DNA of 64,000 nt from Comamonadaceae bacterium. GTDB taxonomy: Bacteria > Pseudomonadota > Gammaproteobacteria > Burkholderiales > Burkholderiaceae_C. The translations under genes were made by a program, and so were the position numbers. Location of the stretch: contig CANFWH010000003.1 in the NCBI GenBank assembly GCA_947450645.1, forward strand, positions 62,001 through 126,000, in the 5' to 3' direction. The notes beneath the pieces were generated by a model that ran no database searches, was not told the origin of the DNA, and saw nothing but the letters and a program-made list of their open reading frames with translations. Numbering within the stretch: the first letter of the stretch is position 1; each line of letters opens with the position of its first letter. Of the stretch, positions 1-64,000 are shown one piece after another.

Positions 1-1
1 T

Positions 2-616
2 CAGCGCTTTATTCGTCGTTATGGTTTAGGTGCTGTGAAGCCGTTTCCCATGCCATTTGCCAATTTTTTACGCAATGGTTATTTGAAGCGCGGACGCACC
101 TTGGCAGAACTTGCTAAGGTGTGCGGCATTGATGCAAACGCTTTAGAAGAAACCGTCGCAAGCCATAACTGGCAAGCCTTGCAGGGCAGGGATACATTAT
201 TTGGACGCGGCGACACACCTTACAACCGCGTACAAGGTGACAACACGCAGGTCAAAATTAAAAGCAAAGTTGAGATCGAAGTGAAGGGCAAGCGCGTGGA
301 TAGCTTTGTGCCCGAATTTGCGAATCCCTGCATGGCTGCGATTGAGCACGCGCCGTTCTACGCTGTGCGTGTTGTGGCGGGAAGTCTCGGCACATTTGCA
401 GGGTTAGAAACCAACGAACACGCGCAAGTGCTGGATGAGAACCAGTCGCCTATCGAAGGACTCTACGCCGCAGGCAACGACATGGCCAGTGTGATGGGCG
501 GACACTATCCCAGCGGCGGCATTACGCTCGGGCCCGCCATGACCTTTGGTTACATTGCCGCCCACCATATGGCCTCGCAGGCCATATCCAGTATGGCTTC
601 CACAAGACCCATTTAA
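2..616 (+). CDS. FAD-dependent oxidoreductase, 3-oxo-ring dehydrogenase type (5' truncated)
   Basis: The reading frame is open from the window edge, so only the C-terminal 204 residues are present. They carry the signature of the fumarate reductase/3-ketosteroid-dehydrogenase flavoprotein family: a GLYAAGN motif followed by GGxYPSGGITLGPAMTFGY, which closes over the FAD in this family. Members remove or add hydrogen next to a carbonyl or carboxylate. The tail resembles 3-ketosteroid 1-dehydrogenases more than succinate dehydrogenase, but the genes around it are not steroid genes. It is followed after 11 bp by a NIPSNAP gene in an apparent operon ending with a TetR regulator. I infer that it oxidises a cyclic ketone intermediate of the island; the substrate is unknown. 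Confidence 0.85.
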   Translation, partial: QRFIRRYGLGAVKPFPMPFANFLRNGYLKRGRTLAELAKVCGIDANALEETVASHNWQALQGRDTLFGRGDTPYNRVQGDNTQVKIKSKVEIEVKGKRVDSFVPEFANPCMAAIEHAPFYAVRVVAGSLGTFAGLETNEHAQVLDENQSPIEGLYAAGNDMASVMGGHYPSGGITLGPAMTFGYIAAHHMASQAISSMASTRPI

Positions 617-627
617 TAAGGAATCTC

Positions 628-1254
628 ATGTTTTACGAACTCGCCACTATGACCCTGCCGTTTGGCACAGCAGGCCAAGCCGCTACCAACGTGCAAACTT
701 TTTCAAACGCAGCGGATGCCAAGGGCGAGCTGCTCGGTTGTTGGTTTACCGACATCGGTGTGCTCAATCAAATGATCGTGCTGCGCGGCTTTGAAACGCT
801 TGCTGATTTGCACTTTGAGCGCGAACGCACGCAAAAAAGCTTTAGCCCTTTTGGTTGCGCTGAGTTTTATCAATCGCTGGAACAGCACAGCTACCGTGGC
901 TTCCCATGGATGAAGCCCGTGCGCCCAAGCTCGGAGACAGGCGCAGTTGGCCCTGTGTACGAGATTCGCACCTACGGCATCAAACCTGGCGGCGTGCAAC
1001 CCACGATTGATTTGTGGCAAGAATTTGTGCCGCCGCGTGACAAAATTTCGCCTTGCTTAGTGGCCATGGTGGCGCTGGATGGCCCACTGCGCTTTACCAA
1101 CATCTGGGCGTATCCAAGTTTGAATGCGAGAAGCCTCGCACGCGCCGACGCGGTCGCACAAGGCATTTGGCCACCGAAAGGCGGGCCTGCTTTTCTAACC
1201 ACAAACATGGTCTCTACCATCGCCATGCCAACTGCCACCTCACCATTGAAGTAA
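628..1254 (+). CDS. NIPSNAP family protein (two-domain)
   Basis: This 208-residue protein begins with an ATG preceded by an AAGGAA Shine-Dalgarno-like sequence. A second segment beginning near residue 110 (VYEIRTYGIKPGG) is the typical NIPSNAP start, and the first segment (FYELATMTLPFGT) looks like a diverged copy, so it appears to be a tandem ferredoxin-like fold of two halves. No signal peptide is visible. NIPSNAP proteins are small dimeric alpha/beta-barrel proteins often found in catabolic operons, with no settled activity. It lies 11 bp after the flavoprotein and 3 bp before the TIM-barrel gene, so it is surely co-transcribed. Its role in the pathway is unknown. Confidence 0.8.
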   Translation: MFYELATMTLPFGTAGQAATNVQTFSNAADAKGELLGCWFTDIGVLNQMIVLRGFETLADLHFERERTQKSFSPFGCAEFYQSLEQHSYRGFPWMKPVRPSSETGAVGPVYEIRTYGIKPGGVQPTIDLWQEFVPPRDKISPCLVAMVALDGPLRFTNIWAYPSLNARSLARADAVAQGIWPPKGGPAFLTTNMVSTIAMPTATSPLK

Positions 1255-1257
1255 TCC

Positions 1258-2058
1258 ATGTCTCGCCTTCATTCCCTCGCCTATTTGACGGCCTACACCT
1301 GCACGCCACCCGAAATGATTCGCGTGGCAGCCCTTGCTGGTTATGACTTTGTAGGAATGCGCTTGTGGCCCAATGCCCCTGGTGCGCCGCAACAATTCCT
1401 CATCGACAAACCTGATGTATTGCGCGAAACGCTGGCCGCACAAAAGGAGACGGGCGTGGGTGTGTTCGATATTGAAATCATCCGCATTGGCGAAAATTTT
1501 GATCCAAGCTTCTATCGACCATTGCTCGATGCGGGTGCGGCACTGGGCGCACGCGCGGCGCTCGTCGCAGCAGACGATACGAACGAGACGCGCTTAGTGA
1601 ATAGTTACGCGCGGTTGTGCGAATTCATGCGACCTTATGGCATCACGGCCGATTTAGAGTTCATGCCGTGGACAGCAGTCAAGACCGCGAATGATGCGGT
1701 GCGTATCGTGCAATCGGCTGGCAGCCCAAGTAATGCGGGCATCTTGGTGGATGCGCTGCATTTTGGTCGTTCGCACACCACGCTTGCCGACATCCAAGCG
1801 ATTCCGCGCCAGCTCTTACACTACGCGCAAATTTGCGATGCCGAGGCGGGCATACATTTCACAACTGAAGAGCTGATTCACACCGCGCGCGAAGAGCGCT
1901 TACTGCCTGGCGAGGGGACGATTGACGTGCGCGGCATGTTTGACGCACTACCCCGCGATTTACCGATCAGCGTGGAGATCATTCACAAACCGCGTATGGC
2001 CCACATGAATGCGCTAGCGTGGGCGAGTCAATGCTTGCAAGCCAGTCGCAACCTTTAA
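1258..2058 (+). CDS. Sugar phosphate isomerase/epimerase-like TIM-barrel protein
   Basis: The 266-residue protein belongs to the xylose-isomerase-like TIM-barrel (AP endonuclease 2) superfamily. Likely metal ligands appear in the expected order: Glu in DLEFMPW, Asp and His in ILVDALHFGRSH, Gln in AQICDAE, and Glu in SVEIIHKP. This superfamily includes sugar isomerases, hydroxypyruvate isomerase and 3-dehydroshikimate dehydratases. Because a type II dehydroquinase and a shikimate-dehydrogenase-like gene lie in the same island, dehydroshikimate dehydratase activity (giving protocatechuate) is a reasonable inference, but the sequence alone does not settle it. The gene sits 3 bp after the NIPSNAP gene and 9 bp before the TetR gene. 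Confidence 0.8.
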   Translation: MSRLHSLAYLTAYTCTPPEMIRVAALAGYDFVGMRLWPNAPGAPQQFLIDKPDVLRETLAAQKETGVGVFDIEIIRIGENFDPSFYRPLLDAGAALGARAALVAADDTNETRLVNSYARLCEFMRPYGITADLEFMPWTAVKTANDAVRIVQSAGSPSNAGILVDALHFGRSHTTLADIQAIPRQLLHYAQICDAEAGIHFTTEELIHTAREERLLPGEGTIDVRGMFDALPRDLPISVEIIHKPRMAHMNALAWASQCLQASRNL

Positions 2059-2067
2059 AATCTACGC

Positions 2068-2715
2068 ATGGCATCCCGCAAAACCAGCTACGACGCACCC
2101 CGCACCAACGATCCCGCTCGCACCATGAGCGACATCATTGCCGTGGCAACGCAAGAGTTCGCGGATAAAGGCCTCTCAGGCGCACGCATCGACGAAATCG
2201 CAGCGCTCACGCAAACCAGCAAGCGCATGATTTACTACTACTACGGCAGCAAAGAAGGCTTGTATTTGGCTGTGTTGGAAGACGCCTATGCCCGTACTCG
2301 CAGTGCTGAGAGCGGCCTGCATTTGGACGACGTTGAACCCGTTGAAGCGCTCAAAAAACTCGTTAGCTTTTCGATTGATTACAAACTCGCGCATCCAGAA
2401 TTTGTTCGCCTCGTGATGACTGAAAACATCCACCGTGCCGAGTACTTGAAACTATCAAAAACAGCCGTGCACATGAACACGCCAGCCATCGATTTACTGC
2501 AGCGCATCTATGAGCGCGGCGTTACCAGTGGCGACTTTCGCTCAGGGATAGAAGCTTTCGATTTGCACATGGCGATTAGTGCGCTCAGCCTCTACAACGT
2601 CTCCAATCGACCCACCGTTGAGGCTATTTTTAAGCGCGACATCACGGATAAAAAAGAAGTCGATCGTCTGCGCAAAAACAGCATCGAGATGTTGCTGCGG
2701 TTTGTGCGCAAATAG
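2068..2715 (+). CDS. TetR/AcrR family transcriptional regulator
   Basis: This 215-residue protein has the TetR N-terminal helix-turn-helix (about residues 18-65): an IIAVATQEFADKGLSGARID start, followed by TQTSKRMIYYYYGSKEGLY, whose Y-Y-x-x-S/G-K-E-x-L signature is diagnostic. The C-terminal ligand domain resembles that of regulators of aromatic and hydroaromatic catabolism. It is the last gene of the plus-strand operon and converges on the minus-strand operon ending at 2739. I infer that it represses the island in the absence of ligand. A candidate operator is the inverted repeat at 7754-7770, but no binding site is proven. Confidence 0.88.
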   Translation: MASRKTSYDAPRTNDPARTMSDIIAVATQEFADKGLSGARIDEIAALTQTSKRMIYYYYGSKEGLYLAVLEDAYARTRSAESGLHLDDVEPVEALKKLVSFSIDYKLAHPEFVRLVMTENIHRAEYLKLSKTAVHMNTPAIDLLQRIYERGVTSGDFRSGIEAFDLHMAISALSLYNVSNRPTVEAIFKRDITDKKEVDRLRKNSIEMLLRFVRK

Positions 2716-2738
2716 TTTGTGCGAAATAAGCGCTAGAG

Positions 2739-3344
2739 CTATAAATCTGGCGTATAGCGGCGAAGCATATCTTCGCGGGTTTCAGGTACAAACGCGCTGC
2801 CCGTTTGATCACTCATCATCTTGCCAGCCGTTGGCAATGTCTCGCGCGGAACAAGGCTACTCGTATCCCACAGCTTGGAGCGCAAAAACGCTTTCGCGCA
2901 GTGCAAATAAGCCGCTTCCACTGTCACCTTAATCACAGCTTTGGGCACGCGCCGCTCGTCTGCACAGAGCGCAATGTCTTTGGGGTCAAGAGATAAAACA
3001 GCCGTGCCATTCACCCGCAGCGTTTCCTCAAAGCCTGGAATCAAAAACAGCAAGCCCACCTTACCTGTGCGAATGATGTTCTCCAGAGAATCGAGGCGAT
3101 TGTTACCCGGAAAATCAGGAATCAAAACTCGGCCAAGAGCATCCACCTTGATAAACCCAGCCGCACCGCCACGCGGCGAAGCGTCCATGTTGTGCAGGGC
3201 ATCCGATGTGGCTATCAGCGCAAATGGTGAGAGCGCAATGAAACTCTTGCAATGAACATCGAGTGCGGAGATTTGCTTCTTAACCGCCCGCTCGGCTGGC
3301 TGGGCATAGAGCTGTCGCAGAGCTTCTTGCGTGGTGATGTTCAT
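2739..3344 (-). CDS. PPOX-type pyridoxamine 5'-phosphate oxidase family flavoprotein
   Basis: About 201 residues with the FMN-binding split-barrel features of the MSMEG_1061-like branch: DASPRGGAAGFIKV, a PDFPGNNRLDSLENI segment with its FMN-contacting Arg/Asn, and a C-terminal WDTSSLVPRETLPTAGKM block. Such proteins bind FMN or F420, and few have known substrates. The start is an ATG at 3344 that shares its A with the CoA-transferase stop (TGATG), typical of translational coupling; a GTG one codon upstream (3347) is an alternative. It is the last gene of the seven-gene minus-strand operon. Its role may be an accessory oxidoreductase or protection against reactive intermediates, which is speculative. 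Confidence 0.82.
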   Translation of the reverse strand: MNITTQEALRQLYAQPAERAVKKQISALDVHCKSFIALSPFALIATSDALHNMDASPRGGAAGFIKVDALGRVLIPDFPGNNRLDSLENIIRTGKVGLLFLIPGFEETLRVNGTAVLSLDPKDIALCADERRVPKAVIKVTVEAAYLHCAKAFLRSKLWDTSSLVPRETLPTAGKMMSDQTGSAFVPETREDMLRRYTPDL

Positions 3345-4582
3345 CACTTTGAGTATAAAACGCCCTCAGCGCACATCGCATCAATCGTTCCCGCATCAAA
3401 TCCCAAATCAGCGGCAATCTCGCGGTTGTGCTCGCCAAGGGCAGGCGCAGCAAGGCTTGGCGTGGTGTCACAGCCTGAAAAATGGAACGGCAAATTTGGC
3501 ATTTTGATTTTGCCGAGGCGCGGATGGTCTTGTTCCAAAATCATGCCACGAGCCATGATTTGTGGATCGTTCACTACTTCGTCGATGCGCTGCACTTTGG
3601 CGCTGGGCACCTCGGCAGCATCCAGTATGGACAAGCACGCAGCAACGCTGGCTTGCTGACTTACCCAATCGCGTGCTAATTTCAAAATCTCTTGTCGATG
3701 TTCGTTGCGACCATTCAAAGTTTGAAAGCGTTTGTCAGCCGCCAACGCATCGCCGCCAATCAACTTGGCAAAGCGTGCCCACGAATCATCGACCTGCGCG
3801 GCAATCACCAAGTCGCCATCCTTGGCACTGAATACGCCGTACAGCGTGGACGTGGGCAAGTCGTGTCCTGTTTGCACGGGAATCTCTTTGCCATTGGAAA
3901 GCGTATAGCACTGCACCGCGTATTCGTGCATGGACATTAAGCAGTCGTAGAGCGCCATGTCGATGTGCTGGCCTTGCCCTGATTTCACACGACCCAAAAG
4001 CGCCGCGCAAACCGCCGCCACGCCGTGGATACCCGTGTACATATCGCCCAGCGCAATACGCAACATGGGCGGCGCTTCACCAGGGTTTCCGACCATCGCC
4101 ATGATGCCGCTCTTAGCTTCGGCTATCAAGCCAAAGCCCGCACGATGCGACTCGGGGCCTGTGTGTCCGTAAGCCGAAATCGAGCAGTACACGAGCTTTG
4201 GATTTCGCGCCGCTAATGTCTCGTAACCCAGACCCAGCTTGGTCAGCGCACCAGGGCGATAATTTTCGACAAACACATCGGCACTGTCGCAAAGCTTCTC
4301 CATCAAGGCTTTGCCGCGCGGATCTTTCATGTTGACGCACAGACCTTTTTTACCCATGTTTTGCTGCATGAAATAGCCCGACTCCCATTGCCCCTCAAAC
4401 TCGCCTTGCCCCTCTAACTGGTATGGATAGGCGCGTCCCGCGTCGCCCTCTTCAGGGCGCTCGACTTTAATGACCTCCGCGCCCATTGCCGCCAGACACC
4501 TTGATAGATATGGCCCCGCGAGGAAGTGGCTGTAATCGACGACGCGAATGCCAGCTAAAGGAAGTGCTTGTTTCATAGTCAT
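3344..4582 (-). CDS. CaiB/BaiF family CoA-transferase
   Basis: This 412-residue class III CoA-transferase starts with the family opening (LAGIRVVDYSHFLAGPYLSRCLA) and the AEVIKVERPEEGDAGR motif. The catalytic aspartate lies in IALGDMYTGIHG at about residue 177. Class III enzymes move CoA between a thioester donor and a carboxylic acid such as carnitine, oxalate or a dicarboxylate. It overlaps the MaoC gene by 4 bp and the PPOX gene at its stop codon, so the three are translationally coupled. A CoA-transferase beside a MaoC hydratase suggests activation of a carboxylate and hydration of its enoyl-CoA. The substrate is not evident. Confidence 0.92.
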   Translation of the reverse strand: MTMKQALPLAGIRVVDYSHFLAGPYLSRCLAAMGAEVIKVERPEEGDAGRAYPYQLEGQGEFEGQWESGYFMQQNMGKKGLCVNMKDPRGKALMEKLCDSADVFVENYRPGALTKLGLGYETLAARNPKLVYCSISAYGHTGPESHRAGFGLIAEAKSGIMAMVGNPGEAPPMLRIALGDMYTGIHGVAAVCAALLGRVKSGQGQHIDMALYDCLMSMHEYAVQCYTLSNGKEIPVQTGHDLPTSTLYGVFSAKDGDLVIAAQVDDSWARFAKLIGGDALAADKRFQTLNGRNEHRQEILKLARDWVSQQASVAACLSILDAAEVPSAKVQRIDEVVNDPQIMARGMILEQDHPRLGKIKMPNLPFHFSGCDTTPSLAAPALGEHNREIAADLGFDAGTIDAMCAEGVLYSK

Positions 4583-5061
4583 GCGGGTGTCCTTGGAATC
4601 ATCAATCGATGCTCACCCTTGTGCACCACTTGCCCATCTTGGTTAATTAACTCGGACAGCAAAATCACAATGCCCCACTGCGGTTTGCTCTTGGAGGCAC
4701 GCAGTCCCGAGACCGTGAACTTGACGTGAAGCACATCGTTAATTTTGATCGGCAACAAAAAGTCCCACGTCCAACCCAGCGACATACCTGGCAAAAAACG
4801 ATAGTCGGCCTGGGTCTTCAAACCATCCGCAATCGAGAGGCCAAACAGTCCATGCGCCACGCGGCAACCGAAGTGCGAAGCATTGGCATAGGCTTCATCG
4901 ACGTGTACAGGTGTGAAGTCGCCCGTGAGCTCGGCATAGGCATCAATGCGTGCGCCAGTGACCGTGTAGCTGGGCGTAATGCACACGTCGCCATCTTTGG
5001 CGTCATCCCAGTATTTGTCTGTGGGGCGAATGTCGCCTGATTGTTTGGTGAAGTTAGTCAT
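4579..5061 (-). CDS. MaoC-like (R)-specific enoyl-CoA hydratase/dehydratase
   Basis: The hot-dog-fold protein of about 160 residues contains a MaoC hydratase catalytic segment: TGDFTPVHVDEAYANAS (Asp and His of the D-x(4)-H motif), followed by RVAHGLFGLSIADGL. I chose the ATG at 5061, because an upstream in-frame start would run about 117 bases into the shikimate-dehydrogenase-like gene and adds sequence with no family resemblance. With this start the gene begins one base after the preceding stop codon, and it overlaps the CoA-transferase by 4 bp. It probably hydrates an enoyl-CoA made after the CoA-transferase step. This is inferred from family and context. Confidence 0.88.
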   Translation of the reverse strand: MTNFTKQSGDIRPTDKYWDDAKDGDVCITPSYTVTGARIDAYAELTGDFTPVHVDEAYANASHFGCRVAHGLFGLSIADGLKTQADYRFLPGMSLGWTWDFLLPIKINDVLHVKFTVSGLRASKSKPQWGIVILLSELINQDGQVVHKGEHRLMIPRTPA

Positions 5062-5062
5062 A

Positions 5063-5905
5063 TCAGTATTGCAGCTTCGCCACAGCGCGCAAGTTCTCAG
5101 CGGTCGTGGTCGGAAAGCCAAAGAATTCAAGGTACGCGGGGATTTGTTCGTAGAGCATGTCGGTGCCAATTTGCACACGGCAACCGCGGTCTTTGGCAGC
5201 TTGCAAAAAAGCGGTCATTTCAGTTTTCATCACCACCTCGCCCACAAACGTGGTGGGCGCAATACGATCCACATCCATCGGTAGCGGGTCGCCCTTTTCC
5301 ATGCCCATGGGTGTGGCGTTCACGACCAAATCAAAACCTGCGGGATCGTTCGATCCTGTTTCCACTTTGAGCGCAGGATAGTTGTCGCGCAGACGCGAGG
5401 CAAGGCCTTCCATGGATGCCGTGCTCATATCAAATAGTGCAATGCGTGCGATCCCCGCTTTAGCCAGTGACGCAGCGATCGCGCAGCCCACGCCGCCACA
5501 GCCCACCACCAAGCAGGACGTGCCTTGTAGAGCATGACCCTTGCGCAAGACCCCGCGTACAAAGCCTTCGCCGTCGAACATATCACCGACCAATTTGCCA
5601 TTCACGCGCTTTACAGCGTTGCAAGCACCCGCTACTTTGACCGTAGGTGATGCTTCGTCGAGCATGGCAACCGTCGTCACTTTGTGCGGCATGGTGATGA
5701 GCGCACCTGCGACGTTTTCCATCGTAAAAATCGTTGGCAAAAACGCAGCATAGTCTTCTGCTTTGACGCCCATCGGCACAACAACGGCATCAATACCTGC
5801 TTGCTCGAAATAGGGGTTGTAAATCATCGGCGCTTTAAAGCTGTGTGTGGGGTAGCCGATATGCGGCACAAGCTGCGTACTGCCTTTGATGAGGGGGAAT
5901 GCCAT
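5063..5905 (-). CDS. Shikimate dehydrogenase-like NAD(P)-dependent oxidoreductase
   Basis: The 280-residue protein has the two-domain AroE architecture. The substrate domain shows GYPTHSFKAPMIYN (canonical S-x-S-P-x-x-H/Y-N) and ITMPHK with the catalytic lysine near residue 73. The aspartate partner is in GDMFDGEGF. The nucleotide domain has GCGGVGCAIA, and NATPMGM and TDMLYEQ are present near the C terminus. The second substrate serine is replaced by Ala (SFKAP), and the usual N-T-D before GF is changed to F-D-G. Those changes and the operon partners suggest a catabolic quinate/shikimate dehydrogenase-like enzyme or a related substrate rather than biosynthetic aroE. It abuts the VOC gene with no spacer. 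Confidence 0.87.
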   Translation of the reverse strand: MAFPLIKGSTQLVPHIGYPTHSFKAPMIYNPYFEQAGIDAVVVPMGVKAEDYAAFLPTIFTMENVAGALITMPHKVTTVAMLDEASPTVKVAGACNAVKRVNGKLVGDMFDGEGFVRGVLRKGHALQGTSCLVVGCGGVGCAIAASLAKAGIARIALFDMSTASMEGLASRLRDNYPALKVETGSNDPAGFDLVVNATPMGMEKGDPLPMDVDRIAPTTFVGEVVMKTEMTAFLQAAKDRGCRVQIGTDMLYEQIPAYLEFFGFPTTTAENLRAVAKLQY

Positions 5906-6328
5906 TTATTTTTTCCTTGGGTTAATAGCGAGTGCATCTGCGACAGTAGATGCGGGACTGGCTTGCATCAACTCAATCGCCAAGCCATCGGGTAATTGCA
6001 ACCAACCACGTCCTTGCGGAAGTTGACGGACGCCAAATTTTTCAGCACGAGAGAGTGATTCCTCTAAGTCCTCACACATGATACCAAGGTGTGCGAGCCA
6101 GCCCGAATCGTTCGATGGCGTAGCCGCGTGGTCAGGTGCATGCATCAGCTGCACGCCGCCAATCGTCCAATACTGAAGCGGCTCATTCGCGTCTGAGCCA
6201 TCGCTCACATCGACTTGGCGAACGTCCATGTCCAGCACGTCGTAAAAAAACTTCATGTGCCAACGAATGTCTTTGACGCGGATGGCAACGTGCTCGACAT
6301 ACGCCTTGGAAGATTTTTGAGTGTTCAT
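5906..6328 (-). CDS. VOC (glyoxalase/dioxygenase superfamily) protein
   Basis: A 140-residue vicinal-oxygen-chelate protein of one module: it opens with VEHVAIRVKDIRWHMKFFYDVL and has the later WLAHLGIMCEDL and AIELMQ segments that supply His and Glu metal ligands (His near 16 and 98, Glu near 121). The small size fits a glyoxalase-, epimerase- or isomerase-like metalloenzyme. Some 3-dehydroshikimate dehydratases carry a VOC domain fused to a TIM barrel, so a separate VOC partner for the TIM-barrel protein at 1258-2058 is conceivable but unproven. It overlaps the ketopantoate-reductase-like gene by 4 bp and abuts the shikimate-dehydrogenase-like gene. Confidence 0.85.
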   Translation of the reverse strand: MNTQKSSKAYVEHVAIRVKDIRWHMKFFYDVLDMDVRQVDVSDGSDANEPLQYWTIGGVQLMHAPDHAATPSNDSGWLAHLGIMCEDLEESLSRAEKFGVRQLPQGRGWLQLPDGLAIELMQASPASTVADALAINPRKK

Positions 6329-7272
6329 TGCGGGAGTCCTCGCTCAATGCCTTTGATCAGTGCGACTAGCGTTTCATTCACGGGCGTGGGCACGCCAAGG
6401 CGCTTGCCCTCGCGCACGACTGCGCCGTTGATGTAGTCGATTTCAGTGACGGAATTTTTTTCTAAACTTTGCAGCATCGATGCTTTAAATTCGAATGGCA
6501 ATCCCGCGCCAGCCTTTATCCATGAGGCTTTCGGGTCGGTGGTGCTAATCTCAATGCCCTTGGCTCTTGCGACTTGCATCGCCTCCAACACCGCTGCGCA
6601 GGCGGTCGCCTCCAACTCAGGCACTTGGTACATCAAACCGTACACGAGGCGCGTGATGCCAGTGATTGCGCCCGTCGCTACATTGACCAAAATCTTGTCC
6701 CACATCGCGCCCATGATGTTGCCACTCACCGTGGTAAGCAAACCCGCATCGTTAAAGGCTTTGCCGATGGCTGTTACGCGCGGCGTAATCCGCCCATCTA
6801 GCTCACCAATGATGGTTTCTTTGCCCTTAGTGCCAATCGTCACCACGCCAGGCATAGTCATCAAACCACCGCAATAGGTTTTGCCTGCCAGTACGCGCTC
6901 TTTGCCCACGATGCTGGCGATGAGTTCTTCGTGCCCGAGTCCGTTTTGCAGTGACATCGCTAGCGTGTTTTCGCCGACCCAAGGTAGCGCAGAGCGCACC
7001 ACGGCATCGGTGTCTTTGGACTTAACGAGCACAATGATGAGATCAAACGGAGTTGGCTGAACAGGCTGGGAAGCCACATCTGGTATGGTTTGAAGCAGTA
7101 CCGTTCGCGACGTTCCTGCTTCGCCACCATCGTTCAAGGTAAGGCCATTGCGATTGACTGCATCGCAAAAATTGGCATTGCGATTGACGAGTACAACTTC
7201 ATTGCCTACTTCCGCCAGCAAGCCACCGATAGCACAACCCAGCGAACCTGCGCCAAGAATTGCAATCTTCAT
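6325..7272 (-). CDS. Ketopantoate reductase (ApbA/PanE) family oxidoreductase
   Basis: This 315-residue protein has an N-terminal Rossmann GAGSLGCAIGGLLAEVG motif, a VKSKDTDAV segment with the conserved catalytic lysine (near residue 89), the LQNGLGHEE motif and a C-terminal helical domain with the NGAVVREGKRLGVPTPVN signature. PanE-type enzymes reduce 2-oxo acids such as ketopantoate with NADPH, but many paralogues sit in catabolic operons with other 2-oxoacid or hydroxyacid substrates. No pantothenate genes are nearby, so I do not name it panE. It starts 12 bp after the aroQ-type gene and overlaps the VOC gene by 4 bp. A second family member is at 61038-62036. Confidence 0.87.
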   Translation of the reverse strand: MKIAILGAGSLGCAIGGLLAEVGNEVVLVNRNANFCDAVNRNGLTLNDGGEAGTSRTVLLQTIPDVASQPVQPTPFDLIIVLVKSKDTDAVVRSALPWVGENTLAMSLQNGLGHEELIASIVGKERVLAGKTYCGGLMTMPGVVTIGTKGKETIIGELDGRITPRVTAIGKAFNDAGLLTTVSGNIMGAMWDKILVNVATGAITGITRLVYGLMYQVPELEATACAAVLEAMQVARAKGIEISTTDPKASWIKAGAGLPFEFKASMLQSLEKNSVTEIDYINGAVVREGKRLGVPTPVNETLVALIKGIERGLPQ

Positions 7273-7284
7273 CGCGACTTCGCT

Positions 7285-7722
7285 TTAAGCTTTGATAGAC
7301 GACACTGCCGCTCTGAGTGCCAGCAAATAACCATCGACACCAAAGCCCGCAATCTGGCCTTTGGCAAGCTCAGCAATCACCGAGTGGTGACGAAACGCTT
7401 CGCGAGCATGGATGTTGCTCATGTGGACTTCGTAAATCGGGCACTTCAAAATGGCCAACGCATCGCGAATGCCATAACTATAGTGAGTCCAAGCACCCGC
7501 GTTAATCAGTACAGCCTTCGTGCCATCACCATGCGCGGCGTGAATTTTTTCCGCCATCGCACCCTCAAAATTAGTTTGAAAGCACTCGACCTCAGCACCG
7601 AGCTCAGCACCCAATGCTTTGACTTGACTGTCAATTTCAGCCAGCGTGATGGTGCCGTATTGCGCAGGATCGCGCTTACCAAACATATTCAAATTGATAC
7701 CGTTGAGCACTAAAACTTTCAT
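7285..7722 (-). CDS. aroQ: Type II 3-dehydroquinate dehydratase
   Basis: The 145-residue protein matches the flavodoxin-like type II dehydroquinase in length and motifs: NGINLNMFGKRDP (Asn and Arg), the catalytic Tyr in QYGTITL, QTNFEGAMAEKIH, THYSYGIRDAL, EVHMSNIHAREAFRHHS with the general-acid His, and GFGVDGYLLAL at the end. It interconverts 3-dehydroquinate and 3-dehydroshikimate. The usual INPGA loop reads INAGA (Pro to Ala), and NGPNLN reads NGINLN, so it is a diverged copy. As first gene of a catabolic operon divergent from a TRAP transporter, it is more likely a catabolic quinate-pathway enzyme than the housekeeping one. An AAGGG Shine-Dalgarno-like stretch precedes the start. Confidence 0.92.
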   Translation of the reverse strand: MKVLVLNGINLNMFGKRDPAQYGTITLAEIDSQVKALGAELGAEVECFQTNFEGAMAEKIHAAHGDGTKAVLINAGAWTHYSYGIRDALAILKCPIYEVHMSNIHAREAFRHHSVIAELAKGQIAGFGVDGYLLALRAAVSSIKA

Positions 7723-7753
7723 GGTTTTCCCTTATATTTAAAAATGAACTACT

Positions 7754-7770
7754 TGGTACATAATATACCA
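7754..7770. promoter_or_regulatory. Inverted repeat, candidate operator between aroQ and the TRAP genes
   Basis: TGGTA-N7-TACCA is a perfect 5-bp dyad with a 7-bp centre, in the 74-bp space between divergent operons. It overlaps the predicted -10 of the aroQ operon, and a weaker plus-strand -10-like TAATAT also falls within it. One bound regulator could therefore control both directions. The TetR protein at 2068 is the obvious local candidate, but this is inference. Confidence 0.5.
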
Positions 7771-7790
7771 CCTTAAAAAAATAAAGTGAA
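7762..7790 (-). promoter_or_regulatory. Predicted sigma70-type promoter of the aroQ operon
   Basis: Reading the minus strand, TTCACT (7790-7785) and TATATT (7767-7762) are separated by 17 bp, giving four of six and five of six matches to the consensus. The expected start is near 7755, about 33 bases before the aroQ ATG at 7722. The -10 lies inside the inverted repeat at 7754-7770. Confidence 0.5.
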
Positions 7791-7796
7791 TTTTCT

Positions 7797-8330
7797 ATGC
7801 TTGATAAATTTCTTGACTTGTATTGCAGCTTAATTAGCAAAGTCATTGCTGTCTTACTAGCATTGATGGTCGTGATGGTGTTTAGTAACGTCGTGCTGCG
7901 CTACGGCTTTAACTCTGGCATTACGGTGTCCGAAGAGTTGTCTCGCTGGATGTTTGTTTGGCTCACGTTTTTAGGGGCCATCATTGCCGTGCGTGAACAT
8001 GGGCATTTGGGGACTGATTTCATGGTCGCTCGCCTACCCGTATGGGGCAAAAAGCTGTGTTTATTCATTGGCTATGTTTTGATGATCTACATGTGCTATC
8101 TCATGTTTCAAGGCTCGTTGGCTCAAACCAAGATTAATTGGGATACCGAAGCACCTGCAACGGGTTGGTCACAAGGTTTGTTCTACGGTACAGGCATTGT
8201 GTTTGCGGTATCGGCAGGTTTGATGTTATTGGCCGATCTATACAAGCTCCTCACAGGACAAGTTAAAGATGAGGATTTGATTGCTATCAAAGAATCAGAA
8301 GAAGAAACACACGTAGGGGACAACAAATGA
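7797..8330 (+). CDS. dctQ: TRAP transporter small permease DctQ
   Basis: A 177-residue membrane protein with four predicted transmembrane segments. It shows the DctQ pattern RYGFNSGITVSEELSRWMFVWLTFLGAI (about residues 38-65), then REHGHLGTDF and a WS(Q)GLFYGTG segment near the end. DctQ is the small integral-membrane subunit of tripartite ATP-independent periplasmic transporters for organic acids. It overlaps dctM by 4 bp (ATGA) and is divergent from the aroQ operon, so the carrier probably feeds that pathway. The C-terminal tail is charged and cytoplasmic. Confidence 0.92.
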   Translation: MLDKFLDLYCSLISKVIAVLLALMVVMVFSNVVLRYGFNSGITVSEELSRWMFVWLTFLGAIIAVREHGHLGTDFMVARLPVWGKKLCLFIGYVLMIYMCYLMFQGSLAQTKINWDTEAPATGWSQGLFYGTGIVFAVSAGLMLLADLYKLLTGQVKDEDLIAIKESEEETHVGDNK

Positions 8331-9604
8331 CCATCATTATTTTTTTAGGCTCTTTGCTAGGCGCCATGGCGTTGGGTATTCCGATTGCTTTCTCCCTGCT
8401 GATTTGCGGCGCAGCGCTGATGCTGCATCTGAACATGTTTGATGCGCAAATTTTGGCGCAAAACGTGATTAATGGTGCTGACAGCTTTCCGCTTTTGGCT
8501 GTACCCTTCTTCATGCTGGCAGGCGAGATTATGAATGTAGGCGGGCTGTCCAAACGCATTGTGAATTTGGCATTAGCAATGGTTGGGCATATCAAAGGCG
8601 GCTTGGGATACGTGACCATCATTGCGGCCTGTTTAATGGCGGCTCTATCAGGCTCGGCGGTGGCAGATGCTGCTGCCTTGTCGGCATTGCTCTTGCCCAT
8701 GATGGTTGCTGCGGGACATGACAAAGCCCGTTCTGCGGGTTTGATTGCTTCAGCAGGCATCATCGCGCCTATCATTCCGCCTTCCATTGGATTTGTGATT
8801 TTTGGGGTGGCAGCCAATGTCTCTGTATCCAAATTGTTTATTGCAGGCATCGTGCCGGGCTTGTTGTTAGCCGTGGGCTTATGGTTCACTTGGTGGTATC
8901 TAGTGCGCAAAGAAAAAATCGCGGCGCCAGCGCGTAAAACTTTTGCCGATGTAGCGAGCGCTTTTGGGCAAGCCTCTTGGGCGCTAGGCTTGCCTTTCAT
9001 TATTTTGTTTGGTTTGAAGTTTGGTTGGTTTACGCCGACCGAAGCCGCTGTGGTTGCGGCGGTCTATGCGTTCTTGGTTGCTACCTTTGTGTACCGAGAA
9101 CTCAAACTCAGTCAACTTGTCAAAATTTTTACCGATGCTGCCAAAACAACAGCGATCGTCATGTTCTTGGTGGCCGCAGCTTTGGTCAGTGCTTGGATGA
9201 TTACGGTGGCTCAGCTACCCGATCAAGTCGTGGAATTGCTTAAGCCCTTCATGGGCAATCAAACCGTGCTCCTACTTGCCATCATGGTCTTGGTGATGAT
9301 TGTCGGCACAGCCATGGACATGACGCCCACGATTTTGATTTTGACACCCGTGCTCATGCCCATCGTTAAAGCCGCTGGCATTGACCCTGTTTATTTTGGC
9401 GTGTTATTTATTATTAACAATGCGATTGGTTTGATTACGCCGCCCGTGGGCACGGTACTCAACACCGTAGCGGGTGTCGGTAAAGTGAGTATGGACGAAG
9501 TCACCAAGGGCGTGATGCCTTTTATGGTGGCGCAGTTCGCCGTCATGTTCTTGTTGGTGCTTTTCCCTCAACTTGTGATGCTGCCTTTGAAGTGGTTTTA
9601 TTAA
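8327..9604 (+). CDS. dctM: TRAP transporter large permease DctM
   Basis: This 425-residue protein has the length and hydrophobic pattern of the DctM/SiaM large permease (about 12 segments). Diagnostic motifs are GIPIAFSLLICG near the start, PLLAVPFFMLAGEIM, GSAVADAAALSALLLP, APIIPPSIGFVIFG, and a second set in the C-terminal half (GTAMDMTPTILILTPVLMP, NNAIGLITPPVGTVLN). It carries the sodium-coupled translocation pathway. It is coupled to dctQ by a 4-bp overlap and followed 50 bp later by dctP. The substrate is not readable from the sequence; the island suggests a carbocyclic or aromatic acid. Confidence 0.95.
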   Translation: MTIIIFLGSLLGAMALGIPIAFSLLICGAALMLHLNMFDAQILAQNVINGADSFPLLAVPFFMLAGEIMNVGGLSKRIVNLALAMVGHIKGGLGYVTIIAACLMAALSGSAVADAAALSALLLPMMVAAGHDKARSAGLIASAGIIAPIIPPSIGFVIFGVAANVSVSKLFIAGIVPGLLLAVGLWFTWWYLVRKEKIAAPARKTFADVASAFGQASWALGLPFIILFGLKFGWFTPTEAAVVAAVYAFLVATFVYRELKLSQLVKIFTDAAKTTAIVMFLVAAALVSAWMITVAQLPDQVVELLKPFMGNQTVLLLAIMVLVMIVGTAMDMTPTILILTPVLMPIVKAAGIDPVYFGVLFIINNAIGLITPPVGTVLNTVAGVGKVSMDEVTKGVMPFMVAQFAVMFLLVLFPQLVMLPLKWFY

Positions 9605-9654
9605 ACTAAGGCTCTTTTTAATTTTTGTATTTTTTTATAACCAGGAGTTTTTTC

Positions 9655-10731
9655 ATGAAACGTTTCGTCCTCAAAGCCGCTCTCGCTCTTATTGCTGTCA
9701 GCGCATTCGCTATAACCTCTGCACAAGCGCAAGAGCGCACGCTCAAGCTCTCAACGCAAAATCCAAAAGGTCATCCCATTACTGAAGGCGCTTATAAATT
9801 TGCCGATCTCGTCGCAGCCAAATCGGGCGGCAAGCTCAAAGTGAACGTGTTTGCAGGCGGCACGCTGGGTAGTGACATGGCTGTAGCGTCTGCCATGCAA
9901 GGCGGCACAGTGGATATGAACATTGGTAATTCGGGTATTTTGGCGGCGCAAGTGCCCGCTTTTGCCGTGTTTGATTTCCCATTCATGTTTACCAACACCA
10001 AAGAAGCCGACGCAGTTGTCGATGGTCCATTTGGAAAAATGATGCACAAAAAGTTGGAAGAAAAAGGACTGGTTGGCCTTGCTTATTTTGAACTCGGTTT
10101 TCGCAACATGACGAACAGCAAACGTCCACTGTATAAAGTGGAAGACATTGCTGGACTAAAAATGCGCGTGATTCCAAGCCCGATTAACTTGGCTTGGGTG
10201 AAAGCACTCGATGCAAACCCAGTCCCTATGGCCTTTGGCGAAGTCTATGGAGCGTTAGAGTCTAAAGCCATTGACGGACAAGAGAACCCACTCACCGTGA
10301 TTGCAGCCAACAAGCTCTACGAAGTGCAAAAGTACTTGGCGATGACAAACCACGTCTACAACCCGCAATCAGTGGTGATGAGCAAAAAGACATGGGATTC
10401 TTTAGATGCAACAAACAAAAAAATCGTCACAGATGCAGCCAATGAGGCAGCCAAATTCCAGCGTGAACTGACTCGCAAGCAGGCGGCTGAATTGGTGGAC
10501 ACGCTCAAAAAGGGCGGCATGACAGTGACCGAATTTGGTCCAGCAGAATTGGCTAAATTCTCCGACAAAATGCGCCCTGTTATTGCTCAATTTGGCGTAT
10601 CTGTTGGTCAAGATGTTGTGAGTCAATTGCAAGCAGAATTGACAAAAGCTCGTGCTGCTGCACCCGCTAAAGCTACTGCTAAGCCAGCGACAAAACCAGC
10701 TGCTAAAGCGGCTGCGCCTGCTGCCAAGTAA
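9655..10731 (+). CDS. dctP: TRAP transporter substrate-binding protein DctP
   Basis: Of 358 residues, about the first 25 form a Sec signal peptide (MKRFVLKAALALIAVSAFAI, cleavage after AQA). I chose the ATG at 9655, which follows an AGGAG site and starts exactly at the signal peptide; an upstream in-frame start adds ten residues without support. DctP motifs include GHPITEGAYKFADLV, GGTLGSDMA, the GFRNMTNSKRPL segment with the conserved carboxylate-binding Arg, LKMRVIPSPI, and YGALESKAIDGQENPL. The last 28 residues form an unusual Ala/Lys/Pro-rich tail made of PAKA-like repeats, beyond the usual end of the family. Confidence 0.95.
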   Translation: MKRFVLKAALALIAVSAFAITSAQAQERTLKLSTQNPKGHPITEGAYKFADLVAAKSGGKLKVNVFAGGTLGSDMAVASAMQGGTVDMNIGNSGILAAQVPAFAVFDFPFMFTNTKEADAVVDGPFGKMMHKKLEEKGLVGLAYFELGFRNMTNSKRPLYKVEDIAGLKMRVIPSPINLAWVKALDANPVPMAFGEVYGALESKAIDGQENPLTVIAANKLYEVQKYLAMTNHVYNPQSVVMSKKTWDSLDATNKKIVTDAANEAAKFQRELTRKQAAELVDTLKKGGMTVTEFGPAELAKFSDKMRPVIAQFGVSVGQDVVSQLQAELTKARAAAPAKATAKPATKPAAKAAAPAAK

Positions 10732-10751
10732 TTTTTTACTGGCAAACATGA

Positions 10752-10784
10752 CCTCTCGGACTTCAAAATCCGAGAGGTTTTTTT
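10752..10784 (+). terminator. Rho-independent terminator after dctP
   Basis: A perfect 9-bp stem, CCTCTCGGA (10752-10760) and TCCGAGAGG (10769-10777), with an 8-nt loop is followed by seven T residues. It ends the TRAP operon 20 bp after the dctP stop codon. Confidence 0.93.
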
Positions 10785-10807
10785 ATTTCTGAAATTGACA
10801 GATAACT

Positions 10808-11854
10808 ATGAAGAAGACATGTATTGCCGTTGCAGGCGCTGGCTACATCGGGCAAGCTCATATGGATGCAGCTGCTGCCAGCATGACTGTGCAGCTCTGT
10901 GCCATCGTTGATCCCTCGCCAAACGCAATCGCTACTGCAGCCAAATACGGCGTGCCGCTCTACACCTCACTAACCGAATTGTTTAGCAAAGACAGCCCAG
11001 ACGGCGTCGTGCTTGCCACACCCAATCAACTGCACCTTGCACATGCCAAAGCGTGCATGGATGCGGGTGTCCCCATGCTTTTGGAAAAACCGATTACCCC
11101 CACCGTGAGCGAAGCCCAAGAGCTCGTCGCTTATCAGCAAAAAACCAAGATCTCCATCCTGATTGGTCACCACCGCGCGCACAGTCCCATCATGGCTAAG
11201 GCTCGCGAAGTGATTGATTCAGGCAAGCTAGGAAAGTTAGTCGCGGTCATGGGTAGCGCCCTCTTCGTTAAGCCCGATCAATACTTTATGGACGGCGCAT
11301 GGCGCAAGGAAATCGGCGGTGGCCCCATCTTGCTTAACATGATCCATGAAGTGCACAATCTGCGTATGCTATGTGGTGAAATTACGCAGGTGCAAGCTCT
11401 CACAAGCCATGCTGCGCGTGGCTTTGTGGTCGAAGACACCGTGGCGATCAATCTACGCTTTACGAACGGTGCACTGGGTACATTTTTACTATCCGACACC
11501 GCTGCAAGTGCCAAAAGCTGGGAACAAACCAGTCAAGAGAACAAAGCCTATCCCAGCTACGACGATGAAGATTGCTACACCGTCGCTGGCACACATGGCT
11601 CGCTATCCATCCCGACGATGCGCATGAAGTCGTATGCTAGTGACGAAGACAGATCATGGTGGAAACCGTTTGAAGTCAGCACGTTAGACATGCAGCGTAG
11701 TGATCCGATTGCACATCAAATGGAACACTTTGGCAAAGTCGTTCGCGGTGAAGCAATGCCCTTGGTCAGTGCGTTTGATGGCATGCAGAACCTGAAGATC
11801 ACCGAAGCGATTGTCCAATCGGCAAAAACGGGGCAAGTCATTCAAACCGCTTAA
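10808..11854 (+). CDS. Gfo/Idh/MocA family oxidoreductase
   Basis: The 348-residue protein has an N-terminal NAD(P)-binding Rossmann fold (VAGAGYIGQAHMDAA), the ATPNQLHLAHAKACMDAGVPMLLEKPITPTV region containing the EKP motif of this family, and GHHRAHSPIM. The C-terminal substrate domain includes GGGPILLNMIHEVHNLRMLCGE, where the His is the usual catalytic residue. Such enzymes oxidise or reduce cyclic polyols and sugars (inositol, quinate-like and sugar substrates). It begins only 24 bp after the dctP terminator, so it relies on read-through or on a promoter overlapping that terminator. It may act on the TRAP substrate. Confidence 0.92.
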   Translation: MKKTCIAVAGAGYIGQAHMDAAAASMTVQLCAIVDPSPNAIATAAKYGVPLYTSLTELFSKDSPDGVVLATPNQLHLAHAKACMDAGVPMLLEKPITPTVSEAQELVAYQQKTKISILIGHHRAHSPIMAKAREVIDSGKLGKLVAVMGSALFVKPDQYFMDGAWRKEIGGGPILLNMIHEVHNLRMLCGEITQVQALTSHAARGFVVEDTVAINLRFTNGALGTFLLSDTAASAKSWEQTSQENKAYPSYDDEDCYTVAGTHGSLSIPTMRMKSYASDEDRSWWKPFEVSTLDMQRSDPIAHQMEHFGKVVRGEAMPLVSAFDGMQNLKITEAIVQSAKTGQVIQTA

Positions 11855-11863
11855 GATTAAGGG

Positions 11864-12292
11864 ATGTTCAATCCCTCCCAATCCGATGTGCGGCGTTTCT
11901 TTTGCGCGGTTTACAGTAAGTGGCTCATCAAAGAAACCATGGATGGCTTAGAGACCATTGCGGCGCTTTGGATTGCCGAGCACCCTGAATATCATGAGGA
12001 CCTCGGTGACGCCGAAGCTGCTGTGGTGCGTGACTACGCGGTCGATAGCGGACACATCAATCCATTTTTGCATCTATCCATGCACTTGTCGATTAGCGAG
12101 CAATGTTCGATCGACCAACCACGAGGCATTCAAGTCGCCGTTGAGACTTTAACCACCAAACTCGATTCACTCCACGATGCACACCACGTCGCCATGGAGG
12201 CGCTGGGGACGATGATGTGGGAGTCACAAAGATCTAGCACCCCTCCCGATGGAGATGCCTATATTGAGAGCATAAAAAAAGCCGCCTCATAA
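11864..12292 (+). CDS. DUF1841 family protein
   Basis: A 142-residue protein typical of betaproteobacterial DUF1841 proteins: it opens MFNPSQSDVRRFFC, then IAEHPEYHEDL, NPFLHLSMHLSISEQCSIDQPRGI, HDAHHVAMEALGTMMWESQR and a PPDGDAYIE end. The several conserved His residues suggest a helical metal- or ligand-binding protein, but no function is known. It starts 9 bp after the oxidoreductase gene. Its final codons (the Lys-Lys-Ala-Ala-Ser end) double as a terminator for the convergent cytochrome gene. Confidence 0.88.
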   Translation: MFNPSQSDVRRFFCAVYSKWLIKETMDGLETIAALWIAEHPEYHEDLGDAEAAVVRDYAVDSGHINPFLHLSMHLSISEQCSIDQPRGIQVAVETLTTKLDSLHDAHHVAMEALGTMMWESQRSSTPPDGDAYIESIKKAAS

Positions 12293-12303
12293 AGAAGCGG
12301 CTT
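12274..12303 (-). terminator. Rho-independent terminator of the cytochrome gene, inside the DUF1841 gene
   Basis: AAGCCGC (12279-12285) pairs with GCGGCTT (12297-12303) around an 11-nt loop. On the minus strand the stem is followed by a run of U encoded by the A tract at 12274-12280. It lies 19 bp beyond the cytochrome stop codon; the DUF1841 stop codon sits in its loop. On the plus strand no T run follows. Confidence 0.8.
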
Positions 12304-12321
12304 AATCATCCACAAAAACAA

Positions 12322-13002
12322 TTAGTGTGGCTTGTGCATCTTGGCTTGCGGCACCGTTTTAAGCTCGCTATCCAAACTGCCAATGTAGGCGGCCAATTCT
12401 TTCATATCGGCAAGGCTGAGTTGCTTGGCAATACCGCCCATCACCGCATTGCTACGTCCGACCTTTTCGCTACCTTCTAATTTGTAGGACTTGAGAGCCG
12501 CATACAAATAATCTTTGTGCTGCCCTGCCAATTTAGGCTGACTAGCATCTAGTGGCTTGGAAAAGTTGACGCCATGGCAAGCCGTACAGGCAGATTTTGA
12601 AATCAGTGCAGCGACCTTTTCGCTTGGCGCTTTTGAGGGTGTTGCCGCTAGCTCAGGCGCCCCTTCAACTTTGCCATCTAGGCTGTAATGCGCCGCCAAG
12701 TCAGCCATGTCTTGCTCAGACAACGACGCAGCAATCGCACGCATGGTAGGGTGTTTGCGATCACCCGCCTGATACGCCTTCAAAGCAGAAACGATATACG
12801 GCGCACTTTGACCTGAAATCATGGGCACTTTATAAACTTCTGGGAAGCTGGCTTGATAGCCCTTAATGCCATGGCATCCAATGCACATCGCATTCTTTCT
12901 TTCGCCAGCGTTGGCATCGCCCTTCAGGTCGGCGGCAAATGCGCCGTGGGCAAAGAGACTCGCAGCAAGCGACAAAAGGGTAGCGGTAAAAATTTTATTC
13001 AT
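12322..13002 (-). CDS. Dihaem c-type cytochrome (cytochrome c4-like)
   Basis: The 226-residue precursor has a signal peptide ending at AFA (about residue 23) and two haem-binding CxxCH sites, CIGCH near residue 40 and CTACH near residue 139. The two similar halves have Met axial ligands expected around MRAI and MGGI. This is the cytochrome c4 plan, a periplasmic electron carrier to terminal oxidases. It starts 52 bp from the divergent MoxR gene and ends at the terminator shared with the DUF1841 gene. A His at the extreme C terminus (KMHKPH) is unremarkable. Confidence 0.92.
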   Translation of the reverse strand: MNKIFTATLLSLAASLFAHGAFAADLKGDANAGERKNAMCIGCHGIKGYQASFPEVYKVPMISGQSAPYIVSALKAYQAGDRKHPTMRAIAASLSEQDMADLAAHYSLDGKVEGAPELAATPSKAPSEKVAALISKSACTACHGVNFSKPLDASQPKLAGQHKDYLYAALKSYKLEGSEKVGRSNAVMGGIAKQLSLADMKELAAYIGSLDSELKTVPQAKMHKPH

Positions 13003-13054
13003 GGGAAAATACAGGTATCTTGCTAAATTAACCGCCGATTATAACTGCCGACAT

Positions 13055-13933
13055 ATGAACAACACTGCTATGCCCATCACCAAATTTACAGGTTCTGACA
13101 ATTACGTTGCCACGCAAGACTTGATGCTGGCCGTTAACGCTGCTATCGTTTTAAAACGCCCGCTCCTCGTCAAAGGCGAGCCTGGCACAGGCAAAACCAT
13201 GCTGGCGGAAGAAGTAGCCACCGCGCTCAAGATGCCGCTCTTACAGTGGCACATTAAATCCACCACCAAAGCGCAGCAAGGCCTCTACGAGTACGACGCA
13301 GTGAGCCGTTTGCGCGATAGCCAACTCGGTGATTTGGATGGCGGTTCTCGCGTTAAAGACATCAACAACTACATCATCAAAGGGGTGCTGTGGCAAGCGT
13401 TTACCGCTGAAGAACCCGTCGCACTCTTGATTGACGAAATCGACAAAGCCGACATCGAGTTCCCCAACGACTTGCTGCGAGAACTCGATCGCATGGAGTT
13501 TTATTGCTATGAAACACGCCAGCTCATCAAAGCAAAAAATCGCCCGTTGGTGTTTATTACCTCCAACAACGAAAAAGAGCTGCCCGATGCATTCCTGCGC
13601 CGTTGCTTCTTCCACTACATCAAGTTCCCTGACGCAACCACGATGCAACACATCGTCGATGTGCATTTTCCGAACCTCAAGAAAGATCTATTGGCTGCGG
13701 CCATGAAGACGTTCTACGATGTGCGTCAATTGCCAGGGCTCAAGAAAAAGCCATCGACTAGCGAGTTGCTCGACTGGCTCAAGCTGTTACTTGCGGAAGA
13801 CATTCCACTAGAAGCCCTGCAAACCCAAGACGACAAAATCAGCTTACCGCCGCTACTTGGGGCGTTGCTCAAAAACGAGCAAGACGTGACGCTCTTTGAA
13901 AAGCTGGTGTTTATGAATCAGCGGAATCGGTAA
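13055..13933 (+). CDS. MoxR family AAA+ ATPase
   Basis: About 292 residues with Walker A GEPGTGKT near residue 44, Walker B LLIDEIDKAD, sensor-1-like FITSNNEKELPDAFLRRCFFHYI with the arginine finger, and the start KFTGSDNYVATQDL typical of this MoxR branch. MoxR ATPases work as chaperones together with a von Willebrand A (VWA) domain partner that is normally the next gene. Here no VWA gene follows: a dispersed repeat starts 8 bp after the stop, then a convergent catabolic operon. I start at the ATG at 13055; ATG 13070 is also possible. Extending further upstream would run into the divergent cytochrome gene. Confidence 0.9.
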   Translation: MNNTAMPITKFTGSDNYVATQDLMLAVNAAIVLKRPLLVKGEPGTGKTMLAEEVATALKMPLLQWHIKSTTKAQQGLYEYDAVSRLRDSQLGDLDGGSRVKDINNYIIKGVLWQAFTAEEPVALLIDEIDKADIEFPNDLLRELDRMEFYCYETRQLIKAKNRPLVFITSNNEKELPDAFLRRCFFHYIKFPDATTMQHIVDVHFPNLKKDLLAAAMKTFYDVRQLPGLKKKPSTSELLDWLKLLLAEDIPLEALQTQDDKISLPPLLGALLKNEQDVTLFEKLVFMNQRNR

Positions 13934-13941
13934 AACAGATA

Positions 13942-13970
13942 TGTCATTCCCGCGAAAGCGGGAATCCATT
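13942..13970. repeat. dRS3-like dispersed palindromic repeat
   Basis: A perfect 8-bp stem, ATTCCCGC and GCGGGAAT, encloses a GAAA loop (13946-13965), with flanking TGTC and CCA. It fits the ATTCCC-N8-GGGAAT pattern known from neisserial dRS3 elements and found in other proteobacteria. I see one copy in the window. It fills the gap between the MoxR gene and the convergent Bug gene, and could also act as a bidirectional terminator, although no T run is present. Confidence 0.7.
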
Positions 13971-14954
13971 TCACTCAGGCAAAAGCCCAATCTCTTTACT
14001 CATTTCCGCCCAGCGTGCGTGCTCGCCTTTAAAGAAGTCTGCTACAGCAGCAGGGTTCATGCCCGATACAGCAATCGGGCCAATCGCTGCAATGCGGCTA
14101 GCAATATCGGACTCCGCCAGTACCGTACTCATATCGCGGTTCACACGCGTCACGATGGCATCCGGTGTGCCAACGGGTGCCATCAGCGCAAACCAGCCAC
14201 TCATTTCAAAGTTAGGAATGAGTTCTGCCAAGGCAGGAATGCTCTCCCAGCCCGCAGCCCGCTTGGCATTGGTCACAGCCAGCACGCGCAAGCGACCTTG
14301 CTTGGCGAGCGCCGCTGTCGATGCCAAATCGGCAACTAATGCATCAACGTGACCGCCTAGCAAGTCCTGCGTTGCCACGCCCACCGACGCAAAAGGCACC
14401 AGATTCGCCTCCATCTTGGCACGCGCGTTAATGAGCCGTGCAATCATCCCCCCCAGCGTGCGCGGACCTTCATTGGCAAGCGATATTTTTCCTGGGGTGG
14501 CTTTGGATTTAGCAATCAATTCCTCCATCGTCTTGATGGGTGAGTTGGCATTCACCAAAATAGCAAATGGGCTATTGGCGACAAACGCCACAGGTACAAA
14601 GTCGCGGCGCGGATCGTAGGGCAAGGCTTTAAACAAATAGGTGTTACTGACCAAGGATGCGACGGTTGAAAAATAAAAGTTGTAGCCATCGGGCGCAGCC
14701 TTAGCAGCCGCGATTGCGCCAATCACGTTTTGACCGCCCGGCTTGTTATCGATCACCACGGCTTGTCCCCAAAGCTTGGCAAGGCGCTCACCTAGCAAGC
14801 GCGCCACGTTATCGGGACCCGAGCCTGCGGGATGCGAGAGCCAAAACTTAATGGGCTTATCAGGCCATGCCACCGATTGCGCCCATGCGGGTATGGATAT
14901 CACGCTGATCGCACTGAGTGCCGAGCGTCGATTTAGCTTTGAAAAATTGATCAT
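13971..14954 (-). CDS. Bug-type (TctC family) periplasmic solute-binding protein
   Basis: The 327-residue precursor begins with a short signal peptide ending AWA (about residue 25) and has the Bug family pattern: WPDKPIKFWLSHPAGSGPDN, VIDNKPGGQNVIGAIAAAKAAPDGY, and the LLGGHVDALVADL segment. Bug proteins bind small carboxylates or amides in the periplasm; most have no dedicated TctA/TctB membrane partners, and none are nearby here. The ATG at 14954 shares its first base with the hydroxylase stop (TGATG), so it is coupled to the upstream aromatic hydroxylase gene. It probably binds the substrate of this operon. Confidence 0.92.
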   Translation of the reverse strand: MINFSKLNRRSALSAISVISIPAWAQSVAWPDKPIKFWLSHPAGSGPDNVARLLGERLAKLWGQAVVIDNKPGGQNVIGAIAAAKAAPDGYNFYFSTVASLVSNTYLFKALPYDPRRDFVPVAFVANSPFAILVNANSPIKTMEELIAKSKATPGKISLANEGPRTLGGMIARLINARAKMEANLVPFASVGVATQDLLGGHVDALVADLASTAALAKQGRLRVLAVTNAKRAAGWESIPALAELIPNFEMSGWFALMAPVGTPDAIVTRVNRDMSTVLAESDIASRIAAIGPIAVSGMNPAAVADFFKGEHARWAEMSKEIGLLPE

Positions 14955-16495
14955 CACAGTCTCCCTTTTAAAGTTATTAATTCAGTCAACACATCGTCCA
15001 AAGAATTCATCACCGCGTACACATAGTGATCGGGGCGCACGATTGCTGCAATGCATTGGTACTTAGCAAACCATGCCGCGCAGATGCCATCCAGCTCAAT
15101 CAATTGAATGACTGCAAGATCATCAAATGGCCTATAAGCCATACCAGATAAGGCTTGCACGAGTGCCGAATCTAACGTCACTAAGCGCCAACCGTGTCCG
15201 TATGCATCATCCATCAACATCACCGCACCATCATGCCTTACCCGTGGTTGCGGAAATAATGAGCCATGAGCCGTGTGCGACTCCTTGGATACCAAACCTG
15301 TTGTCAAAGGCGGGATCAAATCTTGACGCGGCACAGATATCACGATGCCGCCTTGATCGGCTAAAAGTTTGGCATCCCGTGCGCGTGCAAGCGTAATGTC
15401 TCGCTCGCAGATGTAGCGACCAATGCCTTTGATGGTGGTGGTGAGTGCCCGTACATGCGCACCGCGCTCTAGGCCATAGCTATCCAACAGTGCCTCGCTA
15501 GCGGCATCATTTGCCGCTTTGCGCAAAACATGCTCAAGCTTCCACGTCAGATTGACTGCATCGCGAATGCCTTGGCACATGCCTTGCCCTAAAAATGGTG
15601 GCTGTTGATGCGCGGCATCGCCTGCTAAAAAGACGCGCCCTGCCTGCCCTTGATATTGACTGCGCCAATCTTTAGCCACCAAAGCATGAAAACGATAGGC
15701 TGCTTTGCGCCACAGCACACCGTCCTCTGGTGTCAGCCAGCGTGCCAACAGTTGCCAAATTTGATCGTCTGCGAGCATCGCTTCTGGGTCTTCTCCCGGC
15801 AAAAGCATGATCTCCCAGCGACGGTGGCATCCTTTACCTATCACGTAGGAAATGGGTCTTGCAGGCTCGCAGTATTGGGCGCTGCTGCGTGGCAACTTCG
15901 CCATGCCAGATGCGTTGGCTTCTACATCAATCACCAGCCATGGCTCATCAAAATCGAGATCTTCTAGTTCAAGGTCAACCAAGCGCCGCACCATGCTGGA
16001 TGCGCCATCACAGCCAATCACATACTTGGAGCGTGCCGTGATGATTGGGCCTGCAGCATCGTTGTACACAAGCTCTACGCCTTCAATATCTTGATGAAGA
16101 GCTGTCAATTCGCAGCCCAGTTTGACACTGACATTCGGGAAACTTGCCACACGCTCGCGCAAGATTTTTTCCACGGGCGGTTGCAAAAACACCATCGAGG
16201 GTGTCCAGCCCATGGGGTAAGGTGGCGGCAGCATATCTAAGCGCCGAATCATTTGCCCATCTGCGCCAAAGTGCTCGGATGCAGTAAACGGTTCGGTGTA
16301 TGTGGTCACCTCATTTGCAATCCCTAGCTCTTGAAACACACGCATGATTTCGTGATCCATGGCAATAGCACGCGGCTTGGGATAAATCTCAGTAGCCTTA
16401 TCCATCAGCAGCACTTTAAATCCTGCCTGCCCCAGCCGCGCAGCGGCCACACAGCCCGTGGGGCCCATCCCGATGATGGCTACGTCAAACTTCAT
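14954..16495 (-). CDS. FAD-dependent aromatic monooxygenase, MhpA-like
   Basis: This 513-residue class A flavoprotein hydroxylase has the FAD-binding GMGPTGCVAAARLGQAGFKVL motif at the N terminus, the GCDGASSMVRR motif (residues near 165), and FLAGDAAHQQPPFLGQGMCQGIRD for the FAD ribityl contact. Length and the PPFLGQGMCQGIRDAVNL wording match 3-(3-hydroxyphenyl)propionate hydroxylases (MhpA/OhpB). It would hydroxylate a phenolic acid to a catechol that the dioxygenase encoded at 17364-18311 can cleave. It overlaps the FAH-family gene by 11 bp. The exact aromatic substrate is unknown, because the other mhp genes are absent. Confidence 0.9.
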   Translation of the reverse strand: MKFDVAIIGMGPTGCVAAARLGQAGFKVLLMDKATEIYPKPRAIAMDHEIMRVFQELGIANEVTTYTEPFTASEHFGADGQMIRRLDMLPPPYPMGWTPSMVFLQPPVEKILRERVASFPNVSVKLGCELTALHQDIEGVELVYNDAAGPIITARSKYVIGCDGASSMVRRLVDLELEDLDFDEPWLVIDVEANASGMAKLPRSSAQYCEPARPISYVIGKGCHRRWEIMLLPGEDPEAMLADDQIWQLLARWLTPEDGVLWRKAAYRFHALVAKDWRSQYQGQAGRVFLAGDAAHQQPPFLGQGMCQGIRDAVNLTWKLEHVLRKAANDAASEALLDSYGLERGAHVRALTTTIKGIGRYICERDITLARARDAKLLADQGGIVISVPRQDLIPPLTTGLVSKESHTAHGSLFPQPRVRHDGAVMLMDDAYGHGWRLVTLDSALVQALSGMAYRPFDDLAVIQLIELDGICAAWFAKYQCIAAIVRPDHYVYAVMNSLDDVLTELITLKGRL

Positions 16496-17345
16496 TTTTG
16501 ATCGGTGTCGTCAGCGTACCAATGCGCTCGATTTCAATTTCGACCACATCACCGTCTTTCATCCACACAGGTGGTGTGCGAGCTTGCCCCACGCCCGCTG
16601 GTGTGCCCATGATGATGACGTCACCTGGCTCTAGCGTCATGCATTCGGTCAATAGTTTGATGGTTTCTGCTACGCCCCAAATCATGTCGGTGGTGTTGGC
16701 ATCTTGCATGACCTTGCCATTTAATCGGCTTTGAATACGCAGACCTGTTGCACCGGGTGCTAGCTCGTCAGCCGTGATTAGCAAAGGACCAAATGGACCT
16801 GAGTTATCGAAGTTTTTACCAATCGTCCACTGCGGCGTTTTCTTTTGATAGTCACGCACCGAAATGTCGTTAAAGCAGCTGTAGCCAAAGACACAACTAA
16901 GAGCATCAGCTTCGCTAAAATGCTTGGCGCGTTTGCCAATGATGACTGCCAGTTCGGCTTCGTAATCGAGTCGCTCCGACACGCGCGGACGTAAGCCCGC
17001 TTCGCCATGCGCAATCAGCGAGCTTGCGCCGCGATAAAAAAACCACGGGTACTCGGGTTTATCGCGTCCGCCTTCTTTGGCGTGGTCGTAGTAGTTGAGT
17101 CCGAGACAAATAATTTTTCCAGGGCGCGGCACAGGCGCTGCCAGCTTGAGCGACGCATAAGCCATGCGCGGCGCGGCGCTGGCGAGTGCTACTTTGGCGG
17201 CAGCGGTGACATCCATTCCGCTGTTTAAAGCGGTCAACAAATCATGCGACATGCTAGGCACAGCGTCGTTTAAATCAACGACTTGGTCGCCGTCCACAAC
17301 TCCTGCGCGGATTTGTTCATTTTTGTAATAGCTAATCAGTTTCAT
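16485..17345 (-). CDS. Fumarylacetoacetate hydrolase (FAH) family protein
   Basis: The 286-residue protein starts with the family opening (MKLISYYKNEQIRAGVVDGDQVVDLND) and has the C-terminal FAH domain: KIICLGLNYYDHAKEG, DYEAELAVIIGKR with the metal-binding Glu residues, GYSCFNDISVRDYQ with metal-binding Asp, and the GDVIIMGTPAGVG signature. FAH-domain enzymes hydrolyse, decarboxylate or hydrate ring-cleavage products. Placed between a hydroxylase and an extradiol dioxygenase, it likely processes the meta-cleavage product. It is separated by 18 bp from the dioxygenase gene. Confidence 0.92.
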   Translation of the reverse strand: MKLISYYKNEQIRAGVVDGDQVVDLNDAVPSMSHDLLTALNSGMDVTAAAKVALASAAPRMAYASLKLAAPVPRPGKIICLGLNYYDHAKEGGRDKPEYPWFFYRGASSLIAHGEAGLRPRVSERLDYEAELAVIIGKRAKHFSEADALSCVFGYSCFNDISVRDYQKKTPQWTIGKNFDNSGPFGPLLITADELAPGATGLRIQSRLNGKVMQDANTTDMIWGVAETIKLLTECMTLEPGDVIIMGTPAGVGQARTPPVWMKDGDVVEIEIERIGTLTTPIKNEV

Positions 17346-17363
17346 ATCTTCTGCTGTCCAAGG

Positions 17364-18311
17364 TTAAGGTTTGATAAAAGAAATTTCACGCTGCGCTTGC
17401 TTCAGTTTGCTTGAAGGTGGCGCAGAAATACCCCATTGATCGACGCGGCCTACAGGCCATTTCCAATCCGCTGGGCCGCGTACCACATAGCTGTCGTCGA
17501 CTTGCTCCACTTCAGCGGTGTACTCAATCACAAAGCCAGCGGGGCCTACAAAATAATTGAAAGCGTTGTCACCAGGGCCATGACGGCCAGGTCCCCATTC
17601 GATCTCGAAACCTGCGTCCCGCATACGCCCACCGCCGCGCATCACTGACTCCAGCGTCGGCATGACAAACGCAATGTGATTCAAGCAATTGTTGTCGGCG
17701 TCTGCCAGCGCAATGCTGTGGTGGTCGCCAAAGCCATTGGTTTTCTCACCTTGAGGAATACGGATAAACGCCATGATCTTGGTGCGATCAGATAACTTGA
17801 AGCCCAATACTTTTTCATAAAACGGCATGGCAGCCGCTACGTCAACACTGTTTAAAACAGCGTGTGCGAGACGAATCGGCTTGTCTGCGTTATGCGGCGC
17901 ATCGGGCACGCAGCCATCATGGCGCACGTCGCCGTGCACAATTTTTAGCACTCGGCCTTGCGGGTCGATGATGGTGATGGCTTCGCCGCCAGCAGGATCT
18001 TGCACCGCATGTTTTGTTTGCAGGACGCGTCCGCCATGCCGCATGGTTAGCTCGGCAATCGTGTCCAAAGCCATGCTGGACGTGGCCTTGAGCGTAATGG
18101 CGTACAGCGCAGGTGCATCGCTATGACGCAGCGCGATGAGATGATGATCCGCTCCCGTGCCACGCAAATAAACAATATCGTTGGTTCGCACCGCCACATC
18201 CAAATGCCATGTGTCCACAAAAAACTTTTCTGTGGCTGCCACATCTGGCAAACCAATCTCCACACTCCGCAGTGAGCTGATGAGATGTTCCGTATTCATA
18301 CTTGTACTCAT
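17364..18311 (-). CDS. Type I extradiol ring-cleavage dioxygenase (VOC superfamily)
   Basis: The 315-residue protein has two VOC modules, as in catechol 2,3-dioxygenases. Iron ligands are visible in the C-terminal module: His in RLAHAVLNSVD (near 148), His in LNHIAFVMP (near 214), and Glu in FVIEYTAEVEQ (near 266). A likely catalytic His lies in GRHGPGDNAFNYF. It should open a catechol ring next to one hydroxyl, using Fe(II) and oxygen. It overlaps the amidohydrolase gene by 4 bp. The C-terminal Pro-rich segment (GPADWKWPVGRVDQW) resembles that of dioxygenases for substituted catechols. The substrate is not determined. Confidence 0.9.
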   Translation of the reverse strand: MSTSMNTEHLISSLRSVEIGLPDVAATEKFFVDTWHLDVAVRTNDIVYLRGTGADHHLIALRHSDAPALYAITLKATSSMALDTIAELTMRHGGRVLQTKHAVQDPAGGEAITIIDPQGRVLKIVHGDVRHDGCVPDAPHNADKPIRLAHAVLNSVDVAAAMPFYEKVLGFKLSDRTKIMAFIRIPQGEKTNGFGDHHSIALADADNNCLNHIAFVMPTLESVMRGGGRMRDAGFEIEWGPGRHGPGDNAFNYFVGPAGFVIEYTAEVEQVDDSYVVRGPADWKWPVGRVDQWGISAPPSSKLKQAQREISFIKP

Positions 18312-19318
18312 AACTTCAATCCCAAAAATGTTTGTGCGTTGCCTTGCAATAACCGATCCTGCATCTGCGCATCAAAGCCAGCAGCGCGGATGCGATCAGC
18401 AGGCGTACGGTCATGGAAATTAAACGGATAGTCCGTGCCAATCATGAGTTGCGTCTCGCCAAACGTACTCACCAAATGCTTGAGCGTTGGCTCATCAAAC
18501 ACCAGCGTGTCGTAGTAGAGTTGCCGCGCTTGCGCGGTAGGCGATACCGTGACGGATTCTTTGAGTGCAGGGAAAGTACTCCAACCTTGCTGCAAACGGG
18601 GCAAGAGCATGGCCAGCGTGCCGCCGCCGTGACTAAAAGCGATGCGAAGCGTGGGATGCTGCTGCATCAAATTACTCGTGATCACCGACGCTGCTGCCAA
18701 GCCCACATCGGTCGGGTAGCCAAGTACTTGCTGCAAGGGCGCGGGGCCAATGAGGCGATCCATGCCAGCGGGACGAATCGCGTGAACAAAGACCGCAGCA
18801 CCCAGCCGCACACAAGCCGCAAAAAACGGCTCAAACTCAGGCGCACCAATGGGACGACCATTGATATTGCTACCCACCTCCACGCCAGCAAAGTCAAGTG
18901 TTTGCATCACGTATTCGAGTTCTCGAATCGCCATATCCATGTCTTGCAAAGGTACAGCACCAAGACCCCGTAGCGCACCATTTGATTCAGCCACCATCAC
19001 GGCAATTTGGTCGTTGGTATAGCGAAGCAGCTGCTGTGCAGCTTTGGCCTCCATCCAATACGAGAGTAGTTCTGGCATGGGCGAGACGACTTGCAAGGTC
19101 AGTCCCATACTGGGCATATCAGCGACACGCTTTTGGGTATCCCAACATTTATCGGAGACGGTGCGGTAGTTTTTGCCCGCAATCATCACGTTTTTGTGAC
19201 ACTCATGCGCGGAGGCCATTGACGGCCAATCCGTAGGCACAGCCGAGCCAAGGTAGCTCGGGAAATGTTCAGGGATGACATGGGCGTGTGTGTCAATGCC
19301 ACAGCAAAAAGATTTCAT
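18308..19318 (-). CDS. Amidohydrolase 2 family protein (ACMSD-like decarboxylase/hydrolase)
   Basis: The 336-residue TIM-barrel metalloenzyme opens with the DTHAHVIPEHFP metal-binding HxH motif, then FVHAIRPAG and ISFSHGGGTLA-type His motifs (SHGGG near residue 229) and a C-terminal GTDYPFNFHD aspartate. This branch includes aminocarboxymuconate-semialdehyde decarboxylase and 2-hydroxy-muconate or carboxylate decarboxylases, non-oxidative enzymes acting on ring-cleavage or aromatic carboxylates. It is the first gene of the minus-strand operon. Its start codon coincides with the predicted transcription start, so the message may be leaderless; no Shine-Dalgarno sequence is seen. Confidence 0.9.
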   Translation of the reverse strand: MKSFCCGIDTHAHVIPEHFPSYLGSAVPTDWPSMASAHECHKNVMIAGKNYRTVSDKCWDTQKRVADMPSMGLTLQVVSPMPELLSYWMEAKAAQQLLRYTNDQIAVMVAESNGALRGLGAVPLQDMDMAIRELEYVMQTLDFAGVEVGSNINGRPIGAPEFEPFFAACVRLGAAVFVHAIRPAGMDRLIGPAPLQQVLGYPTDVGLAAASVITSNLMQQHPTLRIAFSHGGGTLAMLLPRLQQGWSTFPALKESVTVSPTAQARQLYYDTLVFDEPTLKHLVSTFGETQLMIGTDYPFNFHDRTPADRIRAAGFDAQMQDRLLQGNAQTFLGLKL

Positions 19319-19324
19319 CGGTGG

Positions 19325-19353
19325 ATTCTAGAAACCCATAAAGCATTAATCAA
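19325..19353 (-). promoter_or_regulatory. Predicted promoter of the meta-cleavage operon
   Basis: On the minus strand TTGATT (19353-19348) and TAGAAT (19330-19325) are separated by exactly 17 bp. A start seven bases downstream falls at about 19318, the A of the amidohydrolase ATG. The divergent LysR gene starts at 19385, so the LysR protein would be well placed to activate here. Confidence 0.6.
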
Positions 19354-19363
19354 TCAAATAATA

Positions 19364-19380
19364 TGGATAGTTAAAATCCA
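19364..19380. promoter_or_regulatory. Inverted repeat, candidate LysR binding site
   Basis: TGGAT-N7-ATCCA is a perfect 5-bp dyad ending 4 bp before the LysR ATG at 19385 and 11 bp upstream of the -35 of the divergent operon. LysR proteins typically bind a dyad of this size and repress their own gene from such a position. Assignment to this LysR is inference. Confidence 0.45.
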
Positions 19381-19384
19381 AAAA

Positions 19385-20299
19385 ATGAATAGTAAAAAAC
19401 ACTTATGGGATGTCGATTTAAATCTGCTGGTGGTGTTTCACGCGATGGCCGAACATCAAAGTGTGACCCGCGCTGCAGAGGCTCTGGCGCTTAGTCAGCC
19501 AGCCACTAGCGCTGCTTTGGCAAGGCTTCGCCTGCTCTTGGGTGATCCGCTGTTTGTGAAATCTGGACAGGCGATGCGTCCAACGCCGCGAGCCCTGCTG
19601 CTCGCGCCCACCGTGCGTCAATTGCTCGCTACGGTCAAAGACGATGTCTTGACTACGTCCATGTTTGAGCCAAGCACCAGCACACGCAACTTTCATTTGA
19701 TTGCGCCTGATATTGCCGAAGTTATTGTGTTGCCACGTATCCTCACACGCCTTCGCCGCGTAGCCCCCAGCGTGACGATCAAAGTCACCTCCATGCCTCG
19801 CCTTGCAACCGCACAGGCGCTTGAGTCGGGTGCTGCTGATTTAGCGATTGGCTATTTACCCGATTTGCACAAGAGCGGATTTGTACAGCAACGCCTCTTT
19901 AAACACGCTTATGTTTGCATTGCACGACAAGGGCATCCGACTTTGCAAGGACGTTTAAGTATGAAGGAGTATCTCGCCGCGCCCCATGCCGTAGTGCTTC
20001 CCGAAGGACGAGAGCATCTGATGGAGCAATTTTTAAATGCCAAGCAAATCAGGCGCAATGTGGTATTGGAGCTGTCGCACTTCATGAGCTTGCAAACTGT
20101 GATTGCCAGCTCCGACTTGGTCGCTACCGTGCCCCAAGATTTAGCCGATTTTTTTGCTGCGCACGGCAAGATTCAAATTTTCCCACTGCCGCTTAAATCA
20201 CCTGAAGTGCAGGTACATCAGTTTTGGCATCAGCGCCTAAACAAAGATCCTGCCAATGTATGGCTACGACATTTGGTATTTGAAGCGCTACGTGATTAG
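19385..20299 (+). CDS. LysR family transcriptional regulator
   Basis: The 304-residue protein starts at ATG 19385, placing the winged helix-turn-helix at residues 8-65 (WDVDLNLLVVFHAMAEHQSVTRAAEAL and SQPATSAALARLRLLLGDPLFVK), as in NodD/NahR/LinR-type LysR regulators. The C-terminal effector domain has LIAPDIAEVIVLPRIL and ADLAIGYLPD. A longer in-frame start at 19265 would overlap the divergent amidohydrolase gene and adds no LysR-like sequence. It is divergent from the meta-cleavage operon and probably activates it with a pathway aromatic as coinducer. It converges on the HbpS-like gene. Confidence 0.93.
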   Translation: MNSKKHLWDVDLNLLVVFHAMAEHQSVTRAAEALALSQPATSAALARLRLLLGDPLFVKSGQAMRPTPRALLLAPTVRQLLATVKDDVLTTSMFEPSTSTRNFHLIAPDIAEVIVLPRILTRLRRVAPSVTIKVTSMPRLATAQALESGAADLAIGYLPDLHKSGFVQQRLFKHAYVCIARQGHPTLQGRLSMKEYLAAPHAVVLPEGREHLMEQFLNAKQIRRNVVLELSHFMSLQTVIASSDLVATVPQDLADFFAAHGKIQIFPLPLKSPEVQVHQFWHQRLNKDPANVWLRHLVFEALRD

Positions 20300-20311
20300 C
20301 GTCGCACTAAG

Positions 20312-20737
20312 TTACCCGTGCGTCCATCCAGCAGCGATGACACCCGCCATGCAAATGGCCTCATCCTCATCGCCCGTGCCGCCGCTGGCGCCTACGGCAC
20401 CGATGATTGCGCCAGAGGCATCTTTAATGAGTACAGCGCCCGTTTGCGGAATAAAGTGCTGCGACGACACACTGGCAATCGCACCTAAAAACACGGGAAC
20501 AGTCTTGGTGCGCTCGGCCAGTGCGCGGCTACTACAGCTCATACCAACGGCAGCAGCGGCCTTGCCTAGCGCAATGTCAAACCGCAACGCCGTTGCACCC
20601 TCTTCGCGTGCATAAGCTTTCAGCTGGCCTGCGCCATCCACAACAGCCACGCCCATGGGCAGGTAGCTTGACGCTTTTGAATGCGCCAAAGCTGCGGCGA
20701 TGATTTCATTGGCCTTAGCCAAGGTGAGTTGGGTCAT
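20312..20737 (-). CDS. GlcG/HbpS-like haem-binding family protein
   Basis: The 141-residue cytoplasmic protein belongs to the GlcG/HbpS (DUF336) family: LTLAKANEIIAAALAHS, GVAVVDGAGQLKAYAREEGA, DIALGKAAAAVGMSCSSRAL, and the glycine-rich GAIIGAVGASGGTGDEDEAICMAGV end. The ATG at 20737 is chosen because it overlaps the lysA stop as ATGA; an upstream start would lie deep inside lysA. Family members bind haem or cobalamin, or are of unknown function, and often occur near catabolic genes. It is co-transcribed with lysA only by position. Confidence 0.88.
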   Translation of the reverse strand: MTQLTLAKANEIIAAALAHSKASSYLPMGVAVVDGAGQLKAYAREEGATALRFDIALGKAAAAVGMSCSSRALAERTKTVPVFLGAIASVSSQHFIPQTGAVLIKDASGAIIGAVGASGGTGDEDEAICMAGVIAAGWTHG

Positions 20738-22029
20738 AACAGTTTCTCCATTTTCATTTGATCTTCGATTGTTTCGCGGCTCCGAATCAGCGTAGCGGTG
20801 TCGCCATCGACCAGCACTTCCGCTGCACGGCCACGACTGTTGTAGTTGCTCGCCATCGCCATGCAATACGCGCCTGTGGACAACACGGCGAGCAAGTCGC
20901 CACTCACCACATCTAGCTCGCGGTCTTTGCCCAGCCAGTCGCCGCTTTCGCACACAGGCCCGACCACATCGTAAATTGGCACTCGTGCAAGCCTTATTCC
21001 ATCTGGCTTAGCGGGCAGTTTGCAGGGAACGATGCCATGATAGGCTTGATACATCGCAGGCCTGGGCAAATCATTCATGGCGGCATCGACGATGCAAAAA
21101 CTCTTGTCTGAGCCTTGCTTGGTGTAGAGCACCTCTGTGACGCACACACCAGCGTTGCCTACCAGTGAGCGCCCTGGCTCAATCATGAGTTGCTTGCTGC
21201 CAAAACCACGCGCATCAATTTTGGTGAGTAGCTGCGCCCACAACACATCCGCCTCTGGTGGGGTGTCACCGTTGTAGTTGATGCCTAGCCCACCGCCAAA
21301 ATCAATGTGATGAATGGGAATACCCGCCGCCTCCACATTGGCAACCAAATCAAGCACGCGATCCATCGCGTCAAGATATGGCGTGATGGTGGTGATTTGC
21401 GAGCCGATGTGGCAATCAATGCCCACAACTCGCAAGCCCTTTAAGGATGCGGCATGGCGGTAAGTTGCAAGCGCTTCTTCGTGTGCGATGCCAAACTTAT
21501 TACCTTTGAGTCCCGTCGAAATATACGGATGCGTTTTGGGATCAACATTGGGATTGACGCGAAGGCTAATGGGCGCCACCTTGCCAGCGCTAAGCGCGAC
21601 TTCGTTCAGCACATCAAGCTCAGGAATACTCTCAACATTGAAGCAGGCGATACCCGCATCCAGCGCCTGACGCATCTCCGCGCGTGTTTTACCAACGCCA
21701 GAAAAAATGACTTTTTGAGGATCTGCGCCCGCCTTTAAAACACGCGTCAACTCGCCACCAGAGACGATATCGAAACCGCATCCCGCTTCGGCAAACACCT
21801 GCAGCACGCCTAAACTGGAATTGGCTTTCATGGCATAGCAGATCAAGGCGTTTCGCCCCGCAAAGCCACGCTGGTAGGCGCTTAAGCTTGATAGCATCGC
21901 AGATTTGGAATACACGAATAAGGGTGTGTGATGCTCGCGTGCTAGCGCGACCAGCGACGCATCTTCCACGTAAAGCTCATCGTTTTTGTAAGCCACAAAA
22001 GGGCTTCCTGGGAGATTTTGAAATGACAT
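20734..22029 (-). CDS. lysA: Diaminopimelate decarboxylase
   Basis: The 431-residue PLP enzyme of alanine-racemase fold catalyses the last step of lysine synthesis, meso-diaminopimelate to lysine plus CO2. Features: PLP lysine K68 in ICYAMKANSS, the HIGSQI motif (near 211), GGGLGINY phosphate-binding loop, EPGRSLVGNAG, and the CESGDWLGKDREL segment with the catalytic Cys near residue 359. The length is normal. It follows lptM by 8 bp, the usual proteobacterial lptM-lysA order, divergent from cyaY. Confidence 0.97.
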   Translation of the reverse strand: MSFQNLPGSPFVAYKNDELYVEDASLVALAREHHTPLFVYSKSAMLSSLSAYQRGFAGRNALICYAMKANSSLGVLQVFAEAGCGFDIVSGGELTRVLKAGADPQKVIFSGVGKTRAEMRQALDAGIACFNVESIPELDVLNEVALSAGKVAPISLRVNPNVDPKTHPYISTGLKGNKFGIAHEEALATYRHAASLKGLRVVGIDCHIGSQITTITPYLDAMDRVLDLVANVEAAGIPIHHIDFGGGLGINYNGDTPPEADVLWAQLLTKIDARGFGSKQLMIEPGRSLVGNAGVCVTEVLYTKQGSDKSFCIVDAAMNDLPRPAMYQAYHGIVPCKLPAKPDGIRLARVPIYDVVGPVCESGDWLGKDRELDVVSGDLLAVLSTGAYCMAMASNYNSRGRAAEVLVDGDTATLIRSRETIEDQMKMEKLL

Positions 22030-22037
22030 CGCGGCAA

Positions 22038-22160
22038 TTATTTAGAAGGAACGGTGGGTATAGGAGTCGCAGGAGATGGTGGCAAATATAAATTACCTTT
22101 TTGTCCGCAGGCAGCAAGCAGGCACAAAGCAGTCAGCACGCCTAAAATGATTTTTTTCAT
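22038..22160 (-). CDS. lptM: LptM (YifL-like) small lipoprotein
   Basis: A 40-residue protein starting at ATG 22160. The lipobox LLAAC places the lipidated Cys at residue 18, followed by GQKGNLYLPP, matching the conserved CGQKGPLYLP sequence of LptM. LptM assists disulfide maturation of the LptD/E lipopolysaccharide translocon at the outer membrane. The remaining sequence is a short Pro-rich tail. The position between lysA and divergent cyaY is the conserved one. Longer upstream starts would run through cyaY and are rejected. Confidence 0.92.
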   Translation of the reverse strand: MKKIILGVLTALCLLAACGQKGNLYLPPSPATPIPTVPSK

Positions 22161-22172
22161 GTGGAAATTGTA

Positions 22173-22532
22173 ATGACACAAGCCCAAGTACTTAAGCTCT
22201 CGGACATCGACTACCTGAACCACGCTGAAGCGGCACTGGCCGCTATCGAGCGCAATTGCGATTTGCTTAACGACACCACGGACGCCGACATTGATAACCA
22301 GCGCACGGGCGGCATGATCACACTGACGTTTGCCAACAAAAGCCAAATCGTCATCAATTTGCAAAAGCCGCTACAAGAAATTTGGCTGGCCGCCAAAGCG
22401 GGTGGCTTTCATTACAAATTTGATCCACTGAGTCAGTCATGGCGTGACACTAAACAAGCCACCGAACTCTTTGCCGATCTCAGTCGTTATGCCAGTGATC
22501 AGGCAAGCGTACCTCTCAGCTTTAATTTCTAA
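22173..22532 (+). CDS. cyaY: Iron donor/frataxin-like protein CyaY
   Basis: The 119-residue protein matches bacterial frataxin in length and pattern: acidic N-terminal helix with DYLNHAEAALAAIE and CDLLNDTTDADIDNQR, then the beta sheet GGMITLTFANKSQIVINLQKPLQEIWLAAKAGGFHY. It binds iron and modulates IscS/IscU cluster assembly. The ATG at 22173 starts only 12 bp from the divergent lptM ATG; a GTG at 22161 is an alternative. Its 3' end overlaps the mrcA stop region by 11 bp in convergent orientation. Confidence 0.95.
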   Translation: MTQAQVLKLSDIDYLNHAEAALAAIERNCDLLNDTTDADIDNQRTGGMITLTFANKSQIVINLQKPLQEIWLAAKAGGFHYKFDPLSQSWRDTKQATELFADLSRYASDQASVPLSFNF

Positions 22533-24912
22533 ATAAATCCAAAATGCCCCTTCGCTCCTGCTCACTGCTGGGCTTGGGCGCTGTAGCTGGTGTCGGTGCT
22601 GGAGTAGTAGCCGAGGACGGCAGACTCTGACGATTACCCTCTAGCCCCAAAGTTGTGATGCTGGCATTTTTAGTGTAGTCGTCAAAGAACCACTCACCCC
22701 CACGATTCACAACGCCCTCTGGCGCTTTCAGCTCACTCACGGGTACATCTTTCAAGGCTGTTTGCATAAAACTAATCCAAACGGGCAGACTCAGTCCGCC
22801 CCCTGTTTCGTGATCGCCCAAATTTTTAGGATTGTCGTAACCAATCCACGTCACGGCTGTCACCGTTGGATTAAAGCCTGAAAACCATGCGTCATGCGAG
22901 TCATTGGTCGTGCCCGTCTTGCCATAAATATCATCACGTTTCAATGCGACTCGCGCCTTTGCGGCTGTGCCCGAACGCGTCACTTCTTGCAAAAGCGATG
23001 TCATCACAAATGCATTACGTGCATCGATTACACGCTGAGATTCTTGAATGTCTTTAGGCGGAACTTCAACCAAGGTTTTGCCACGCTCGTCTGTGATTTT
23101 TTGGATTAACCAAGGTGTTGTCAAATAACCGCCATTGGCAAACACCGAATAAGCCGACACCATCTGCATGGGCGTGACAGCACCCGAGCCTAGCGCAAGC
23201 GTGAGATAGGGTGGATTTTTTTCTTCATCAAAACCAAAGCGAGTAATCCATTGCTGCGCATCTTTAACCCCAGTCGCCTGCAAAACCTGAATAGCAACCA
23301 TATTGATAGAGCCAGCCAAAGCGCGTCGCAAAGTGATAGGTCCCTCAAAAGTACCTTCATAATTTTTTGGCTCCCATGCCTGCCCTCCCGTCACACTCGC
23401 ATCAAAAAAGAGAGGTTTGTCATTAATAATGGTTGCAGGTGTAAAGCCTTTTTCTAATGCTGCCGAATAGATAAAGGGTTTAAAGCCAGAGCCTGGTTGT
23501 CGCCATGCTTGCGTGACATGATTGAATTTACTTTTTGCAAAATCAAAACCGCCCACCAAAGCTTGAATACCACCCGTCTTGGGATTCATGGCAACAAATG
23601 CGCCCTCCACTTCTGGCAATTGCGTGATGTCCCATGTTTTTTTAGCGTTTCGAATGACGCGAATCACTGCGCCACGCTTAATCTTAATTTTGGGTGATGC
23701 TTTATCGGATAGCCCAGACTGGGCGGGCTTCAAACCCTCACCCACAATTTCAATCCTCTCACCATTGCTACGCTCCGCCACAATTTTTTTAGCATTGGCC
23801 TCTAACACCACAGCAGCATAAATATCACCGTTATCGGGATGGTCTTGTAGCGCTTCAAGAATATCTTCTGGTAGTTGTTTAGAGTCAGTCGATAAATCTA
23901 CAAACTCTTCGGGTCCACGATACACCTGACGGCGTTCGTAGTCCATGATGCCCGCGCGCAGGGCTTTGTAGGCTGCGACTTGTTGATCGGCTTTGATAGT
24001 GGTGTACACACTCAATCCGCGCGTATAGGATTCTTCGCCATACTGTGCGTAAATCAACTGACGCACCATTTCAGCTACAAATTCCGAAGGCGATTCGGTG
24101 ACCATGCCGCCTTCCTTAATTTGCAAGGGCTCACGTTTAGCAGCTTCCATTTGCGCCTGCGTAATAAAGCCTTGCCCGAGCATACGCTCCAAAATATAAA
24201 GTTGACGCGCACGCGCACGCGCGGGATTATTAATTGGGTTATAAGCGGACGGTGCCTTTGGCAAGCCCGCCAGCATGGCTGCTTGCGCAAGCGTAATGTC
24301 TTTAATTGGTTTACCAAAATACGCTTCCGATGCAGCTGCAAAACCATACGAACGATGACCTAAAAAAATCTGATTCATATAGATTTCAAGGATCTGATCT
24401 TTGGATAAGCCAGCTTCAAGCTTAAAGGTCAAAAGCAATTCGTAAATTTTTCGAGTAAATGTTTTTTCACTACTCAAATAAACATTGCGCGCAACTTGCA
24501 TCGTGATCGTGGACGCGCCTTGGCTTTTAGCGCGCCACAAATTGGCAAGCCCTGCACGCATCACACCAATATAGTCAACACCACCATGTTCGTAAAAGCG
24601 CGCATCTTCAATCGCCAATACGGCATCTTGCATGACCTTGGGCATATCTTTAATGCGCGTCAAATTTCGCCGCTCTTCGCCAAACTCACCAATCAAAGCG
24701 CCCTCTACCGAATAGATGCGCAGTGGTAATTTTGGACGGTAATCGGATAACTCGCTAATGTCAGGCAGGTTCGGATAGGCCACCGCCAAGGCAATACACA
24801 CAAAGAATGCAAGAGCCGCCAAGCCAGAAACAGCAAGGCCTGCAAGGGTAATGGCCATGCGCGGTAGCCAGGCCAGCGCATCATATTTTTCGCGTAATGT
24901 TTGAGGTTCCAT
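22522..24912 (-). CDS. mrcA: Penicillin-binding protein 1A
   Basis: This 796-residue bifunctional peptidoglycan synthase has a cytoplasmic N terminus and one membrane anchor (about residues 20-46). The GT51 glycosyltransferase domain includes catalytic E102 in AIEDARFYEHGG and QGASTITMQVARN. An OB-like insert follows. The transpeptidase domain has nucleophile S475 (SGFK), the SIN motif and KTGTTN. The C-terminal tail is Pro/Thr-rich. It polymerises and cross-links peptidoglycan in the periplasm. It lies one base beyond the trpS stop and converges on cyaY, overlapping it by 11 bp. Confidence 0.96.
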   Translation of the reverse strand: MEPQTLREKYDALAWLPRMAITLAGLAVSGLAALAFFVCIALAVAYPNLPDISELSDYRPKLPLRIYSVEGALIGEFGEERRNLTRIKDMPKVMQDAVLAIEDARFYEHGGVDYIGVMRAGLANLWRAKSQGASTITMQVARNVYLSSEKTFTRKIYELLLTFKLEAGLSKDQILEIYMNQIFLGHRSYGFAAASEAYFGKPIKDITLAQAAMLAGLPKAPSAYNPINNPARARARQLYILERMLGQGFITQAQMEAAKREPLQIKEGGMVTESPSEFVAEMVRQLIYAQYGEESYTRGLSVYTTIKADQQVAAYKALRAGIMDYERRQVYRGPEEFVDLSTDSKQLPEDILEALQDHPDNGDIYAAVVLEANAKKIVAERSNGERIEIVGEGLKPAQSGLSDKASPKIKIKRGAVIRVIRNAKKTWDITQLPEVEGAFVAMNPKTGGIQALVGGFDFAKSKFNHVTQAWRQPGSGFKPFIYSAALEKGFTPATIINDKPLFFDASVTGGQAWEPKNYEGTFEGPITLRRALAGSINMVAIQVLQATGVKDAQQWITRFGFDEEKNPPYLTLALGSGAVTPMQMVSAYSVFANGGYLTTPWLIQKITDERGKTLVEVPPKDIQESQRVIDARNAFVMTSLLQEVTRSGTAAKARVALKRDDIYGKTGTTNDSHDAWFSGFNPTVTAVTWIGYDNPKNLGDHETGGGLSLPVWISFMQTALKDVPVSELKAPEGVVNRGGEWFFDDYTKNASITTLGLEGNRQSLPSSATTPAPTPATAPKPSSEQERRGILDLFRN

Positions 24913-24913
24913 A

Positions 24914-26317
24914 TTAGTAATTCAATCCCATTGCTGTGCGTACATCAACCATTGTTTCTTGCGCGGTGACACGTGCCCGCTTCGTGCCCGCATCCACTAT
25001 GTCGCGCACAATTTTTGGATTCGCCACATACGATGCGGCACGCTCTAGCATGGGTTGCTGCTCTTTCAAAATCGCATCTATCACCGGCTTCTTGCACGTG
25101 AGGCAACCAAACTCGGCGTTCTTGCAGCCGTGCTCTGCCCAGTCTTGCGTGGGTTTATCCGAGTACACCAAGTGGAACTGCCACACGGGGCATTTGTTTG
25201 GGTCGCCTTTGTCTGTGATGCGAACACGAGCAGGATCGGTAGGCATCGTTTTCACTTTCGCCTCAATGCTCTTGGCATCTTCGCGAATTGCAATCGAGTT
25301 GCCATAGCTCTTACTCATTTTTTGTCCGTCAAGGCCTGGCAACTTGCTGGCCTTAGTCAGCAGCACTTGTGGCTCTGGCAAGATAGTTTTACCCGTGCCT
25401 CTGAACCAACCTGTTAAGCGCTCGCGCTCGTCGCTCGTGAGCAGCGGCGTGCTGCCCACAAAGCCCAGTGCGCCTTCCAAGGCTTTGACATCGCCCGTTT
25501 CTTGGAAAATCTTGCGTGATTTTTCTAATCGTTTGGCGGCATCCTTGCCCAACTTCTCCAGCGTCGCGGCCAAGAGCACTTCAAAGTTTGCCTCGCGTCC
25601 ATACAGATGGTTAAAACGCCGCGCAGCTTCGCGCGTCAGCTCCACATGGCTGGCTTGGTCTTCGCCCACGGGTACGTACTTGGCCTTGTAGATCAAGATG
25701 TCGGCGGCTTGCAACAGCGGATAACCCAAAAATCCATACGTGGCTAAATCTTTGTCTTTCAACTTTTCTTGCTGGTCTTTGTAGGTCGGCACACGCTCTA
25801 GCCAACTCAGCGGTGTACCCATGGCAAGTAACGTGAATAGTTCGGCGTGCTCAGGAATTCGACTTTGCAAAAACAGTGTGCATTTATCAGGGTCAATGCC
25901 GCAAGCCAGCCAGTCAATCACCATCTCAAACGCGTGCTTTTCCATCACGTCGCGTGATTCGTAGTGCGTGGTCAGTGCGTGCCAATCGGCCACGAAAAAG
26001 TAGCACTCATGCGTATGCTGCAACTCCACCCAATTTTTAATCGCGCCGTGATAGTGACCTAGATGCAGCGCACCCGTTGGGCGCATGCCAGAGAGAACTC
26101 GCTCTTTGAGCGGGTGCTGCTCCCCAAAAATAATTCCAGTGCGAGGCCATTCTGAATTATTTGATATCGTTTCATTTGTAAAGGCTCGAGTGAGAATACC
26201 CTCTCCTTTCGAAGCCTGAGTATTTGAAGCTACATTTGTCGAAGTTAGGCCTGTGATGATGCCTTTGCCTTTAGCAGCTGTAGTATTTAAAATTTGATCT
26301 TGATTCAACGCTGTCAT
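24914..26317 (-). CDS. trpS: Tryptophanyl-tRNA synthetase with an unusual N-terminal extension
   Basis: The 467-residue class I synthetase charges tRNA-Trp. The catalytic core starts at about residue 72 with RVLSGMRPTGALHLGHYHG (HIGH-like HLGH), and KMSKS is present in GLDGQKMSKSYGNS. The C-terminal CLTCKKPVIDAI segment is typical of the betaproteobacterial form, which is usually about 400 residues. The first 70 residues are therefore extra. They are Thr/Asn/Ser-rich and contain a period of 21 residues: KGKGIIT at 16, KGEGILT at 37, PRTGIIF at 58. No ATG downstream could give a complete core, so the extension is probably translated. It overlaps the site-2 protease gene by 4 bp. Confidence 0.93.
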   Translation of the reverse strand: MTALNQDQILNTTAAKGKGIITGLTSTNVASNTQASKGEGILTRAFTNETISNNSEWPRTGIIFGEQHPLKERVLSGMRPTGALHLGHYHGAIKNWVELQHTHECYFFVADWHALTTHYESRDVMEKHAFEMVIDWLACGIDPDKCTLFLQSRIPEHAELFTLLAMGTPLSWLERVPTYKDQQEKLKDKDLATYGFLGYPLLQAADILIYKAKYVPVGEDQASHVELTREAARRFNHLYGREANFEVLLAATLEKLGKDAAKRLEKSRKIFQETGDVKALEGALGFVGSTPLLTSDERERLTGWFRGTGKTILPEPQVLLTKASKLPGLDGQKMSKSYGNSIAIREDAKSIEAKVKTMPTDPARVRITDKGDPNKCPVWQFHLVYSDKPTQDWAEHGCKNAEFGCLTCKKPVIDAILKEQQPMLERAASYVANPKIVRDIVDAGTKRARVTAQETMVDVRTAMGLNY

Positions 26318-26982
26318 TTTGCGAAATACCTTAATGGTGAGAGCACCAGCTCCAAAAAGTCATACGTCAAACCCATCATGGGTGACATCCAAATCGTATT
26401 GATGACGCCAGCAATCACCAGCCCCATCACAATAAAAAATCCCCAAGGCTCTACGCGTGACACTTGGTACGAATACGGATAGGGCAAGAGCCCCACCAAA
26501 ATGCGACCACCATCTAGCGGCGGCAGCGGGAAGAGGTTGAACGCAAACATAACGGCGTTAGCCAGCACGCCGCCCTTGCACATCGCAATGAAAAACTTAT
26601 CGTCTAAACCCATGATCACCAGCACATACAGAAGCGCACCCCACAGCACCGCTTGCACAAGGTTAGACGCAGGTCCCGCCAGCGCCACCCAGACCATATC
26701 GCGCTTGGGGTTGTGGAGGCGGCCAAAGTTGACGGGCACTGGTTTGGCATAACCAAACAAGAACGCGCCACTCGTTGCAAAGTAAAGCAAAAGCGGCATC
26801 GCAATCGTGCCCATCGGGTCGATGTGTTTGAGCGGATTCATTGTCACCCGCCCCAGCACATAAGCGGTGTTGTCACCTAAGCGGAGTGCCGCGTAACCAT
26901 GTGCCGCTTCGTGCAGCGTAATCGCCAAAAGCACAGGCAATGCATAAACCAAAATGGTTTGAATCGTGTTTGCAAAATCCAT
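26314..26982 (-). CDS. Site-2 protease family (M50) membrane metalloprotease
   Basis: A 222-residue minimal M50 protease with about five membrane segments. The zinc-binding HEAAH motif is at about residue 24 (ITLHEAAHGYAALRLGD), and the second-ligand region reads FNLFPLPPLDGGRI. It lacks PDZ domains, unlike RseP. It probably cleaves membrane proteins within the bilayer; the substrate is unknown. It overlaps trpS by 4 bp and starts 4 bp after the PHP-gene stop, a gene order shared with many Burkholderiales. Confidence 0.93.
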   Translation of the reverse strand: MDFANTIQTILVYALPVLLAITLHEAAHGYAALRLGDNTAYVLGRVTMNPLKHIDPMGTIAMPLLLYFATSGAFLFGYAKPVPVNFGRLHNPKRDMVWVALAGPASNLVQAVLWGALLYVLVIMGLDDKFFIAMCKGGVLANAVMFAFNLFPLPPLDGGRILVGLLPYPYSYQVSRVEPWGFFIVMGLVIAGVINTIWMSPMMGLTYDFLELVLSPLRYFAK

Positions 26983-26986
26983 AAAA

Positions 26987-27847
26987 TTATTCGATCCGAT
27001 CTTCTAACAGTTCCCACACAGGTTGTAGCGAGCCCACCAAATCTGGCAGCGTCCCAAGGTCAATACGACTCTCATCGGGCGAATGAAAATCGCTGCCCTT
27101 TGAAGCCGCCAACTTAAACTCTTTGGCCATATCCGCGTAGATCACATATTCAGCTTCGCTGTGACTGCCTGTGACCACTTCCACACCGCGTCCACCAAAA
27201 TTTTTGAAATCGGTAAACAGTGCGTACTCTTCGTTCGAGCTAAAACCATAACGCCCCGGATGCGCAATCACCGCTTCACCGCCCGCTTCAACAATCCACG
27301 TGACGGCATCTTTTAGCTTCGCCCAGCGATGCGGCACAAAACCCGGCTTGCCTTCAGTTAGATATTTTCGAAAGACCGAGTTGGTATCTGGACACACGCC
27401 GCTAGATACCAAATGCCGTGCAAAGTGCGAGCGCGAAATAAGATCTGGATTCCCTACATATTTAAGAGCGCCGTCGAACGCACCTTTGATGCCGACTTTG
27501 GCGAGTCCGTCCGACATCTCGTGCGCCCGCTCTAAGCGGCCACCCCTGACGGAAGCCAAGCCAGCTATGAGCTCTGGGTTCGTCTCATCAAAACCAAGGC
27601 CTACGATATGCACCGTTTTATCGGCAAACGTCACGGAAATTTCCACGCCCGTGAGGTACTTCATACCATTCGCTTTGGCAGCAGCACGAGCCCGCGCAAT
27701 ACCACCTAACTCGTCGTGATCGGTCAGCGCCCACAGCTCCACGCCGTTTTTGGCAGCACGCTCGGCAACCGCTTCGGGAGTCAGCGTGCCATCAGACACC
27801 ACAGAGTGGCAGTGCAGGTCGGCATTGATTAAATTGGCTGCTTTCAT
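26987..27847 (-). CDS. PHP domain phosphoesterase (RNase AM/YciV-like)
   Basis: The 286-residue protein shows the PHP metal sites: [12 protein letters not shown] near the N terminus, [10 protein letters not shown], the GVEISV glutamate, [10 protein letters not shown], and GSDFHSPDE near the C terminus. Relatives hydrolyse 3',5'-nucleoside bisphosphates and trim 5' ends of small RNAs. The full set of His/Asp/Glu ligands is present, so it should be active. It overlaps miaB by 4 bp (ATGA). The yciO/Sua5-type gene often found next to it is absent here. Confidence 0.92.
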
Positions 27848-29241
27848 GCCGTGACCTCTTCGGCAATCACGCTCTCGTTTGTGACAATCTCGCCTTTAAA
27901 CGAGTACGCCTTCGCAACCGTAATCGTCACATCGACGAGTTGCCCAATCAAGCGCGGATTACCGACAAAACTCACCAAACGATTGCATTCAGTTCGCCCC
28001 ATTAATTGACCTTCCGATTTATTGGCGACGTTCTCCACCAACACGCGCTGCACCGTACCCAGCTTGCTCTCGGCGATCTTTTGCGCATTCGCTTCAATGG
28101 TGGCTTGCAGATGTTGCAGGCGTTTGAGCTTGACTTCGTGCGGCGTGTCGTCTTGCAAATTAGCCGCAGGTGTGCCGGGGCGTGGGCTAAAGATAAAGCT
28201 AAAACTGTTATCAAAACCAATTTCGTTAATCAGTTCCATCAGTTTGTCGAAATCCGCATCCGTCTCGCCTGGGAAGCCCACGATGAAGTCGCTGGATATC
28301 GAAATATCGGGACGAATCGCACGCAATTTGCGAATCGTGCTTTTGAACTGAATGACGGAGTAGCCGCGCTTCATTGCCATCAAAATGCGATCCGAGCCGT
28401 GCTGCACAGGCAAGTGCAAGTGATTGACCAGCTTGGGGTTGCGAGCGTAACAGTCAATCAAGCGCTGACCAAATTCGTTGGGGTGGCTGGTGGTGTAGCG
28501 GATGCGCTTGATCGCGTCCATTTCGCCAATGCGGTCTAGGAGATAAGCGAAATCGACAATCTCGCTGGTCTCGTCATCTTTGACTAAATGTCCACGGTAG
28601 CCGTTGACGTTTTGCCCGAGCAAATTCACTTCGATCACGCCCTGCTTTGTCAGGTGCGTAATTTCTGCCATCACGTCATCAAATGGACGGCTCACCTCTT
28701 CGCCGCGCGTGTAGGGCACGACACAGTACGAGCAGTATTTCGAGCAACCTTCCATGATGGAAACAAAGGCGGAAGCCCCATCCACACGGGCAGGCGGCAA
28801 GTGATCAAACTTTTCAATCTCTGGGAACGTGATATCGACTTGCGGCTTATTTTTGGCTTTACGTGCGTGGAGCAGTTCAGGCAAGCGATGCAAGGTCTGC
28901 GGGCCAAACACCACATCGACATAAGGCGCACGGGCGATGATGGCCGCGCCCTCTTGGCTGGCGACGCAGCCGCCCACACCAATTTGCACGCCTTTGGCTT
29001 TGAGATGCTTGACGCGCCCCAAATCGCTAAATACTTTCTCCTGCGCTTTTTCGCGAACCGAGCAAGTGTTAAACAAAATGAGGTCGGCCTCATCAACGTT
29101 ATCGGTTTTGGTGTAACCCTCGGCGCCGTGCATCACGTCCACCATCTTGTCCGAGTCGTACTCGTTCATTTGGCAGCCGAAGGTTTTGATGAAGACTTTT
29201 TTAGAAGAAGTCGCGGGAGAGAGAAATTCAGTTGTGGTCAC
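27844..29241 (-). CDS. miaB: tRNA-2-methylthio-N6-dimethylallyladenosine synthase
   Basis: About 465 residues with the three methylthiotransferase domains. The N-terminal UPF0004 domain begins [19 protein letters not shown] and holds three cluster cysteines; the radical SAM motif is CSKYCSYC, followed by PYTRGEE; and a C-terminal TRAM domain ends the protein. It methylthiolates i6A37 of tRNAs. No ATG lies before the core. I place the start at GTG 29241, which gives a normal length; a TTG at 29310 would overlap xerD by 29 bp. The usual downstream phoH/ybeY genes are missing, and the PHP gene follows instead. Confidence 0.93.
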
Positions 29242-29281
29242 GGGTTTGCCTATCAGTGCATGCGTGTTGAGGAAGTCTTGA

Positions 29282-30175
29282 TTATCCCCGAGGATGGTGC
29301 GCTGCAACAATAGCCTTCAACCGCTCCCTCGCCACATGCGTATAAATCGTCGTGGTCGTAATGTCGGCGTGGCCTAAGAGCAATTGCACCGCTCGCAAAT
29401 CCGCGCCGTGATTGAGCAAGTGCGTGGCAAACGCATGGCGCAAGGTGTGCGGTGACAACGGGGACGTGATTTGGGCTTGCAGCGCATGTTTTTTGATGAT
29501 GTGCCAAAAGCCTTCGCGTGTCATGCTACTGCCGCGGGTTGTCACAAACAAATCGTCGGTAAGTTGTCCGTTCAAAATGTCTGCCCGTGCTTCTTTTAAA
29601 TAGCGCTCAATCCACTGGGCAGCAACCTGTCCAAATGGCACGACGCGCTCTTTGCTGCCTTTACCTGTCACGCGCAGGGCGTTGTCGTTCATGCTGACAT
29701 AAAACGTCTTCAGACTCACCAGCTCACTGACCCGCAAGCCGCAGGCATAAAGGAGTTCTAGCATGGCACGGTCGCGCAGGCCAAGCGGCGTATCGATGTT
29801 GGGCGCATTCAAAAGCGATTCGACTTGCGCCTCTGAAAGCGTCTTGATGGCGCGCTGCAAGGCTTTGGCGCTAACGAGTTTGAACGTAGGGTCTTGCGCT
29901 ATATGGCGCTCACGCACTGCCCATCTAAAAAATCGTTTGAACGCAGCTTGGCGGCGATTAGCTGTGCTGCTTTTTGTAGCCTTGTGCTTAGCGGCAAAGT
30001 AGCCGTCAATGTCGGTTTGCGTTGCGACGTCTAGGCTACGCCCTTGCTGAGTCAGCCATGCGGCAAAGAGCTTCAAATCACGCCGATAGGCTTCTAACGT
30101 ATTTTTCGCAAGCCCCTCTTCTAGCCAAAGTGCATCAATGAAGCTATCGACAAGTGCTGGAGCGGCAACGGACAT
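29282..30175 (-). CDS. xerD: Site-specific tyrosine recombinase XerD
   Basis: The 297-residue recombinase has the N-terminal SAM-like core-binding domain and the catalytic set R148 (ACGLRVSEL), K172 (TGKGSKER), H243 and R246 ([14 protein letters not shown]), H269 ([15 protein letters not shown]) and Y278. The 297-residue length and wording match XerD, which with XerC resolves chromosome dimers at dif. Its ATG overlaps the stop of the upstream Bug gene (TAATG). No dif-like site was recognised in the window. Confidence 0.95.
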
Positions 30176-31161
30176 TAGTCCAATTTCAGCTTCGCCGAAA
30201 CCACCACCTTTTTGTAGACTTCGAATTCAGCCTTGATTTGTGCGGCAAATTGCTCAGAACTATTCGCGATGATGAGCGAGCCCGTGTCTTCAATTTTCTT
30301 TTTGATAATTGGATCTTCGACTGCTTTTTTCACGCCCGCGTTAATTTTGTCCACGACTTCTTTGGGTAGGTTTTTAGGTCCGTAGATGCCGTAGTAAGCC
30401 ATGCGGTTGACGGGCTCTAGACCCACTTCTTTAAACGTTGGCACATTTGGTAACACCGCCAAGCGCGTCGGTGCAGCTACCACGATCGCAATCAGTTTGC
30501 CTTCTTTAATAAATGGCAACGCCGATGGCAAATTATCAAAAATAATCGCCACTTGGCCGCCTACCGTGTCACGTAACGCAGGGCCCGCACCCGAGTACGG
30601 GATATGCGTAATGAAAACGCCTGCCATGCTTTTGTAGAGTTCGGTCTGCAAGTGACCAATGCCACCGACGCCCGATGTGGCATACGAGTATTTACCAGGA
30701 TTTTTTTTCAGTTGCGCAACAAAGCCTTTGTAATCACACGCCGTGCCCTTAGGCAAATCGTTGCAGAAGCTAGGATGCACCGCAATCACATTAGGTGTCG
30801 CCGCAATGTTAACGATAGGCGTGAAATCGGTAAGAGGGTTATAGGGCGTCTTGGGGTTGATGGCGGGATTAGCAGCCGTAGTTGAAACCGTTGCCACACC
30901 CAAGTTGTAACCATCAGGCAACGCACGCGATGTTTCAGCAGCACCCACCACGCCGCCGCCGCCGACCTTATTAATCACAACAACAGGTTGACCTAAGAGC
31001 CTACCCAGCGGTTCAGCAATCACGCGCCCCACAATGTCCGTGGTGCCGCCAGGTGCAAACGGAACAATAAGGCTGATGGGTTTACTCGGATAGTTCTGAG
31101 CAGCCGCAAACGTAGACATCAGCGCCAACACCCAGGCTAAACTAAATTTAATTTTGTTCAT
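30175..31161 (-). CDS. Bug-type (TctC family) periplasmic solute-binding protein
   Basis: The 328-residue precursor has a signal peptide ending AAA (about residue 21), followed by [44 protein letters not shown] and the [27 protein letters not shown] segment, all typical of Bug proteins. It has no catabolic or TctA/B neighbours: it sits directly upstream of xerD and downstream of a spermidine-synthase-like gene. It is therefore an orphan binding protein whose ligand cannot be guessed from context. Translation is probably coupled to xerD by the TAATG overlap. Confidence 0.92.
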
Positions 31162-31179
31162 AGCTTGATTCTAGATCAG

Positions 31180-31938
31180 CTACGTAATCGCAGGGCTAAG
31201 TAGTTTCAACCATTTTTTTGCCGGTAAATTCCCGTCTGCCCAGCGCGATTCAATGGCCTCAGCACGTTGCACAAGCACGTCACGCGGCGCATCCGGCTTT
31301 GTCCGAAACGCCATTACGACCGTATTGCCTTCGCGTGTGGGTTTAAAAGCCCAAACACAATCAGCGCCAAACACCTCTTTGATTTTTTCTACGCTGGCTT
31401 TGTAGCTGCTATCGCGGCCAAATAGATTAACGGTCATCGCACCATCGTCAGTCAACACGGCGCGGCAGTCGGCATAAAATTTTGCGCTATCCATAACGGG
31501 AGCTGCAGCTTCGTGATCGTAGAGGTCAACAGCCAGCGCGTCCACTGCGCCAAGCCAACGTACGGATTTGATTTCTTTGGCGGCATCAGCTAGCACCACC
31601 TCAAGCCGATTGTTATCAGGCGGCAGCTTAAACCACTGCCGACACATACTGATTACTTTTGGATTAATTTCTATGGTCGCCGTCCGCATGCCCAGAATTT
31701 TGTAGCAGCATTTGGTGATTGCAGCGCTGCCAAGACCTAGCTGCATAGCTTGCCGCCCCTGTACAGATGTGCCTGGCACAAAGAGCAACCAAGCCATCAT
31801 GCGCTGCACATATTCCAGCTCAATTTTGAACGGCGTTTTGATTGTCATCGTACCTTGCACCCAAGGCGTATCGAGGTGAAGGCAACGCACGCCATCCCAC
31901 TCGCTCAAACTGACATTGGGTAATTTTTTGTCTAGCAT
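31180..31938 (-). CDS. Spermidine synthase-like methyltransferase-fold protein
   Basis: About 252 residues with the Rossmann-like fold of the spermidine synthase/SpeE-like family: MQLGLGSAAITKCCYKIL (cofactor loop), TIEINPKVISMCRQWF with the acidic residue after the second strand, VVLADAAKEI, and DALAVDLYDHEAA (Asp of the active-site loop). Most such short bacterial proteins lack proof of aminopropyl transfer. I start at ATG 31938; a GTG at 31968 would add ten residues. It is divergent from the Cds6-like pair. No polyamine genes are nearby. Confidence 0.82.
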   Translation of the reverse strand: MLDKKLPNVSLSEWDGVRCLHLDTPWVQGTMTIKTPFKIELEYVQRMMAWLLFVPGTSVQGRQAMQLGLGSAAITKCCYKILGMRTATIEINPKVISMCRQWFKLPPDNNRLEVVLADAAKEIKSVRWLGAVDALAVDLYDHEAAAPVMDSAKFYADCRAVLTDDGAMTVNLFGRDSSYKASVEKIKEVFGADCVWAFKPTREGNTVVMAFRTKPDAPRDVLVQRAEAIESRWADGNLPAKKWLKLLSPAIT

Positions 31939-31978
31939 TTTTATCGTAGGCCTATCCAGTTTTTGCACACTAAAAGTC

Positions 31979-31984
31979 TATAAT
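31979..31984 (+). promoter_or_regulatory. -10 element candidate for the Cds6-like gene pair
   Basis: A perfect TATAAT lies 46 bp before the ATG at 32031. No good -35 is found at 16-18 bp (CCAGTT-like); a TTGCAC at 31963 is only 10 bp away, so this is a weak or activator-dependent promoter candidate. Confidence 0.35.
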
Positions 31985-32030
31985 CGCGGGGTCTAAATTT
32001 TGTATACACGACTGTTCCACGCCTACCTAT

Positions 32031-32903
32031 ATGTCCCGTCGATTTTTATCACCATCTGCACGCCCTCTTATTAGAGCATGGACCTGTGCTTGGGCGCTGG
32101 GTCTCTACGTGGGATCAAGTGCCTTAGCGCAAAGCGGGAGCAGTGAAGTTGAGCAAATTGCGAAAGCACACGATTTTGTAATCAATCGTAACTGGTCTAA
32201 GGCTGAAACTCTTTTACTCCCTGTTACAAAAAGTCAACCCAAAAATCCATTTATTTTTTATGACCTTGCACAAGTCTACGAAAATACTAATCGTGTGGAA
32301 TTAGCGAAACAAATTTATCAAGGCCTTACCAACACCCTTGGCACGGATCCAAACCAATACACCATCGTTGTGCGCGCACCTTATGCTAGCCGCTTGGTCA
32401 GTCTTGTGTCGCAGGCACAAGCAAAGCTCAATGCTATCAACGCCCAGCAAGCCACGCTGCATGTCGTAGCCTCAATTCCACCCCCGCCAATGGTGACCGC
32501 GACTGTCATGACAAACGCACCCACCAAGCAAGTCGCGAATACCGCTACCACCGCTACGTTACGAGATAACAAAACGACAGTCAATGCAGCCATGCGCAAC
32601 TGGGCCATGGCGTGGGCTAACAAAGATTTAGCAAACTATTACGCCAGCTACGTCCCTAGCTTTCGTGGCGAGATGCCAACTCGCGCAGCATGGGAAAACA
32701 AACGCCGCGAGCAGATTAGCAGGGAGAGCAATATCGAAATCAATTTTAGAAATTTAGAGATGACCAGCCTCTCACCTACCAGCGTTCAAGCACGATTTAT
32801 GCAATCGTATTTTTCTGATACCCAAAGTAGCAAGGCGCGTAAAACGCTGCTATTTACCTTAACTAATGGGCGCTGGCTCATTGAGCACGAATCTAGCAAA
32901 TAA
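32031..32903 (+). CDS. Secreted TPR-like/Cds6 C-terminal domain protein, copy 1
   Basis: A 290-residue secreted protein of uncertain function. The signal peptide ends at ALA (about residue 34). Residues 38-110 form a TPR-like helical repeat region with NPFIFYDLAQVYENTNRVELAKQ. A low-complexity Ala/Thr/Pro linker follows (about 140-180). Residues 185-290 resemble the NTF2/SnoaL-like Cds6 C-terminal domain found in L,D-transpeptidase-type envelope proteins: MRNWAMAWANKDLANYYASYVP and the GRWLIEHE end. No catalytic L,D-transpeptidase motif is present. The next gene is a paralogue in the same orientation 18 bp later. Confidence 0.75.
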   Translation: MSRRFLSPSARPLIRAWTCAWALGLYVGSSALAQSGSSEVEQIAKAHDFVINRNWSKAETLLLPVTKSQPKNPFIFYDLAQVYENTNRVELAKQIYQGLTNTLGTDPNQYTIVVRAPYASRLVSLVSQAQAKLNAINAQQATLHVVASIPPPPMVTATVMTNAPTKQVANTATTATLRDNKTTVNAAMRNWAMAWANKDLANYYASYVPSFRGEMPTRAAWENKRREQISRESNIEINFRNLEMTSLSPTSVQARFMQSYFSDTQSSKARKTLLFTLTNGRWLIEHESSK

Positions 32904-32921
32904 CCAGGAAACTACATCCTT

Positions 32922-33767
32922 ATGACACCTCGGTTCACACTCTTGCAAGCATTGCATCCTGCCTTACTCTCAGGCGTCATCTCTTTTTTACTCTTAAGCA
33001 GCGGCGTGACACTGGCACAAAGCCGTACGCCAGAAGCTGCGCCCATCACACCACTGGCCGAAGCGCAAGCGGCACTAGAGCGACGTGACTGGGCAAACGC
33101 CGAAGCCCTGCTCAATCCATTGGTTAAGGCCGAGCCCAAAAGTCCATTCGCGTATTTCGAACTGGCACAACTCTACGAAAACACCAACCGCGTTGAAGCG
33201 GCTAAAAACATCTATCAAGCAATTGCAGCCATCCCTGAAGCCGAAAAATCAAACTATGTTGTGATTGCTGTGAAGGACAATAAAAAATACATGGTCTTGT
33301 TACCCAACTTGGCGCAAGAAAGACTCGCCACTCTAGGCGGTAACAATATCGCTCAAGCAAACCCTGCGCAGCTTGCCGCGATGGCTACACCAGCAACAGC
33401 AGCAAACCCCGTGCAATCTGCTTCAGCAATAGAGAACACACCACAAGTGATTGCCATGCGCCAATGGCTAGCAGCATGGCAATCAAAGAACTTAAATAGC
33501 TACTTCGCAAGCTATGTTCCAGGCTATAAGGGTGACATGGCAAGCTCGGCCGCATGGCAAAAAGCTAGAACGCAACGCATTAAAACAAAAACAAAAATTA
33601 ACATCAATGTCTACGATGTGAGCATAACGCCACAGGATGCACAACAAATGCAAGTGAAGTTTACGCAGGCCTACGTTTCATCCAATCTTGCGAGCGTTGT
33701 TCAAAAAACGTTGGTGATGGTGAACCGCAACGGTCGCTGGTTAATTGCCAAAGAAATGTCTAAATAA
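32922..33767 (+). CDS. Secreted TPR-like/Cds6 C-terminal domain protein, copy 2
   Basis: This 281-residue paralogue of the preceding protein has the same plan: signal peptide ending TLA, TPR-like segment (SPFAYFELAQLYENTNRVEAAKNIYQ), Ala-rich linker, and a Cds6-type domain (MRQWLAAWQSKNLNSYFASYVP, ending GRWLIAKE). Shared motifs are clear, but the remaining sequence has diverged, so the duplication is not recent. The 3' end overlaps the convergent tatD gene by 27 bp. The function is unknown; an envelope role is inferred from export and domain type. Confidence 0.75.
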   Translation: MTPRFTLLQALHPALLSGVISFLLLSSGVTLAQSRTPEAAPITPLAEAQAALERRDWANAEALLNPLVKAEPKSPFAYFELAQLYENTNRVEAAKNIYQAIAAIPEAEKSNYVVIAVKDNKKYMVLLPNLAQERLATLGGNNIAQANPAQLAAMATPATAANPVQSASAIENTPQVIAMRQWLAAWQSKNLNSYFASYVPGYKGDMASSAAWQKARTQRIKTKTKININVYDVSITPQDAQQMQVKFTQAYVSSNLASVVQKTLVMVNRNGRWLIAKEMSK

Positions 33768-34574
33768 CTGCTGCACGTTTTGCGTGGTTTGATGGGCAAT
33801 TGCTACTGCATCCATCCCACGCAAATCCGCCAACATAGCGCCAATTCGAGGCAACTCGATTGGCGTATTTTTTTGAACAATTCCCCCCTGCGCCCGATCA
33901 TCCGCCGTCACATAGAGCCACTGCGGTGGGATATCAGGTGCGTCCGTCTCCAGCACGATGGACTCTAGCGGCAACGTAGCCGCCAAGCGCCTGATTTGTC
34001 GGGAGCGCTCATATGTCAGCGTGCCGCCAAACCCAAGTTTGAATCCAAACTCAATAAGACCATAGGCTTGCTGCACGCTGCCATTAAACGCATGAGCAAT
34101 GCCGCCAACGCTCTTCGGCCAAGCTATGTCCCGTAAGCCTTTGAGGAGCATATCGGCACTTTTCCGCACATGCAAAATCACTGGCAAGTTATGCCTTTTG
34201 GCAATCGCTAACTGAGCGGTATAAAAATGCCATTGCTTGCTTTTCATCTCATCTGTGCAAAGCTCAGGCACAAAATAATCGAGACCAATTTCACCCACCG
34301 CCACCAAACGCTTGTCGTCTTTAAGTCTAATGAGTTCTGACTCTAAAAAATCCAAATCATTGCCCGTAGCACGCGGCACATAAAGCGGATGAATGCCCAG
34401 CGCATACAGATCACCGTGCTGATGCGCGAGTTTTTGAGCGATCTCAAAATTCAATCTCTCAACTGCGGGAATCACAACAAAGCCAACACCAGCCTGTCTT
34501 GCAGCGGCGCGCACCACATCTCGGTCCGCATCAAACTCGGGCGCATCAAGGTGGCAGTGACTATCGACCCACAT
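33741..34574 (-). CDS. tatD: TatD family metal-dependent deoxyribonuclease
   Basis: The 277-residue TIM-barrel hydrolase starts at ATG 34574 with [14 protein letters not shown], the family opening with two metal-binding His. Other ligands: VGEIGLDYF (Glu), PVILHVRKS (His), GIAHAFNGS (His), and [10 protein letters not shown] (Asp). Relatives show 3'-5' exonuclease activity in DNA repair and turnover. The upstream in-frame extension has no family similarity. It overlaps lolD by 14 bp and ends inside the convergent Cds6-like gene. Confidence 0.94.
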
Positions 34575-35247
34575 GGATGGAAAGCGGGAACACGCGGTCG
34601 CACCGACTCGCCAGTGCCTCATCGTGCGTGACCAAGACAAAGGCTGTGCCTTGCGCTTTGGATAGACTCAGCATCATCTCGAAAATGCCATCTGCTGTCC
34701 GTCTATCTAAATTGCCCGTAGGCTCGTCGGCCAAAACGCATGCGGGTTTGCAGACCAATGATCTCGCAATAGCCACCCGCTGGCGTTCACCGCCCGATAG
34801 CTCTGCGGGCCTATGTGCCATGCGGCTTACCAGCCCAACGTCTTTTAAGATTTGTGCCGCTTGCTCGCGTGCCGCATCTCGGTTCATACGCCTGATCCAC
34901 AGCGGCATCGCAACGTTATCGAGCGCTGAAAACTCTGGCAAAAGATGATGGAATTGATAGACAAAGCCAAGATGCTGATTGCGCCACGCGCCTTGCTCGG
35001 ACTGGCTCATGCTTGTCCAATCGCACCCCATAAGCGCGACTCTGCCACTTGTCGGCGCATCCAAACCGCCCAGCAAATGCAGCAGTGTGCTCTTGCCCGA
35101 ACCCGATGCGCCCACGATGGCGAGTGTTTCACCTTTGGACACTGTCAAATCTAAGTTTTGTAGCACCGTCACATCCAGCACACCGTCGTGAAAGCGCTTG
35201 CTCAGGCTTCGAGCTTGCAAGATAACGTTCATATTCACATCACTCAT
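34561..35247 (-). CDS. lolD: Lipoprotein-releasing ABC transporter ATP-binding subunit LolD
   Basis: About 228 residues with Walker [10 protein letters not shown], the Q-loop in [20 protein letters not shown] (the HHLLPEF wording is diagnostic of LolD), signature [13 protein letters not shown], Walker [14 protein letters not shown] and the THDEALA switch His. It powers release of lipoproteins from the inner membrane to LolA. The ATG at 35247 overlaps the LolC stop by 8 bp; ATG 35232 is also possible. It lies between lolC and tatD, all in one operon. Confidence 0.96.
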
Positions 35248-36544
35248 AGCGCAGTGCCTCCGCAGGATTGACACGGCTGGCACGCCAGCTGGGATAGAGC
35301 GTCGCCACAAACGCCAGCACCAGCGAGATCATCGTAATCGGCACGATATCGCCGCTTTGCGGCTCGCTGGGCATTCGGCTAATCAAATAAATATCGCGTG
35401 GCAAAAAACTCGCGTGAAAAAGATGCTCAATCGCGGGCACGATAACATCGATGTTGTAGGCAACGAGCAGCCCTAGACCAAGCCCAGCAAGGGTTCCGAC
35501 CACACCCACCGCCGCGCCTTGCACCACGAAGATGCCCATGATGGAGCGCGGCGTTGCGCCAAGCGTTCGCAGAATCGCGATGTCCGCACGCTTGTCGGTC
35601 ACCGTCATTACTAACGTGCTCACTAGGTTGAACGCCGCCACCGCCACGATGAGCGTGAGGATAATGAACATCATAGTTTTTTCGACTTGAACCGCCGCAA
35701 ACCACGAACGATTTTGTTTTGTCCAATCGCGCACATAAAGATCGCCAAGCGTAGAAGCCCGGATGGATAAGGCCTGCGAGAGAGCATCTCCAACTTGTAT
35801 GGCTTGGTGCAAGTCACGCAATTTCACGCGCACGCCTGTTGCGCCTTCCAGCCTAAACATCTTGGCAGCGTCAGCCACGTGCATCATGGCGAGGTTCGCG
35901 TCGTACTCGTAATGCCCCGAATTAAAAGTCCCAAGCACACGCATTTGTTTGAGGCGCGGTGTGATGCCTGCAGGCGTCACCTGCCCGCTGGGTGCGATCA
36001 AGGTCACCGTATCACCACGCATCACGCCAAGGCGTTTGGCAAGGTCAGCGCCTAGCACGATGCCAAACTCGCCCTCGTGCAGCCCTTTATACATAAGGCT
36101 TGCAGAGACATCACTATTTTTAACCACATCGCTCACTTCAGATTCAAGGCTAGGCTCAATGCCGCGAATCAGCACGCCCTTCATGTCCTCGCCCCGCGCC
36201 AGCAAAGCCTGCGCGTCGATGAAAGGGGCAGCGCCTACGACTTCAGGATTTTTTTTAATCTCAGCGATAGTGCCCAGCACATCACGCAGCGCGCCGCCGT
36301 CATTGGCCACCACTTCAATGTGCGAGACCACGCCCAGCATCCGATCGCGCACTTCTTTTTGGAAACCATTCATCACCGACAACACGATGATGAGCGCTGC
36401 CACGCCAAGGCCAATGCCCAGCATGGACACGCCCGAGATGAACGAGATAAAGCCGTTGCGCCGCGTGCCACGCCCCGCACGGGTGTAGCGCCAACCGAGT
36501 AACCATTCGTAAGGAATTTCAAATGTCTTGGATAAAATTTTCAT
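35240..36544 (-). CDS. lolC: Lipoprotein-releasing ABC transporter permease LolC/E
   Basis: The 434-residue permease has an N-terminal membrane segment after [11 protein letters not shown] ([22 protein letters not shown]), a large periplasmic MacB-like domain (about residues 50-260), and three C-terminal membrane segments around [17 protein letters not shown] and [15 protein letters not shown]. Betaproteobacteria use a single LolC/E-like (LolF) subunit, consistent with one gene here. The ATG at 36544 starts 16 bp from the divergent RpfE-like gene. An ATG at 36562 would overlap that gene's start. Confidence 0.95.
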
Positions 36545-36560
36545 AAGAGACAATTGTGGC

Positions 36561-37409
36561 ATGGCAAATCATTCGCATTTCATCATTCCGTTCGCATCTA
36601 GCCTGGACGACGCTTGCTATGCCGCCATCAAAACGCTGGCGCTGCCAAACCTCGCTCGCTTCTTCAAGCAAGCCGAACTCGTGAACGAAGATGTGGGCGA
36701 CGAATTTGATTTCATCCCACCGCACGAACGCGTGCTCGAATTAACGGATCAAGTCATCGTCACGCCTTGCCACTGGTCGGTTGGCATTGACAACATCCGC
36801 ATGGACGACCCTGCCGATTTGCAGCTCATTGACGCGGAATCACGCGCTTTATTTGCTGTTGTGTTGCCCTATTTTTTAGAGGATGACATCGCCTTGACCT
36901 ATGAAGCACCCTTGCGCTGGTTGGCTGCAAGCCCCGTTCTGCAAGGGCTAGCTCTGGCATCGTTGGACCGCGTGATGGGTCGCAATGTCGATGTCTGGCA
37001 ACCGCAAAGCGAAGACAGCAAAGCGATTCGCCGCTTGCAAAACGAAATGCAAATGCTGCTCTATACGCACCCGATAAACGAGGTGCGAGAAGCACGCGGT
37101 TTGCCCACCGTCAACTCGTTTTGGTTGAGTCGTCAAGCCAAAAGCGACGCGCGTTTTGATTTTTCTTTGCAGGCCAGCGCCTTGCGCGGCGACTGGTTGC
37201 AATGGGTGCATGGCTGGCAAGCCATATCGGATAAGCTTTTCAAGAGCATGGCTCTTGCAAGCCAATCAGGATGTGGCCTGCAGCTCACCTTATGTGGTGA
37301 GAGAAACGCACACACCTACGTCATCCCTGCCAAGCGCAACTTTTCTAGCACAATGCGGCGACTCTTCAAACCCGCGCCCAGCATTCAATCGGTACTCTTA
37401 GCGCTATGA
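36561..37409 (+). CDS. RpfE-like conserved protein (COG4255 type)
   Basis: The 282-residue protein resembles the RpfE-type proteins found next to recJ in Xanthomonas and in Burkholderiales. It opens MANHSHFIIPFASSLDDACY and has VTPCHWSVGIDNIRMDDPADLQL, SLDRVMGRNVDVWQP, LRR-like RRLQNEMQMLLYTHPINEVREARGLPTVNSFW. Such proteins are sometimes labelled phosphoglycerate-mutase-like, but their biochemical role is unknown. It overlaps recJ by 4 bp. The ATG at 36561 is chosen because an upstream start overlaps the divergent lolC start. Confidence 0.85.
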   Translation: MANHSHFIIPFASSLDDACYAAIKTLALPNLARFFKQAELVNEDVGDEFDFIPPHERVLELTDQVIVTPCHWSVGIDNIRMDDPADLQLIDAESRALFAVVLPYFLEDDIALTYEAPLRWLAASPVLQGLALASLDRVMGRNVDVWQPQSEDSKAIRRLQNEMQMLLYTHPINEVREARGLPTVNSFWLSRQAKSDARFDFSLQASALRGDWLQWVHGWQAISDKLFKSMALASQSGCGLQLTLCGERNAHTYVIPAKRNFSSTMRRLFKPAPSIQSVLLAL

Positions 37410-39136
37410 GCATGGACATCAAAATTAGCACACGCGATGTGCCGCCGCGCAGCCAGTGGACATTGGAGCAATCGGGTGTGCCGCCCCTGCTGGCTCGGCT
37501 GTATGCCGCACGGGGCGTGGCGTCAACCGATGAGCTGGATGATTCGCTCGCCAAACTTTTATCACCCAGCGGCCTCTTAGGAATTGGCACAGCCGCCCAA
37601 TTGCTCGCCGATTTAATTGCGCGTCAAGCCCGCATTTGCATCGTGGCAGATTACGACTGCGACGGCGCGACAGCGTGTGCTGTGGCGTTGCGCGGCTTGC
37701 GCTTGCTTGGTGCGCAGCACGTGGACTACCTAGTCCCCAATCGCGCTCAAGACGGCTATGGCCTGACGCCACTCATTGCCGAGCGCGTGGCTGCCACGGG
37801 CGCGGAAGTACTCATCACCGTGGACAACGGCATCGCAAGCGTGACGGGCGTGGCACGGGCAACGAAACTCGGGCTCACCGTCATCGTGACCGATCACCAT
37901 TTGCCCGTGGCCGAGACACCCGCCGCCGATGCCATCGTCAATCCGAATCAACACGGCTGTACTTTCGCCAGCAAAGCCATGGCGGGTGTGGGTGTGATGT
38001 TTTATACGCTGCTGGCCACTCGCTCTGAAATGCGCGAGCGCGGTTTGTATGAGACTAGCCCGCAGCCCAAGCTGGACGTGCTCTTGCCACTAGTTGCGCT
38101 TGGCACGGTAGCTGATGTGGTCAAGCTGGATGCCAACAATCGCCGCCTTGTCTCTCAAGGTCTTCGGCGCATCCGCGCAGGCAACTTACCCATTGGTATG
38201 GCGGCGCTGTTTGCTGTGGCGGCACGCAAAGCATTTGCTGCCACAACGTTTGATTTTGGTTTTGCACTCGCCCCGCGCATCAATGCGGCTGGGCGTTTGT
38301 CGGATATGCGACTGGGTATTGAGTGTCTCGCCACGGACGATACGGCGCGAGCGAACGAGCTTGCCAAGCAGCTAGACAGCATCAACCGCGAACGGCGCGA
38401 GATCGAGGGAGGAATGCGTGATCAGGCGCTGGAAATAGCGGCCTCTTTGTTAGATACCTCCAAAGAGCCACCGAGTGCGATTAGCGTCTTTGACCCCGAT
38501 TTCCACGAGGGCGTAGTGGGCATCGTGGCTTCGCGCCTCAAAGACCAATGGCATAGACCTACCTTCGTGTTTGCGCCGAGCGGGGCTTTAAACACCGCTG
38601 GCGAGCCCGTGGCGGAGTTGAAAGGCTCTGGTCGCTCCATCGCAGGTTTTCATCTGCGAGACGCGCTTGATTTGGTAGCGAAGCGACATCCTGATTTGCT
38701 GCTGCGTTTTGGTGGACACGCCATGGCAGCGGGCTGCACGATTAGTGAAGATGACTTCGAACAATTTGATGGGGCCTTTCAGCAAGTCGCAAGCGACTGG
38801 CTAGAGAAAGAAACTTTGCAGCGACGTTTACTCACCGATGGTTCGCTACCCGTATCGGAGTGCCGCGTTGATGTGGCCGAAAGCCTCAATCGGGAAGTCT
38901 GGGGCCAAGGATTTTTACCACCTATTTTTTGCGATACCGTCGAAGTGCTGAGTCAGCGCATCGTGGGAGAAAAGCACCTCGCGCTCAAACTCAAACATCA
39001 AGGCGTGGCCGTTGAAGGGATTTGGTTTAACCGCATAGAACCGCTACAAGCCACAGCCACATTGGCTTACAGGCTAGAAGCAGACGAGTGGCAAGGCAAT
39101 AAGCGCGTCAAGTGGATGATTGAAGCGGCTAGCTAA
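37406..39136 (+). CDS. recJ: Single-stranded-DNA-specific 5'-3' exonuclease RecJ
   Basis: The 576-residue DHH-family nuclease shows the catalytic motifs CIVADYDCDGATA (motif I), TVDNGIAS (II), VTDHHLP with the DHH triad (III), GTVADVV (IV), and the DHHA1-domain FGGHAMAAGC (VI). Length and order match RecJ, which degrades 5' single strands in recombination and mismatch repair. It is coupled to the RpfE-like gene by ATGA overlap and converges on the outer-membrane protein gene 9 bp away. Confidence 0.96.
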   Translation: MSMDIKISTRDVPPRSQWTLEQSGVPPLLARLYAARGVASTDELDDSLAKLLSPSGLLGIGTAAQLLADLIARQARICIVADYDCDGATACAVALRGLRLLGAQHVDYLVPNRAQDGYGLTPLIAERVAATGAEVLITVDNGIASVTGVARATKLGLTVIVTDHHLPVAETPAADAIVNPNQHGCTFASKAMAGVGVMFYTLLATRSEMRERGLYETSPQPKLDVLLPLVALGTVADVVKLDANNRRLVSQGLRRIRAGNLPIGMAALFAVAARKAFAATTFDFGFALAPRINAAGRLSDMRLGIECLATDDTARANELAKQLDSINRERREIEGGMRDQALEIAASLLDTSKEPPSAISVFDPDFHEGVVGIVASRLKDQWHRPTFVFAPSGALNTAGEPVAELKGSGRSIAGFHLRDALDLVAKRHPDLLLRFGGHAMAAGCTISEDDFEQFDGAFQQVASDWLEKETLQRRLLTDGSLPVSECRVDVAESLNREVWGQGFLPPIFCDTVEVLSQRIVGEKHLALKLKHQGVAVEGIWFNRIEPLQATATLAYRLEADEWQGNKRVKWMIEAAS

Positions 39137-39145
39137 AACACGTCA

Positions 39146-39925
39146 TTAAAACGGCACGCCAACAATTGCTTTAAAAATGATTTTGTCGTCTATCACGCCG
39201 AAGGCACGGCCTACACCGACGTTAAATTCCCACTTGGCAAGCTCAAAATCAGCAGCCAAAAAAGTCATACGGTTTTGATTCGATCCTGTCATGGGTCCAG
39301 AAATTGCGCCACGATAACTGTAGTTTTCAAGTCCCAATGACATAGGTTTTTCTGCCGAACCACCCATACGATAGGCCAGCTTGGTATCTAACTCGCTGGT
39401 CGTACCAAGCGCCGATCCAGCGTTTAAAGCGCGGTCTAAGTTGTAGTTGCCGCCAAGCGTCCAATTGCCTGATTTGTACATTCCGATGAATTTGACCTGC
39501 CCCAAACGTTGATCCGCGTTGAAACGTGGATTAACTTTACCTATTTCAAAATTGACCGCCCAATACCAAGGCGAGCCATTCTTCTGCACATCCACGGACG
39601 AATCAGGACGCCACTTCACGCGGGCTTTCACGCCATCGGATAGCACACTGTTGTTCGCTTGGTCGGGACCTTTTGACGTGAGCCAATAGCCCGCCACTTC
39701 CCAATTTTTATTGATACCGTAGCTCAGTTCTGGCGTGACGCGGAGCATTTTTCGATCAGCGGTCATCGCGCCCGTTTGAACCGTGGGCACGTAGTTGGTA
39801 TGCACATCCAAGCTCCACTCACGTGGCGCGTTGAACTCATCTAAATAGACTTGGATTTCTTCTGGCGCCGCGAGCGCCCACTGCGCAAAACATAAAACGA
39901 TGACAGCGAATAGCGCCTTCATCAT
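39146..39925 (-). CDS. Predicted outer-membrane beta-barrel protein
   Basis: A 259-residue protein with a signal peptide ending ALA (about residue 20). The mature chain is rich in alternating polar/aromatic strands (WSLDVHTNYVP, WEVAGYWLTSKG, WYWAVNFEIGKV, GNWTLGGNYNLDRAL) and ends in Phe (VGVPF), the usual signal for BAM insertion. It looks like a small transporter or receptor-type barrel of the sort labelled hypothetical or transporter family. The function is unknown. It overlaps the rhlE stop by 4 bp, and the start may be ATG 39925 or 39922. Confidence 0.72.
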   Translation of the reverse strand: MMKALFAVIVLCFAQWALAAPEEIQVYLDEFNAPREWSLDVHTNYVPTVQTGAMTADRKMLRVTPELSYGINKNWEVAGYWLTSKGPDQANNSVLSDGVKARVKWRPDSSVDVQKNGSPWYWAVNFEIGKVNPRFNADQRLGQVKFIGMYKSGNWTLGGNYNLDRALNAGSALGTTSELDTKLAYRMGGSAEKPMSLGLENYSYRGAISGPMTGSNQNRMTFLAADFELAKWEFNVGVGRAFGVIDDKIIFKAIVGVPF

Positions 39926-41370
39926 GAAAAAAGTGCGGCCACTTTCTTTTTAGATTTGATATTGGCTGAAAATCCCGCCCTCGTGGAAGCCACGTGGGTA
40001 TTGGCTTGCGGGCTAGAATGGCTTGCAAGCAACTCTGGTGTTGGCTCTTGATAAGGCTGCGTAAAAAACGGATCAATCGGTTTTTGCGGCGCTGGTCTTG
40101 CAAAAGTTTTTGGCGCATAGCCTGTACGGTCTTCTCGTGCGGCACGGTGGCCCCGACGCTCTTCATCACTCCACACGCGATCACCCGAATTGAAGTGCCC
40201 TTGCTTGCGAATGTCAGGCTGGTACTCAGGAAACTCAATCGGCAGTAAATCAATTTTTTGCTTGGTGAGTTTTTCAATGTCACCCATCAAACGCATGTCG
40301 TTATTGCCGCCCACAAAACTCACGGCAATGCCACTCGCACCCGCACGGCCTGTACGGCCAATGCGGTGGATGTAATCTTCAGCGTTAAATGGAATGTCGT
40401 AGTTAAACACACAAGGCACGTCTTTGATATCGAGTCCACGCGCTGCGACGTCGGTCGCCACTAACAAATCGACTTCGCCTTTTTTGAACGCATCGAGTGC
40501 TTTCAAGCGTTCATCTTGCGACTTGTCGCCATGCAGCGCTGTGGCTTTAAAGCCCGCTTGCTCTAGGCTACGCGCCAAGCGAGCACAACCCAATTTGCTA
40601 TTCACAAATACAAACGATTGCTTAATTTGTTTTTCACGCAATAGCTGAATCAATGCACGGCGTTTGTCGTCGTCTTTGACACTATAAAAACTTTGCTCGA
40701 TGGTGGATGCGGTTTCATTGGGGCGCGCAACCTCAATCGTGACAGGGTTTTGCAGGTAGCTGGCAGATAAACGTCTAATCTCAGGCGAGAACGTGGCAGA
40801 GAACAAAAGTGTGGTTCGTGACTTGGGCAAGAAACTCAGGATGCGCTCGAGGTCTGGTAAAAAGCCGATATCTAGCATGCGGTCGGCTTCGTCGAGCACT
40901 ACGTATTCGACTTGCGCCAGCGACACGTTTTTGGCTTCAATGTGATCGAGTAATCGGCCTGGCGTGGCGACTAAAACTTCCACCCCTTTTTTGAGCTCGA
41001 TTGTTTGCGGCTTCATGTCCATGCCACCAAAAACAACGGCGCTTCGAAGCTGCGTGTACTTGGCATAAGCCTTGACTTGCCCAGCCACTTGATCGGCCAA
41101 CTCGCGGGTTGGAAGCAGCACTAAGGCACGAACTGGATGACGCGCAGGCGAAGTCGATGCACTTTCATGTTTGAGCATTCGCTGGAGTAGCGGGAGCGTA
41201 AACGCCGCCGTTTTGCCCGTGCCCGTTTGCGCTGCGCCCATCACGTCACCACCCGCGATCACCACAGGAATGGCCTGCGCCTGGATTGGAGTCATGGTTT
41301 CGTAGCCCATTTCGGCTACGGCGCGCATCAAGTTAGGTGCGAGATTTAATTGAGAAAAAGATAAAGGCAT
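39922..41370 (-). CDS. rhlE: DEAD-box ATP-dependent RNA helicase RhlE-like
   Basis: The 482-residue helicase opens MPLSFSQLNLAPNLMRAVAEMGYETMTPIQ (Q motif) and has AQTGTGKT (motif I), PTRELA, TPGRLLD, DEAD (VLDEADRMLDIGF), SAT (FSATFSPE), ARGLDI and HRIGRTGRAG. The basic Ala/Pro-rich C-terminal tail with Lys-Lys-Lys is typical of RhlE. It remodels RNA in ribosome assembly or decay. It is followed with a 4-bp overlap by the barrel-protein gene. Confidence 0.94.
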   Translation of the reverse strand: MPLSFSQLNLAPNLMRAVAEMGYETMTPIQAQAIPVVIAGGDVMGAAQTGTGKTAAFTLPLLQRMLKHESASTSPARHPVRALVLLPTRELADQVAGQVKAYAKYTQLRSAVVFGGMDMKPQTIELKKGVEVLVATPGRLLDHIEAKNVSLAQVEYVVLDEADRMLDIGFLPDLERILSFLPKSRTTLLFSATFSPEIRRLSASYLQNPVTIEVARPNETASTIEQSFYSVKDDDKRRALIQLLREKQIKQSFVFVNSKLGCARLARSLEQAGFKATALHGDKSQDERLKALDAFKKGEVDLLVATDVAARGLDIKDVPCVFNYDIPFNAEDYIHRIGRTGRAGASGIAVSFVGGNNDMRLMGDIEKLTKQKIDLLPIEFPEYQPDIRKQGHFNSGDRVWSDEERRGHRAAREDRTGYAPKTFARPAPQKPIDPFFTQPYQEPTPELLASHSSPQANTHVASTRAGFSANIKSKKKVAALFS

Positions 41371-41394
41371 TAAAGATTGAAAAGTGCAGGCGTT

Positions 41395-42291
41395 TTAGAG
41401 TGTCTGCGTATTAAAAGTGTCACAGCGCTGGATGCTGCCACTTTGTAGTCCTGTGTTAAACCAGCGGACTCGTTGCTCGCTTGTCCCGTGCGTAAAGCTC
41501 TCGGGACGCACCGTGCCTGTAGCGGCACGCTGCAAAGCGTCATCGCCTATTTTAGTCGCTGCGTTCAAAGCCGTATCCACGTCGGCTTGCTCGATGCGAA
41601 ATTGGTCTTTCGCGTGGTAGCCCCACACACCCGCTAAGCAATCAGCTTGCAGCTCTAGGCGAACCGATAGCGCGTTTTGCTGCGCCTCACTCACGCGACC
41701 ACGCTGTGCATCCACCTTGCCACTAATGCCCAGCAAGTTTTGTACGTGATGCCCCACTTCGTGCGCAATCACATAGGCTTGAGCAAAGTCACCTGGTGCT
41801 CCTAAACGGTTCTTCAACGTTTGATAAAAATCGAGGTCGATATAGACTTTTTGATCGGCTGGGCAATAAAAAGGCCCTTGCGCCGTAGAGCCTTGCCCAC
41901 AAGCGGTGGGATAGCTACGAGTGAACATGACAAGACGCGGGGCTTTGTACTGCGCACCTGCTGCCTGAAAGAGCTTTCCCCACACATCTTCGGTGCTGGC
42001 TAAGACCTCTTTCACGTGGTGCGCCAGCACATCGTCCGCAGGTGTGGCGTGCGGCTGAGCTTGTTGTTGCACTTGGGGTTGCGGGGAACTGCCTCCCATG
42101 AAACCCAAAATAGTGAGTGGATTGATACCTAAAAAATAGGACGCAACGAGCGCAATAACAATGCCACCAATGCTGATGTGACGGCCACCAATCAGACCGC
42201 CTAGCAAGCCACTGCCGCCGCCTGATCCACCGTCATCGCCGCCGCGCACATCATCAACATTGTCTGATTCGCGTTGTCCGTCCCATTGCAT
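41395..42291 (-). CDS. Neutral zinc metallopeptidase, YpfJ/KPN_02809 family
   Basis: The 298-residue protein starts MQWDGQRESDNVDDVRG, then a Gly/Ser-rich stretch and one membrane helix (about residues 38-58) with GGRHISIGG, and the zinc motif HEVGHH at 177-182, followed by RLELQADCLAGVWGYH (Glu/Asp ligand) and the C-terminal FTHGTSEQRVRWFNTG motif. It fits the membrane-anchored zinc metallopeptidase family of unknown substrate. It lies in tandem with dcd and rhlE. Confidence 0.92.
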   Translation of the reverse strand: MQWDGQRESDNVDDVRGGDDGGSGGGSGLLGGLIGGRHISIGGIVIALVASYFLGINPLTILGFMGGSSPQPQVQQQAQPHATPADDVLAHHVKEVLASTEDVWGKLFQAAGAQYKAPRLVMFTRSYPTACGQGSTAQGPFYCPADQKVYIDLDFYQTLKNRLGAPGDFAQAYVIAHEVGHHVQNLLGISGKVDAQRGRVSEAQQNALSVRLELQADCLAGVWGYHAKDQFRIEQADVDTALNAATKIGDDALQRAATGTVRPESFTHGTSEQRVRWFNTGLQSGSIQRCDTFNTQTL

Positions 42292-42318
42292 GATGCGTAT
42301 TCCGATCTCGAATAATGT

Positions 42319-42882
42319 TTATGTCTTAGGCAGCGTCACACCAACCTGCCCTTGGTATTTGCCGCCGCGGTCTTTGTACGAAGTCTCGCAAACCTTGCTA
42401 GCTTCAAAGAACAGCACTTGGGCGCAGCCCTCGCCCGCATAAATTTTGGCCGGCAACGGCGTGGTGTTAGAAAACTCAAGCGTCACATAGCCTTCCCACT
42501 CAGGCTCAAAGGGCGTCACATTCACGATAATGCCACAGCGTGCGTAGGTGCTTTTGCCAAGACAAACCGTAAGCAAATCACGCGGGATGCGAAAGTACTC
42601 CATCGTTCTAGCCAGTGCAAAACTGTTGGGCGGAATGATGCAGTAATCACCCTCAAAATCCACAAAACTTTTTTCATCAAAGTTTTTAGGATCCACCACC
42701 GTGCTGTGGATATTGGTGAAGACTTTGAACTCGCGGGCGCAGCGGATGTCATAGCCATAGCTTGATGTGCCATAGCTAATCACGCGGTTGCCATCGACTT
42801 GTTTAACCTGCGTAGGGCTAAACGGTTCAATCATGCCTTTGGCGGCAAGTTCGTTAATTTGGGTGTCGCAAAGAATACTCAT
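42319..42882 (-). CDS. dcd: dCTP deaminase
   Basis: The 187-residue enzyme deaminates dCTP to dUTP for thymidylate supply. It shows [17 protein letters not shown], the [39 protein letters not shown] region with the catalytic Glu, and AQVLFFEA near the end. Length and motifs are those of the Escherichia-type homotrimeric enzyme. It starts 16 bp before the upstream livF stop and is followed by the metallopeptidase gene in the same direction. Confidence 0.97.
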
Positions 42883-42898
42883 GCGAACATTTTACGGG

Positions 42899-43615
42899 CT
42901 ACCCGCCGAGGTACGCGGCTTGAACAGCAGGATCACCTTTGAGCTTATCGGCTGGGCCATGCACCGAGACACGCCCGTTCTCAAGCACGTAACCGTAGTC
43001 CGCGACGTTCAACGCCGCTGCCGCAAATTGCTCGACCAAGAGCATGGTCACTCCCTGCGCTTTGAGGCGACTAATGATGTTGAAGACTTCTTCGACAAGA
43101 ATAGGCGCTAGTCCCATGGATGGCTCGTCCAGCAAAAACACTTCAGGGTTCAACATGACGGCGCGTGCCATTGCCAGCATTTGCTGCTCGCCGCCAGAGA
43201 GCGTGCCTGCCAATTGATTGGTGCGCTCTTTCAAACGTGGAAACATCTCAATCGCTTTTTGCAAATCCGCTTCGACATCGCCTTTGGTGCGTGCACCCGT
43301 GTAACGTGCAAATGCGCCAAGGCGAATGTTGTCGAGCACTGACAGCGTTGGAAACACGCGACGGCCTTCTGGCGAGTGTGCGAGGCCGCGCTTGGCGATT
43401 TGGTACGACGCTTGCCCTGTAATGTCTTGCCCTGCAAGCGTAATGCTGCCTGCCGTCGGTTTGATCATGCCTGAAACCGCTCGCATCGTCGTGGTTTTAC
43501 CCGCGCCGTTCGAGCCGATTAAGGTGACGATTTTGCCCTTGGGCACGTCGATGGTCACGCCGTGCAGCACTTCGACTTTGCCATAGCCAGCATGTAGATT
43601 ATCAATTTTTAGCAT
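42899..43615 (-). CDS. livF: Branched-chain amino acid-type ABC transporter ATPase LivF (transporter 1)
   Basis: A 238-residue LivF-type ATPase with Walker A GSNGAGKTT, signature LSGGEQQMLAMARA, Walker B VFLLDEPSMGLAP and the VEQFAAAALNVADYGYVLENGRV end typical of LivF. The ATG at 43615 is preferred because a GGAG sequence lies 9 bp upstream; a GTG at 43630 would put that site inside the gene. It is the last gene of HAAT transporter 1, whose ligand may be an amino acid or an aromatic acid, as in several related soil bacteria. Confidence 0.94.
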   Translation of the reverse strand: MLKIDNLHAGYGKVEVLHGVTIDVPKGKIVTLIGSNGAGKTTTMRAVSGMIKPTAGSITLAGQDITGQASYQIAKRGLAHSPEGRRVFPTLSVLDNIRLGAFARYTGARTKGDVEADLQKAIEMFPRLKERTNQLAGTLSGGEQQMLAMARAVMLNPEVFLLDEPSMGLAPILVEEVFNIISRLKAQGVTMLLVEQFAAAALNVADYGYVLENGRVSVHGPADKLKGDPAVQAAYLGG

Positions 43616-43650
43616 GTTGTTTTTCTCCACTTGGGATTTGTGCTTTTTTA

Positions 43651-45600
43651 TTAGTGCGCAGTCGATCCGCTGCCGAGATAAGCCTCAATCACCGCAGGGT
43701 GGCTCTGCACTTCGGCAGGTTTGCCTTCGGCAATTTTTTGCCCAAAGTCGAGGACAGAGACCGTATCCGATACGCCCATCACCACGTCCATGTGGTGCTC
43801 AATCAAAATGACCGTAATGCCGTGATCGCGAATCTTTTTCACCATCGCCATCAGGTCAGGTAAATCAGCAGGTGGCAAGCCAGCAGCAGGCTCGTCAAGC
43901 AGCAAGAGCTGTGGACGCAAGCCCAGTGCACGTGCGATTTCTAAAAGGCGTTGCTTGCCATACGGCAGATTGCGCGCCTCATGCTCGGCCAGCTCTGAGA
44001 TGCCAACAAACGCCAGCAAACTAGCGCACTCAGCACGCGCGGCTGCGTCTTCGCGCTTGTAACGCGGCGTGTTAAAGATCACATCCAAGATATTGCTCTT
44101 GTAGGTGTGATGCAGTCCCACCAGCACGTTATCGGTAGCGGTCATTTCACCAAACAGCTGCACGTTTTGGAAAGTGCGTGCAATGCCCGAGAGCGCAATC
44201 GTCGATGGCGTTTGCCCCGTAATGACTTGTCCATTAAATGAGACGGTGCCAGCCGTTGGTTGATAAATACCGGTCAGCACATTCATCATCGTGCTCTTAC
44301 CCGAGCCGTTGGGGCCAATGAGCCCGTGTACTGATCCGTGCGAAACGTTCAAATCAACCAAGTTCAATGCTTTGAGGCCACCAAACTGCATGAGCGCTTG
44401 ATTAACTTCTAGCAAATTCGCACTGCCATTGTTAACAAGCGTAACTGGCGACCATGGCCGCACAGCCACAACACCAGCCGTGGCTTGCACGAGTGCCGTT
44501 TTGGCCGCGCTTTGCGCAGTAGCACGCGCAAACAGCTCACGCGCAAAGCCAACAACGCCGTCTTGCAGGTAGTAGACGACGAACAAAATCATGAAGCCAA
44601 AGATGGTCAAGCGCCAATCGGTAATGTTATCCAGCCAAAACGAAAACGCTGCCATACCCATCGTCGCGACGACAGGGATGGCCACTTCGCGTAGTGTTTT
44701 TACCTTCTTACTGAGGTTGTATGCTGCCATCGCCAAAACACCAATGGCAAGGGCGGTTGCAATTTTTTGGAAGAGTTCGATGTCCGACAAAAGGCTAGGC
44801 AACATCACCACGATGGCCGCGCCAATCAATGCACCGGAGCGTGTTTTGCGCCCACCCATGATGACGGCAAGCAAGAACAAAATGGTGAGCTCGAAGTTGT
44901 AGGTGTCAGGCGAAATATATTCAACAGAATAGGTTGAGAGAGCGCCTGCCAAACCTGCCAAAGCGGCACTAATGACGAAGGCGTACACCTTATAGCGATA
45001 AACCGAAACACCCATGCAATCACAAGCCACTGGGCTATCGCGCAGTGCTTCAAAGGCGCGTCCAAGATGCGATTTCAAAATTCGGTGCACGACGATTAAC
45101 GCCAAGGCCATCAAAACGAGCACGATATAAAAATACTCGACTTCGGTGATTTTGTGACCAAAGAAAGTTGGCTTAGGCACTTTGAGACCAATGGGGCCTT
45201 CGGTCAAGAAGGTCATTTCATTAATCAAGATTTTGATGATGGTGCCAAAAGCCAAAGTCACCATCGCCAGATAAGGACCCGTGACGCGCAGCGCTGGCAG
45301 CGCCAACACCGCGCCAAAAACTGCTGTCACAGCAATGGCAGCGGGAACAGTAACAAAAAATGGTAGCCCTAATTTAAAAAACAAGACGCCTGCTGTGTAA
45401 GCACCCACGCCAAAAAGCCCAGCATGACCCAGCGACACTTGGCCTGTATAGCCCACGACGATATCAAGACCAAATAGCAAGATCGTGTAGATCAAAATGG
45501 TTTCAATCAAATGGATGTAGTACGGGTTAGGCACCAAGGTCGGAAACAACGCCAAGGCAGCAATAGCTGCGATAGCAAAGTACAAAGATTTATTTTTCAT
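43651..45600 (-). CDS. Fused LivM permease-LivG ATPase (transporter 1)
   Basis: The 649-residue protein joins a LivM-type permease (residues 1 to about 320: GQVSLGHAGLFGVGAY, GPYLAMVTLAFGTI, RDSPVACDCMGVSVYRYK) and a LivG-type ATPase (from about residue 395: GPNGSGKST, NLPYGKQRLLEIARAL, LLLDEPAAGLPP, IEHHMDVVM). Between them lies an additional hydrophobic region of about 70 residues with two extra membrane-like stretches (VVATMGMAAFSFW and LTIFGFMILFVVYYL). The ATG at 45600 is chosen because the upstream extension is not hydrophobic and overlaps livH. Confidence 0.93.
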   Translation of the reverse strand: MKNKSLYFAIAAIAALALFPTLVPNPYYIHLIETILIYTILLFGLDIVVGYTGQVSLGHAGLFGVGAYTAGVLFFKLGLPFFVTVPAAIAVTAVFGAVLALPALRVTGPYLAMVTLAFGTIIKILINEMTFLTEGPIGLKVPKPTFFGHKITEVEYFYIVLVLMALALIVVHRILKSHLGRAFEALRDSPVACDCMGVSVYRYKVYAFVISAALAGLAGALSTYSVEYISPDTYNFELTILFLLAVIMGGRKTRSGALIGAAIVVMLPSLLSDIELFQKIATALAIGVLAMAAYNLSKKVKTLREVAIPVVATMGMAAFSFWLDNITDWRLTIFGFMILFVVYYLQDGVVGFARELFARATAQSAAKTALVQATAGVVAVRPWSPVTLVNNGSANLLEVNQALMQFGGLKALNLVDLNVSHGSVHGLIGPNGSGKSTMMNVLTGIYQPTAGTVSFNGQVITGQTPSTIALSGIARTFQNVQLFGEMTATDNVLVGLHHTYKSNILDVIFNTPRYKREDAAARAECASLLAFVGISELAEHEARNLPYGKQRLLEIARALGLRPQLLLLDEPAAGLPPADLPDLMAMVKKIRDHGITVILIEHHMDVVMGVSDTVSVLDFGQKIAEGKPAEVQSHPAVIEAYLGSGSTAH

Positions 45601-45604
45601 ATTT

Positions 45605-46495
45605 TTATACTTTCTTAATCGCCATCTTGCCAAACAAGCCCGCTGGTTTGACGGCAAGCACGAGTAAGAGCAGCACCAGTCCTGGCACATCTTTGTAGCC
45701 CGTGGAAATATAAAAACCTGTTGTGGTCTCTGCGATACCTAGGATCAAACCACCCACAATCACTCCGACGCCAGAAGTCAGCCCACCAATAATCGCGACC
45801 GCGAAAGCCTTAAGACCCAGCACCGAGCCCATGCTCGCACCCGTCAGCGTGAGAGGTGCAACCAGCACGCCCGCAACCGCAGCTGTCGCGGAGGACAGCG
45901 CATAAGAGAATGTAATCACAGCTCCCGTATTGATGCCCATCAATGACGCGGCATCGCGGTCATTGGACGTAGCAACAACGGCTTTGCCATAAATAGATTT
46001 ACGATTAAAAATTTCGACCAACAGCATCATGGCGAGTGCACCCACTACGACCACAATTTCCATTGGCAAAATGTTACCGCCTAAAAACTTGAGTGGTTCT
46101 TCAGATAAAGGAGACGGGAACTTCAAATCATCCTTGCCCCAAACGTTTTCAGCCACGTTTTTAAAAATAATTGCAAGCGCAATCGTGGACATGATCCAGC
46201 CAAACTCACTCTTGATTTTGATTGCGGGACGAACGCCAATCCACTCAACGATCGAGCCTTGCATCGCACCAAAAATAGCAACCAATGGAATCATCAACCA
46301 ATAGTTGAGATAAGGGCCTCCGTGAATCGTGCCTGCTAGCGATAAACCCACCAAAGATCCCAGCATCAGGGCTTCGCCCTGACCAAAGTTCAGTGTGCCC
46401 GATGTGGCAAACGTGAGCTGATAACCAAAGGCGATCACGCCGTAGATCATGCCCAGCGCGACACCGCTATAAATGAGTTGAAGAAAAATTTCCAT
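45605..46495 (-). CDS. livH: ABC transporter permease LivH (transporter 1)
   Basis: The 296-residue permease starts MEIFLQLIYSGVALGMIYGVIAFGYQLTF and has the GTLNFGQGEALMLG, SNDRDAASLMGINT, and VLGLKAFAVAIIGGLTSGVGVIVGG segments of LivH. About eight membrane segments are expected. The ATG at 46495 follows an AAGGG site at seven bases; an upstream start at 46516 would lie in the terminator between livK and livH. It pairs with the LivM half of the fusion protein 4 bp downstream. Confidence 0.94.
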   Translation of the reverse strand: MEIFLQLIYSGVALGMIYGVIAFGYQLTFATSGTLNFGQGEALMLGSLVGLSLAGTIHGGPYLNYWLMIPLVAIFGAMQGSIVEWIGVRPAIKIKSEFGWIMSTIALAIIFKNVAENVWGKDDLKFPSPLSEEPLKFLGGNILPMEIVVVVGALAMMLLVEIFNRKSIYGKAVVATSNDRDAASLMGINTGAVITFSYALSSATAAVAGVLVAPLTLTGASMGSVLGLKAFAVAIIGGLTSGVGVIVGGLILGIAETTTGFYISTGYKDVPGLVLLLLVLAVKPAGLFGKMAIKKV

Positions 46496-46517
46496 GGATG
46501 ACCCTTGCTCTTTCATT

Positions 46518-46550
46518 AAAAAAAGCCGACTCCAAGAAGTCGGCTTTTTT
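46518..46550 (-). terminator. Rho-independent terminator between livK and livH (transporter 1)
   Basis: AGCCGACT (46524-46531) pairs with AGTCGGCT (46538-46545) around a 6-nt loop, with an A tract at 46518-46523 and a T tract at 46546-46550, so it can act in both directions. For the minus-strand livK message it lies 16 bp beyond the stop codon and would lower livHMGF expression relative to the binding protein. Confidence 0.88.
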
Positions 46551-46565
46551 AGCTAACACGCCAAA

Positions 46566-47792
46566 TTATTTTTTCGCGTCTTTGGCTACAGGTTTCGCTG
46601 CGGCCTTGGTACGAACTTCGCTGCCTTTTTGCTTATCCGCATCATTGGCATAGACCACGACACCATCTTTCACCTTGCCAAACACAACCATGTTTGCCGT
46701 AATGGCTTCATGGTCAGCTTTAGAGAACGGATGATCGTACTTCGTCACAACGCCGTCAATCGGCGCTTGCAAATTTTCTAGAGCAGCCAAAATTTTAGGC
46801 CCGTCGGTGCTGTTTGCTTGCTTCATGGCAGCAGCTAGCAGCAATACCGAGTCATAGCCTTGAGCGGCAGATACTGGTGAAGGAATGCGCTTAACTTTGT
46901 AGGCTTTTTGGTAAGCATCAATAAAGCTTTTACGCTTAGGCGTATTAGGCTCTTGAATAAAGGTTTGCGGCATGATCGTGCCATCAGCGTTTTTGCCTGC
47001 GTTATCAATAAAGTTAGCCATCGACAAAGTCCAAGAACCTGTCATGGGCACTTTCCAGCCCAGCTTGACCATACCGTTTGCAATTTGAGCCAACTCAGGG
47101 CCAATGCCGTAAGTAATCACAATTTGCGCGCCTGCCTCTTTAGCTTTCAGCAATTGCGGTGTCATGTCCACGTCTTTGATGTTGTATTTTTCAATCGCAA
47201 CAGCCGTAATGCCTTTTTCTGCCAAGCGTTTTTCTAGGTCGGCACGCCCCAATTGTCCATAGTTGGTCGCATCAGCTAGGATCGCAACCTTGGTCAATTT
47301 GAGATTGCCAACGACCTGCTCCACGATCAGGGAAGATTGAATCGTGTCGTTAGCAGAATTACGGAAAACATAATTTTCAGGTTGATCGGCAAACTGCTTG
47401 GTAATCGGCGTAGCAGTTGCCACGTTGTTCATCACAGGAATTTTGGCTTCCTGATAAAAACGTTGCGATGCCAAAGACACGCCAGAGTTAATGTAGCCTA
47501 GCGTTGCAACCACTTTTTCTTTATTAATCAATTCTTGTGAAACCTGAACGCCGCGCTCGTTAGAAGCCTCGTCATCACGCTCAATCAATTGAATCTTGCG
47601 ACCCATAATGCCACCTTTGGCATTGATCTCCGCCACTGCCAATTTAGCACCATCACGCATCGACACACCCATAGGGCTAGAGCCGCCAGTCAGCGGACCT
47701 TGCAAACCAATTTTGATATCGTCGGCCGCAAAAGTGAGCGTTGCGATGGCCATGGCGATAGAGCCGAGAGCCAGTTTATGAATCAGTTTCAT
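46566..47792 (-). CDS. livK: ABC transporter substrate-binding protein LivK-like (transporter 1)
   Basis: The 408-residue precursor has a signal peptide ending TFA (about residue 22) and the periplasmic-binding-protein type I fold: IKIGLQGPLTGGSSPMGVSMRDGAKLAV, INAKGGIMGRKIQLIERDDEA, and GYDSVLLLAAAMKQ. It delivers the solute to LivH/M. The C-terminal 15 residues (KAAAKPVAKDAKK) form an Ala/Lys-rich tail like the one on DctP. A CGGAGA Shine-Dalgarno precedes the ATG. Its own transcription unit is bounded by hairpins on both sides. Confidence 0.94.
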   Translation of the reverse strand: MKLIHKLALGSIAMAIATLTFAADDIKIGLQGPLTGGSSPMGVSMRDGAKLAVAEINAKGGIMGRKIQLIERDDEASNERGVQVSQELINKEKVVATLGYINSGVSLASQRFYQEAKIPVMNNVATATPITKQFADQPENYVFRNSANDTIQSSLIVEQVVGNLKLTKVAILADATNYGQLGRADLEKRLAEKGITAVAIEKYNIKDVDMTPQLLKAKEAGAQIVITYGIGPELAQIANGMVKLGWKVPMTGSWTLSMANFIDNAGKNADGTIMPQTFIQEPNTPKRKSFIDAYQKAYKVKRIPSPVSAAQGYDSVLLLAAAMKQANSTDGPKILAALENLQAPIDGVVTKYDHPFSKADHEAITANMVVFGKVKDGVVVYANDADKQKGSEVRTKAAAKPVAKDAKK

Positions 47793-47817
47793 GAAAAAAT
47801 CTCCGTGAATAAGAAGG

Positions 47818-47860
47818 AAAAAAGAAGCGCCAAAAACGGTAATTAACCGTTGACTGGCGC
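47818..47860 (-). terminator. Hairpin with U tract upstream of livK (terminator or attenuator)
   Basis: Nested stems GCGCCA/TGGCGC (47827-47832 with 47855-47860) and AACGGT/ACCGTT (47835-47840 with 47846-47851) form a strong hairpin. On the minus strand it is followed by TTCTTTTTT. It lies between the flavin reductase stop (47933) and the livK ATG (47792), leaving about 25 bp for a separate livK promoter. It could therefore terminate the upstream operon or act as an attenuator in the livK leader. Confidence 0.65.
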
Positions 47861-47932
47861 ATTCTAGTAGTCCGATTCAGGGCGATGAATAGGTAAAACC
47901 CGCGACGAGTCGCGCTAAAGACAGCGCATCAT

Positions 47933-48613
47933 TTAATTTTTTGATGCCGTCTGCACTTTATCGCCCGAGCCTTCAAGTCCTGCCAAGAGCGCTTTGCTAT
48001 TGCCTGGAATTACCATTTGGAAGCGGTTATCGACATAGGTGTAATCGTAGTAACCCATACGCGCGAGTGGCTTGATTTTGAGCACATCAATCATGCCTTC
48101 GCCATCAATCACTGAGTCATCAATATGGATGGCAACAACGCGACCAAACACCACATCGGCCGTGCCCATTGGCGGTTTGCCTGGAAAGCGCAGCGTGTTC
48201 AAGTACACACACTCAAATTGAATCGGCGAGCCCTTTACTCGCATGGGTTTGACCAAGCGACTCGGCAGTTTTTCTAAACCCGCACGCTCGAACTCATCAA
48301 CACCCAACGGCAGTTCCTCGCCAGAAATGTTGACTGCATCGCGCAAATCGTAGGTCGCCATATTCCACACAAACTCTCCTGTGGCTTCCGCGTTTTGCAC
48401 CGAGTCTTTGCGCTCGCCACCCGTGTCTTGATTGGCACTAAACATCACAATGGGCGGATCAAACGTCACGTTTTGAAATTGACTATACGGCGCTAAGTTG
48501 TGCCGCCCGTCTTTGCCCACGGTCGATATCCAACCAATCGGGCGCGGAATCACGCAAGACTTAAAAGGGTCGCGCGGCAAGCCATGCGGTGTTACGCCTG
48601 GTTCGTAATACAT
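47933..48613 (-). CDS. Flavin reductase family protein
   Basis: This 226-residue FMN-binding split-barrel protein has the family motifs CVIPRPIGWISTVGKDGRHNLAPYSQF, DPPIVMFSANQ, DSVQNAEATGEFVWNMAT and GTADVVFGRVVAIH. Relatives supply reduced flavin to partner monooxygenases or act as oxidoreductases. No two-component monooxygenase is encoded beside it, so its partner is unclear. It lies 5 bp after the feruloyl esterase stop at the end of the presumed hydroxycinnamate operon. Confidence 0.9.
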   Translation of the reverse strand: MYYEPGVTPHGLPRDPFKSCVIPRPIGWISTVGKDGRHNLAPYSQFQNVTFDPPIVMFSANQDTGGERKDSVQNAEATGEFVWNMATYDLRDAVNISGEELPLGVDEFERAGLEKLPSRLVKPMRVKGSPIQFECVYLNTLRFPGKPPMGTADVVFGRVVAIHIDDSVIDGEGMIDVLKIKPLARMGYYDYTYVDNRFQMVIPGNSKALLAGLEGSGDKVQTASKN

Positions 48614-48618
48614 GGTGA

Positions 48619-50322
48619 TTATTGACAGCTAAAACTAGCCGCGTCTTCCACGTTGCCCGAGCCGTTGTACTTCGCCGTCTTGGGATACGCACATAGCGGA
48701 CGCGTGCGATTCGCGCTCCAATCTTTGGGCACTTCCGCATTCACACTGCCTGCGTTACCTGCGCCGCGCGCTGTTGCCACCACGCTCTCAGGTGCAATGC
48801 CTTGCTCGACCCATTTCACTAACGGAGTCAGCATATCGAATTGATCGGCCGCAGGACCACCACTGCAGTGATTCATGCCTGGCACGGGGAAGAAGCGGAC
48901 AAAGTTGAATGCCGAACCACCTTGCGCAGTATTGACGCGCTCCACCCATTGCCGTGTGTCTTCCTCTGAAAAGATCGGATCGCTCACGCCGTGATACAGC
49001 ATGACTTTTGCACCACGCGCTTTGAGTGCTGCTAAGTTAACTGGGTTATCGTTTTGCGGCGGCGTCATTAAGTTCAAACCTGAAACTTTATACGTATCGT
49101 TGGTAGCGTTAAAAAATGCCAACCGTTCACTCGGGTTCGTCGTCATGGGATTGGCTGGTGTTGGCGGTACGCTGAAGACCGTGCCAACAGCAAGAGGATC
49201 TAGCGCTAATGAAAACGCAAACTTCCAACGTGCCCAGTCGCTTCCTGCCACGCCAATGTCGTGCGGGAAGTTGCGATAAATTGCACCGCCATCCGCAAGT
49301 TTGCCGCCAGCAAAGACGTTCGCCACCACCTGCTTTTGCGCAGTAGTAAGACAACTGCCTCCTGATTCACGTTTATCAGCGGCACATGCAGGCACGTCGC
49401 GCATCACGTCAAATGCCGCTTGGCATGCTTGCGTTGCCATCACCATACCATCTTTTGCACCATCGAGTGCATCGCATTTAGCGAGAACAGCATTTGCAAC
49501 TGTCTGGCGCTCTTGCGCCGTGAAGCCCGTATTTAAATCCGCAATGCGCGGCGCTTGTGGACTGAGTGGATGCGGTGCGGTTGCGCCAGCGGTTGCAAGC
49601 GTTGACCATTGCTGCGCGCCCCACAACTGAGCGAGCGCTGCGTTCGGGAGTCGATAGCCTGGAGCACCCGCCAAATAGCCGTCGTATTGATCGCCCAAAC
49701 GAGACATCGCCACCATCGTATGCCGCCCGCCATTAGAGCAACCGCCGATGTAACTGCGATCGGGGCCTTTGCCGTAAGCCGCGCCAATCAAGGCTTTGGC
49801 CATAGGTGTGAGTTTTTCTACCGCTTGATAACCGTAGTCGAGACGCGCTTGCGGCTCTAACCCAAACGCACCATTTTGCGCGCCCGTGTGGCCTGCGTCT
49901 GAGCTAATTACCGCAAAGCCTTGTGCAAGTGCGCCCGTGAGTGGTCCACCGCCAAGGGCTCCTAGCGCAGGCTGCACCACGCCATCTAAGCCACCATTGC
50001 CTTGATAGAAAAAGCGGCCATTCCAAGCAACAGGTAAACGCATTTCAAAACCAATCGCATAGTTTTGACCGTCTGCGCCTTTGCGTTTAAACATTTGCCC
50101 TTTGATAAGGCAATAAGCCCCCGCAGAGGCCACAGAATCAATGCTCGTGTTATCAAATTTGAAGCTGCTTGCCAGCGCCTCACATTGCCCCAGAGCCTTA
50201 CCCACTGCGGGCTGCAGCTGGACGGGTTTGTCGCTACCAGCCATGTTGGCGCAGCCTAAAAAGCCAAACAGAAAAACCGCACTGGCGGTTCCTGTCAATG
50301 AGTACCTCAGTACGGTTTTCAT
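48619..50322 (-). CDS. Tannase/feruloyl esterase family lipoprotein
   Basis: The 567-residue alpha/beta hydrolase of the tannase/feruloyl esterase family hydrolyses ester bonds of hydroxycinnamic or gallic acid. The signal ends in FLFGFLGC, a lipobox with Cys near residue 24, so it should be a lipoprotein on the periplasmic or outer face. The nucleophile Ser is in GGCSNGGRHT and the catalytic His in PGMNHCSGG; each is next to a Cys that pairs in the family CS-D-HC signature. The Asp lies in LYHGVSDPIFS. A CDALDGAKDGMV loop looks like the family calcium site. It is followed by the flavin reductase and preceded by a Bug gene. Confidence 0.93.
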   Translation of the reverse strand: MKTVLRYSLTGTASAVFLFGFLGCANMAGSDKPVQLQPAVGKALGQCEALASSFKFDNTSIDSVASAGAYCLIKGQMFKRKGADGQNYAIGFEMRLPVAWNGRFFYQGNGGLDGVVQPALGALGGGPLTGALAQGFAVISSDAGHTGAQNGAFGLEPQARLDYGYQAVEKLTPMAKALIGAAYGKGPDRSYIGGCSNGGRHTMVAMSRLGDQYDGYLAGAPGYRLPNAALAQLWGAQQWSTLATAGATAPHPLSPQAPRIADLNTGFTAQERQTVANAVLAKCDALDGAKDGMVMATQACQAAFDVMRDVPACAADKRESGGSCLTTAQKQVVANVFAGGKLADGGAIYRNFPHDIGVAGSDWARWKFAFSLALDPLAVGTVFSVPPTPANPMTTNPSERLAFFNATNDTYKVSGLNLMTPPQNDNPVNLAALKARGAKVMLYHGVSDPIFSEEDTRQWVERVNTAQGGSAFNFVRFFPVPGMNHCSGGPAADQFDMLTPLVKWVEQGIAPESVVATARGAGNAGSVNAEVPKDWSANRTRPLCAYPKTAKYNGSGNVEDAASFSCQ

Positions 50323-50345
50323 AGATACGTCTCCCTTTATTTGAA

Positions 50346-51326
50346 TTACGAGTCTGCTTTAAAGCCCGTGATTTGAACCATCTTGCCAGCAACGGCTGTG
50401 TCTGCCTTGATTTGCTCTGCCAATTGCTGCGGCGTACTAGAGACCACTTCCATCGCGAACTGCTTCACGCTCTCAGCCACATCAGGTTGCGCGAGCGCCA
50501 CTTTAAAGATCGCCGCGGCCTTCTCACGTTGCACCATCGTCGCTTTGCCAGGCAAAAAGAAGCCAAACCACTCGCGAAACACGAGGTCTGGGAATCCTTG
50601 CTCTTTGTACGTTGGAACATTAGGCGCAAATGGTGATCGGGCGGCACCCGACATCGCCAAAAGGCGCAGTTTCCCAGTTGCCACGTGCGGTAAATAGTCA
50701 CCCAGCGGTGATGACATTGCCGAAATCTGCCCACCCAGCAATTGCGCAATACCAGGACCAGAACCTTGGAATGGAATGTTATTGAGCGGTGCCCCAGAAA
50801 GTTTTGCCAGCGTCGCCGACAGCATATGCGGCATAGAGCCCGCACCTGGATTACCCACACTTGCCTTATCTGGATTGGCCTTAGCCCATACGATAAAGTC
50901 CTTGAGTGTCTTCACGCTTTCGGGCACAGCAGGACCCACGCCAAAGCCATGCGGCATATAAATGCCTGTTGACACGGATGCCACATCATCCACTTTGTAC
51001 CCGAGCTTGGCAAAAGTGTGTGGAAATAAAATCAGCATTGACGCTGGCGTAAACAAATACACCGTGCCATCTGCTGGCGAATCCTTCATATTCAAAATGC
51101 CAAATTGACCACCCGCACCTGGTTTGTTATCGACGACAACCGCCGTGCCAAGTGTGCCTGTCACTTTTTGCGCAATACGACGTGCAAACGTATCGGTTGG
51201 ACCACCAGGTGGAAAGCCCACCACGATGCGCACTTGATCGGGTATGGCCTGCGCAAAGGCTTGTGGAGTAAGGGCTGCAACAATGGCCGCACTCACGCTT
51301 GCTTGGGTAAATAAACGACGATCCAT
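50346..51326 (-). CDS. Bug-type (TctC family) periplasmic solute-binding protein
   Basis: The 326-residue precursor starts MDRRLFTQASVSAAIV, with twin Arg suggesting Tat or Sec export and cleavage after AFA (about residue 25). Bug motifs are IRVVVGFPPGGPTDTFARRI-like VRIVVGFPPGGPTDT, VVVDNKPGAGGQFG, and NIPFQGSGPGIAQLLGGQI. The ATG at 51326 has an AGGAG site eight bases upstream; the 14-residue extension at 51368 lacks support. It sits between livF (transporter 2) and the feruloyl esterase gene, so its ligand is likely an aromatic acid or ester of this operon. No TctA/B genes are near. Confidence 0.92.
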   Translation of the reverse strand: MDRRLFTQASVSAAIVAALTPQAFAQAIPDQVRIVVGFPPGGPTDTFARRIAQKVTGTLGTAVVVDNKPGAGGQFGILNMKDSPADGTVYLFTPASMLILFPHTFAKLGYKVDDVASVSTGIYMPHGFGVGPAVPESVKTLKDFIVWAKANPDKASVGNPGAGSMPHMLSATLAKLSGAPLNNIPFQGSGPGIAQLLGGQISAMSSPLGDYLPHVATGKLRLLAMSGAARSPFAPNVPTYKEQGFPDLVFREWFGFFLPGKATMVQREKAAAIFKVALAQPDVAESVKQFAMEVVSSTPQQLAEQIKADTAVAGKMVQITGFKADS

Positions 51327-51351
51327 AAAAAAATTTCTCCTAATAAAATTT

Positions 51352-52083
51352 TTATTTCTTTGCGGCACCTAAGTAGGTGTCAATCACCCGTGAATCCGAA
51401 GCCAATTCTTTCGCTTTGCCTTGCAAAACCACTTCGCCCATTTCAATCACATAGCCATAATCCGCCACCTCCAATGCAGCGCGTGCATTTTGCTCAACCA
51501 GCAGCGTTGTCACGCCTGTTGAACGTAATGCAGAAATGATTTGAAAAATTTCCTTCACGATCAACGGCGCCAGTCCAAGACTTGGTTCGTCCAGCATCAG
51601 AAGCTTGGGGCGTGACATCAAAGCCCGTCCCACCGCCAACATTTGGCGCTCGCCACCAGACAGCGTGCCTGCAATTTGTAATCGGCGCTCTTTAAGCCGA
51701 GGGAAAATTGCGAAGACATCATCCATATGCTCACGCCACTGCGGGGTTCTTAAACGCTGCTGACGAAAGCCTCCGAGTAACAAGTTGTCTTCAACGGTCA
51801 TGGTGCCAAAGAGCTCCCGCTTTTCCGGCACCAGTGCCACGCCCAGCATCACACGATGCTCCAGCGATAGCGATTCAATAGATTCACCTTGAAAGGCCAC
51901 TTTCCCTTTAATTGGCAAGATACCCATCAAGCTATTAAGTAGTGTCGATTTGCCAGCACCATTGGGACCAATGACGGTCACGATGCTGCCTTCTTGCGCT
52001 TGCAAATCAATACCATGCAAAACCTCCGCTTTGCCGTAACCTGCGCAAAGTGCGTGTACCTCAAGAATGGAATTTGAGTTCAA
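51352..52083 (-). CDS. livF: Branched-chain amino acid-type ABC transporter ATPase LivF (transporter 2)
   Basis: The 243-residue ATPase has Walker A GPNGAGKSTLLN, LSGGERQMLAVGRALMSR, LLMLDEPSLGLAP and VEQNARAALEVADYGYVIEMGEV. The only suitable start is TTG at 52083, which overlaps the upstream stop as TTGA and has AGGAG seven bases before it, so TTG initiation is well supported. It is part of a second full HAAT transporter with genes 52080-56044, embedded in the operon with the feruloyl-CoA-synthase-like and esterase genes. Confidence 0.93.
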   Translation of the reverse strand: MNSNSILEVHALCAGYGKAEVLHGIDLQAQEGSIVTVIGPNGAGKSTLLNSLMGILPIKGKVAFQGESIESLSLEHRVMLGVALVPEKRELFGTMTVEDNLLLGGFRQQRLRTPQWREHMDDVFAIFPRLKERRLQIAGTLSGGERQMLAVGRALMSRPKLLMLDEPSLGLAPLIVKEIFQIISALRSTGVTTLLVEQNARAALEVADYGYVIEMGEVVLQGKAKELASDSRVIDTYLGAAKK

Positions 52084-53852
52084 TGCTCAACTCCTAAATA
52101 AGCCGCTCGCACGGCTGGACTTTGCTGCACTTCGCTAGGATTACCTTGCATGAGCAGCGTACCGAACTCCATCACCACCAAGTGATCGCAAACATCCATC
52201 ACCATATCCATGTCATGCTCGACTAATAAGATGCTTAAGCCCTCGCTTTGTAGTTGGCGCAAGACACTCACCAAAGCTTGCTTTTCTTTGTGCCGCAGGC
52301 CTGCGGCGGGTTCATCCAACAAGAGTAGCGCAGGGTCTAAACAAAGTGCCCTTGCAATCTCTAAAAGTCGCTGAGGACCCATGGGTAAATTACCCGCCAA
52401 TTCGTGCAGCATAGAACCCATGCCCACGCGCTCTAATTGACGCCTTGCTTCCTGAAAAAGCATGGCCTCTTCTTCCTTATCCAATCCCAGCATGGCGGAC
52501 ATGCTTCCCTTGTGCCCACGGATATGCGCACCTAGTGCCACATTTTCTAGAACCGTCATATCAGCAATCATTTTGACGTGCTGAAAAGTGCGGGAGATCC
52601 CGCGTCCCGCAATATCTCGTGCCAGTAAATGCTGTATCTCTTGTCCTCTAAACCGCACCGTGCCACTGGTCGTGGGCAAGACGTTCGTAATTAAATTAAA
52701 GGTCGTCGATTTACCTGCGCCGTTAGGGCCGATCAAGCCGACGATTTGCCCCGCTTTAATGTCAAAGCTAATGTCATTCACAGCCACCAAGCCGCCAAAC
52801 TCTTTTCGGATGGAAGATACTTCTAAGATCAAATCATCAGTTCGATGCTTACTTTTCTCTGGTAGCGATGCTGATTGCGCGGAGCCCTCTGTTGGAAAAA
52901 CCCGTTTTGAACGCGGCAAGAAGCGCTCCACCAATTGCCACAAACCATCGGGTAGGAATTTGAGCATCACAACTAAAACGACGCCAAAAACAATCACTTC
53001 ATAGCTACCACTTGTACCAATTAACTTGGGAAGCAATACTTGTAGTTGATCGTCTAACACCTTGGTGATGCCAGCACCCACGATAGCGCCGCCGATATAG
53101 CCCACGCCACCCACCACCGTCATAAATAAATACTCAATACCCATCTTCAAACCAAAGGCGGATGGATTCACGCTGTGCTGATAGTGCGCAAGCAACCAAC
53201 CCGAAACCGAGGCCAATTCAGCCGCAATGACAAAGGCAATCAACTTGTAGCGAAAGCTGCTAATGCCCATAGCCTCCGCCATTTGCGTGCCATTTTTAAT
53301 GGCTCGCATTGCGCGTCCTGTCCGTGAATTAAGCAAACGAGTCAAAGCCAAGGCACTCAATAAAACAATGGCCCAAGTAAAGACGAAAAATCCTCGGCCT
53401 GCCCCAACATTCCAAGAAAATAGTTGCAAACCTGGTACCGCTAGCAGTCCGTCATACTTACCCAGCGTCTCTAAATTTCCCATCAAAAAATAAAGCGCTA
53501 AACCCCAAGCAATGGTTGCTAATGGCAAATAGTGTCCCGACATGCGAAGCGTAATAAAAGCCAAAATGACCGCGCTAACCGTCGTAATAGATAAACCTAA
53601 CAACAAGCCCATCCAAGGGGACAGACCTGTATTCAAGGTCAGCCATGCCGAGGCGTAGGCACCAATGCCCACAAAAGCAGCTTGGCCAAACGACGTGAGT
53701 CCCATCACGCCCGTTAGCAGTACCAAACCCATGCAAGGCAAGGCATACAGGCCAATCGTAATGAATTGACTAATCCAAAAGTCCGGAACAGGCAGCACGG
53801 CCAACAACAGCACAATCAAAGGCATAGCTAGAGCGAAGCCAAACTTTTTCAT
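52080..53852 (-). CDS. Fused LivM permease-LivG ATPase (transporter 2)
   Basis: The 590-residue fusion joins a LivM-type permease (residues 1 to about 320: GVMGLTSFGQAAFVGIGAYASAW, KNGTQMAEAMGISSFRYK) and a LivG-type ATPase (from about residue 345: GPNGAGKSTT, LPMGPQRLLEIARALCLD, LLLDEPAAGL, VEHDMDMVM). The charged linker (SKRVFPTEGSAQSASLPEKS) is simpler than that of transporter 1 and lacks extra membrane stretches. The ATG at 53852 leaves a 1-bp gap from the livH stop; the upstream extension is not membrane-like. Confidence 0.93.
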   Translation of the reverse strand: MKKFGFALAMPLIVLLLAVLPVPDFWISQFITIGLYALPCMGLVLLTGVMGLTSFGQAAFVGIGAYASAWLTLNTGLSPWMGLLLGLSITTVSAVILAFITLRMSGHYLPLATIAWGLALYFLMGNLETLGKYDGLLAVPGLQLFSWNVGAGRGFFVFTWAIVLLSALALTRLLNSRTGRAMRAIKNGTQMAEAMGISSFRYKLIAFVIAAELASVSGWLLAHYQHSVNPSAFGLKMGIEYLFMTVVGGVGYIGGAIVGAGITKVLDDQLQVLLPKLIGTSGSYEVIVFGVVLVVMLKFLPDGLWQLVERFLPRSKRVFPTEGSAQSASLPEKSKHRTDDLILEVSSIRKEFGGLVAVNDISFDIKAGQIVGLIGPNGAGKSTTFNLITNVLPTTSGTVRFRGQEIQHLLARDIAGRGISRTFQHVKMIADMTVLENVALGAHIRGHKGSMSAMLGLDKEEEAMLFQEARRQLERVGMGSMLHELAGNLPMGPQRLLEIARALCLDPALLLLDEPAAGLRHKEKQALVSVLRQLQSEGLSILLVEHDMDMVMDVCDHLVVMEFGTLLMQGNPSEVQQSPAVRAAYLGVEH

Positions 53853-53853
53853 G

Positions 53854-54894
53854 TCAATGCTCCTCACCCGAATGCGGTGACCGCAAGGAACGATAGAGCA
53901 GCACTGGCAGCACAATCGTAAAGACGATGACCTCTTTAAAGCTGCTTGCCCAAAACGAACCAAACGACTCTGTCACGCCCACAAACAATGCGCCAGCAAG
54001 TGCACCAGAATAGCTGGACAAGCCCCCGATGACGGCGGCCACAAAGCCTTTCAGGCCAATTAAAAAGCCTGAGTCATAAAACATAGTGGTCGTCGGACCT
54101 ATGAGCAAACCCGACAAAACGCCAATCAAAGCCGCCATGGCAAAACAAAGCTGTCCCGCTGATTGCGATGAAATTCCCATGAGGCGAGCGCCCAAACGAT
54201 TCACCGCCGTTGCACGTAGCGCTTTGCCATAAAGACTGCGCTCAAAGAAGAGCCCAAGCAAAACAATCAGCGCCGTAGAGACGGCACCAATAATGATGGT
54301 TTGCCCACTCAAAGTAACGGCGCCTAGATTCAAACGTAGATCCCAGAACGAAGGATTACGAAAACCTTCTGCCCCAAAAAATAACAGTCCCAAACCCGTC
54401 ATGGCGAAATGCACACCGACTGACACAATCAATAAAACCAAAGAGCTCGCATCCGCCAACGACTGATAAGCCACGCGGTAAACCAAAGGGCCATAAGCCG
54501 TCACAACAGCCACGGCCAAAAGTGCCTGCAATGCTAGCGGTAACTGCATGGGTGCAGCAAACATCGTCACAAGCGCAATGCCAATGGGCATCCATAAAGT
54601 CCGCAATCCCGCCTTCAATACTGAAAGCACATCATGCTGATGCCGCCACGCCGCCGCCATATCCATCAGAGCCGCTACGCCCGCCAAAATCATGAGCAAC
54701 CAGACCGTTCCTGGTACTTTGCCTGTTTGCAAAATGGCAAGCGTCAACGCGCCGTAGGCAACAAACTCGCCTTGCGGTATAAAAATAACGCGCGTCACGG
54801 TAAAGACCAAGACGATGGCTATGCCTAAGAGGGCATAGACAGCGCCATTGGTCACACCGTCCAGCAGCAAAATGTTGGCGATTGAAAAATCCAT
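53854..54894 (-). CDS. livH: ABC transporter permease LivH (transporter 2)
   Basis: The 346-residue permease begins [29 protein letters not shown] and has [17 protein letters not shown] (here PQGE where LivH often has NFGQG) and [18 protein letters not shown]. The [27 protein letters not shown] block is LivH-like. It is about 50 residues longer than LivH of transporter 1 because of an insertion near residues 75-110 ([21 protein letters not shown]). It is co-transcribed with the fusion gene 1 bp away. Confidence 0.92.
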
Positions 54895-54913
54895 GTGCAG
54901 GCTTCAGCTAGGT

Positions 54914-56044
54914 TTATTCGACTTTGAACTCACCATTGACGACTTTTAGCATCACGCCTGTTTCATTGGTGTAACCCCAGTGGTCAGCCTTCGTCCAGTT
55001 CATCACACCGTGCGCCAAAATGGTACGTCCCATGCCTTCCATTGCATCCTTCAGGGCTGCACGAAATTCTTTGGTTCCAGGTTTTGCTTTTTTCAGTGCG
55101 ACGGGCAAAATCTTCTCTAGCACCAATTGCGAGTCATAAGCATGACCTGCAAACTGATTCCGATTACCTGCGCCGTAAGCAGCTTCATATTTTTTAACAA
55201 AATCAATCGCTACCTTCTTAGAAGGATGGCTGTCAGGCAACTGCTCGGCTATGACAGCAGGACCCGAGGAAACAAAAGTTCCTTCCACAGATTTGCCGCC
55301 CACGCGCATCAAATCTTTGGTGGCTGCGGCGTGCGTTTGATAAATTTTCCCTTTGAAATTACGATCCACAATACCCATTTCTGGCATCGCCGCGCCACTA
55401 CCAGACGCCACCACGAGCATCGCATCAGGATTAGCCGCGACAAGCTTGAGGGCTTGCGGCGTTACGCTGGTATCTGAACGTGCAAAGCGCTCCACGGCAA
55501 TGACTTTAATGCCTGCTTTTTCTGCAATAGGCGTAAATTCTTTTAACCAACCTTCGCCATAAGCATCGCTGTAACCTAAGAATCCAACGGTTTTAACGTT
55601 ATGTGCCACCATGTGCTGCACCATGGCATGGGCCATCACGCCATTGGACTGCGGCAAGCGAAACACCCAGCCATCTTTGCCAGGCGGCAAACCCACAGGA
55701 GACATCGCTAACTGAACGGTGCCAGCTTCGGTCGCAATGTCCGACATGGCTGCGGCAACAGGCGTAATGCAAGAGCCCATGATCATGTCTACATGATCTT
55801 CGGAGATAAACCGCCGCGCGTTTTGTGCGCCTTTGCCAGGATCGCTGGCATCATCCAAAAGAATCAGATTGATTTTTTCACCTGCAATCGTTTTCGGGAA
55901 AAGTTTATAGTAATTTTGCATCGGAATGCCAAGGCCAGAGCCGGGTCCCGTCAACGCCAAACTAATGCCAATGTTCACGTCGGCCATAGCGGCAGAGCAA
56001 GACAGTACAGCTGCGACAGCAACCACTTTGCGAATAAATTTCAT
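54914..56044 (-). CDS. ABC transporter substrate-binding protein (transporter 2)
   Basis: The 376-residue precursor has a signal peptide ending AMA (about residue 21), then VNIGISLALTGPGSGLGIPMQN, LILLDDASDPGKGAQNARR, GFLGYSDAYGEGWLKEF and AGHAYDSQLVLEKIL. These are type I periplasmic-binding-protein features like those of LivK and of aromatic-acid binding homologues. It is preceded by a TCCTAG-reverse (CTAGGA) Shine-Dalgarno-like site. It sits between the ligase and livH genes, so a hydroxycinnamate-type ligand is likely but unproven. Confidence 0.93.
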   Translation of the reverse strand: MKFIRKVVAVAAVLSCSAAMADVNIGISLALTGPGSGLGIPMQNYYKLFPKTIAGEKINLILLDDASDPGKGAQNARRFISEDHVDMIMGSCITPVAAAMSDIATEAGTVQLAMSPVGLPPGKDGWVFRLPQSNGVMAHAMVQHMVAHNVKTVGFLGYSDAYGEGWLKEFTPIAEKAGIKVIAVERFARSDTSVTPQALKLVAANPDAMLVVASGSGAAMPEMGIVDRNFKGKIYQTHAAATKDLMRVGGKSVEGTFVSSGPAVIAEQLPDSHPSKKVAIDFVKKYEAAYGAGNRNQFAGHAYDSQLVLEKILPVALKKAKPGTKEFRAALKDAMEGMGRTILAHGVMNWTKADHWGYTNETGVMLKVVNGEFKVE

Positions 56045-56088
56045 AAAAATCTCCTAGGTTTGTTGTAAAAAGTGAAGGGGGAATCGGA

Positions 56089-57870
56089 TTACAGCGGCTT
56101 GATGATCTCTAGCGCCGTGTCATTATGTAATGCCTCAACTAAAGCCGCTCTATGGGTTAACACTGATCTTTGATTGATCGACCCCTTATCGGTGATCTCA
56201 CCCTTATCAATCGATGGCAACTCTTCAAGCACAAGCATCCGAGCTACACGACTGGCACTGCCCGTCGAAGTTTTAGCCAGCTCGTTCATCATGTTTTGAA
56301 AGTGAGCCTGTAACGTTGCCTTATCAAGCGCTCTTGCCGCAGGCAATGGAAAAATCATTGCGCCCACTTCTTTCATGTTGAGACCTGTAATCACCGCGTC
56401 TTGCACATAGGGCGCGCCCGCCGCAATGATCTTGGCGCGCATGGGACCTACGCTGACAAACGTACCTGTCGCCAGCTTGAAATCTTCCGCAATTCGACCA
56501 TCGAATTTGAGGCCTTGATGGATGTCCGTATCGTTAATCCACTTCACTGCATCACCCGTGCAAAAGTAACCTTCGTCATCAAATGACTCTTTCGTGGCCT
56601 CGAGATTTTTCCAGTAACCTGGCGTAATGTTGTCACCCTTATAGCGAACCTCCACCTTGCCATTGTTTGGCACAAGTTTAAGAGTGAGACCTGCTGTAGG
56701 CAGACCCAAATAGCCAGCCTTCACGTCCTTGTTTGTAACAAACAGCGCAAAGGGCGAAGACTCCGTCATACCCAGCCCTGTGGTCATCACAATGCGCTCG
56801 CCAATCTCGCGCTCTTGGCTTTCAAACAGGCTATCCCAAATCGGCTGCGCCAAAGCTGCACCTGCATAGAAAAACATCTGCACACGGCTGAGTAATGTCT
56901 TGCGCAGCAGATCATCTTTTTTCATCGCGTCGGCAATGTATTCAAAGCCCGTGGGCACATTCAAATAAATCGTTGGAGAAATTTCGCGCAAATTGCGCAG
57001 CGTCTCACCAATCAAGGCGGGCGTGGGTTTGCCCTCGTCAATATAGAGCGTGCCACCGTTGTACATGAGAAGACCAAAGTTGTGATTGCCCGCAAAGGTG
57101 TGATTCCACGGCAGCCAATCCACCAGCGTGTGCCACCCTTCAGCAAGCGCTGGCATGGAAGTTCGCATTTGCTCTTGGTTGGCGCACCACATGCGCTGCG
57201 TGTTAATCACCGCTTTAGGCAATTTAGTCGAGCCACTGGTAAATAAAAACTTCACGATGGTGTCGCCGTTTGTCGCCTGCATCGCCGCCTCCACCGCATC
57301 GGTAGCAGGCGTTGCGAGTAGCTCGGCAAAACCATCGTCGGCGTAAATGACTTTCACATCCTTGCCAACCACCGTATCAACCGCACGTCCATAGCGCTCT
57401 TTGTTGGCGGCAAACACAAGACCTGGCGTGAGAGTTTGCAGCACATGACGCAACTTTTCAAAATCTTGGCTAATCACGCTATACGCGCTGGAGACCGAGC
57501 AATACGGTACGCCTGCGTAGATGCAACCGAGGATAAGCTGCGCGTGCTCAAGGTCGTTATCCGACAAAATTGCCACAGGATGATCGGCTGACAAGCCAAG
57601 CTGGATAAGGCCTTGCGCAATGCTGCGTGCGCCAGCTAGCGCATCACCCCAAAGCAAATGTCGCCACTCGCCCTTGGTTCCATCCGCATTTTTGACGCGC
57701 TGCGCCATGAAGGTTTTTGTCGGATGCGCTTTTGCAAAATGCACAAAGCGATCCGTGATGCGCTCGGCATAGTTACCTAGCGGCACAGAACGCAGATATT
57801 GCACGCCGCCCTCGCCAGCCGTGACTTCACCGCTAGTTACGCCAAATTTAAATTCACGGTACTTAGACAT
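56089..57870 (-). CDS. Feruloyl-CoA synthase-like acyl-CoA ligase
   Basis: The 593-residue adenylate-forming ligase has LFTSGSTKLPKAVINT (motif with TSGST-K), WLPWNHTFAGNHNFG, MTTGLGMTESSPFALF and YFCTGDAVKW (GD). DGRIAEDFKLATGTFVSVG contains the hinge and KLATGTFVS. The DFKL-TGT-V wording is characteristic of feruloyl-CoA synthases, which make feruloyl-, caffeoyl- or coumaroyl-CoA. I start at ATG 57870; a TTG two codons upstream is unlikely. It begins 2 bp after the crotonase stop and starts the ring-side-chain route with that gene. Confidence 0.9.
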   Translation of the reverse strand: MSKYREFKFGVTSGEVTAGEGGVQYLRSVPLGNYAERITDRFVHFAKAHPTKTFMAQRVKNADGTKGEWRHLLWGDALAGARSIAQGLIQLGLSADHPVAILSDNDLEHAQLILGCIYAGVPYCSVSSAYSVISQDFEKLRHVLQTLTPGLVFAANKERYGRAVDTVVGKDVKVIYADDGFAELLATPATDAVEAAMQATNGDTIVKFLFTSGSTKLPKAVINTQRMWCANQEQMRTSMPALAEGWHTLVDWLPWNHTFAGNHNFGLLMYNGGTLYIDEGKPTPALIGETLRNLREISPTIYLNVPTGFEYIADAMKKDDLLRKTLLSRVQMFFYAGAALAQPIWDSLFESQEREIGERIVMTTGLGMTESSPFALFVTNKDVKAGYLGLPTAGLTLKLVPNNGKVEVRYKGDNITPGYWKNLEATKESFDDEGYFCTGDAVKWINDTDIHQGLKFDGRIAEDFKLATGTFVSVGPMRAKIIAAGAPYVQDAVITGLNMKEVGAMIFPLPAARALDKATLQAHFQNMMNELAKTSTGSASRVARMLVLEELPSIDKGEITDKGSINQRSVLTHRAALVEALHNDTALEIIKPL

Positions 57871-57872
57871 AT

Positions 57873-58670
57873 TCAAGCTTTCACTTTGTCTTTGCCATGC
57901 TCTAAAAACGCTTTGATGCGCGCTTTGGCCTCGGGTGCAGACTGCGCGACCGATGCCAGCAAGGCCTCGGTAAAGAAGCCGTGATCCGCTGGCTGCTCGG
58001 CTATGCGCGGCAAGCCGTGCATCAAGGCGTAATTGGTCATGGGTTCGTTTTGAGCAATGCGCTTGGCCAACTCAATCGCTTTGTTGAGTGCGCCTTTTTT
58101 GTCAGCGCCTGCGGATTCAAAATACTGTGCAAAGCCAAGCTGGGCGCACTCTGCGCCCTTATAGACACGACCTGTGAGCATCATGTCCATCATGCGGTGC
58201 GCGCCAATCAGCTTAGGCACGCGCACCGAGCCGCCACCGCCGACAAAAATGCCGCGCGAGCCTTCGGGCAGGGCATAAAACGTCGTCTCGTCCATCACGC
58301 GGATGTGGCACGAAGTTGCGAGTTCCAGTCCGCCGCCCACCACCGCGCCATGCAGCGCGGCAATCACGGGGATACGGCCAAACTCGATATTGGTCAAGAT
58401 GCGATGCCACGACCGCGAATGATGCACACCTTGCACCGCATCGCGCTCTTTAATCTCAGACAAATCAAGCCCCGCACAAAAATGATCACCTTCGCCGTCA
58501 ATCACGGCGGCCTTCACGCTGCTTGGCAAATTTTCAAACGCATGCTCGAGCGCCGCCATGAGCCCATCGGATAGTGCATTGCGCTTTTTTCCGCGCATGA
58601 GGCGCACGATGGCGATGTCATCTTGAATATCAACAGAGATTTCGGAAAGCGATGGAACAACTGAACTCAT
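57873..58670 (-). CDS. Crotonase/enoyl-CoA hydratase family protein
   Basis: A 265-residue crotonase with oxyanion-hole motifs FCAGLDLSEIKERDA and HGAVVGGGLELATSC, and the active-site region YALPEGSRGIFVGGGGSVRVPKLIG with one likely catalytic Glu. It heads the operon with a feruloyl-CoA-synthase-like ligase, so the likely role is hydration (and perhaps retro-aldol cleavage) of hydroxycinnamoyl-CoA. The wording differs from the classical Ech/Fcs hydratase-lyase, and a beta-oxidative route is possible. It is divergent from the MarR gene and faces operator 1 at 58696-58720. Confidence 0.9.
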   Translation of the reverse strand: MSSVVPSLSEISVDIQDDIAIVRLMRGKKRNALSDGLMAALEHAFENLPSSVKAAVIDGEGDHFCAGLDLSEIKERDAVQGVHHSRSWHRILTNIEFGRIPVIAALHGAVVGGGLELATSCHIRVMDETTFYALPEGSRGIFVGGGGSVRVPKLIGAHRMMDMMLTGRVYKGAECAQLGFAQYFESAGADKKGALNKAIELAKRIAQNEPMTNYALMHGLPRIAEQPADHGFFTEALLASVAQSAPEAKARIKAFLEHGKDKVKA

Positions 58671-58695
58671 GAGGGACTCATTTCAAAAATAAAAC

Positions 58696-58720
58696 ATTTG
58701 ATTAGTTACTTTAATCAAAT
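58696..58720. promoter_or_regulatory. Operator-like inverted repeat 1 of the MarR region
   Basis: ATTTGATTA-N7-TAATCAAAT is a perfect 9-bp dyad of 25 bp, 25 bp upstream of the crotonase ATG. Its half-site TAATCAAAT recurs at 58789-58797. Size and symmetry fit a MarR dimer site. Confidence 0.7.
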
Positions 58721-58772
58721 ATCATCGCCTTTAACCTAGTATTTACCCTATAAACACATGCATTTAAATTCA

Positions 58773-58797
58773 TAATAATTAGTAAAACTAATCAAAT
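58773..58797. promoter_or_regulatory. Operator-like inverted repeat 2 of the MarR region
   Basis: The right half TAATCAAAT (58789-58797) is identical to that of repeat 1, with the same spacing to a degenerate left half (five of nine positions). Within it ATTAGT-AAA-ACTAAT (58778-58792) is a perfect dyad. It ends 13 bp before the marR ATG at 58811, so it could mediate autorepression. Confidence 0.6.
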
Positions 58798-58810
58798 TAG
58801 GAAAATAACC

Positions 58811-59233
58811 ATGAGTCTCAACCGCATTATTGGCTATCAGCTGGTGCAAGCAGGCATCGTGACAGGTGCTAACTTTATGCACGGGGTGGGCAAGCCCTAC
58901 AAGCTGCGCCCTGTCGAGTTCACCATCTTGCAGCTCATCCGCGAGACACCGCACATTAGCCCGACAACGCTAGCCAAGACATTGGCAATGACAACGCCCA
59001 GCATGACGGCGTGGTTAGATAAACTGTCCAAGAGAAAACTGCTCATGCGCGAAAAAAGTGTCAGTGATGGGCGTGGTCAAAAACTGGCGCTCACCGCTTC
59101 GGGCAGCGCTTTGGTAGAAAAAGCACTCGCAGATTTACTTGAATCGGAAGCCATGCTACTGGCGCATCTCAGCCTAGGCGAGCGTGAAATGTTGCTGGAG
59201 ATTTTGCAAAAAATAACGGCTGAAAAAACTTAA
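58811..59233 (+). CDS. MarR family transcriptional regulator
   Basis: The 140-residue protein has the winged helix-turn-helix of MarR: FTILQLIRETPHISPTTLAKTLAMTTPSMTAWLDKLSKRKLLMREKSVSDGRGQKLALTAS, shown here in parts LAKTLAMTTPSM and SDGRGQKLALTASG. It is divergent from the crotonase/ligase operon, the usual place for the MarR-type repressors of hydroxycinnamate genes that respond to the CoA thioester. Two operator-like repeats share a half-site in the 140-bp space. It is followed by a convergent gene 10 bp away. Confidence 0.92.
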   Translation: MSLNRIIGYQLVQAGIVTGANFMHGVGKPYKLRPVEFTILQLIRETPHISPTTLAKTLAMTTPSMTAWLDKLSKRKLLMREKSVSDGRGQKLALTASGSALVEKALADLLESEAMLLAHLSLGEREMLLEILQKITAEKT

Positions 59234-59243
59234 ATCTGCAAAA

Positions 59244-59570
59244 TTAAGCCTGCCAAACCCCATAGCCCGCTTCGCGAAGCGAAATCCCCAAATCCACCTC
59301 AATGTATTGAGCGTCCTCGTAATCCATTGGGTTGTAGTGCTCATAGAGCTTGGGTAGCAAATGCAAGCCAAACTCCTGCGCATACTTGTTTGCCTGAATG
59401 CCCGCTTTGTGCTTATCAAAACGCACATCAGGGTCTAAGCCCGTCATCCCTACGTAAACACAAGGCTTGCCAAAAACGTAGTCGGGGTTCGAGCGCCTAA
59501 AGCGCGGTTTGTCGAGCACATCTTTCGACAGTTCAATCACATAGACGTGGTAGTGAGGCTTCTTTGCCAT
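59244..59570 (-). CDS. Small GIY-YIG-like protein
   Basis: The 108-residue protein shows YHVYVIELSKDVL, then KPCVYVGMTGLDPDVRFDKHKAG, which resembles the GIY-x(10,11)-YIG core of GIY-YIG nucleases (VYV and VYVGMT, with an Arg/His segment after it). The Glu often needed near the C terminus may be in QYIEVDLG. It is a stand-alone short protein, so if it is a nuclease it is minimal. Its function is unknown. It lies between the MarR gene and the FAD-dehydrogenase gene and has no obvious partner. Confidence 0.72.
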   Translation of the reverse strand: MAKKPHYHVYVIELSKDVLDKPRFRRSNPDYVFGKPCVYVGMTGLDPDVRFDKHKAGIQANKYAQEFGLHLLPKLYEHYNPMDYEDAQYIEVDLGISLREAGYGVWQA

Positions 59571-59587
59571 GCCTTATGAACAGGGGC

Positions 59588-61015
59588 TTAGCTAGCCACC
59601 AGCACCTTATTCGGATTCATGATGCCTTGCGGATCGAGCGCCTGCTTCACCGCCCGCATCATGCTCATCTCCACGCTAGATTTATAACGCGCAGCTTCAT
59701 CGCGGCGCAGCGTGCCTAGGCCATGTTCGGCGGACACCGAACCGTTGAAACGCGCCACACTGTCGTGCACGATCAGATTGATGGCGTCTTGATTTTTGAG
59801 AAACTCATCATGATTAGACCCAAGAGGCGGCGACACGTTGTAGTGCAAATTGCCATCGCCCAAATGCCCAAACGTGACCATGCGCACATCGGGAAACGCG
59901 GCTGCCACCAGTGCATGTGTCTCGCGTACAAAGTTTGCCACTTGCGAAACAGGCACAGCAATATCGTGCTTGATGTTTTTTCCCTCAGCCGCTTGCGCTT
60001 CGGACACATCTTCGCGCAGCGCCCAGATGGCTTTGTACTGTGCCTCGGAGCTAGAGACCGCTGCATCAGAAATAAGCGATGCCTCAAAGGCCGCTTCCAG
60101 TATGGCTTGCAAGGTCGCCGTGCACGCCTCGTCGTTATTAAAGTCCACCACTTCGATCAGCACGTACCAAGGCGATACATCTGCCAGTGGTCTGCGGGAA
60201 TTGGGAACATGCTTTAAAACGATGCTGTGCGCGACTTCAGAAATGAGTTCAAATGCCGTCAAAGCCGCACCCAGCTTGGCCTGCGCGAGACCCAATAATT
60301 GCAAAGCAACGTCTGGCGATTCAACCGCCATCCATGCCACTTGCCGACTCGCGGGCAACGGATAGAGCTTGAGCACCGCCGCCGTGATGATGCCCAGCGT
60401 GCCCTCCGCGCCAATAAACAAATCACGCAGGTCGTAACCTGTGTTGTCTTTGCGCAAGCCTCTGAGGCCATTCCATACCTCGCCTTGCGCCGTAACGACC
60501 TCAAGCCCCAGACACAACTCACGCGCGTTGCCATAGCGCAGCACATTCACGCCGCCTGCATTGGTCGATAAGTTACCGCCCACCGTACACGAGCCTTCCG
60601 AGGCCAAAGACAGCGGGAAGAGCCGTCCCGCTTGGCTTGCCACCTCTTGAATCGTTTCTAAAACGCAACCCGCCTCAACCGTGAGCGTGTTGTTGATCGG
60701 ATCGATTGCTCGTACACGGTTCATTTTTTTGAGCGCAATCACAACAGCTGGACGCACTGCGGTCTCCACTGGCTCAGGCGTCCCGCCACCCGACAATCCC
60801 GTGTTCCCGCCTTGCGGCACAACGACCACGTCGTTCACCGCGCACCAGCGCACCACGTTGGCAACCTCATTCGCATTACTAGGCTCAACCACCGCCAAAG
60901 CCACGCCCTGCTTGCGTTTGCGCCAATCGAGCAAATACGCTTGCTTATCGACAGCCTCGGTAAACAAGCGCCCCGTGTAAACGGATTTCAGTGATTGCAA
61001 AAGTGACTCAGACAT
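59588..61015 (-). CDS. FAD-binding oxidase/dehydrogenase, GlcD/D-2-hydroxyacid type
   Basis: The 475-residue flavoprotein of the vanillyl-alcohol-oxidase superfamily has the PP-loop VVPQGGNTGLSGGGTPE, SEGSCTVGGNLSTNAGGVNVLRYG, IGAEGTLGIIT, and the C-terminal GHLGDGNLHYN and SAEHGLGTLRRDEA motifs, all diagnostic of GlcD/D-lactate and D-2-hydroxyglutarate dehydrogenase-like enzymes. It oxidises a 2-hydroxyacid. I start at ATG 61015, because an upstream start is TTG. The neighbouring ketopantoate-reductase-like gene also acts on 2-hydroxy/2-oxo acids, so a shared metabolite is possible. Confidence 0.93.
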   Translation of the reverse strand: MSESLLQSLKSVYTGRLFTEAVDKQAYLLDWRKRKQGVALAVVEPSNANEVANVVRWCAVNDVVVVPQGGNTGLSGGGTPEPVETAVRPAVVIALKKMNRVRAIDPINNTLTVEAGCVLETIQEVASQAGRLFPLSLASEGSCTVGGNLSTNAGGVNVLRYGNARELCLGLEVVTAQGEVWNGLRGLRKDNTGYDLRDLFIGAEGTLGIITAAVLKLYPLPASRQVAWMAVESPDVALQLLGLAQAKLGAALTAFELISEVAHSIVLKHVPNSRRPLADVSPWYVLIEVVDFNNDEACTATLQAILEAAFEASLISDAAVSSSEAQYKAIWALREDVSEAQAAEGKNIKHDIAVPVSQVANFVRETHALVAAAFPDVRMVTFGHLGDGNLHYNVSPPLGSNHDEFLKNQDAINLIVHDSVARFNGSVSAEHGLGTLRRDEAARYKSSVEMSMMRAVKQALDPQGIMNPNKVLVAS

Positions 61016-61037
61016 CAGCAGGCTCAATTCTTATTTT

Positions 61038-62036
61038 TCAAATCTTGTAAAGGTTTTTCGATTGTCCAAGCAGGCGCGTCAACCCAAGCAGCGCATCAAT
61101 GCTGGGGGTGTGCATCTCTAAGCGTTCGCCAATTTCACGCACCGCACCCACAATGGCATCGAGTTCAATCGCTCGCCCGGCTTCCACGTCTTGCAGCATT
61201 GACGTTTTGAATGCGCCCAGCTTTGCCGTCACCGCGTGGCGATCTTCAGGCGACTCGTCAATCTTGCAACCAATGCGAGCGCCAATCGCTTGCGCTTCCA
61301 GCATCACGCTGGAGCAAAAGTTGCGCACCAGTTTGTCGCCCAGCACGCGGTCAATCGTCGCGCCCGTGATGGCCGACACAGGGTTCATGGTCATATTGCC
61401 CCACAGCTTGTACCAAATGTCGTAGCGGATATTTTTGCTATGAATTGCCTCGAAACCCGCATGGGATAAGGCTTCTACAAGTCGCGAGGCTCGCGCAGAT
61501 TCGCCACCAGCGGGTTCACCCACGATCAATTTTTGACCGCCGTGGTGCACAGCCAAACCTGGCGACTCCACTGACGTGCTGGCATGCACCACACAGCCAA
61601 TCACCTGCCCCTCTGGTAAGGCACGCTGGATATGGCCTGCAGGGTCGATGCTCTGTAGCGGCTTATTCCATGCAGCTTGCAGGCCATCTGCCTGTACGTT
61701 TTTCATAAACCACCACGGCACGCCATTCATGGCGGGGAGAATCAGCGTGTGCTTACCAATCAGCGGCGCTAGCGCTGGCGCAACCTGCCCGAGTGACTGC
61801 GACTTCACGGCGATGATGATTAAATCTTGCTCTCTAAGCTCAGAAGCATCGCTGGAAGCCATATGGAGCGCGGCTTGCACGAGACCCGAATTTGTGCTGA
61901 GACGCCAGCCATACTGCTGCAAAGCAGCGAGCGTGTCGCCACGCGCCAAGGCAGAGACTTCGTGCGAGCCTGTCGCAGCAAGCTTGGTGCCGATAAAACC
62001 GCCAATGGCGCCTGCGCCAACAATGCAAATTTTCAT
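61038..62036 (-). CDS. Ketopantoate reductase (ApbA/PanE) family oxidoreductase, second copy
   Basis: The 332-residue protein has VGAGAIGGFIGTKLAATG, AVKSQSLGQV (catalytic Lys), PAMNGVPWWF, the SKNIRYDIWYKLWGNMTMNPVSAITGATI block and the C-terminal AGRAIELDAIVGAVREIGERL. The family is NADPH-dependent 2-oxoacid reduction. It is only distantly related to the copy at 6325-7272. It sits 16 bp after an intradiol dioxygenase gene and before the FAD dehydrogenase gene, outside any pantothenate context, so the substrate is open. Confidence 0.92.
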   Translation of the reverse strand: MKICIVGAGAIGGFIGTKLAATGSHEVSALARGDTLAALQQYGWRLSTNSGLVQAALHMASSDASELREQDLIIIAVKSQSLGQVAPALAPLIGKHTLILPAMNGVPWWFMKNVQADGLQAAWNKPLQSIDPAGHIQRALPEGQVIGCVVHASTSVESPGLAVHHGGQKLIVGEPAGGESARASRLVEALSHAGFEAIHSKNIRYDIWYKLWGNMTMNPVSAITGATIDRVLGDKLVRNFCSSVMLEAQAIGARIGCKIDESPEDRHAVTAKLGAFKTSMLQDVEAGRAIELDAIVGAVREIGERLEMHTPSIDALLGLTRLLGQSKNLYKI

Positions 62037-62052
62037 ATTTCCGTTCTCATTC

Positions 62053-62928
62053 TTATTTAATCGGCGGTTTAGGCAACACTGCCTCGCCCGTCTGCATCAC
62101 GTAGGTGTAGCGCAGCACGTACGAACCATCCGCTTGTTTAGAGAAATGCCCCGTCGTTGCACGTGTCACGCCAAACTGCACATCGGTCTCTAGGTGCTCG
62201 TCGTCGTCCGCATAGACCTGCGAAATCAAGGTCTTAAAACCTACTTTGAAGATCAGCGCGTGCAAATGCGCAGGGCGATACGGGTGGCGGTTTTGTGCTT
62301 TCAGCAAACGCCCGACCACGCCGTCCGTAGGAATCGGGTAGCCCGTGGGCTTGACGCTGGTAAACCAAAATTTGCCATCCGCATCGCTCATAAATTTGCC
62401 ACGCAAATTCATGTCGGCTTGGGCTTCGTCTTGCTGCTCATACAGCCCCACAGGCGAAGCGTGCCAGATATCGACTTCGGCGTTCGGGATAGGTTTTCCG
62501 CTGCTATCCACCACCAAGCCCTCGACCCGCAAAGCCTCACCAGGCGTAGCACTACGCAAGATCGATCCACCATTTTTTGTACGCGGTGAGTGCATGCGCC
62601 AAAAAGGGCCGAGTAGATTTTGCGTGGTTTGAATAGACCCATCGTCATCTACCACACCGCCGTTATTGAGCAAGCAAACTAACTGCGAAACGCCCAGCGA
62701 GCCCGCCATCAATACGGCTTCGTTGTGCGAGTCGTTGCTACGTTGCCCGATCTCGTTGATGAGCGCGGCAGCTTGCCTGAATTCAGCTTCAGTCAGCCGC
62801 GCCTCAGTCACAAAACCGTGCAAGTGCTTAACCAAGGACAGCATGATCTCGCGTAGGCGCGGATCGTTCGTTTGTTGCATGACCGCCTGCACGGCAAGGG
62901 TCACGTCTTGGGGGGATTGAATTTGCAT
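62053..62928 (-). CDS. Intradiol ring-cleavage dioxygenase (hydroxyquinol/catechol 1,2-dioxygenase type)
   Basis: The 291-residue non-haem iron enzyme has an N-terminal helical dimerisation domain (DPRLREIMLSLVKHLHGF, EAEFRQAAALINEIG) and the catalytic beta sandwich. Iron ligands are Tyr in PVGLYEQQ, Tyr in PTGYPIPTDG, and two His in HPYRPAHLHALIFK. The N-terminal wording resembles hydroxyquinol 1,2-dioxygenases; catechol is the alternative. The ATG at 62928 is chosen; an upstream start adds ten residues without support. The gene is divergent from a GntR regulator with a symmetrical repeat between them. Confidence 0.92.
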   Translation of the reverse strand: MQIQSPQDVTLAVQAVMQQTNDPRLREIMLSLVKHLHGFVTEARLTEAEFRQAAALINEIGQRSNDSHNEAVLMAGSLGVSQLVCLLNNGGVVDDDGSIQTTQNLLGPFWRMHSPRTKNGGSILRSATPGEALRVEGLVVDSSGKPIPNAEVDIWHASPVGLYEQQDEAQADMNLRGKFMSDADGKFWFTSVKPTGYPIPTDGVVGRLLKAQNRHPYRPAHLHALIFKVGFKTLISQVYADDDEHLETDVQFGVTRATTGHFSKQADGSYVLRYTYVMQTGEAVLPKPPIK

Positions 62929-62998
62929 GAGCCCAATTTTGCACGACAGTCGCATCACCTAGGGTTTATCCGTAGAAGATAATTGAGCGGCCATGATT

Positions 62999-63028
62999 AA
63001 TATCGATATATCAAATTATTTCGATATT
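62999..63028. promoter_or_regulatory. Inverted repeat, candidate GntR operator
   Basis: AATATCGA (62999-63006) and TCGATATT (63021-63028) form a perfect 8-bp dyad with a 14-bp centre in the 123-bp space between the intradiol dioxygenase gene and the GntR gene, 23 bp before the regulator's ATG. Confidence 0.5.
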
Positions 63029-63051
63029 TTATAAATTAACGATTTTTAATC

Positions 63052-63729
63052 ATGAGCGACAAATCAGACAACCAGATCTCCAGTACCTACTCGGATGCCG
63101 TGTTTGAGCATCTGCGCTCGGACATCGTGGGCGGTGTGTATGCGCCCAATACCAAGTTGGCGATGAAGGCACTCTCGGAGCGCTTTGCCGTGGGTAGCAG
63201 CCCTATCCGCGAAGCTTTGCACCGCTTGGCAGGCGAAGGTTTGGTGGACTTTGTCGGACAACGTGGTTTTCGCGTACCGCCTCTCAGTCTGGCCGATTTA
63301 AATGATCTCACTGATCTACGCTTGCTGCTAGAGGCGGCGGCTGTTAAACAAGCACTGACACATGGCGATGATGTTTGGGAGGCAGGGTTGGTTGCTGCTT
63401 TTCATCAATTGGCTTTATTTCTTAAAAAGCAAGATACGTCATACAACACACCCGCGTATGAACGCATACACCGCCAATTTCATGTCGCCATGTATTCAGG
63501 TGTTGTTGCGCCGCGCTTACAAGCCTTGCACAGCCATTTGTATGACCAAGCGCATCGCTACAGGCAAGCCTTCACCCACGATGAAGTGCCACCCGCGAAG
63601 GTGCTAGCTGAGCATAAGAAGCTACTCACGGTTTTTTTATCGCGCGACGTGGATGCAGCCACAGCGCAAATGTGTAAACACCTAGAGCTAACGCGCACTG
63701 CCGCTAAACAACACCTCAAAAAATTATGA
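63052..63729 (+). CDS. GntR family (FCD subfamily) transcriptional regulator
   Basis: A 225-residue GntR regulator: the winged helix domain (residues 12-80) has LRSDIVGGVYAPNTKLAMKALSERFAVGSSPIREALHRLAGEGLV and GQRGFRVPPLS, shown in parts such as LSERFAVGSSPIREALHRL, and the C-terminal FCD helical domain has the metal-binding pattern D/H (YERIHRQFH, AEHKKLL). Its stop overlaps the fumarylacetoacetase start (ATGA), so it is co-transcribed with that gene. It probably controls itself, the downstream gene and perhaps the divergent dioxygenase operon. Confidence 0.92.
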   Translation: MSDKSDNQISSTYSDAVFEHLRSDIVGGVYAPNTKLAMKALSERFAVGSSPIREALHRLAGEGLVDFVGQRGFRVPPLSLADLNDLTDLRLLLEAAAVKQALTHGDDVWEAGLVAAFHQLALFLKKQDTSYNTPAYERIHRQFHVAMYSGVVAPRLQALHSHLYDQAHRYRQAFTHDEVPPAKVLAEHKKLLTVFLSRDVDAATAQMCKHLELTRTAAKQHLKKL

Positions 63730-64000
63730 CTACGAACACCCACTTAAATGCCACGCACGACCCCGCACTCAAAAGCTGGGTGCTCTCCGCCAACATAGCG
63801 GGCTGTGACTTCCCGATTCAAAATCTACCTCATAGTGTTTTTAAACGCGCAGGGACTAACGAATCTTTTCGTGGTGGCGTTGCTATTGGCGACCAGATTT
63901 TGGATATGCAAGCCGTAGCAGCGCTAGGCGTATTTGCAACCGACCTGGGCGCCATTGCAATTGACGCAGGCAAACCCAAGCTCAACGATTTAATGGCACA
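63726..64000 (+). CDS. fahA: Fumarylacetoacetase, N-terminal part (cut by the window end)
   Basis: The open frame from ATG 63726 to the window edge encodes about 91 residues. It reads SWVLSANIAGCDFPIQNLPHSVFKR, then GGVAIGDQILDMQAV, the N-terminal domain pattern of bacterial fumarylacetoacetases (GCDFPIQNLP and VAIGDQILD). The enzyme hydrolyses fumarylacetoacetate to fumarate and acetoacetate in homogentisate (tyrosine/phenylalanine) breakdown. It overlaps the GntR stop by 4 bp. The catalytic domain lies outside the window, and a homogentisate dioxygenase gene may follow. Confidence 0.88.
   Translation, partial: MTTNTHLNATHDPALKSWVLSANIAGCDFPIQNLPHSVFKRAGTNESFRGGVAIGDQILDMQAVAALGVFATDLGAIAIDAGKPKLNDLMA

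Follow-up and report, generated by a model that had tools for sequence, protein, structure and literature searches.

The short DNA segment between a marR gene and a divergently oriented ech gene raises the question of whether the repeats it carries are binding sites for the encoded MarR protein and, if so, whether these sites serve the two genes separately or act in concert. The marR gene (58811..59233, + strand) codes for a 140-aa MarR-family regulator, the presumed binder of both sites described below, whose winged-helix MarR domain is recognized by PF01047 with 43.8 bits versus a cut-off of 24.6. Its neighbour ech (57873..58670, - strand) codes for a crotonase-family enoyl-CoA hydratase (NCBIfam PRK08150, above the cut-off) and is the first gene of a presumed operon. 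The 140 bp of intergenic DNA between them have a GC content of 25%, versus 52% for the window, a term used here for the entire 64,000-nucleotide stretch of DNA that was analysed. Matches to promoter consensus sequences in the window numbered two, versus 0.9 in shuffles, which is the level of chance, and none was found on the ech strand, such that no promoter could be assigned.

With a probability that we put at about 75%, this region carries two operators of the adjacent, autoregulated MarR repressor, which would act independently of each other and be released by an aromatic acyl-CoA. We infer the binding, the repression, the autoregulation, the nature of the ligand and the independence of the sites alike, and the evidence for and against this reading is described below.

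Two candidate operators with a shared half-site

Site 1 (58696..58720) is a perfect 25-bp dyad, ATTTGATTA-GTTACTT-TAATCAAAT, exactly as an earlier sequence-only reading had described it, and is a predicted operator whose centre is located approximately 37 bp from the ech start codon. It is the sole perfect dyad with 9-bp arms and a 7-bp spacer in the window, and the pattern ATTTGATTA-N7-TAATCAAAT is unique in the 2.47 Mb genome when up to two mismatches are tolerated. Allowing three mismatches adds three further 25-mer matches, all of which fall within stop-to-stop frames of at least 150 codons. A genome search of this kind had been proposed in the sequence-only reading, and the many unrelated copies of the dyad that it named as counter-evidence were not encountered.

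Site 2 (58773..58797; TAATAATTAGTAAAACTAATCAAAT) is an imperfect predicted operator whose centre lies 26 bp from the marR start codon and, in agreement with the earlier reading, 77 bp from the centre of site 1. The claim that this second site has the same half in the same geometry holds for its right half, which is identical to TAATCAAAT, but fails for its left arm, TAATAATTA, which matches ATTTGATTA at only five of nine positions, such that no 25-bp dyad is formed. The same mismatched arm explains why site 2 is missed by the 25-mer search even at three mismatches. At its centre is a shorter dyad, ATTAGT-AAA-ACTAAT (58778..58792), to which, as to sites 1 and 2, no strand is assigned. Judged from sequence, the better common unit for both sites is an 11-bp half-site, ATTTGATTAGT, arranged around a 3-bp centre. 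Site 1 matches this unit at 11/11 positions on the left and 9/11 on the right, and site 2 at 7/11 on the left and 11/11 on the right. The spacing between half-sites is approximately one turn of the helix in each case.

When the genome was searched for the 23-bp form of this arrangement, with 10-bp half-sites and up to three mismatches, exactly sites 1 and 2 were recovered, and a reversed control gave none. No enrichment was seen for the exact 13-bp core of site 2, which occurs at two places in the genome versus nine for the reversed control; its one other copy is inside a stop-to-stop frame of at least 150 codons. Across the full range of the regulon search (the 25-mer and the 23-bp form at up to three mismatches each, and the exact 13-bp core), the places found besides sites 1 and 2 total four, all within stop-to-stop frames of at least 150 codons, and no further site was located outside open frames that would indicate a wider regulon in this genome.

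How often would such repeats be expected in DNA of this composition? When the 140-bp stretch was shuffled by dinucleotides 500 times, a perfect dyad with 9-bp arms and a spacer of 0-11 bp appeared in 15 of the shuffled sequences, which is a point in favour of the view that the sites are accidental dyads in AT-rich intergenic DNA. Moreover, nine of 60 shuffles contained two 25-mers whose similarity equalled or exceeded that of sites 1 and 2 (17/25). Thus, the evidence on which the sequence-only reading was founded lends little weight to site 1, and the likeness between the sites does not reach significance. Because these single-sequence statistics are modest, the case for operators rests on conservation and on a family-wide search. 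The frequency of similar 25-mer pairs in shuffles, together with the mismatched left arm of site 2 and the fact that its 13-bp core is not rare, would also be accommodated if site 1 were the only MarR operator and site 2 were a conserved promoter or another AT-rich element with partial likeness to it. We judged this single-operator arrangement to be unlikely, given that the left half of site 1 and the right half of site 2 are reverse complements of each other at 11/11 positions, and given the conservation of site 2 described next.

Conservation of the sites and their link to a MarR clade

Relatives of marR and ech are present in all five genomes of the genus, including the genome under study. 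Divergent marR/ech genes with both sites readable between them occur in these five genomes (weakly in G029) and in two genomes of another genus, G113 and G209. When the window is aligned with the three closest species, 21 of the 25 columns of site 1 and 20 of the 25 columns of site 2 are invariant. Together the sites retain 41 of 50 bases, versus 8 of 80 for the other intergenic DNA outside a conserved middle block (columns treated as independent); for the individual flanks and the spacers that remain, the figures are 2/25, 2/18, 4/24 and 0/13. The inner 13 bp of the site 2 core (58779-58791) are invariant throughout (13/13) in the four species, and the core TTAGT-N3-ACTAA is retained in G113 and G209, both of which argue against the proposal that site 2 is not an operator. 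Even across all seven loci, 11/25 positions of site 1, 9/25 of site 2 and 6/10 of the middle block are kept, versus 0/80 of the rest.

Some loci reflect the pattern imperfectly, a point against the two-operator reading. The left arm of site 1 is damaged in G155, and in G029, whose MarR protein is 58% identical to that of the window, the dyad of site 1 is weak and site 2 differs greatly; a search for the 25-bp pattern at one mismatch gave no match in either genome. Both arms of site 1 in G113 carry a symmetrical change at the fifth base (G to C and C to G), and the pair therefore is still complementary. The same pair is kept with other bases in G029 and is broken in G209. Both the MarR protein and the intergenic region (L075:11225-11366) have diverged in G029, where an 8-mer of site 1, GTGAATTA, recurs in inverted orientation in site 2, a hint that regulator and operator may have changed together.

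The core of site 2 in both G113 and G209 is positioned between TTGACT and AATAAT or AACAAT, which are 17 bp apart. This location suits autorepression of marR.

A second line of evidence comes from the distribution of the dyad. The 25-bp pattern, with one mismatch or fewer, was found in four of 399 family genomes (the genome under study, G200, G201 and G143), where it is always exact and in every case located upstream of a marR gene of this clade. G143 belongs to another genus (L088:7598-9957), and there the exact dyad lies 185 bp before a marR gene whose product has 47% identity to that of the window. Around this dyad, marR is divergent from a tannase-family gene that is 56% identical to the one in the window. 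The presence of the exact dyad before marR in another genus, and the contrast between conserved sites and unconserved flanks, run counter to an accidental origin of the sites, and we therefore regard chance as effectively ruled out.

In an order-wide sample of 399 genomes (12 from the family, the genome under study included), one-mismatch matches to the pattern were present in five others. Within approximately 1.5 kb of these matches, no convincing relative of marR, ech or the tannase-family gene was found in any of the five, and the best MarR-like similarity had an E value of 0.063.

We also applied a held-out test in which a motif was built from the sites of the genus and of G113 only, with identical sister-species sites entered once and the sites of G029 left out. 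This motif was scored on 27 upstream regions of the clade (L009-L034 and L040) against 200 column-permuted motifs; the regions of the window, G155, G029 and G113 (L005-L008), as well as further weaker matches, were left out. Eleven of the 27 held-out regions reached the top 5%, meaning that no more than 10 of the 200 permuted motifs did as well, and for the strongest six this number was no more than two. The motif had no support in 16 of the 27, and one of the 11 supporting regions, L019, has a negative score.

Within the fetched flanks of the same 27 loci, tannase-family genes are neighbours at 14, ech or acs genes at three, and neither at 10. Among 26 ech loci in other genera (L047-L072), a MarR relative at E <=0.01 was absent from every fetched flank. 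A plasmid search returned 92 records, all with less than 60% identity, the best of the matches listed being 46%. Overall, conservation and the tie to a MarR clade favour what the sequence-only reading had proposed, namely that the two sites are predicted operators of the adjacent MarR protein, with one beside each of the divergently transcribed genes.

The gene run behind site 1 and the candidate ligand

The presumed operon (47933..58670, - strand) consists of nine genes, from ech to a flavin reductase gene, that overlap or are separated by gaps of no more than 44 bp and thus are expected to be co-transcribed. In order, ech is followed by acs, by genes for a periplasmic binding protein and a permease-like frame, by a long frame that includes a LivG-like ATPase part, and by genes for a LivF-like ATPase, a TctC-type protein, a tannase-family protein and the flavin reductase. 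The permease-like frame (53854-54894, - strand) is assigned by place and look, given that it had no NCBIfam match at 1e-20. The acs gene (56089..57876, - strand) codes for an acyl-CoA synthetase that is PRK12582-like, although its score of 646 bits falls short of the cut-off of 777; among PDB entries it is closest to a 4-coumarate:CoA ligase (63 bits). For ech, the best PDB match is 3hin, and among the matches listed none was named as a hydroxycinnamoyl-CoA hydratase/lyase. The tannase/feruloyl-esterase-family hydrolase (48619..50322, - strand; Pfam PF07519) has MHETase and then feruloyl esterases as its best PDB matches.

On the basis of the synthetase, hydratase and tannase-family matches, the gene run is likely to represent a pathway for aromatic acyl-CoA compounds that is supplied by an esterase, with the substrate deduced from these similarities. 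Such a gene set probably enables the bacterium to utilize phenolic compounds of the plant type. Past the end of the run, after a gap of 140 bp, is another ABC transporter set of the branched-chain type, the second in this region (binding protein, permeases and ATPases; 42899-47792).

Known MarR proteins offer several points of comparison. Among 38 PDB sequences, the second-best match to the window regulator is a CouR protein (PDB 6c28; E 5.8e-13), presumably that of Rhodopseudomonas palustris, although at 52.5 bits the relationship is distant. The best NCBIfam match is the Saro_0803 family (NF053777), at 62.4 bits versus a cut-off of 200, and the regulator is not assigned to that family. The HcaR operon of Acinetobacter baylyi ADP1 includes a chlorogenate esterase. 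According to the published descriptions of this regulator, HcaR represses hydroxycinnamate genes that include a CoA ligase and a hydratase, and its inducers are CoA thioesters (PMC5487221, PMC10458429); in the window, the regulator is likewise tied to a gene set of this composition. CouR and FerC, which are relatives within the MarR family, are reported to be released by hydroxycinnamoyl-CoA (PMC4737184, PMC5487221). A trait of this hydroxycinnamoyl-CoA-responsive group (CouR, FerC and HcaR) is that synthetase and hydratase genes adjoin the marR gene, as do acs and ech here if their presumed substrate is correct.

CouR of Rhodococcus jostii RHA1, as described, resembles the window system in being a MarR repressor encoded beside hydroxycinnamate-type genes, in the divergent arrangement of regulator and catabolic genes, and in its inverted-repeat operator, whose AT-rich half-sites are separated by approximately one helical turn (PMC4737184). 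In that account, however, a single repeat with the box cATTGA-N5-TCAATg serves the divergent couN/couR promoters (PMC4737184), whereas in the window there are two distinct sites, and the half, ATTTGATTA(GT), is longer. The CouR box ATTGA-N5-TCAAT is absent from both 25-bp sites. Saro_0803 of Novosphingobium aromaticivorans is described as binding a 22-bp A/T-rich operator with the repeat GCAATA-N6-TATTGC and as targeting the gene for a stilbene-cleaving enzyme (PMC10046596); an A/T-rich operator is common to both systems, whereas this repeat and this target are specific to Saro_0803. An inverted-repeat operator near the regulator's own gene is a trait of the MarR family, and one that the conserved sites 1 and 2 are predicted to share. 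In a literature search for MarR proteins with tannase and feruloyl esterase, none of the matches listed concerned such regulation by title.

Based on the neighbouring genes and these precedents, hydroxycinnamoyl-CoA is a plausible ligand. Regardless, MarR could instead respond to a different aromatic acyl-CoA or acid, because no listed match of ech was named as a hydroxycinnamoyl-CoA hydratase/lyase and because the esterase is most similar, among PDB entries, to MHETase.

Site spacing, looping and the proposed mechanism

Between sites 1 and 2 is a third conserved block, GTATTTACCC (58739..58748, no strand assigned), that is invariant at all 10 positions in the four species. It is located 18 bp from site 1 in six of the seven loci and 14 bp from it in G029. 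Neither a promoter nor a known site could be matched to this block, and in the genome under study its sister-species form, which has one base more than that of the window, gave two one-mismatch matches, the same number as the reversed control. The block may help to fix the spacing of the sites. A more elaborate proposal is that site 1, GTATTTACCC (mostly 18 bp away) and site 2 (approximately 78 bp away) form one module on which two MarR dimers and a second protein would cooperate, possibly through a short loop, but we consider this doubtful.

The centres of the two sites are separated by 77 bp in the window and by 79, 79, 79, 76 (G029), 78 and 78 bp in the other six loci, while the distances to the start codons vary more (31-44 and 18-41 bp). 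This fairly constant spacing fits looping and a fixed promoter geometry alike, and the seven loci represent few independent lineages, with the register of site 2 in G029, where the spacing is 76 bp, having been set by hand. If MarR dimers on both sites touched and closed a loop of approximately 78 bp, both promoters would be repressed together. The spacing of 76-79 bp corresponds to 6.9-7.2 turns at approximately 11 bp per turn, the helical repeat reported in vivo for bacterial looping constructs (PMC8501960), whereas at 10.5 bp per turn it corresponds to 7.2-7.5 turns. The earlier estimate of about seven helical turns is therefore correct for the former value but not for the latter. Furthermore, MarR proteins are described as homodimers that place two recognition helices on one palindrome in consecutive major grooves (PMC5487221), and a narrow literature search uncovered no case of looping by a MarR protein at a divergent promoter. 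Given this description and the dependence of the phase on the number of base pairs per turn, the suggestion of repression by looping is unsupported, and we view a loop as improbable.

We therefore return to a local, CouR-like repressor with one operator for each divergent transcription unit as the best reading of these sequences. One MarR dimer on site 1 would repress the ech-acs-transporter-esterase operon, and one on site 2 would repress marR itself. The synthetase encoded by the operon would make an aromatic acyl-CoA, most likely a hydroxycinnamoyl-CoA, that frees MarR from both sites, which would work mainly independently, each at its own promoter. Because two related and conserved sites lie between the repressor gene and the gene set, it is very likely that the repressor switches off both itself and the genes for phenolics. 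This would be a usual kind of bacterial switch, in which the predicted binding sequence is new for one MarR clade; the clade itself is not claimed to be new.

Genome comparison thus yields a predicted operator for a MarR clade whose genes often adjoin tannase-family esterases (14/27) or aromatic acyl-CoA genes (3/27). If the layout of two sites with constant spacing is functional, it would differ from the single shared operator described for the divergent promoters of CouR and HucR (PMC4737184, PMC5487221). The operator sequence also defines a local regulon that is open to testing and offers a candidate sensor part for aromatic acids.
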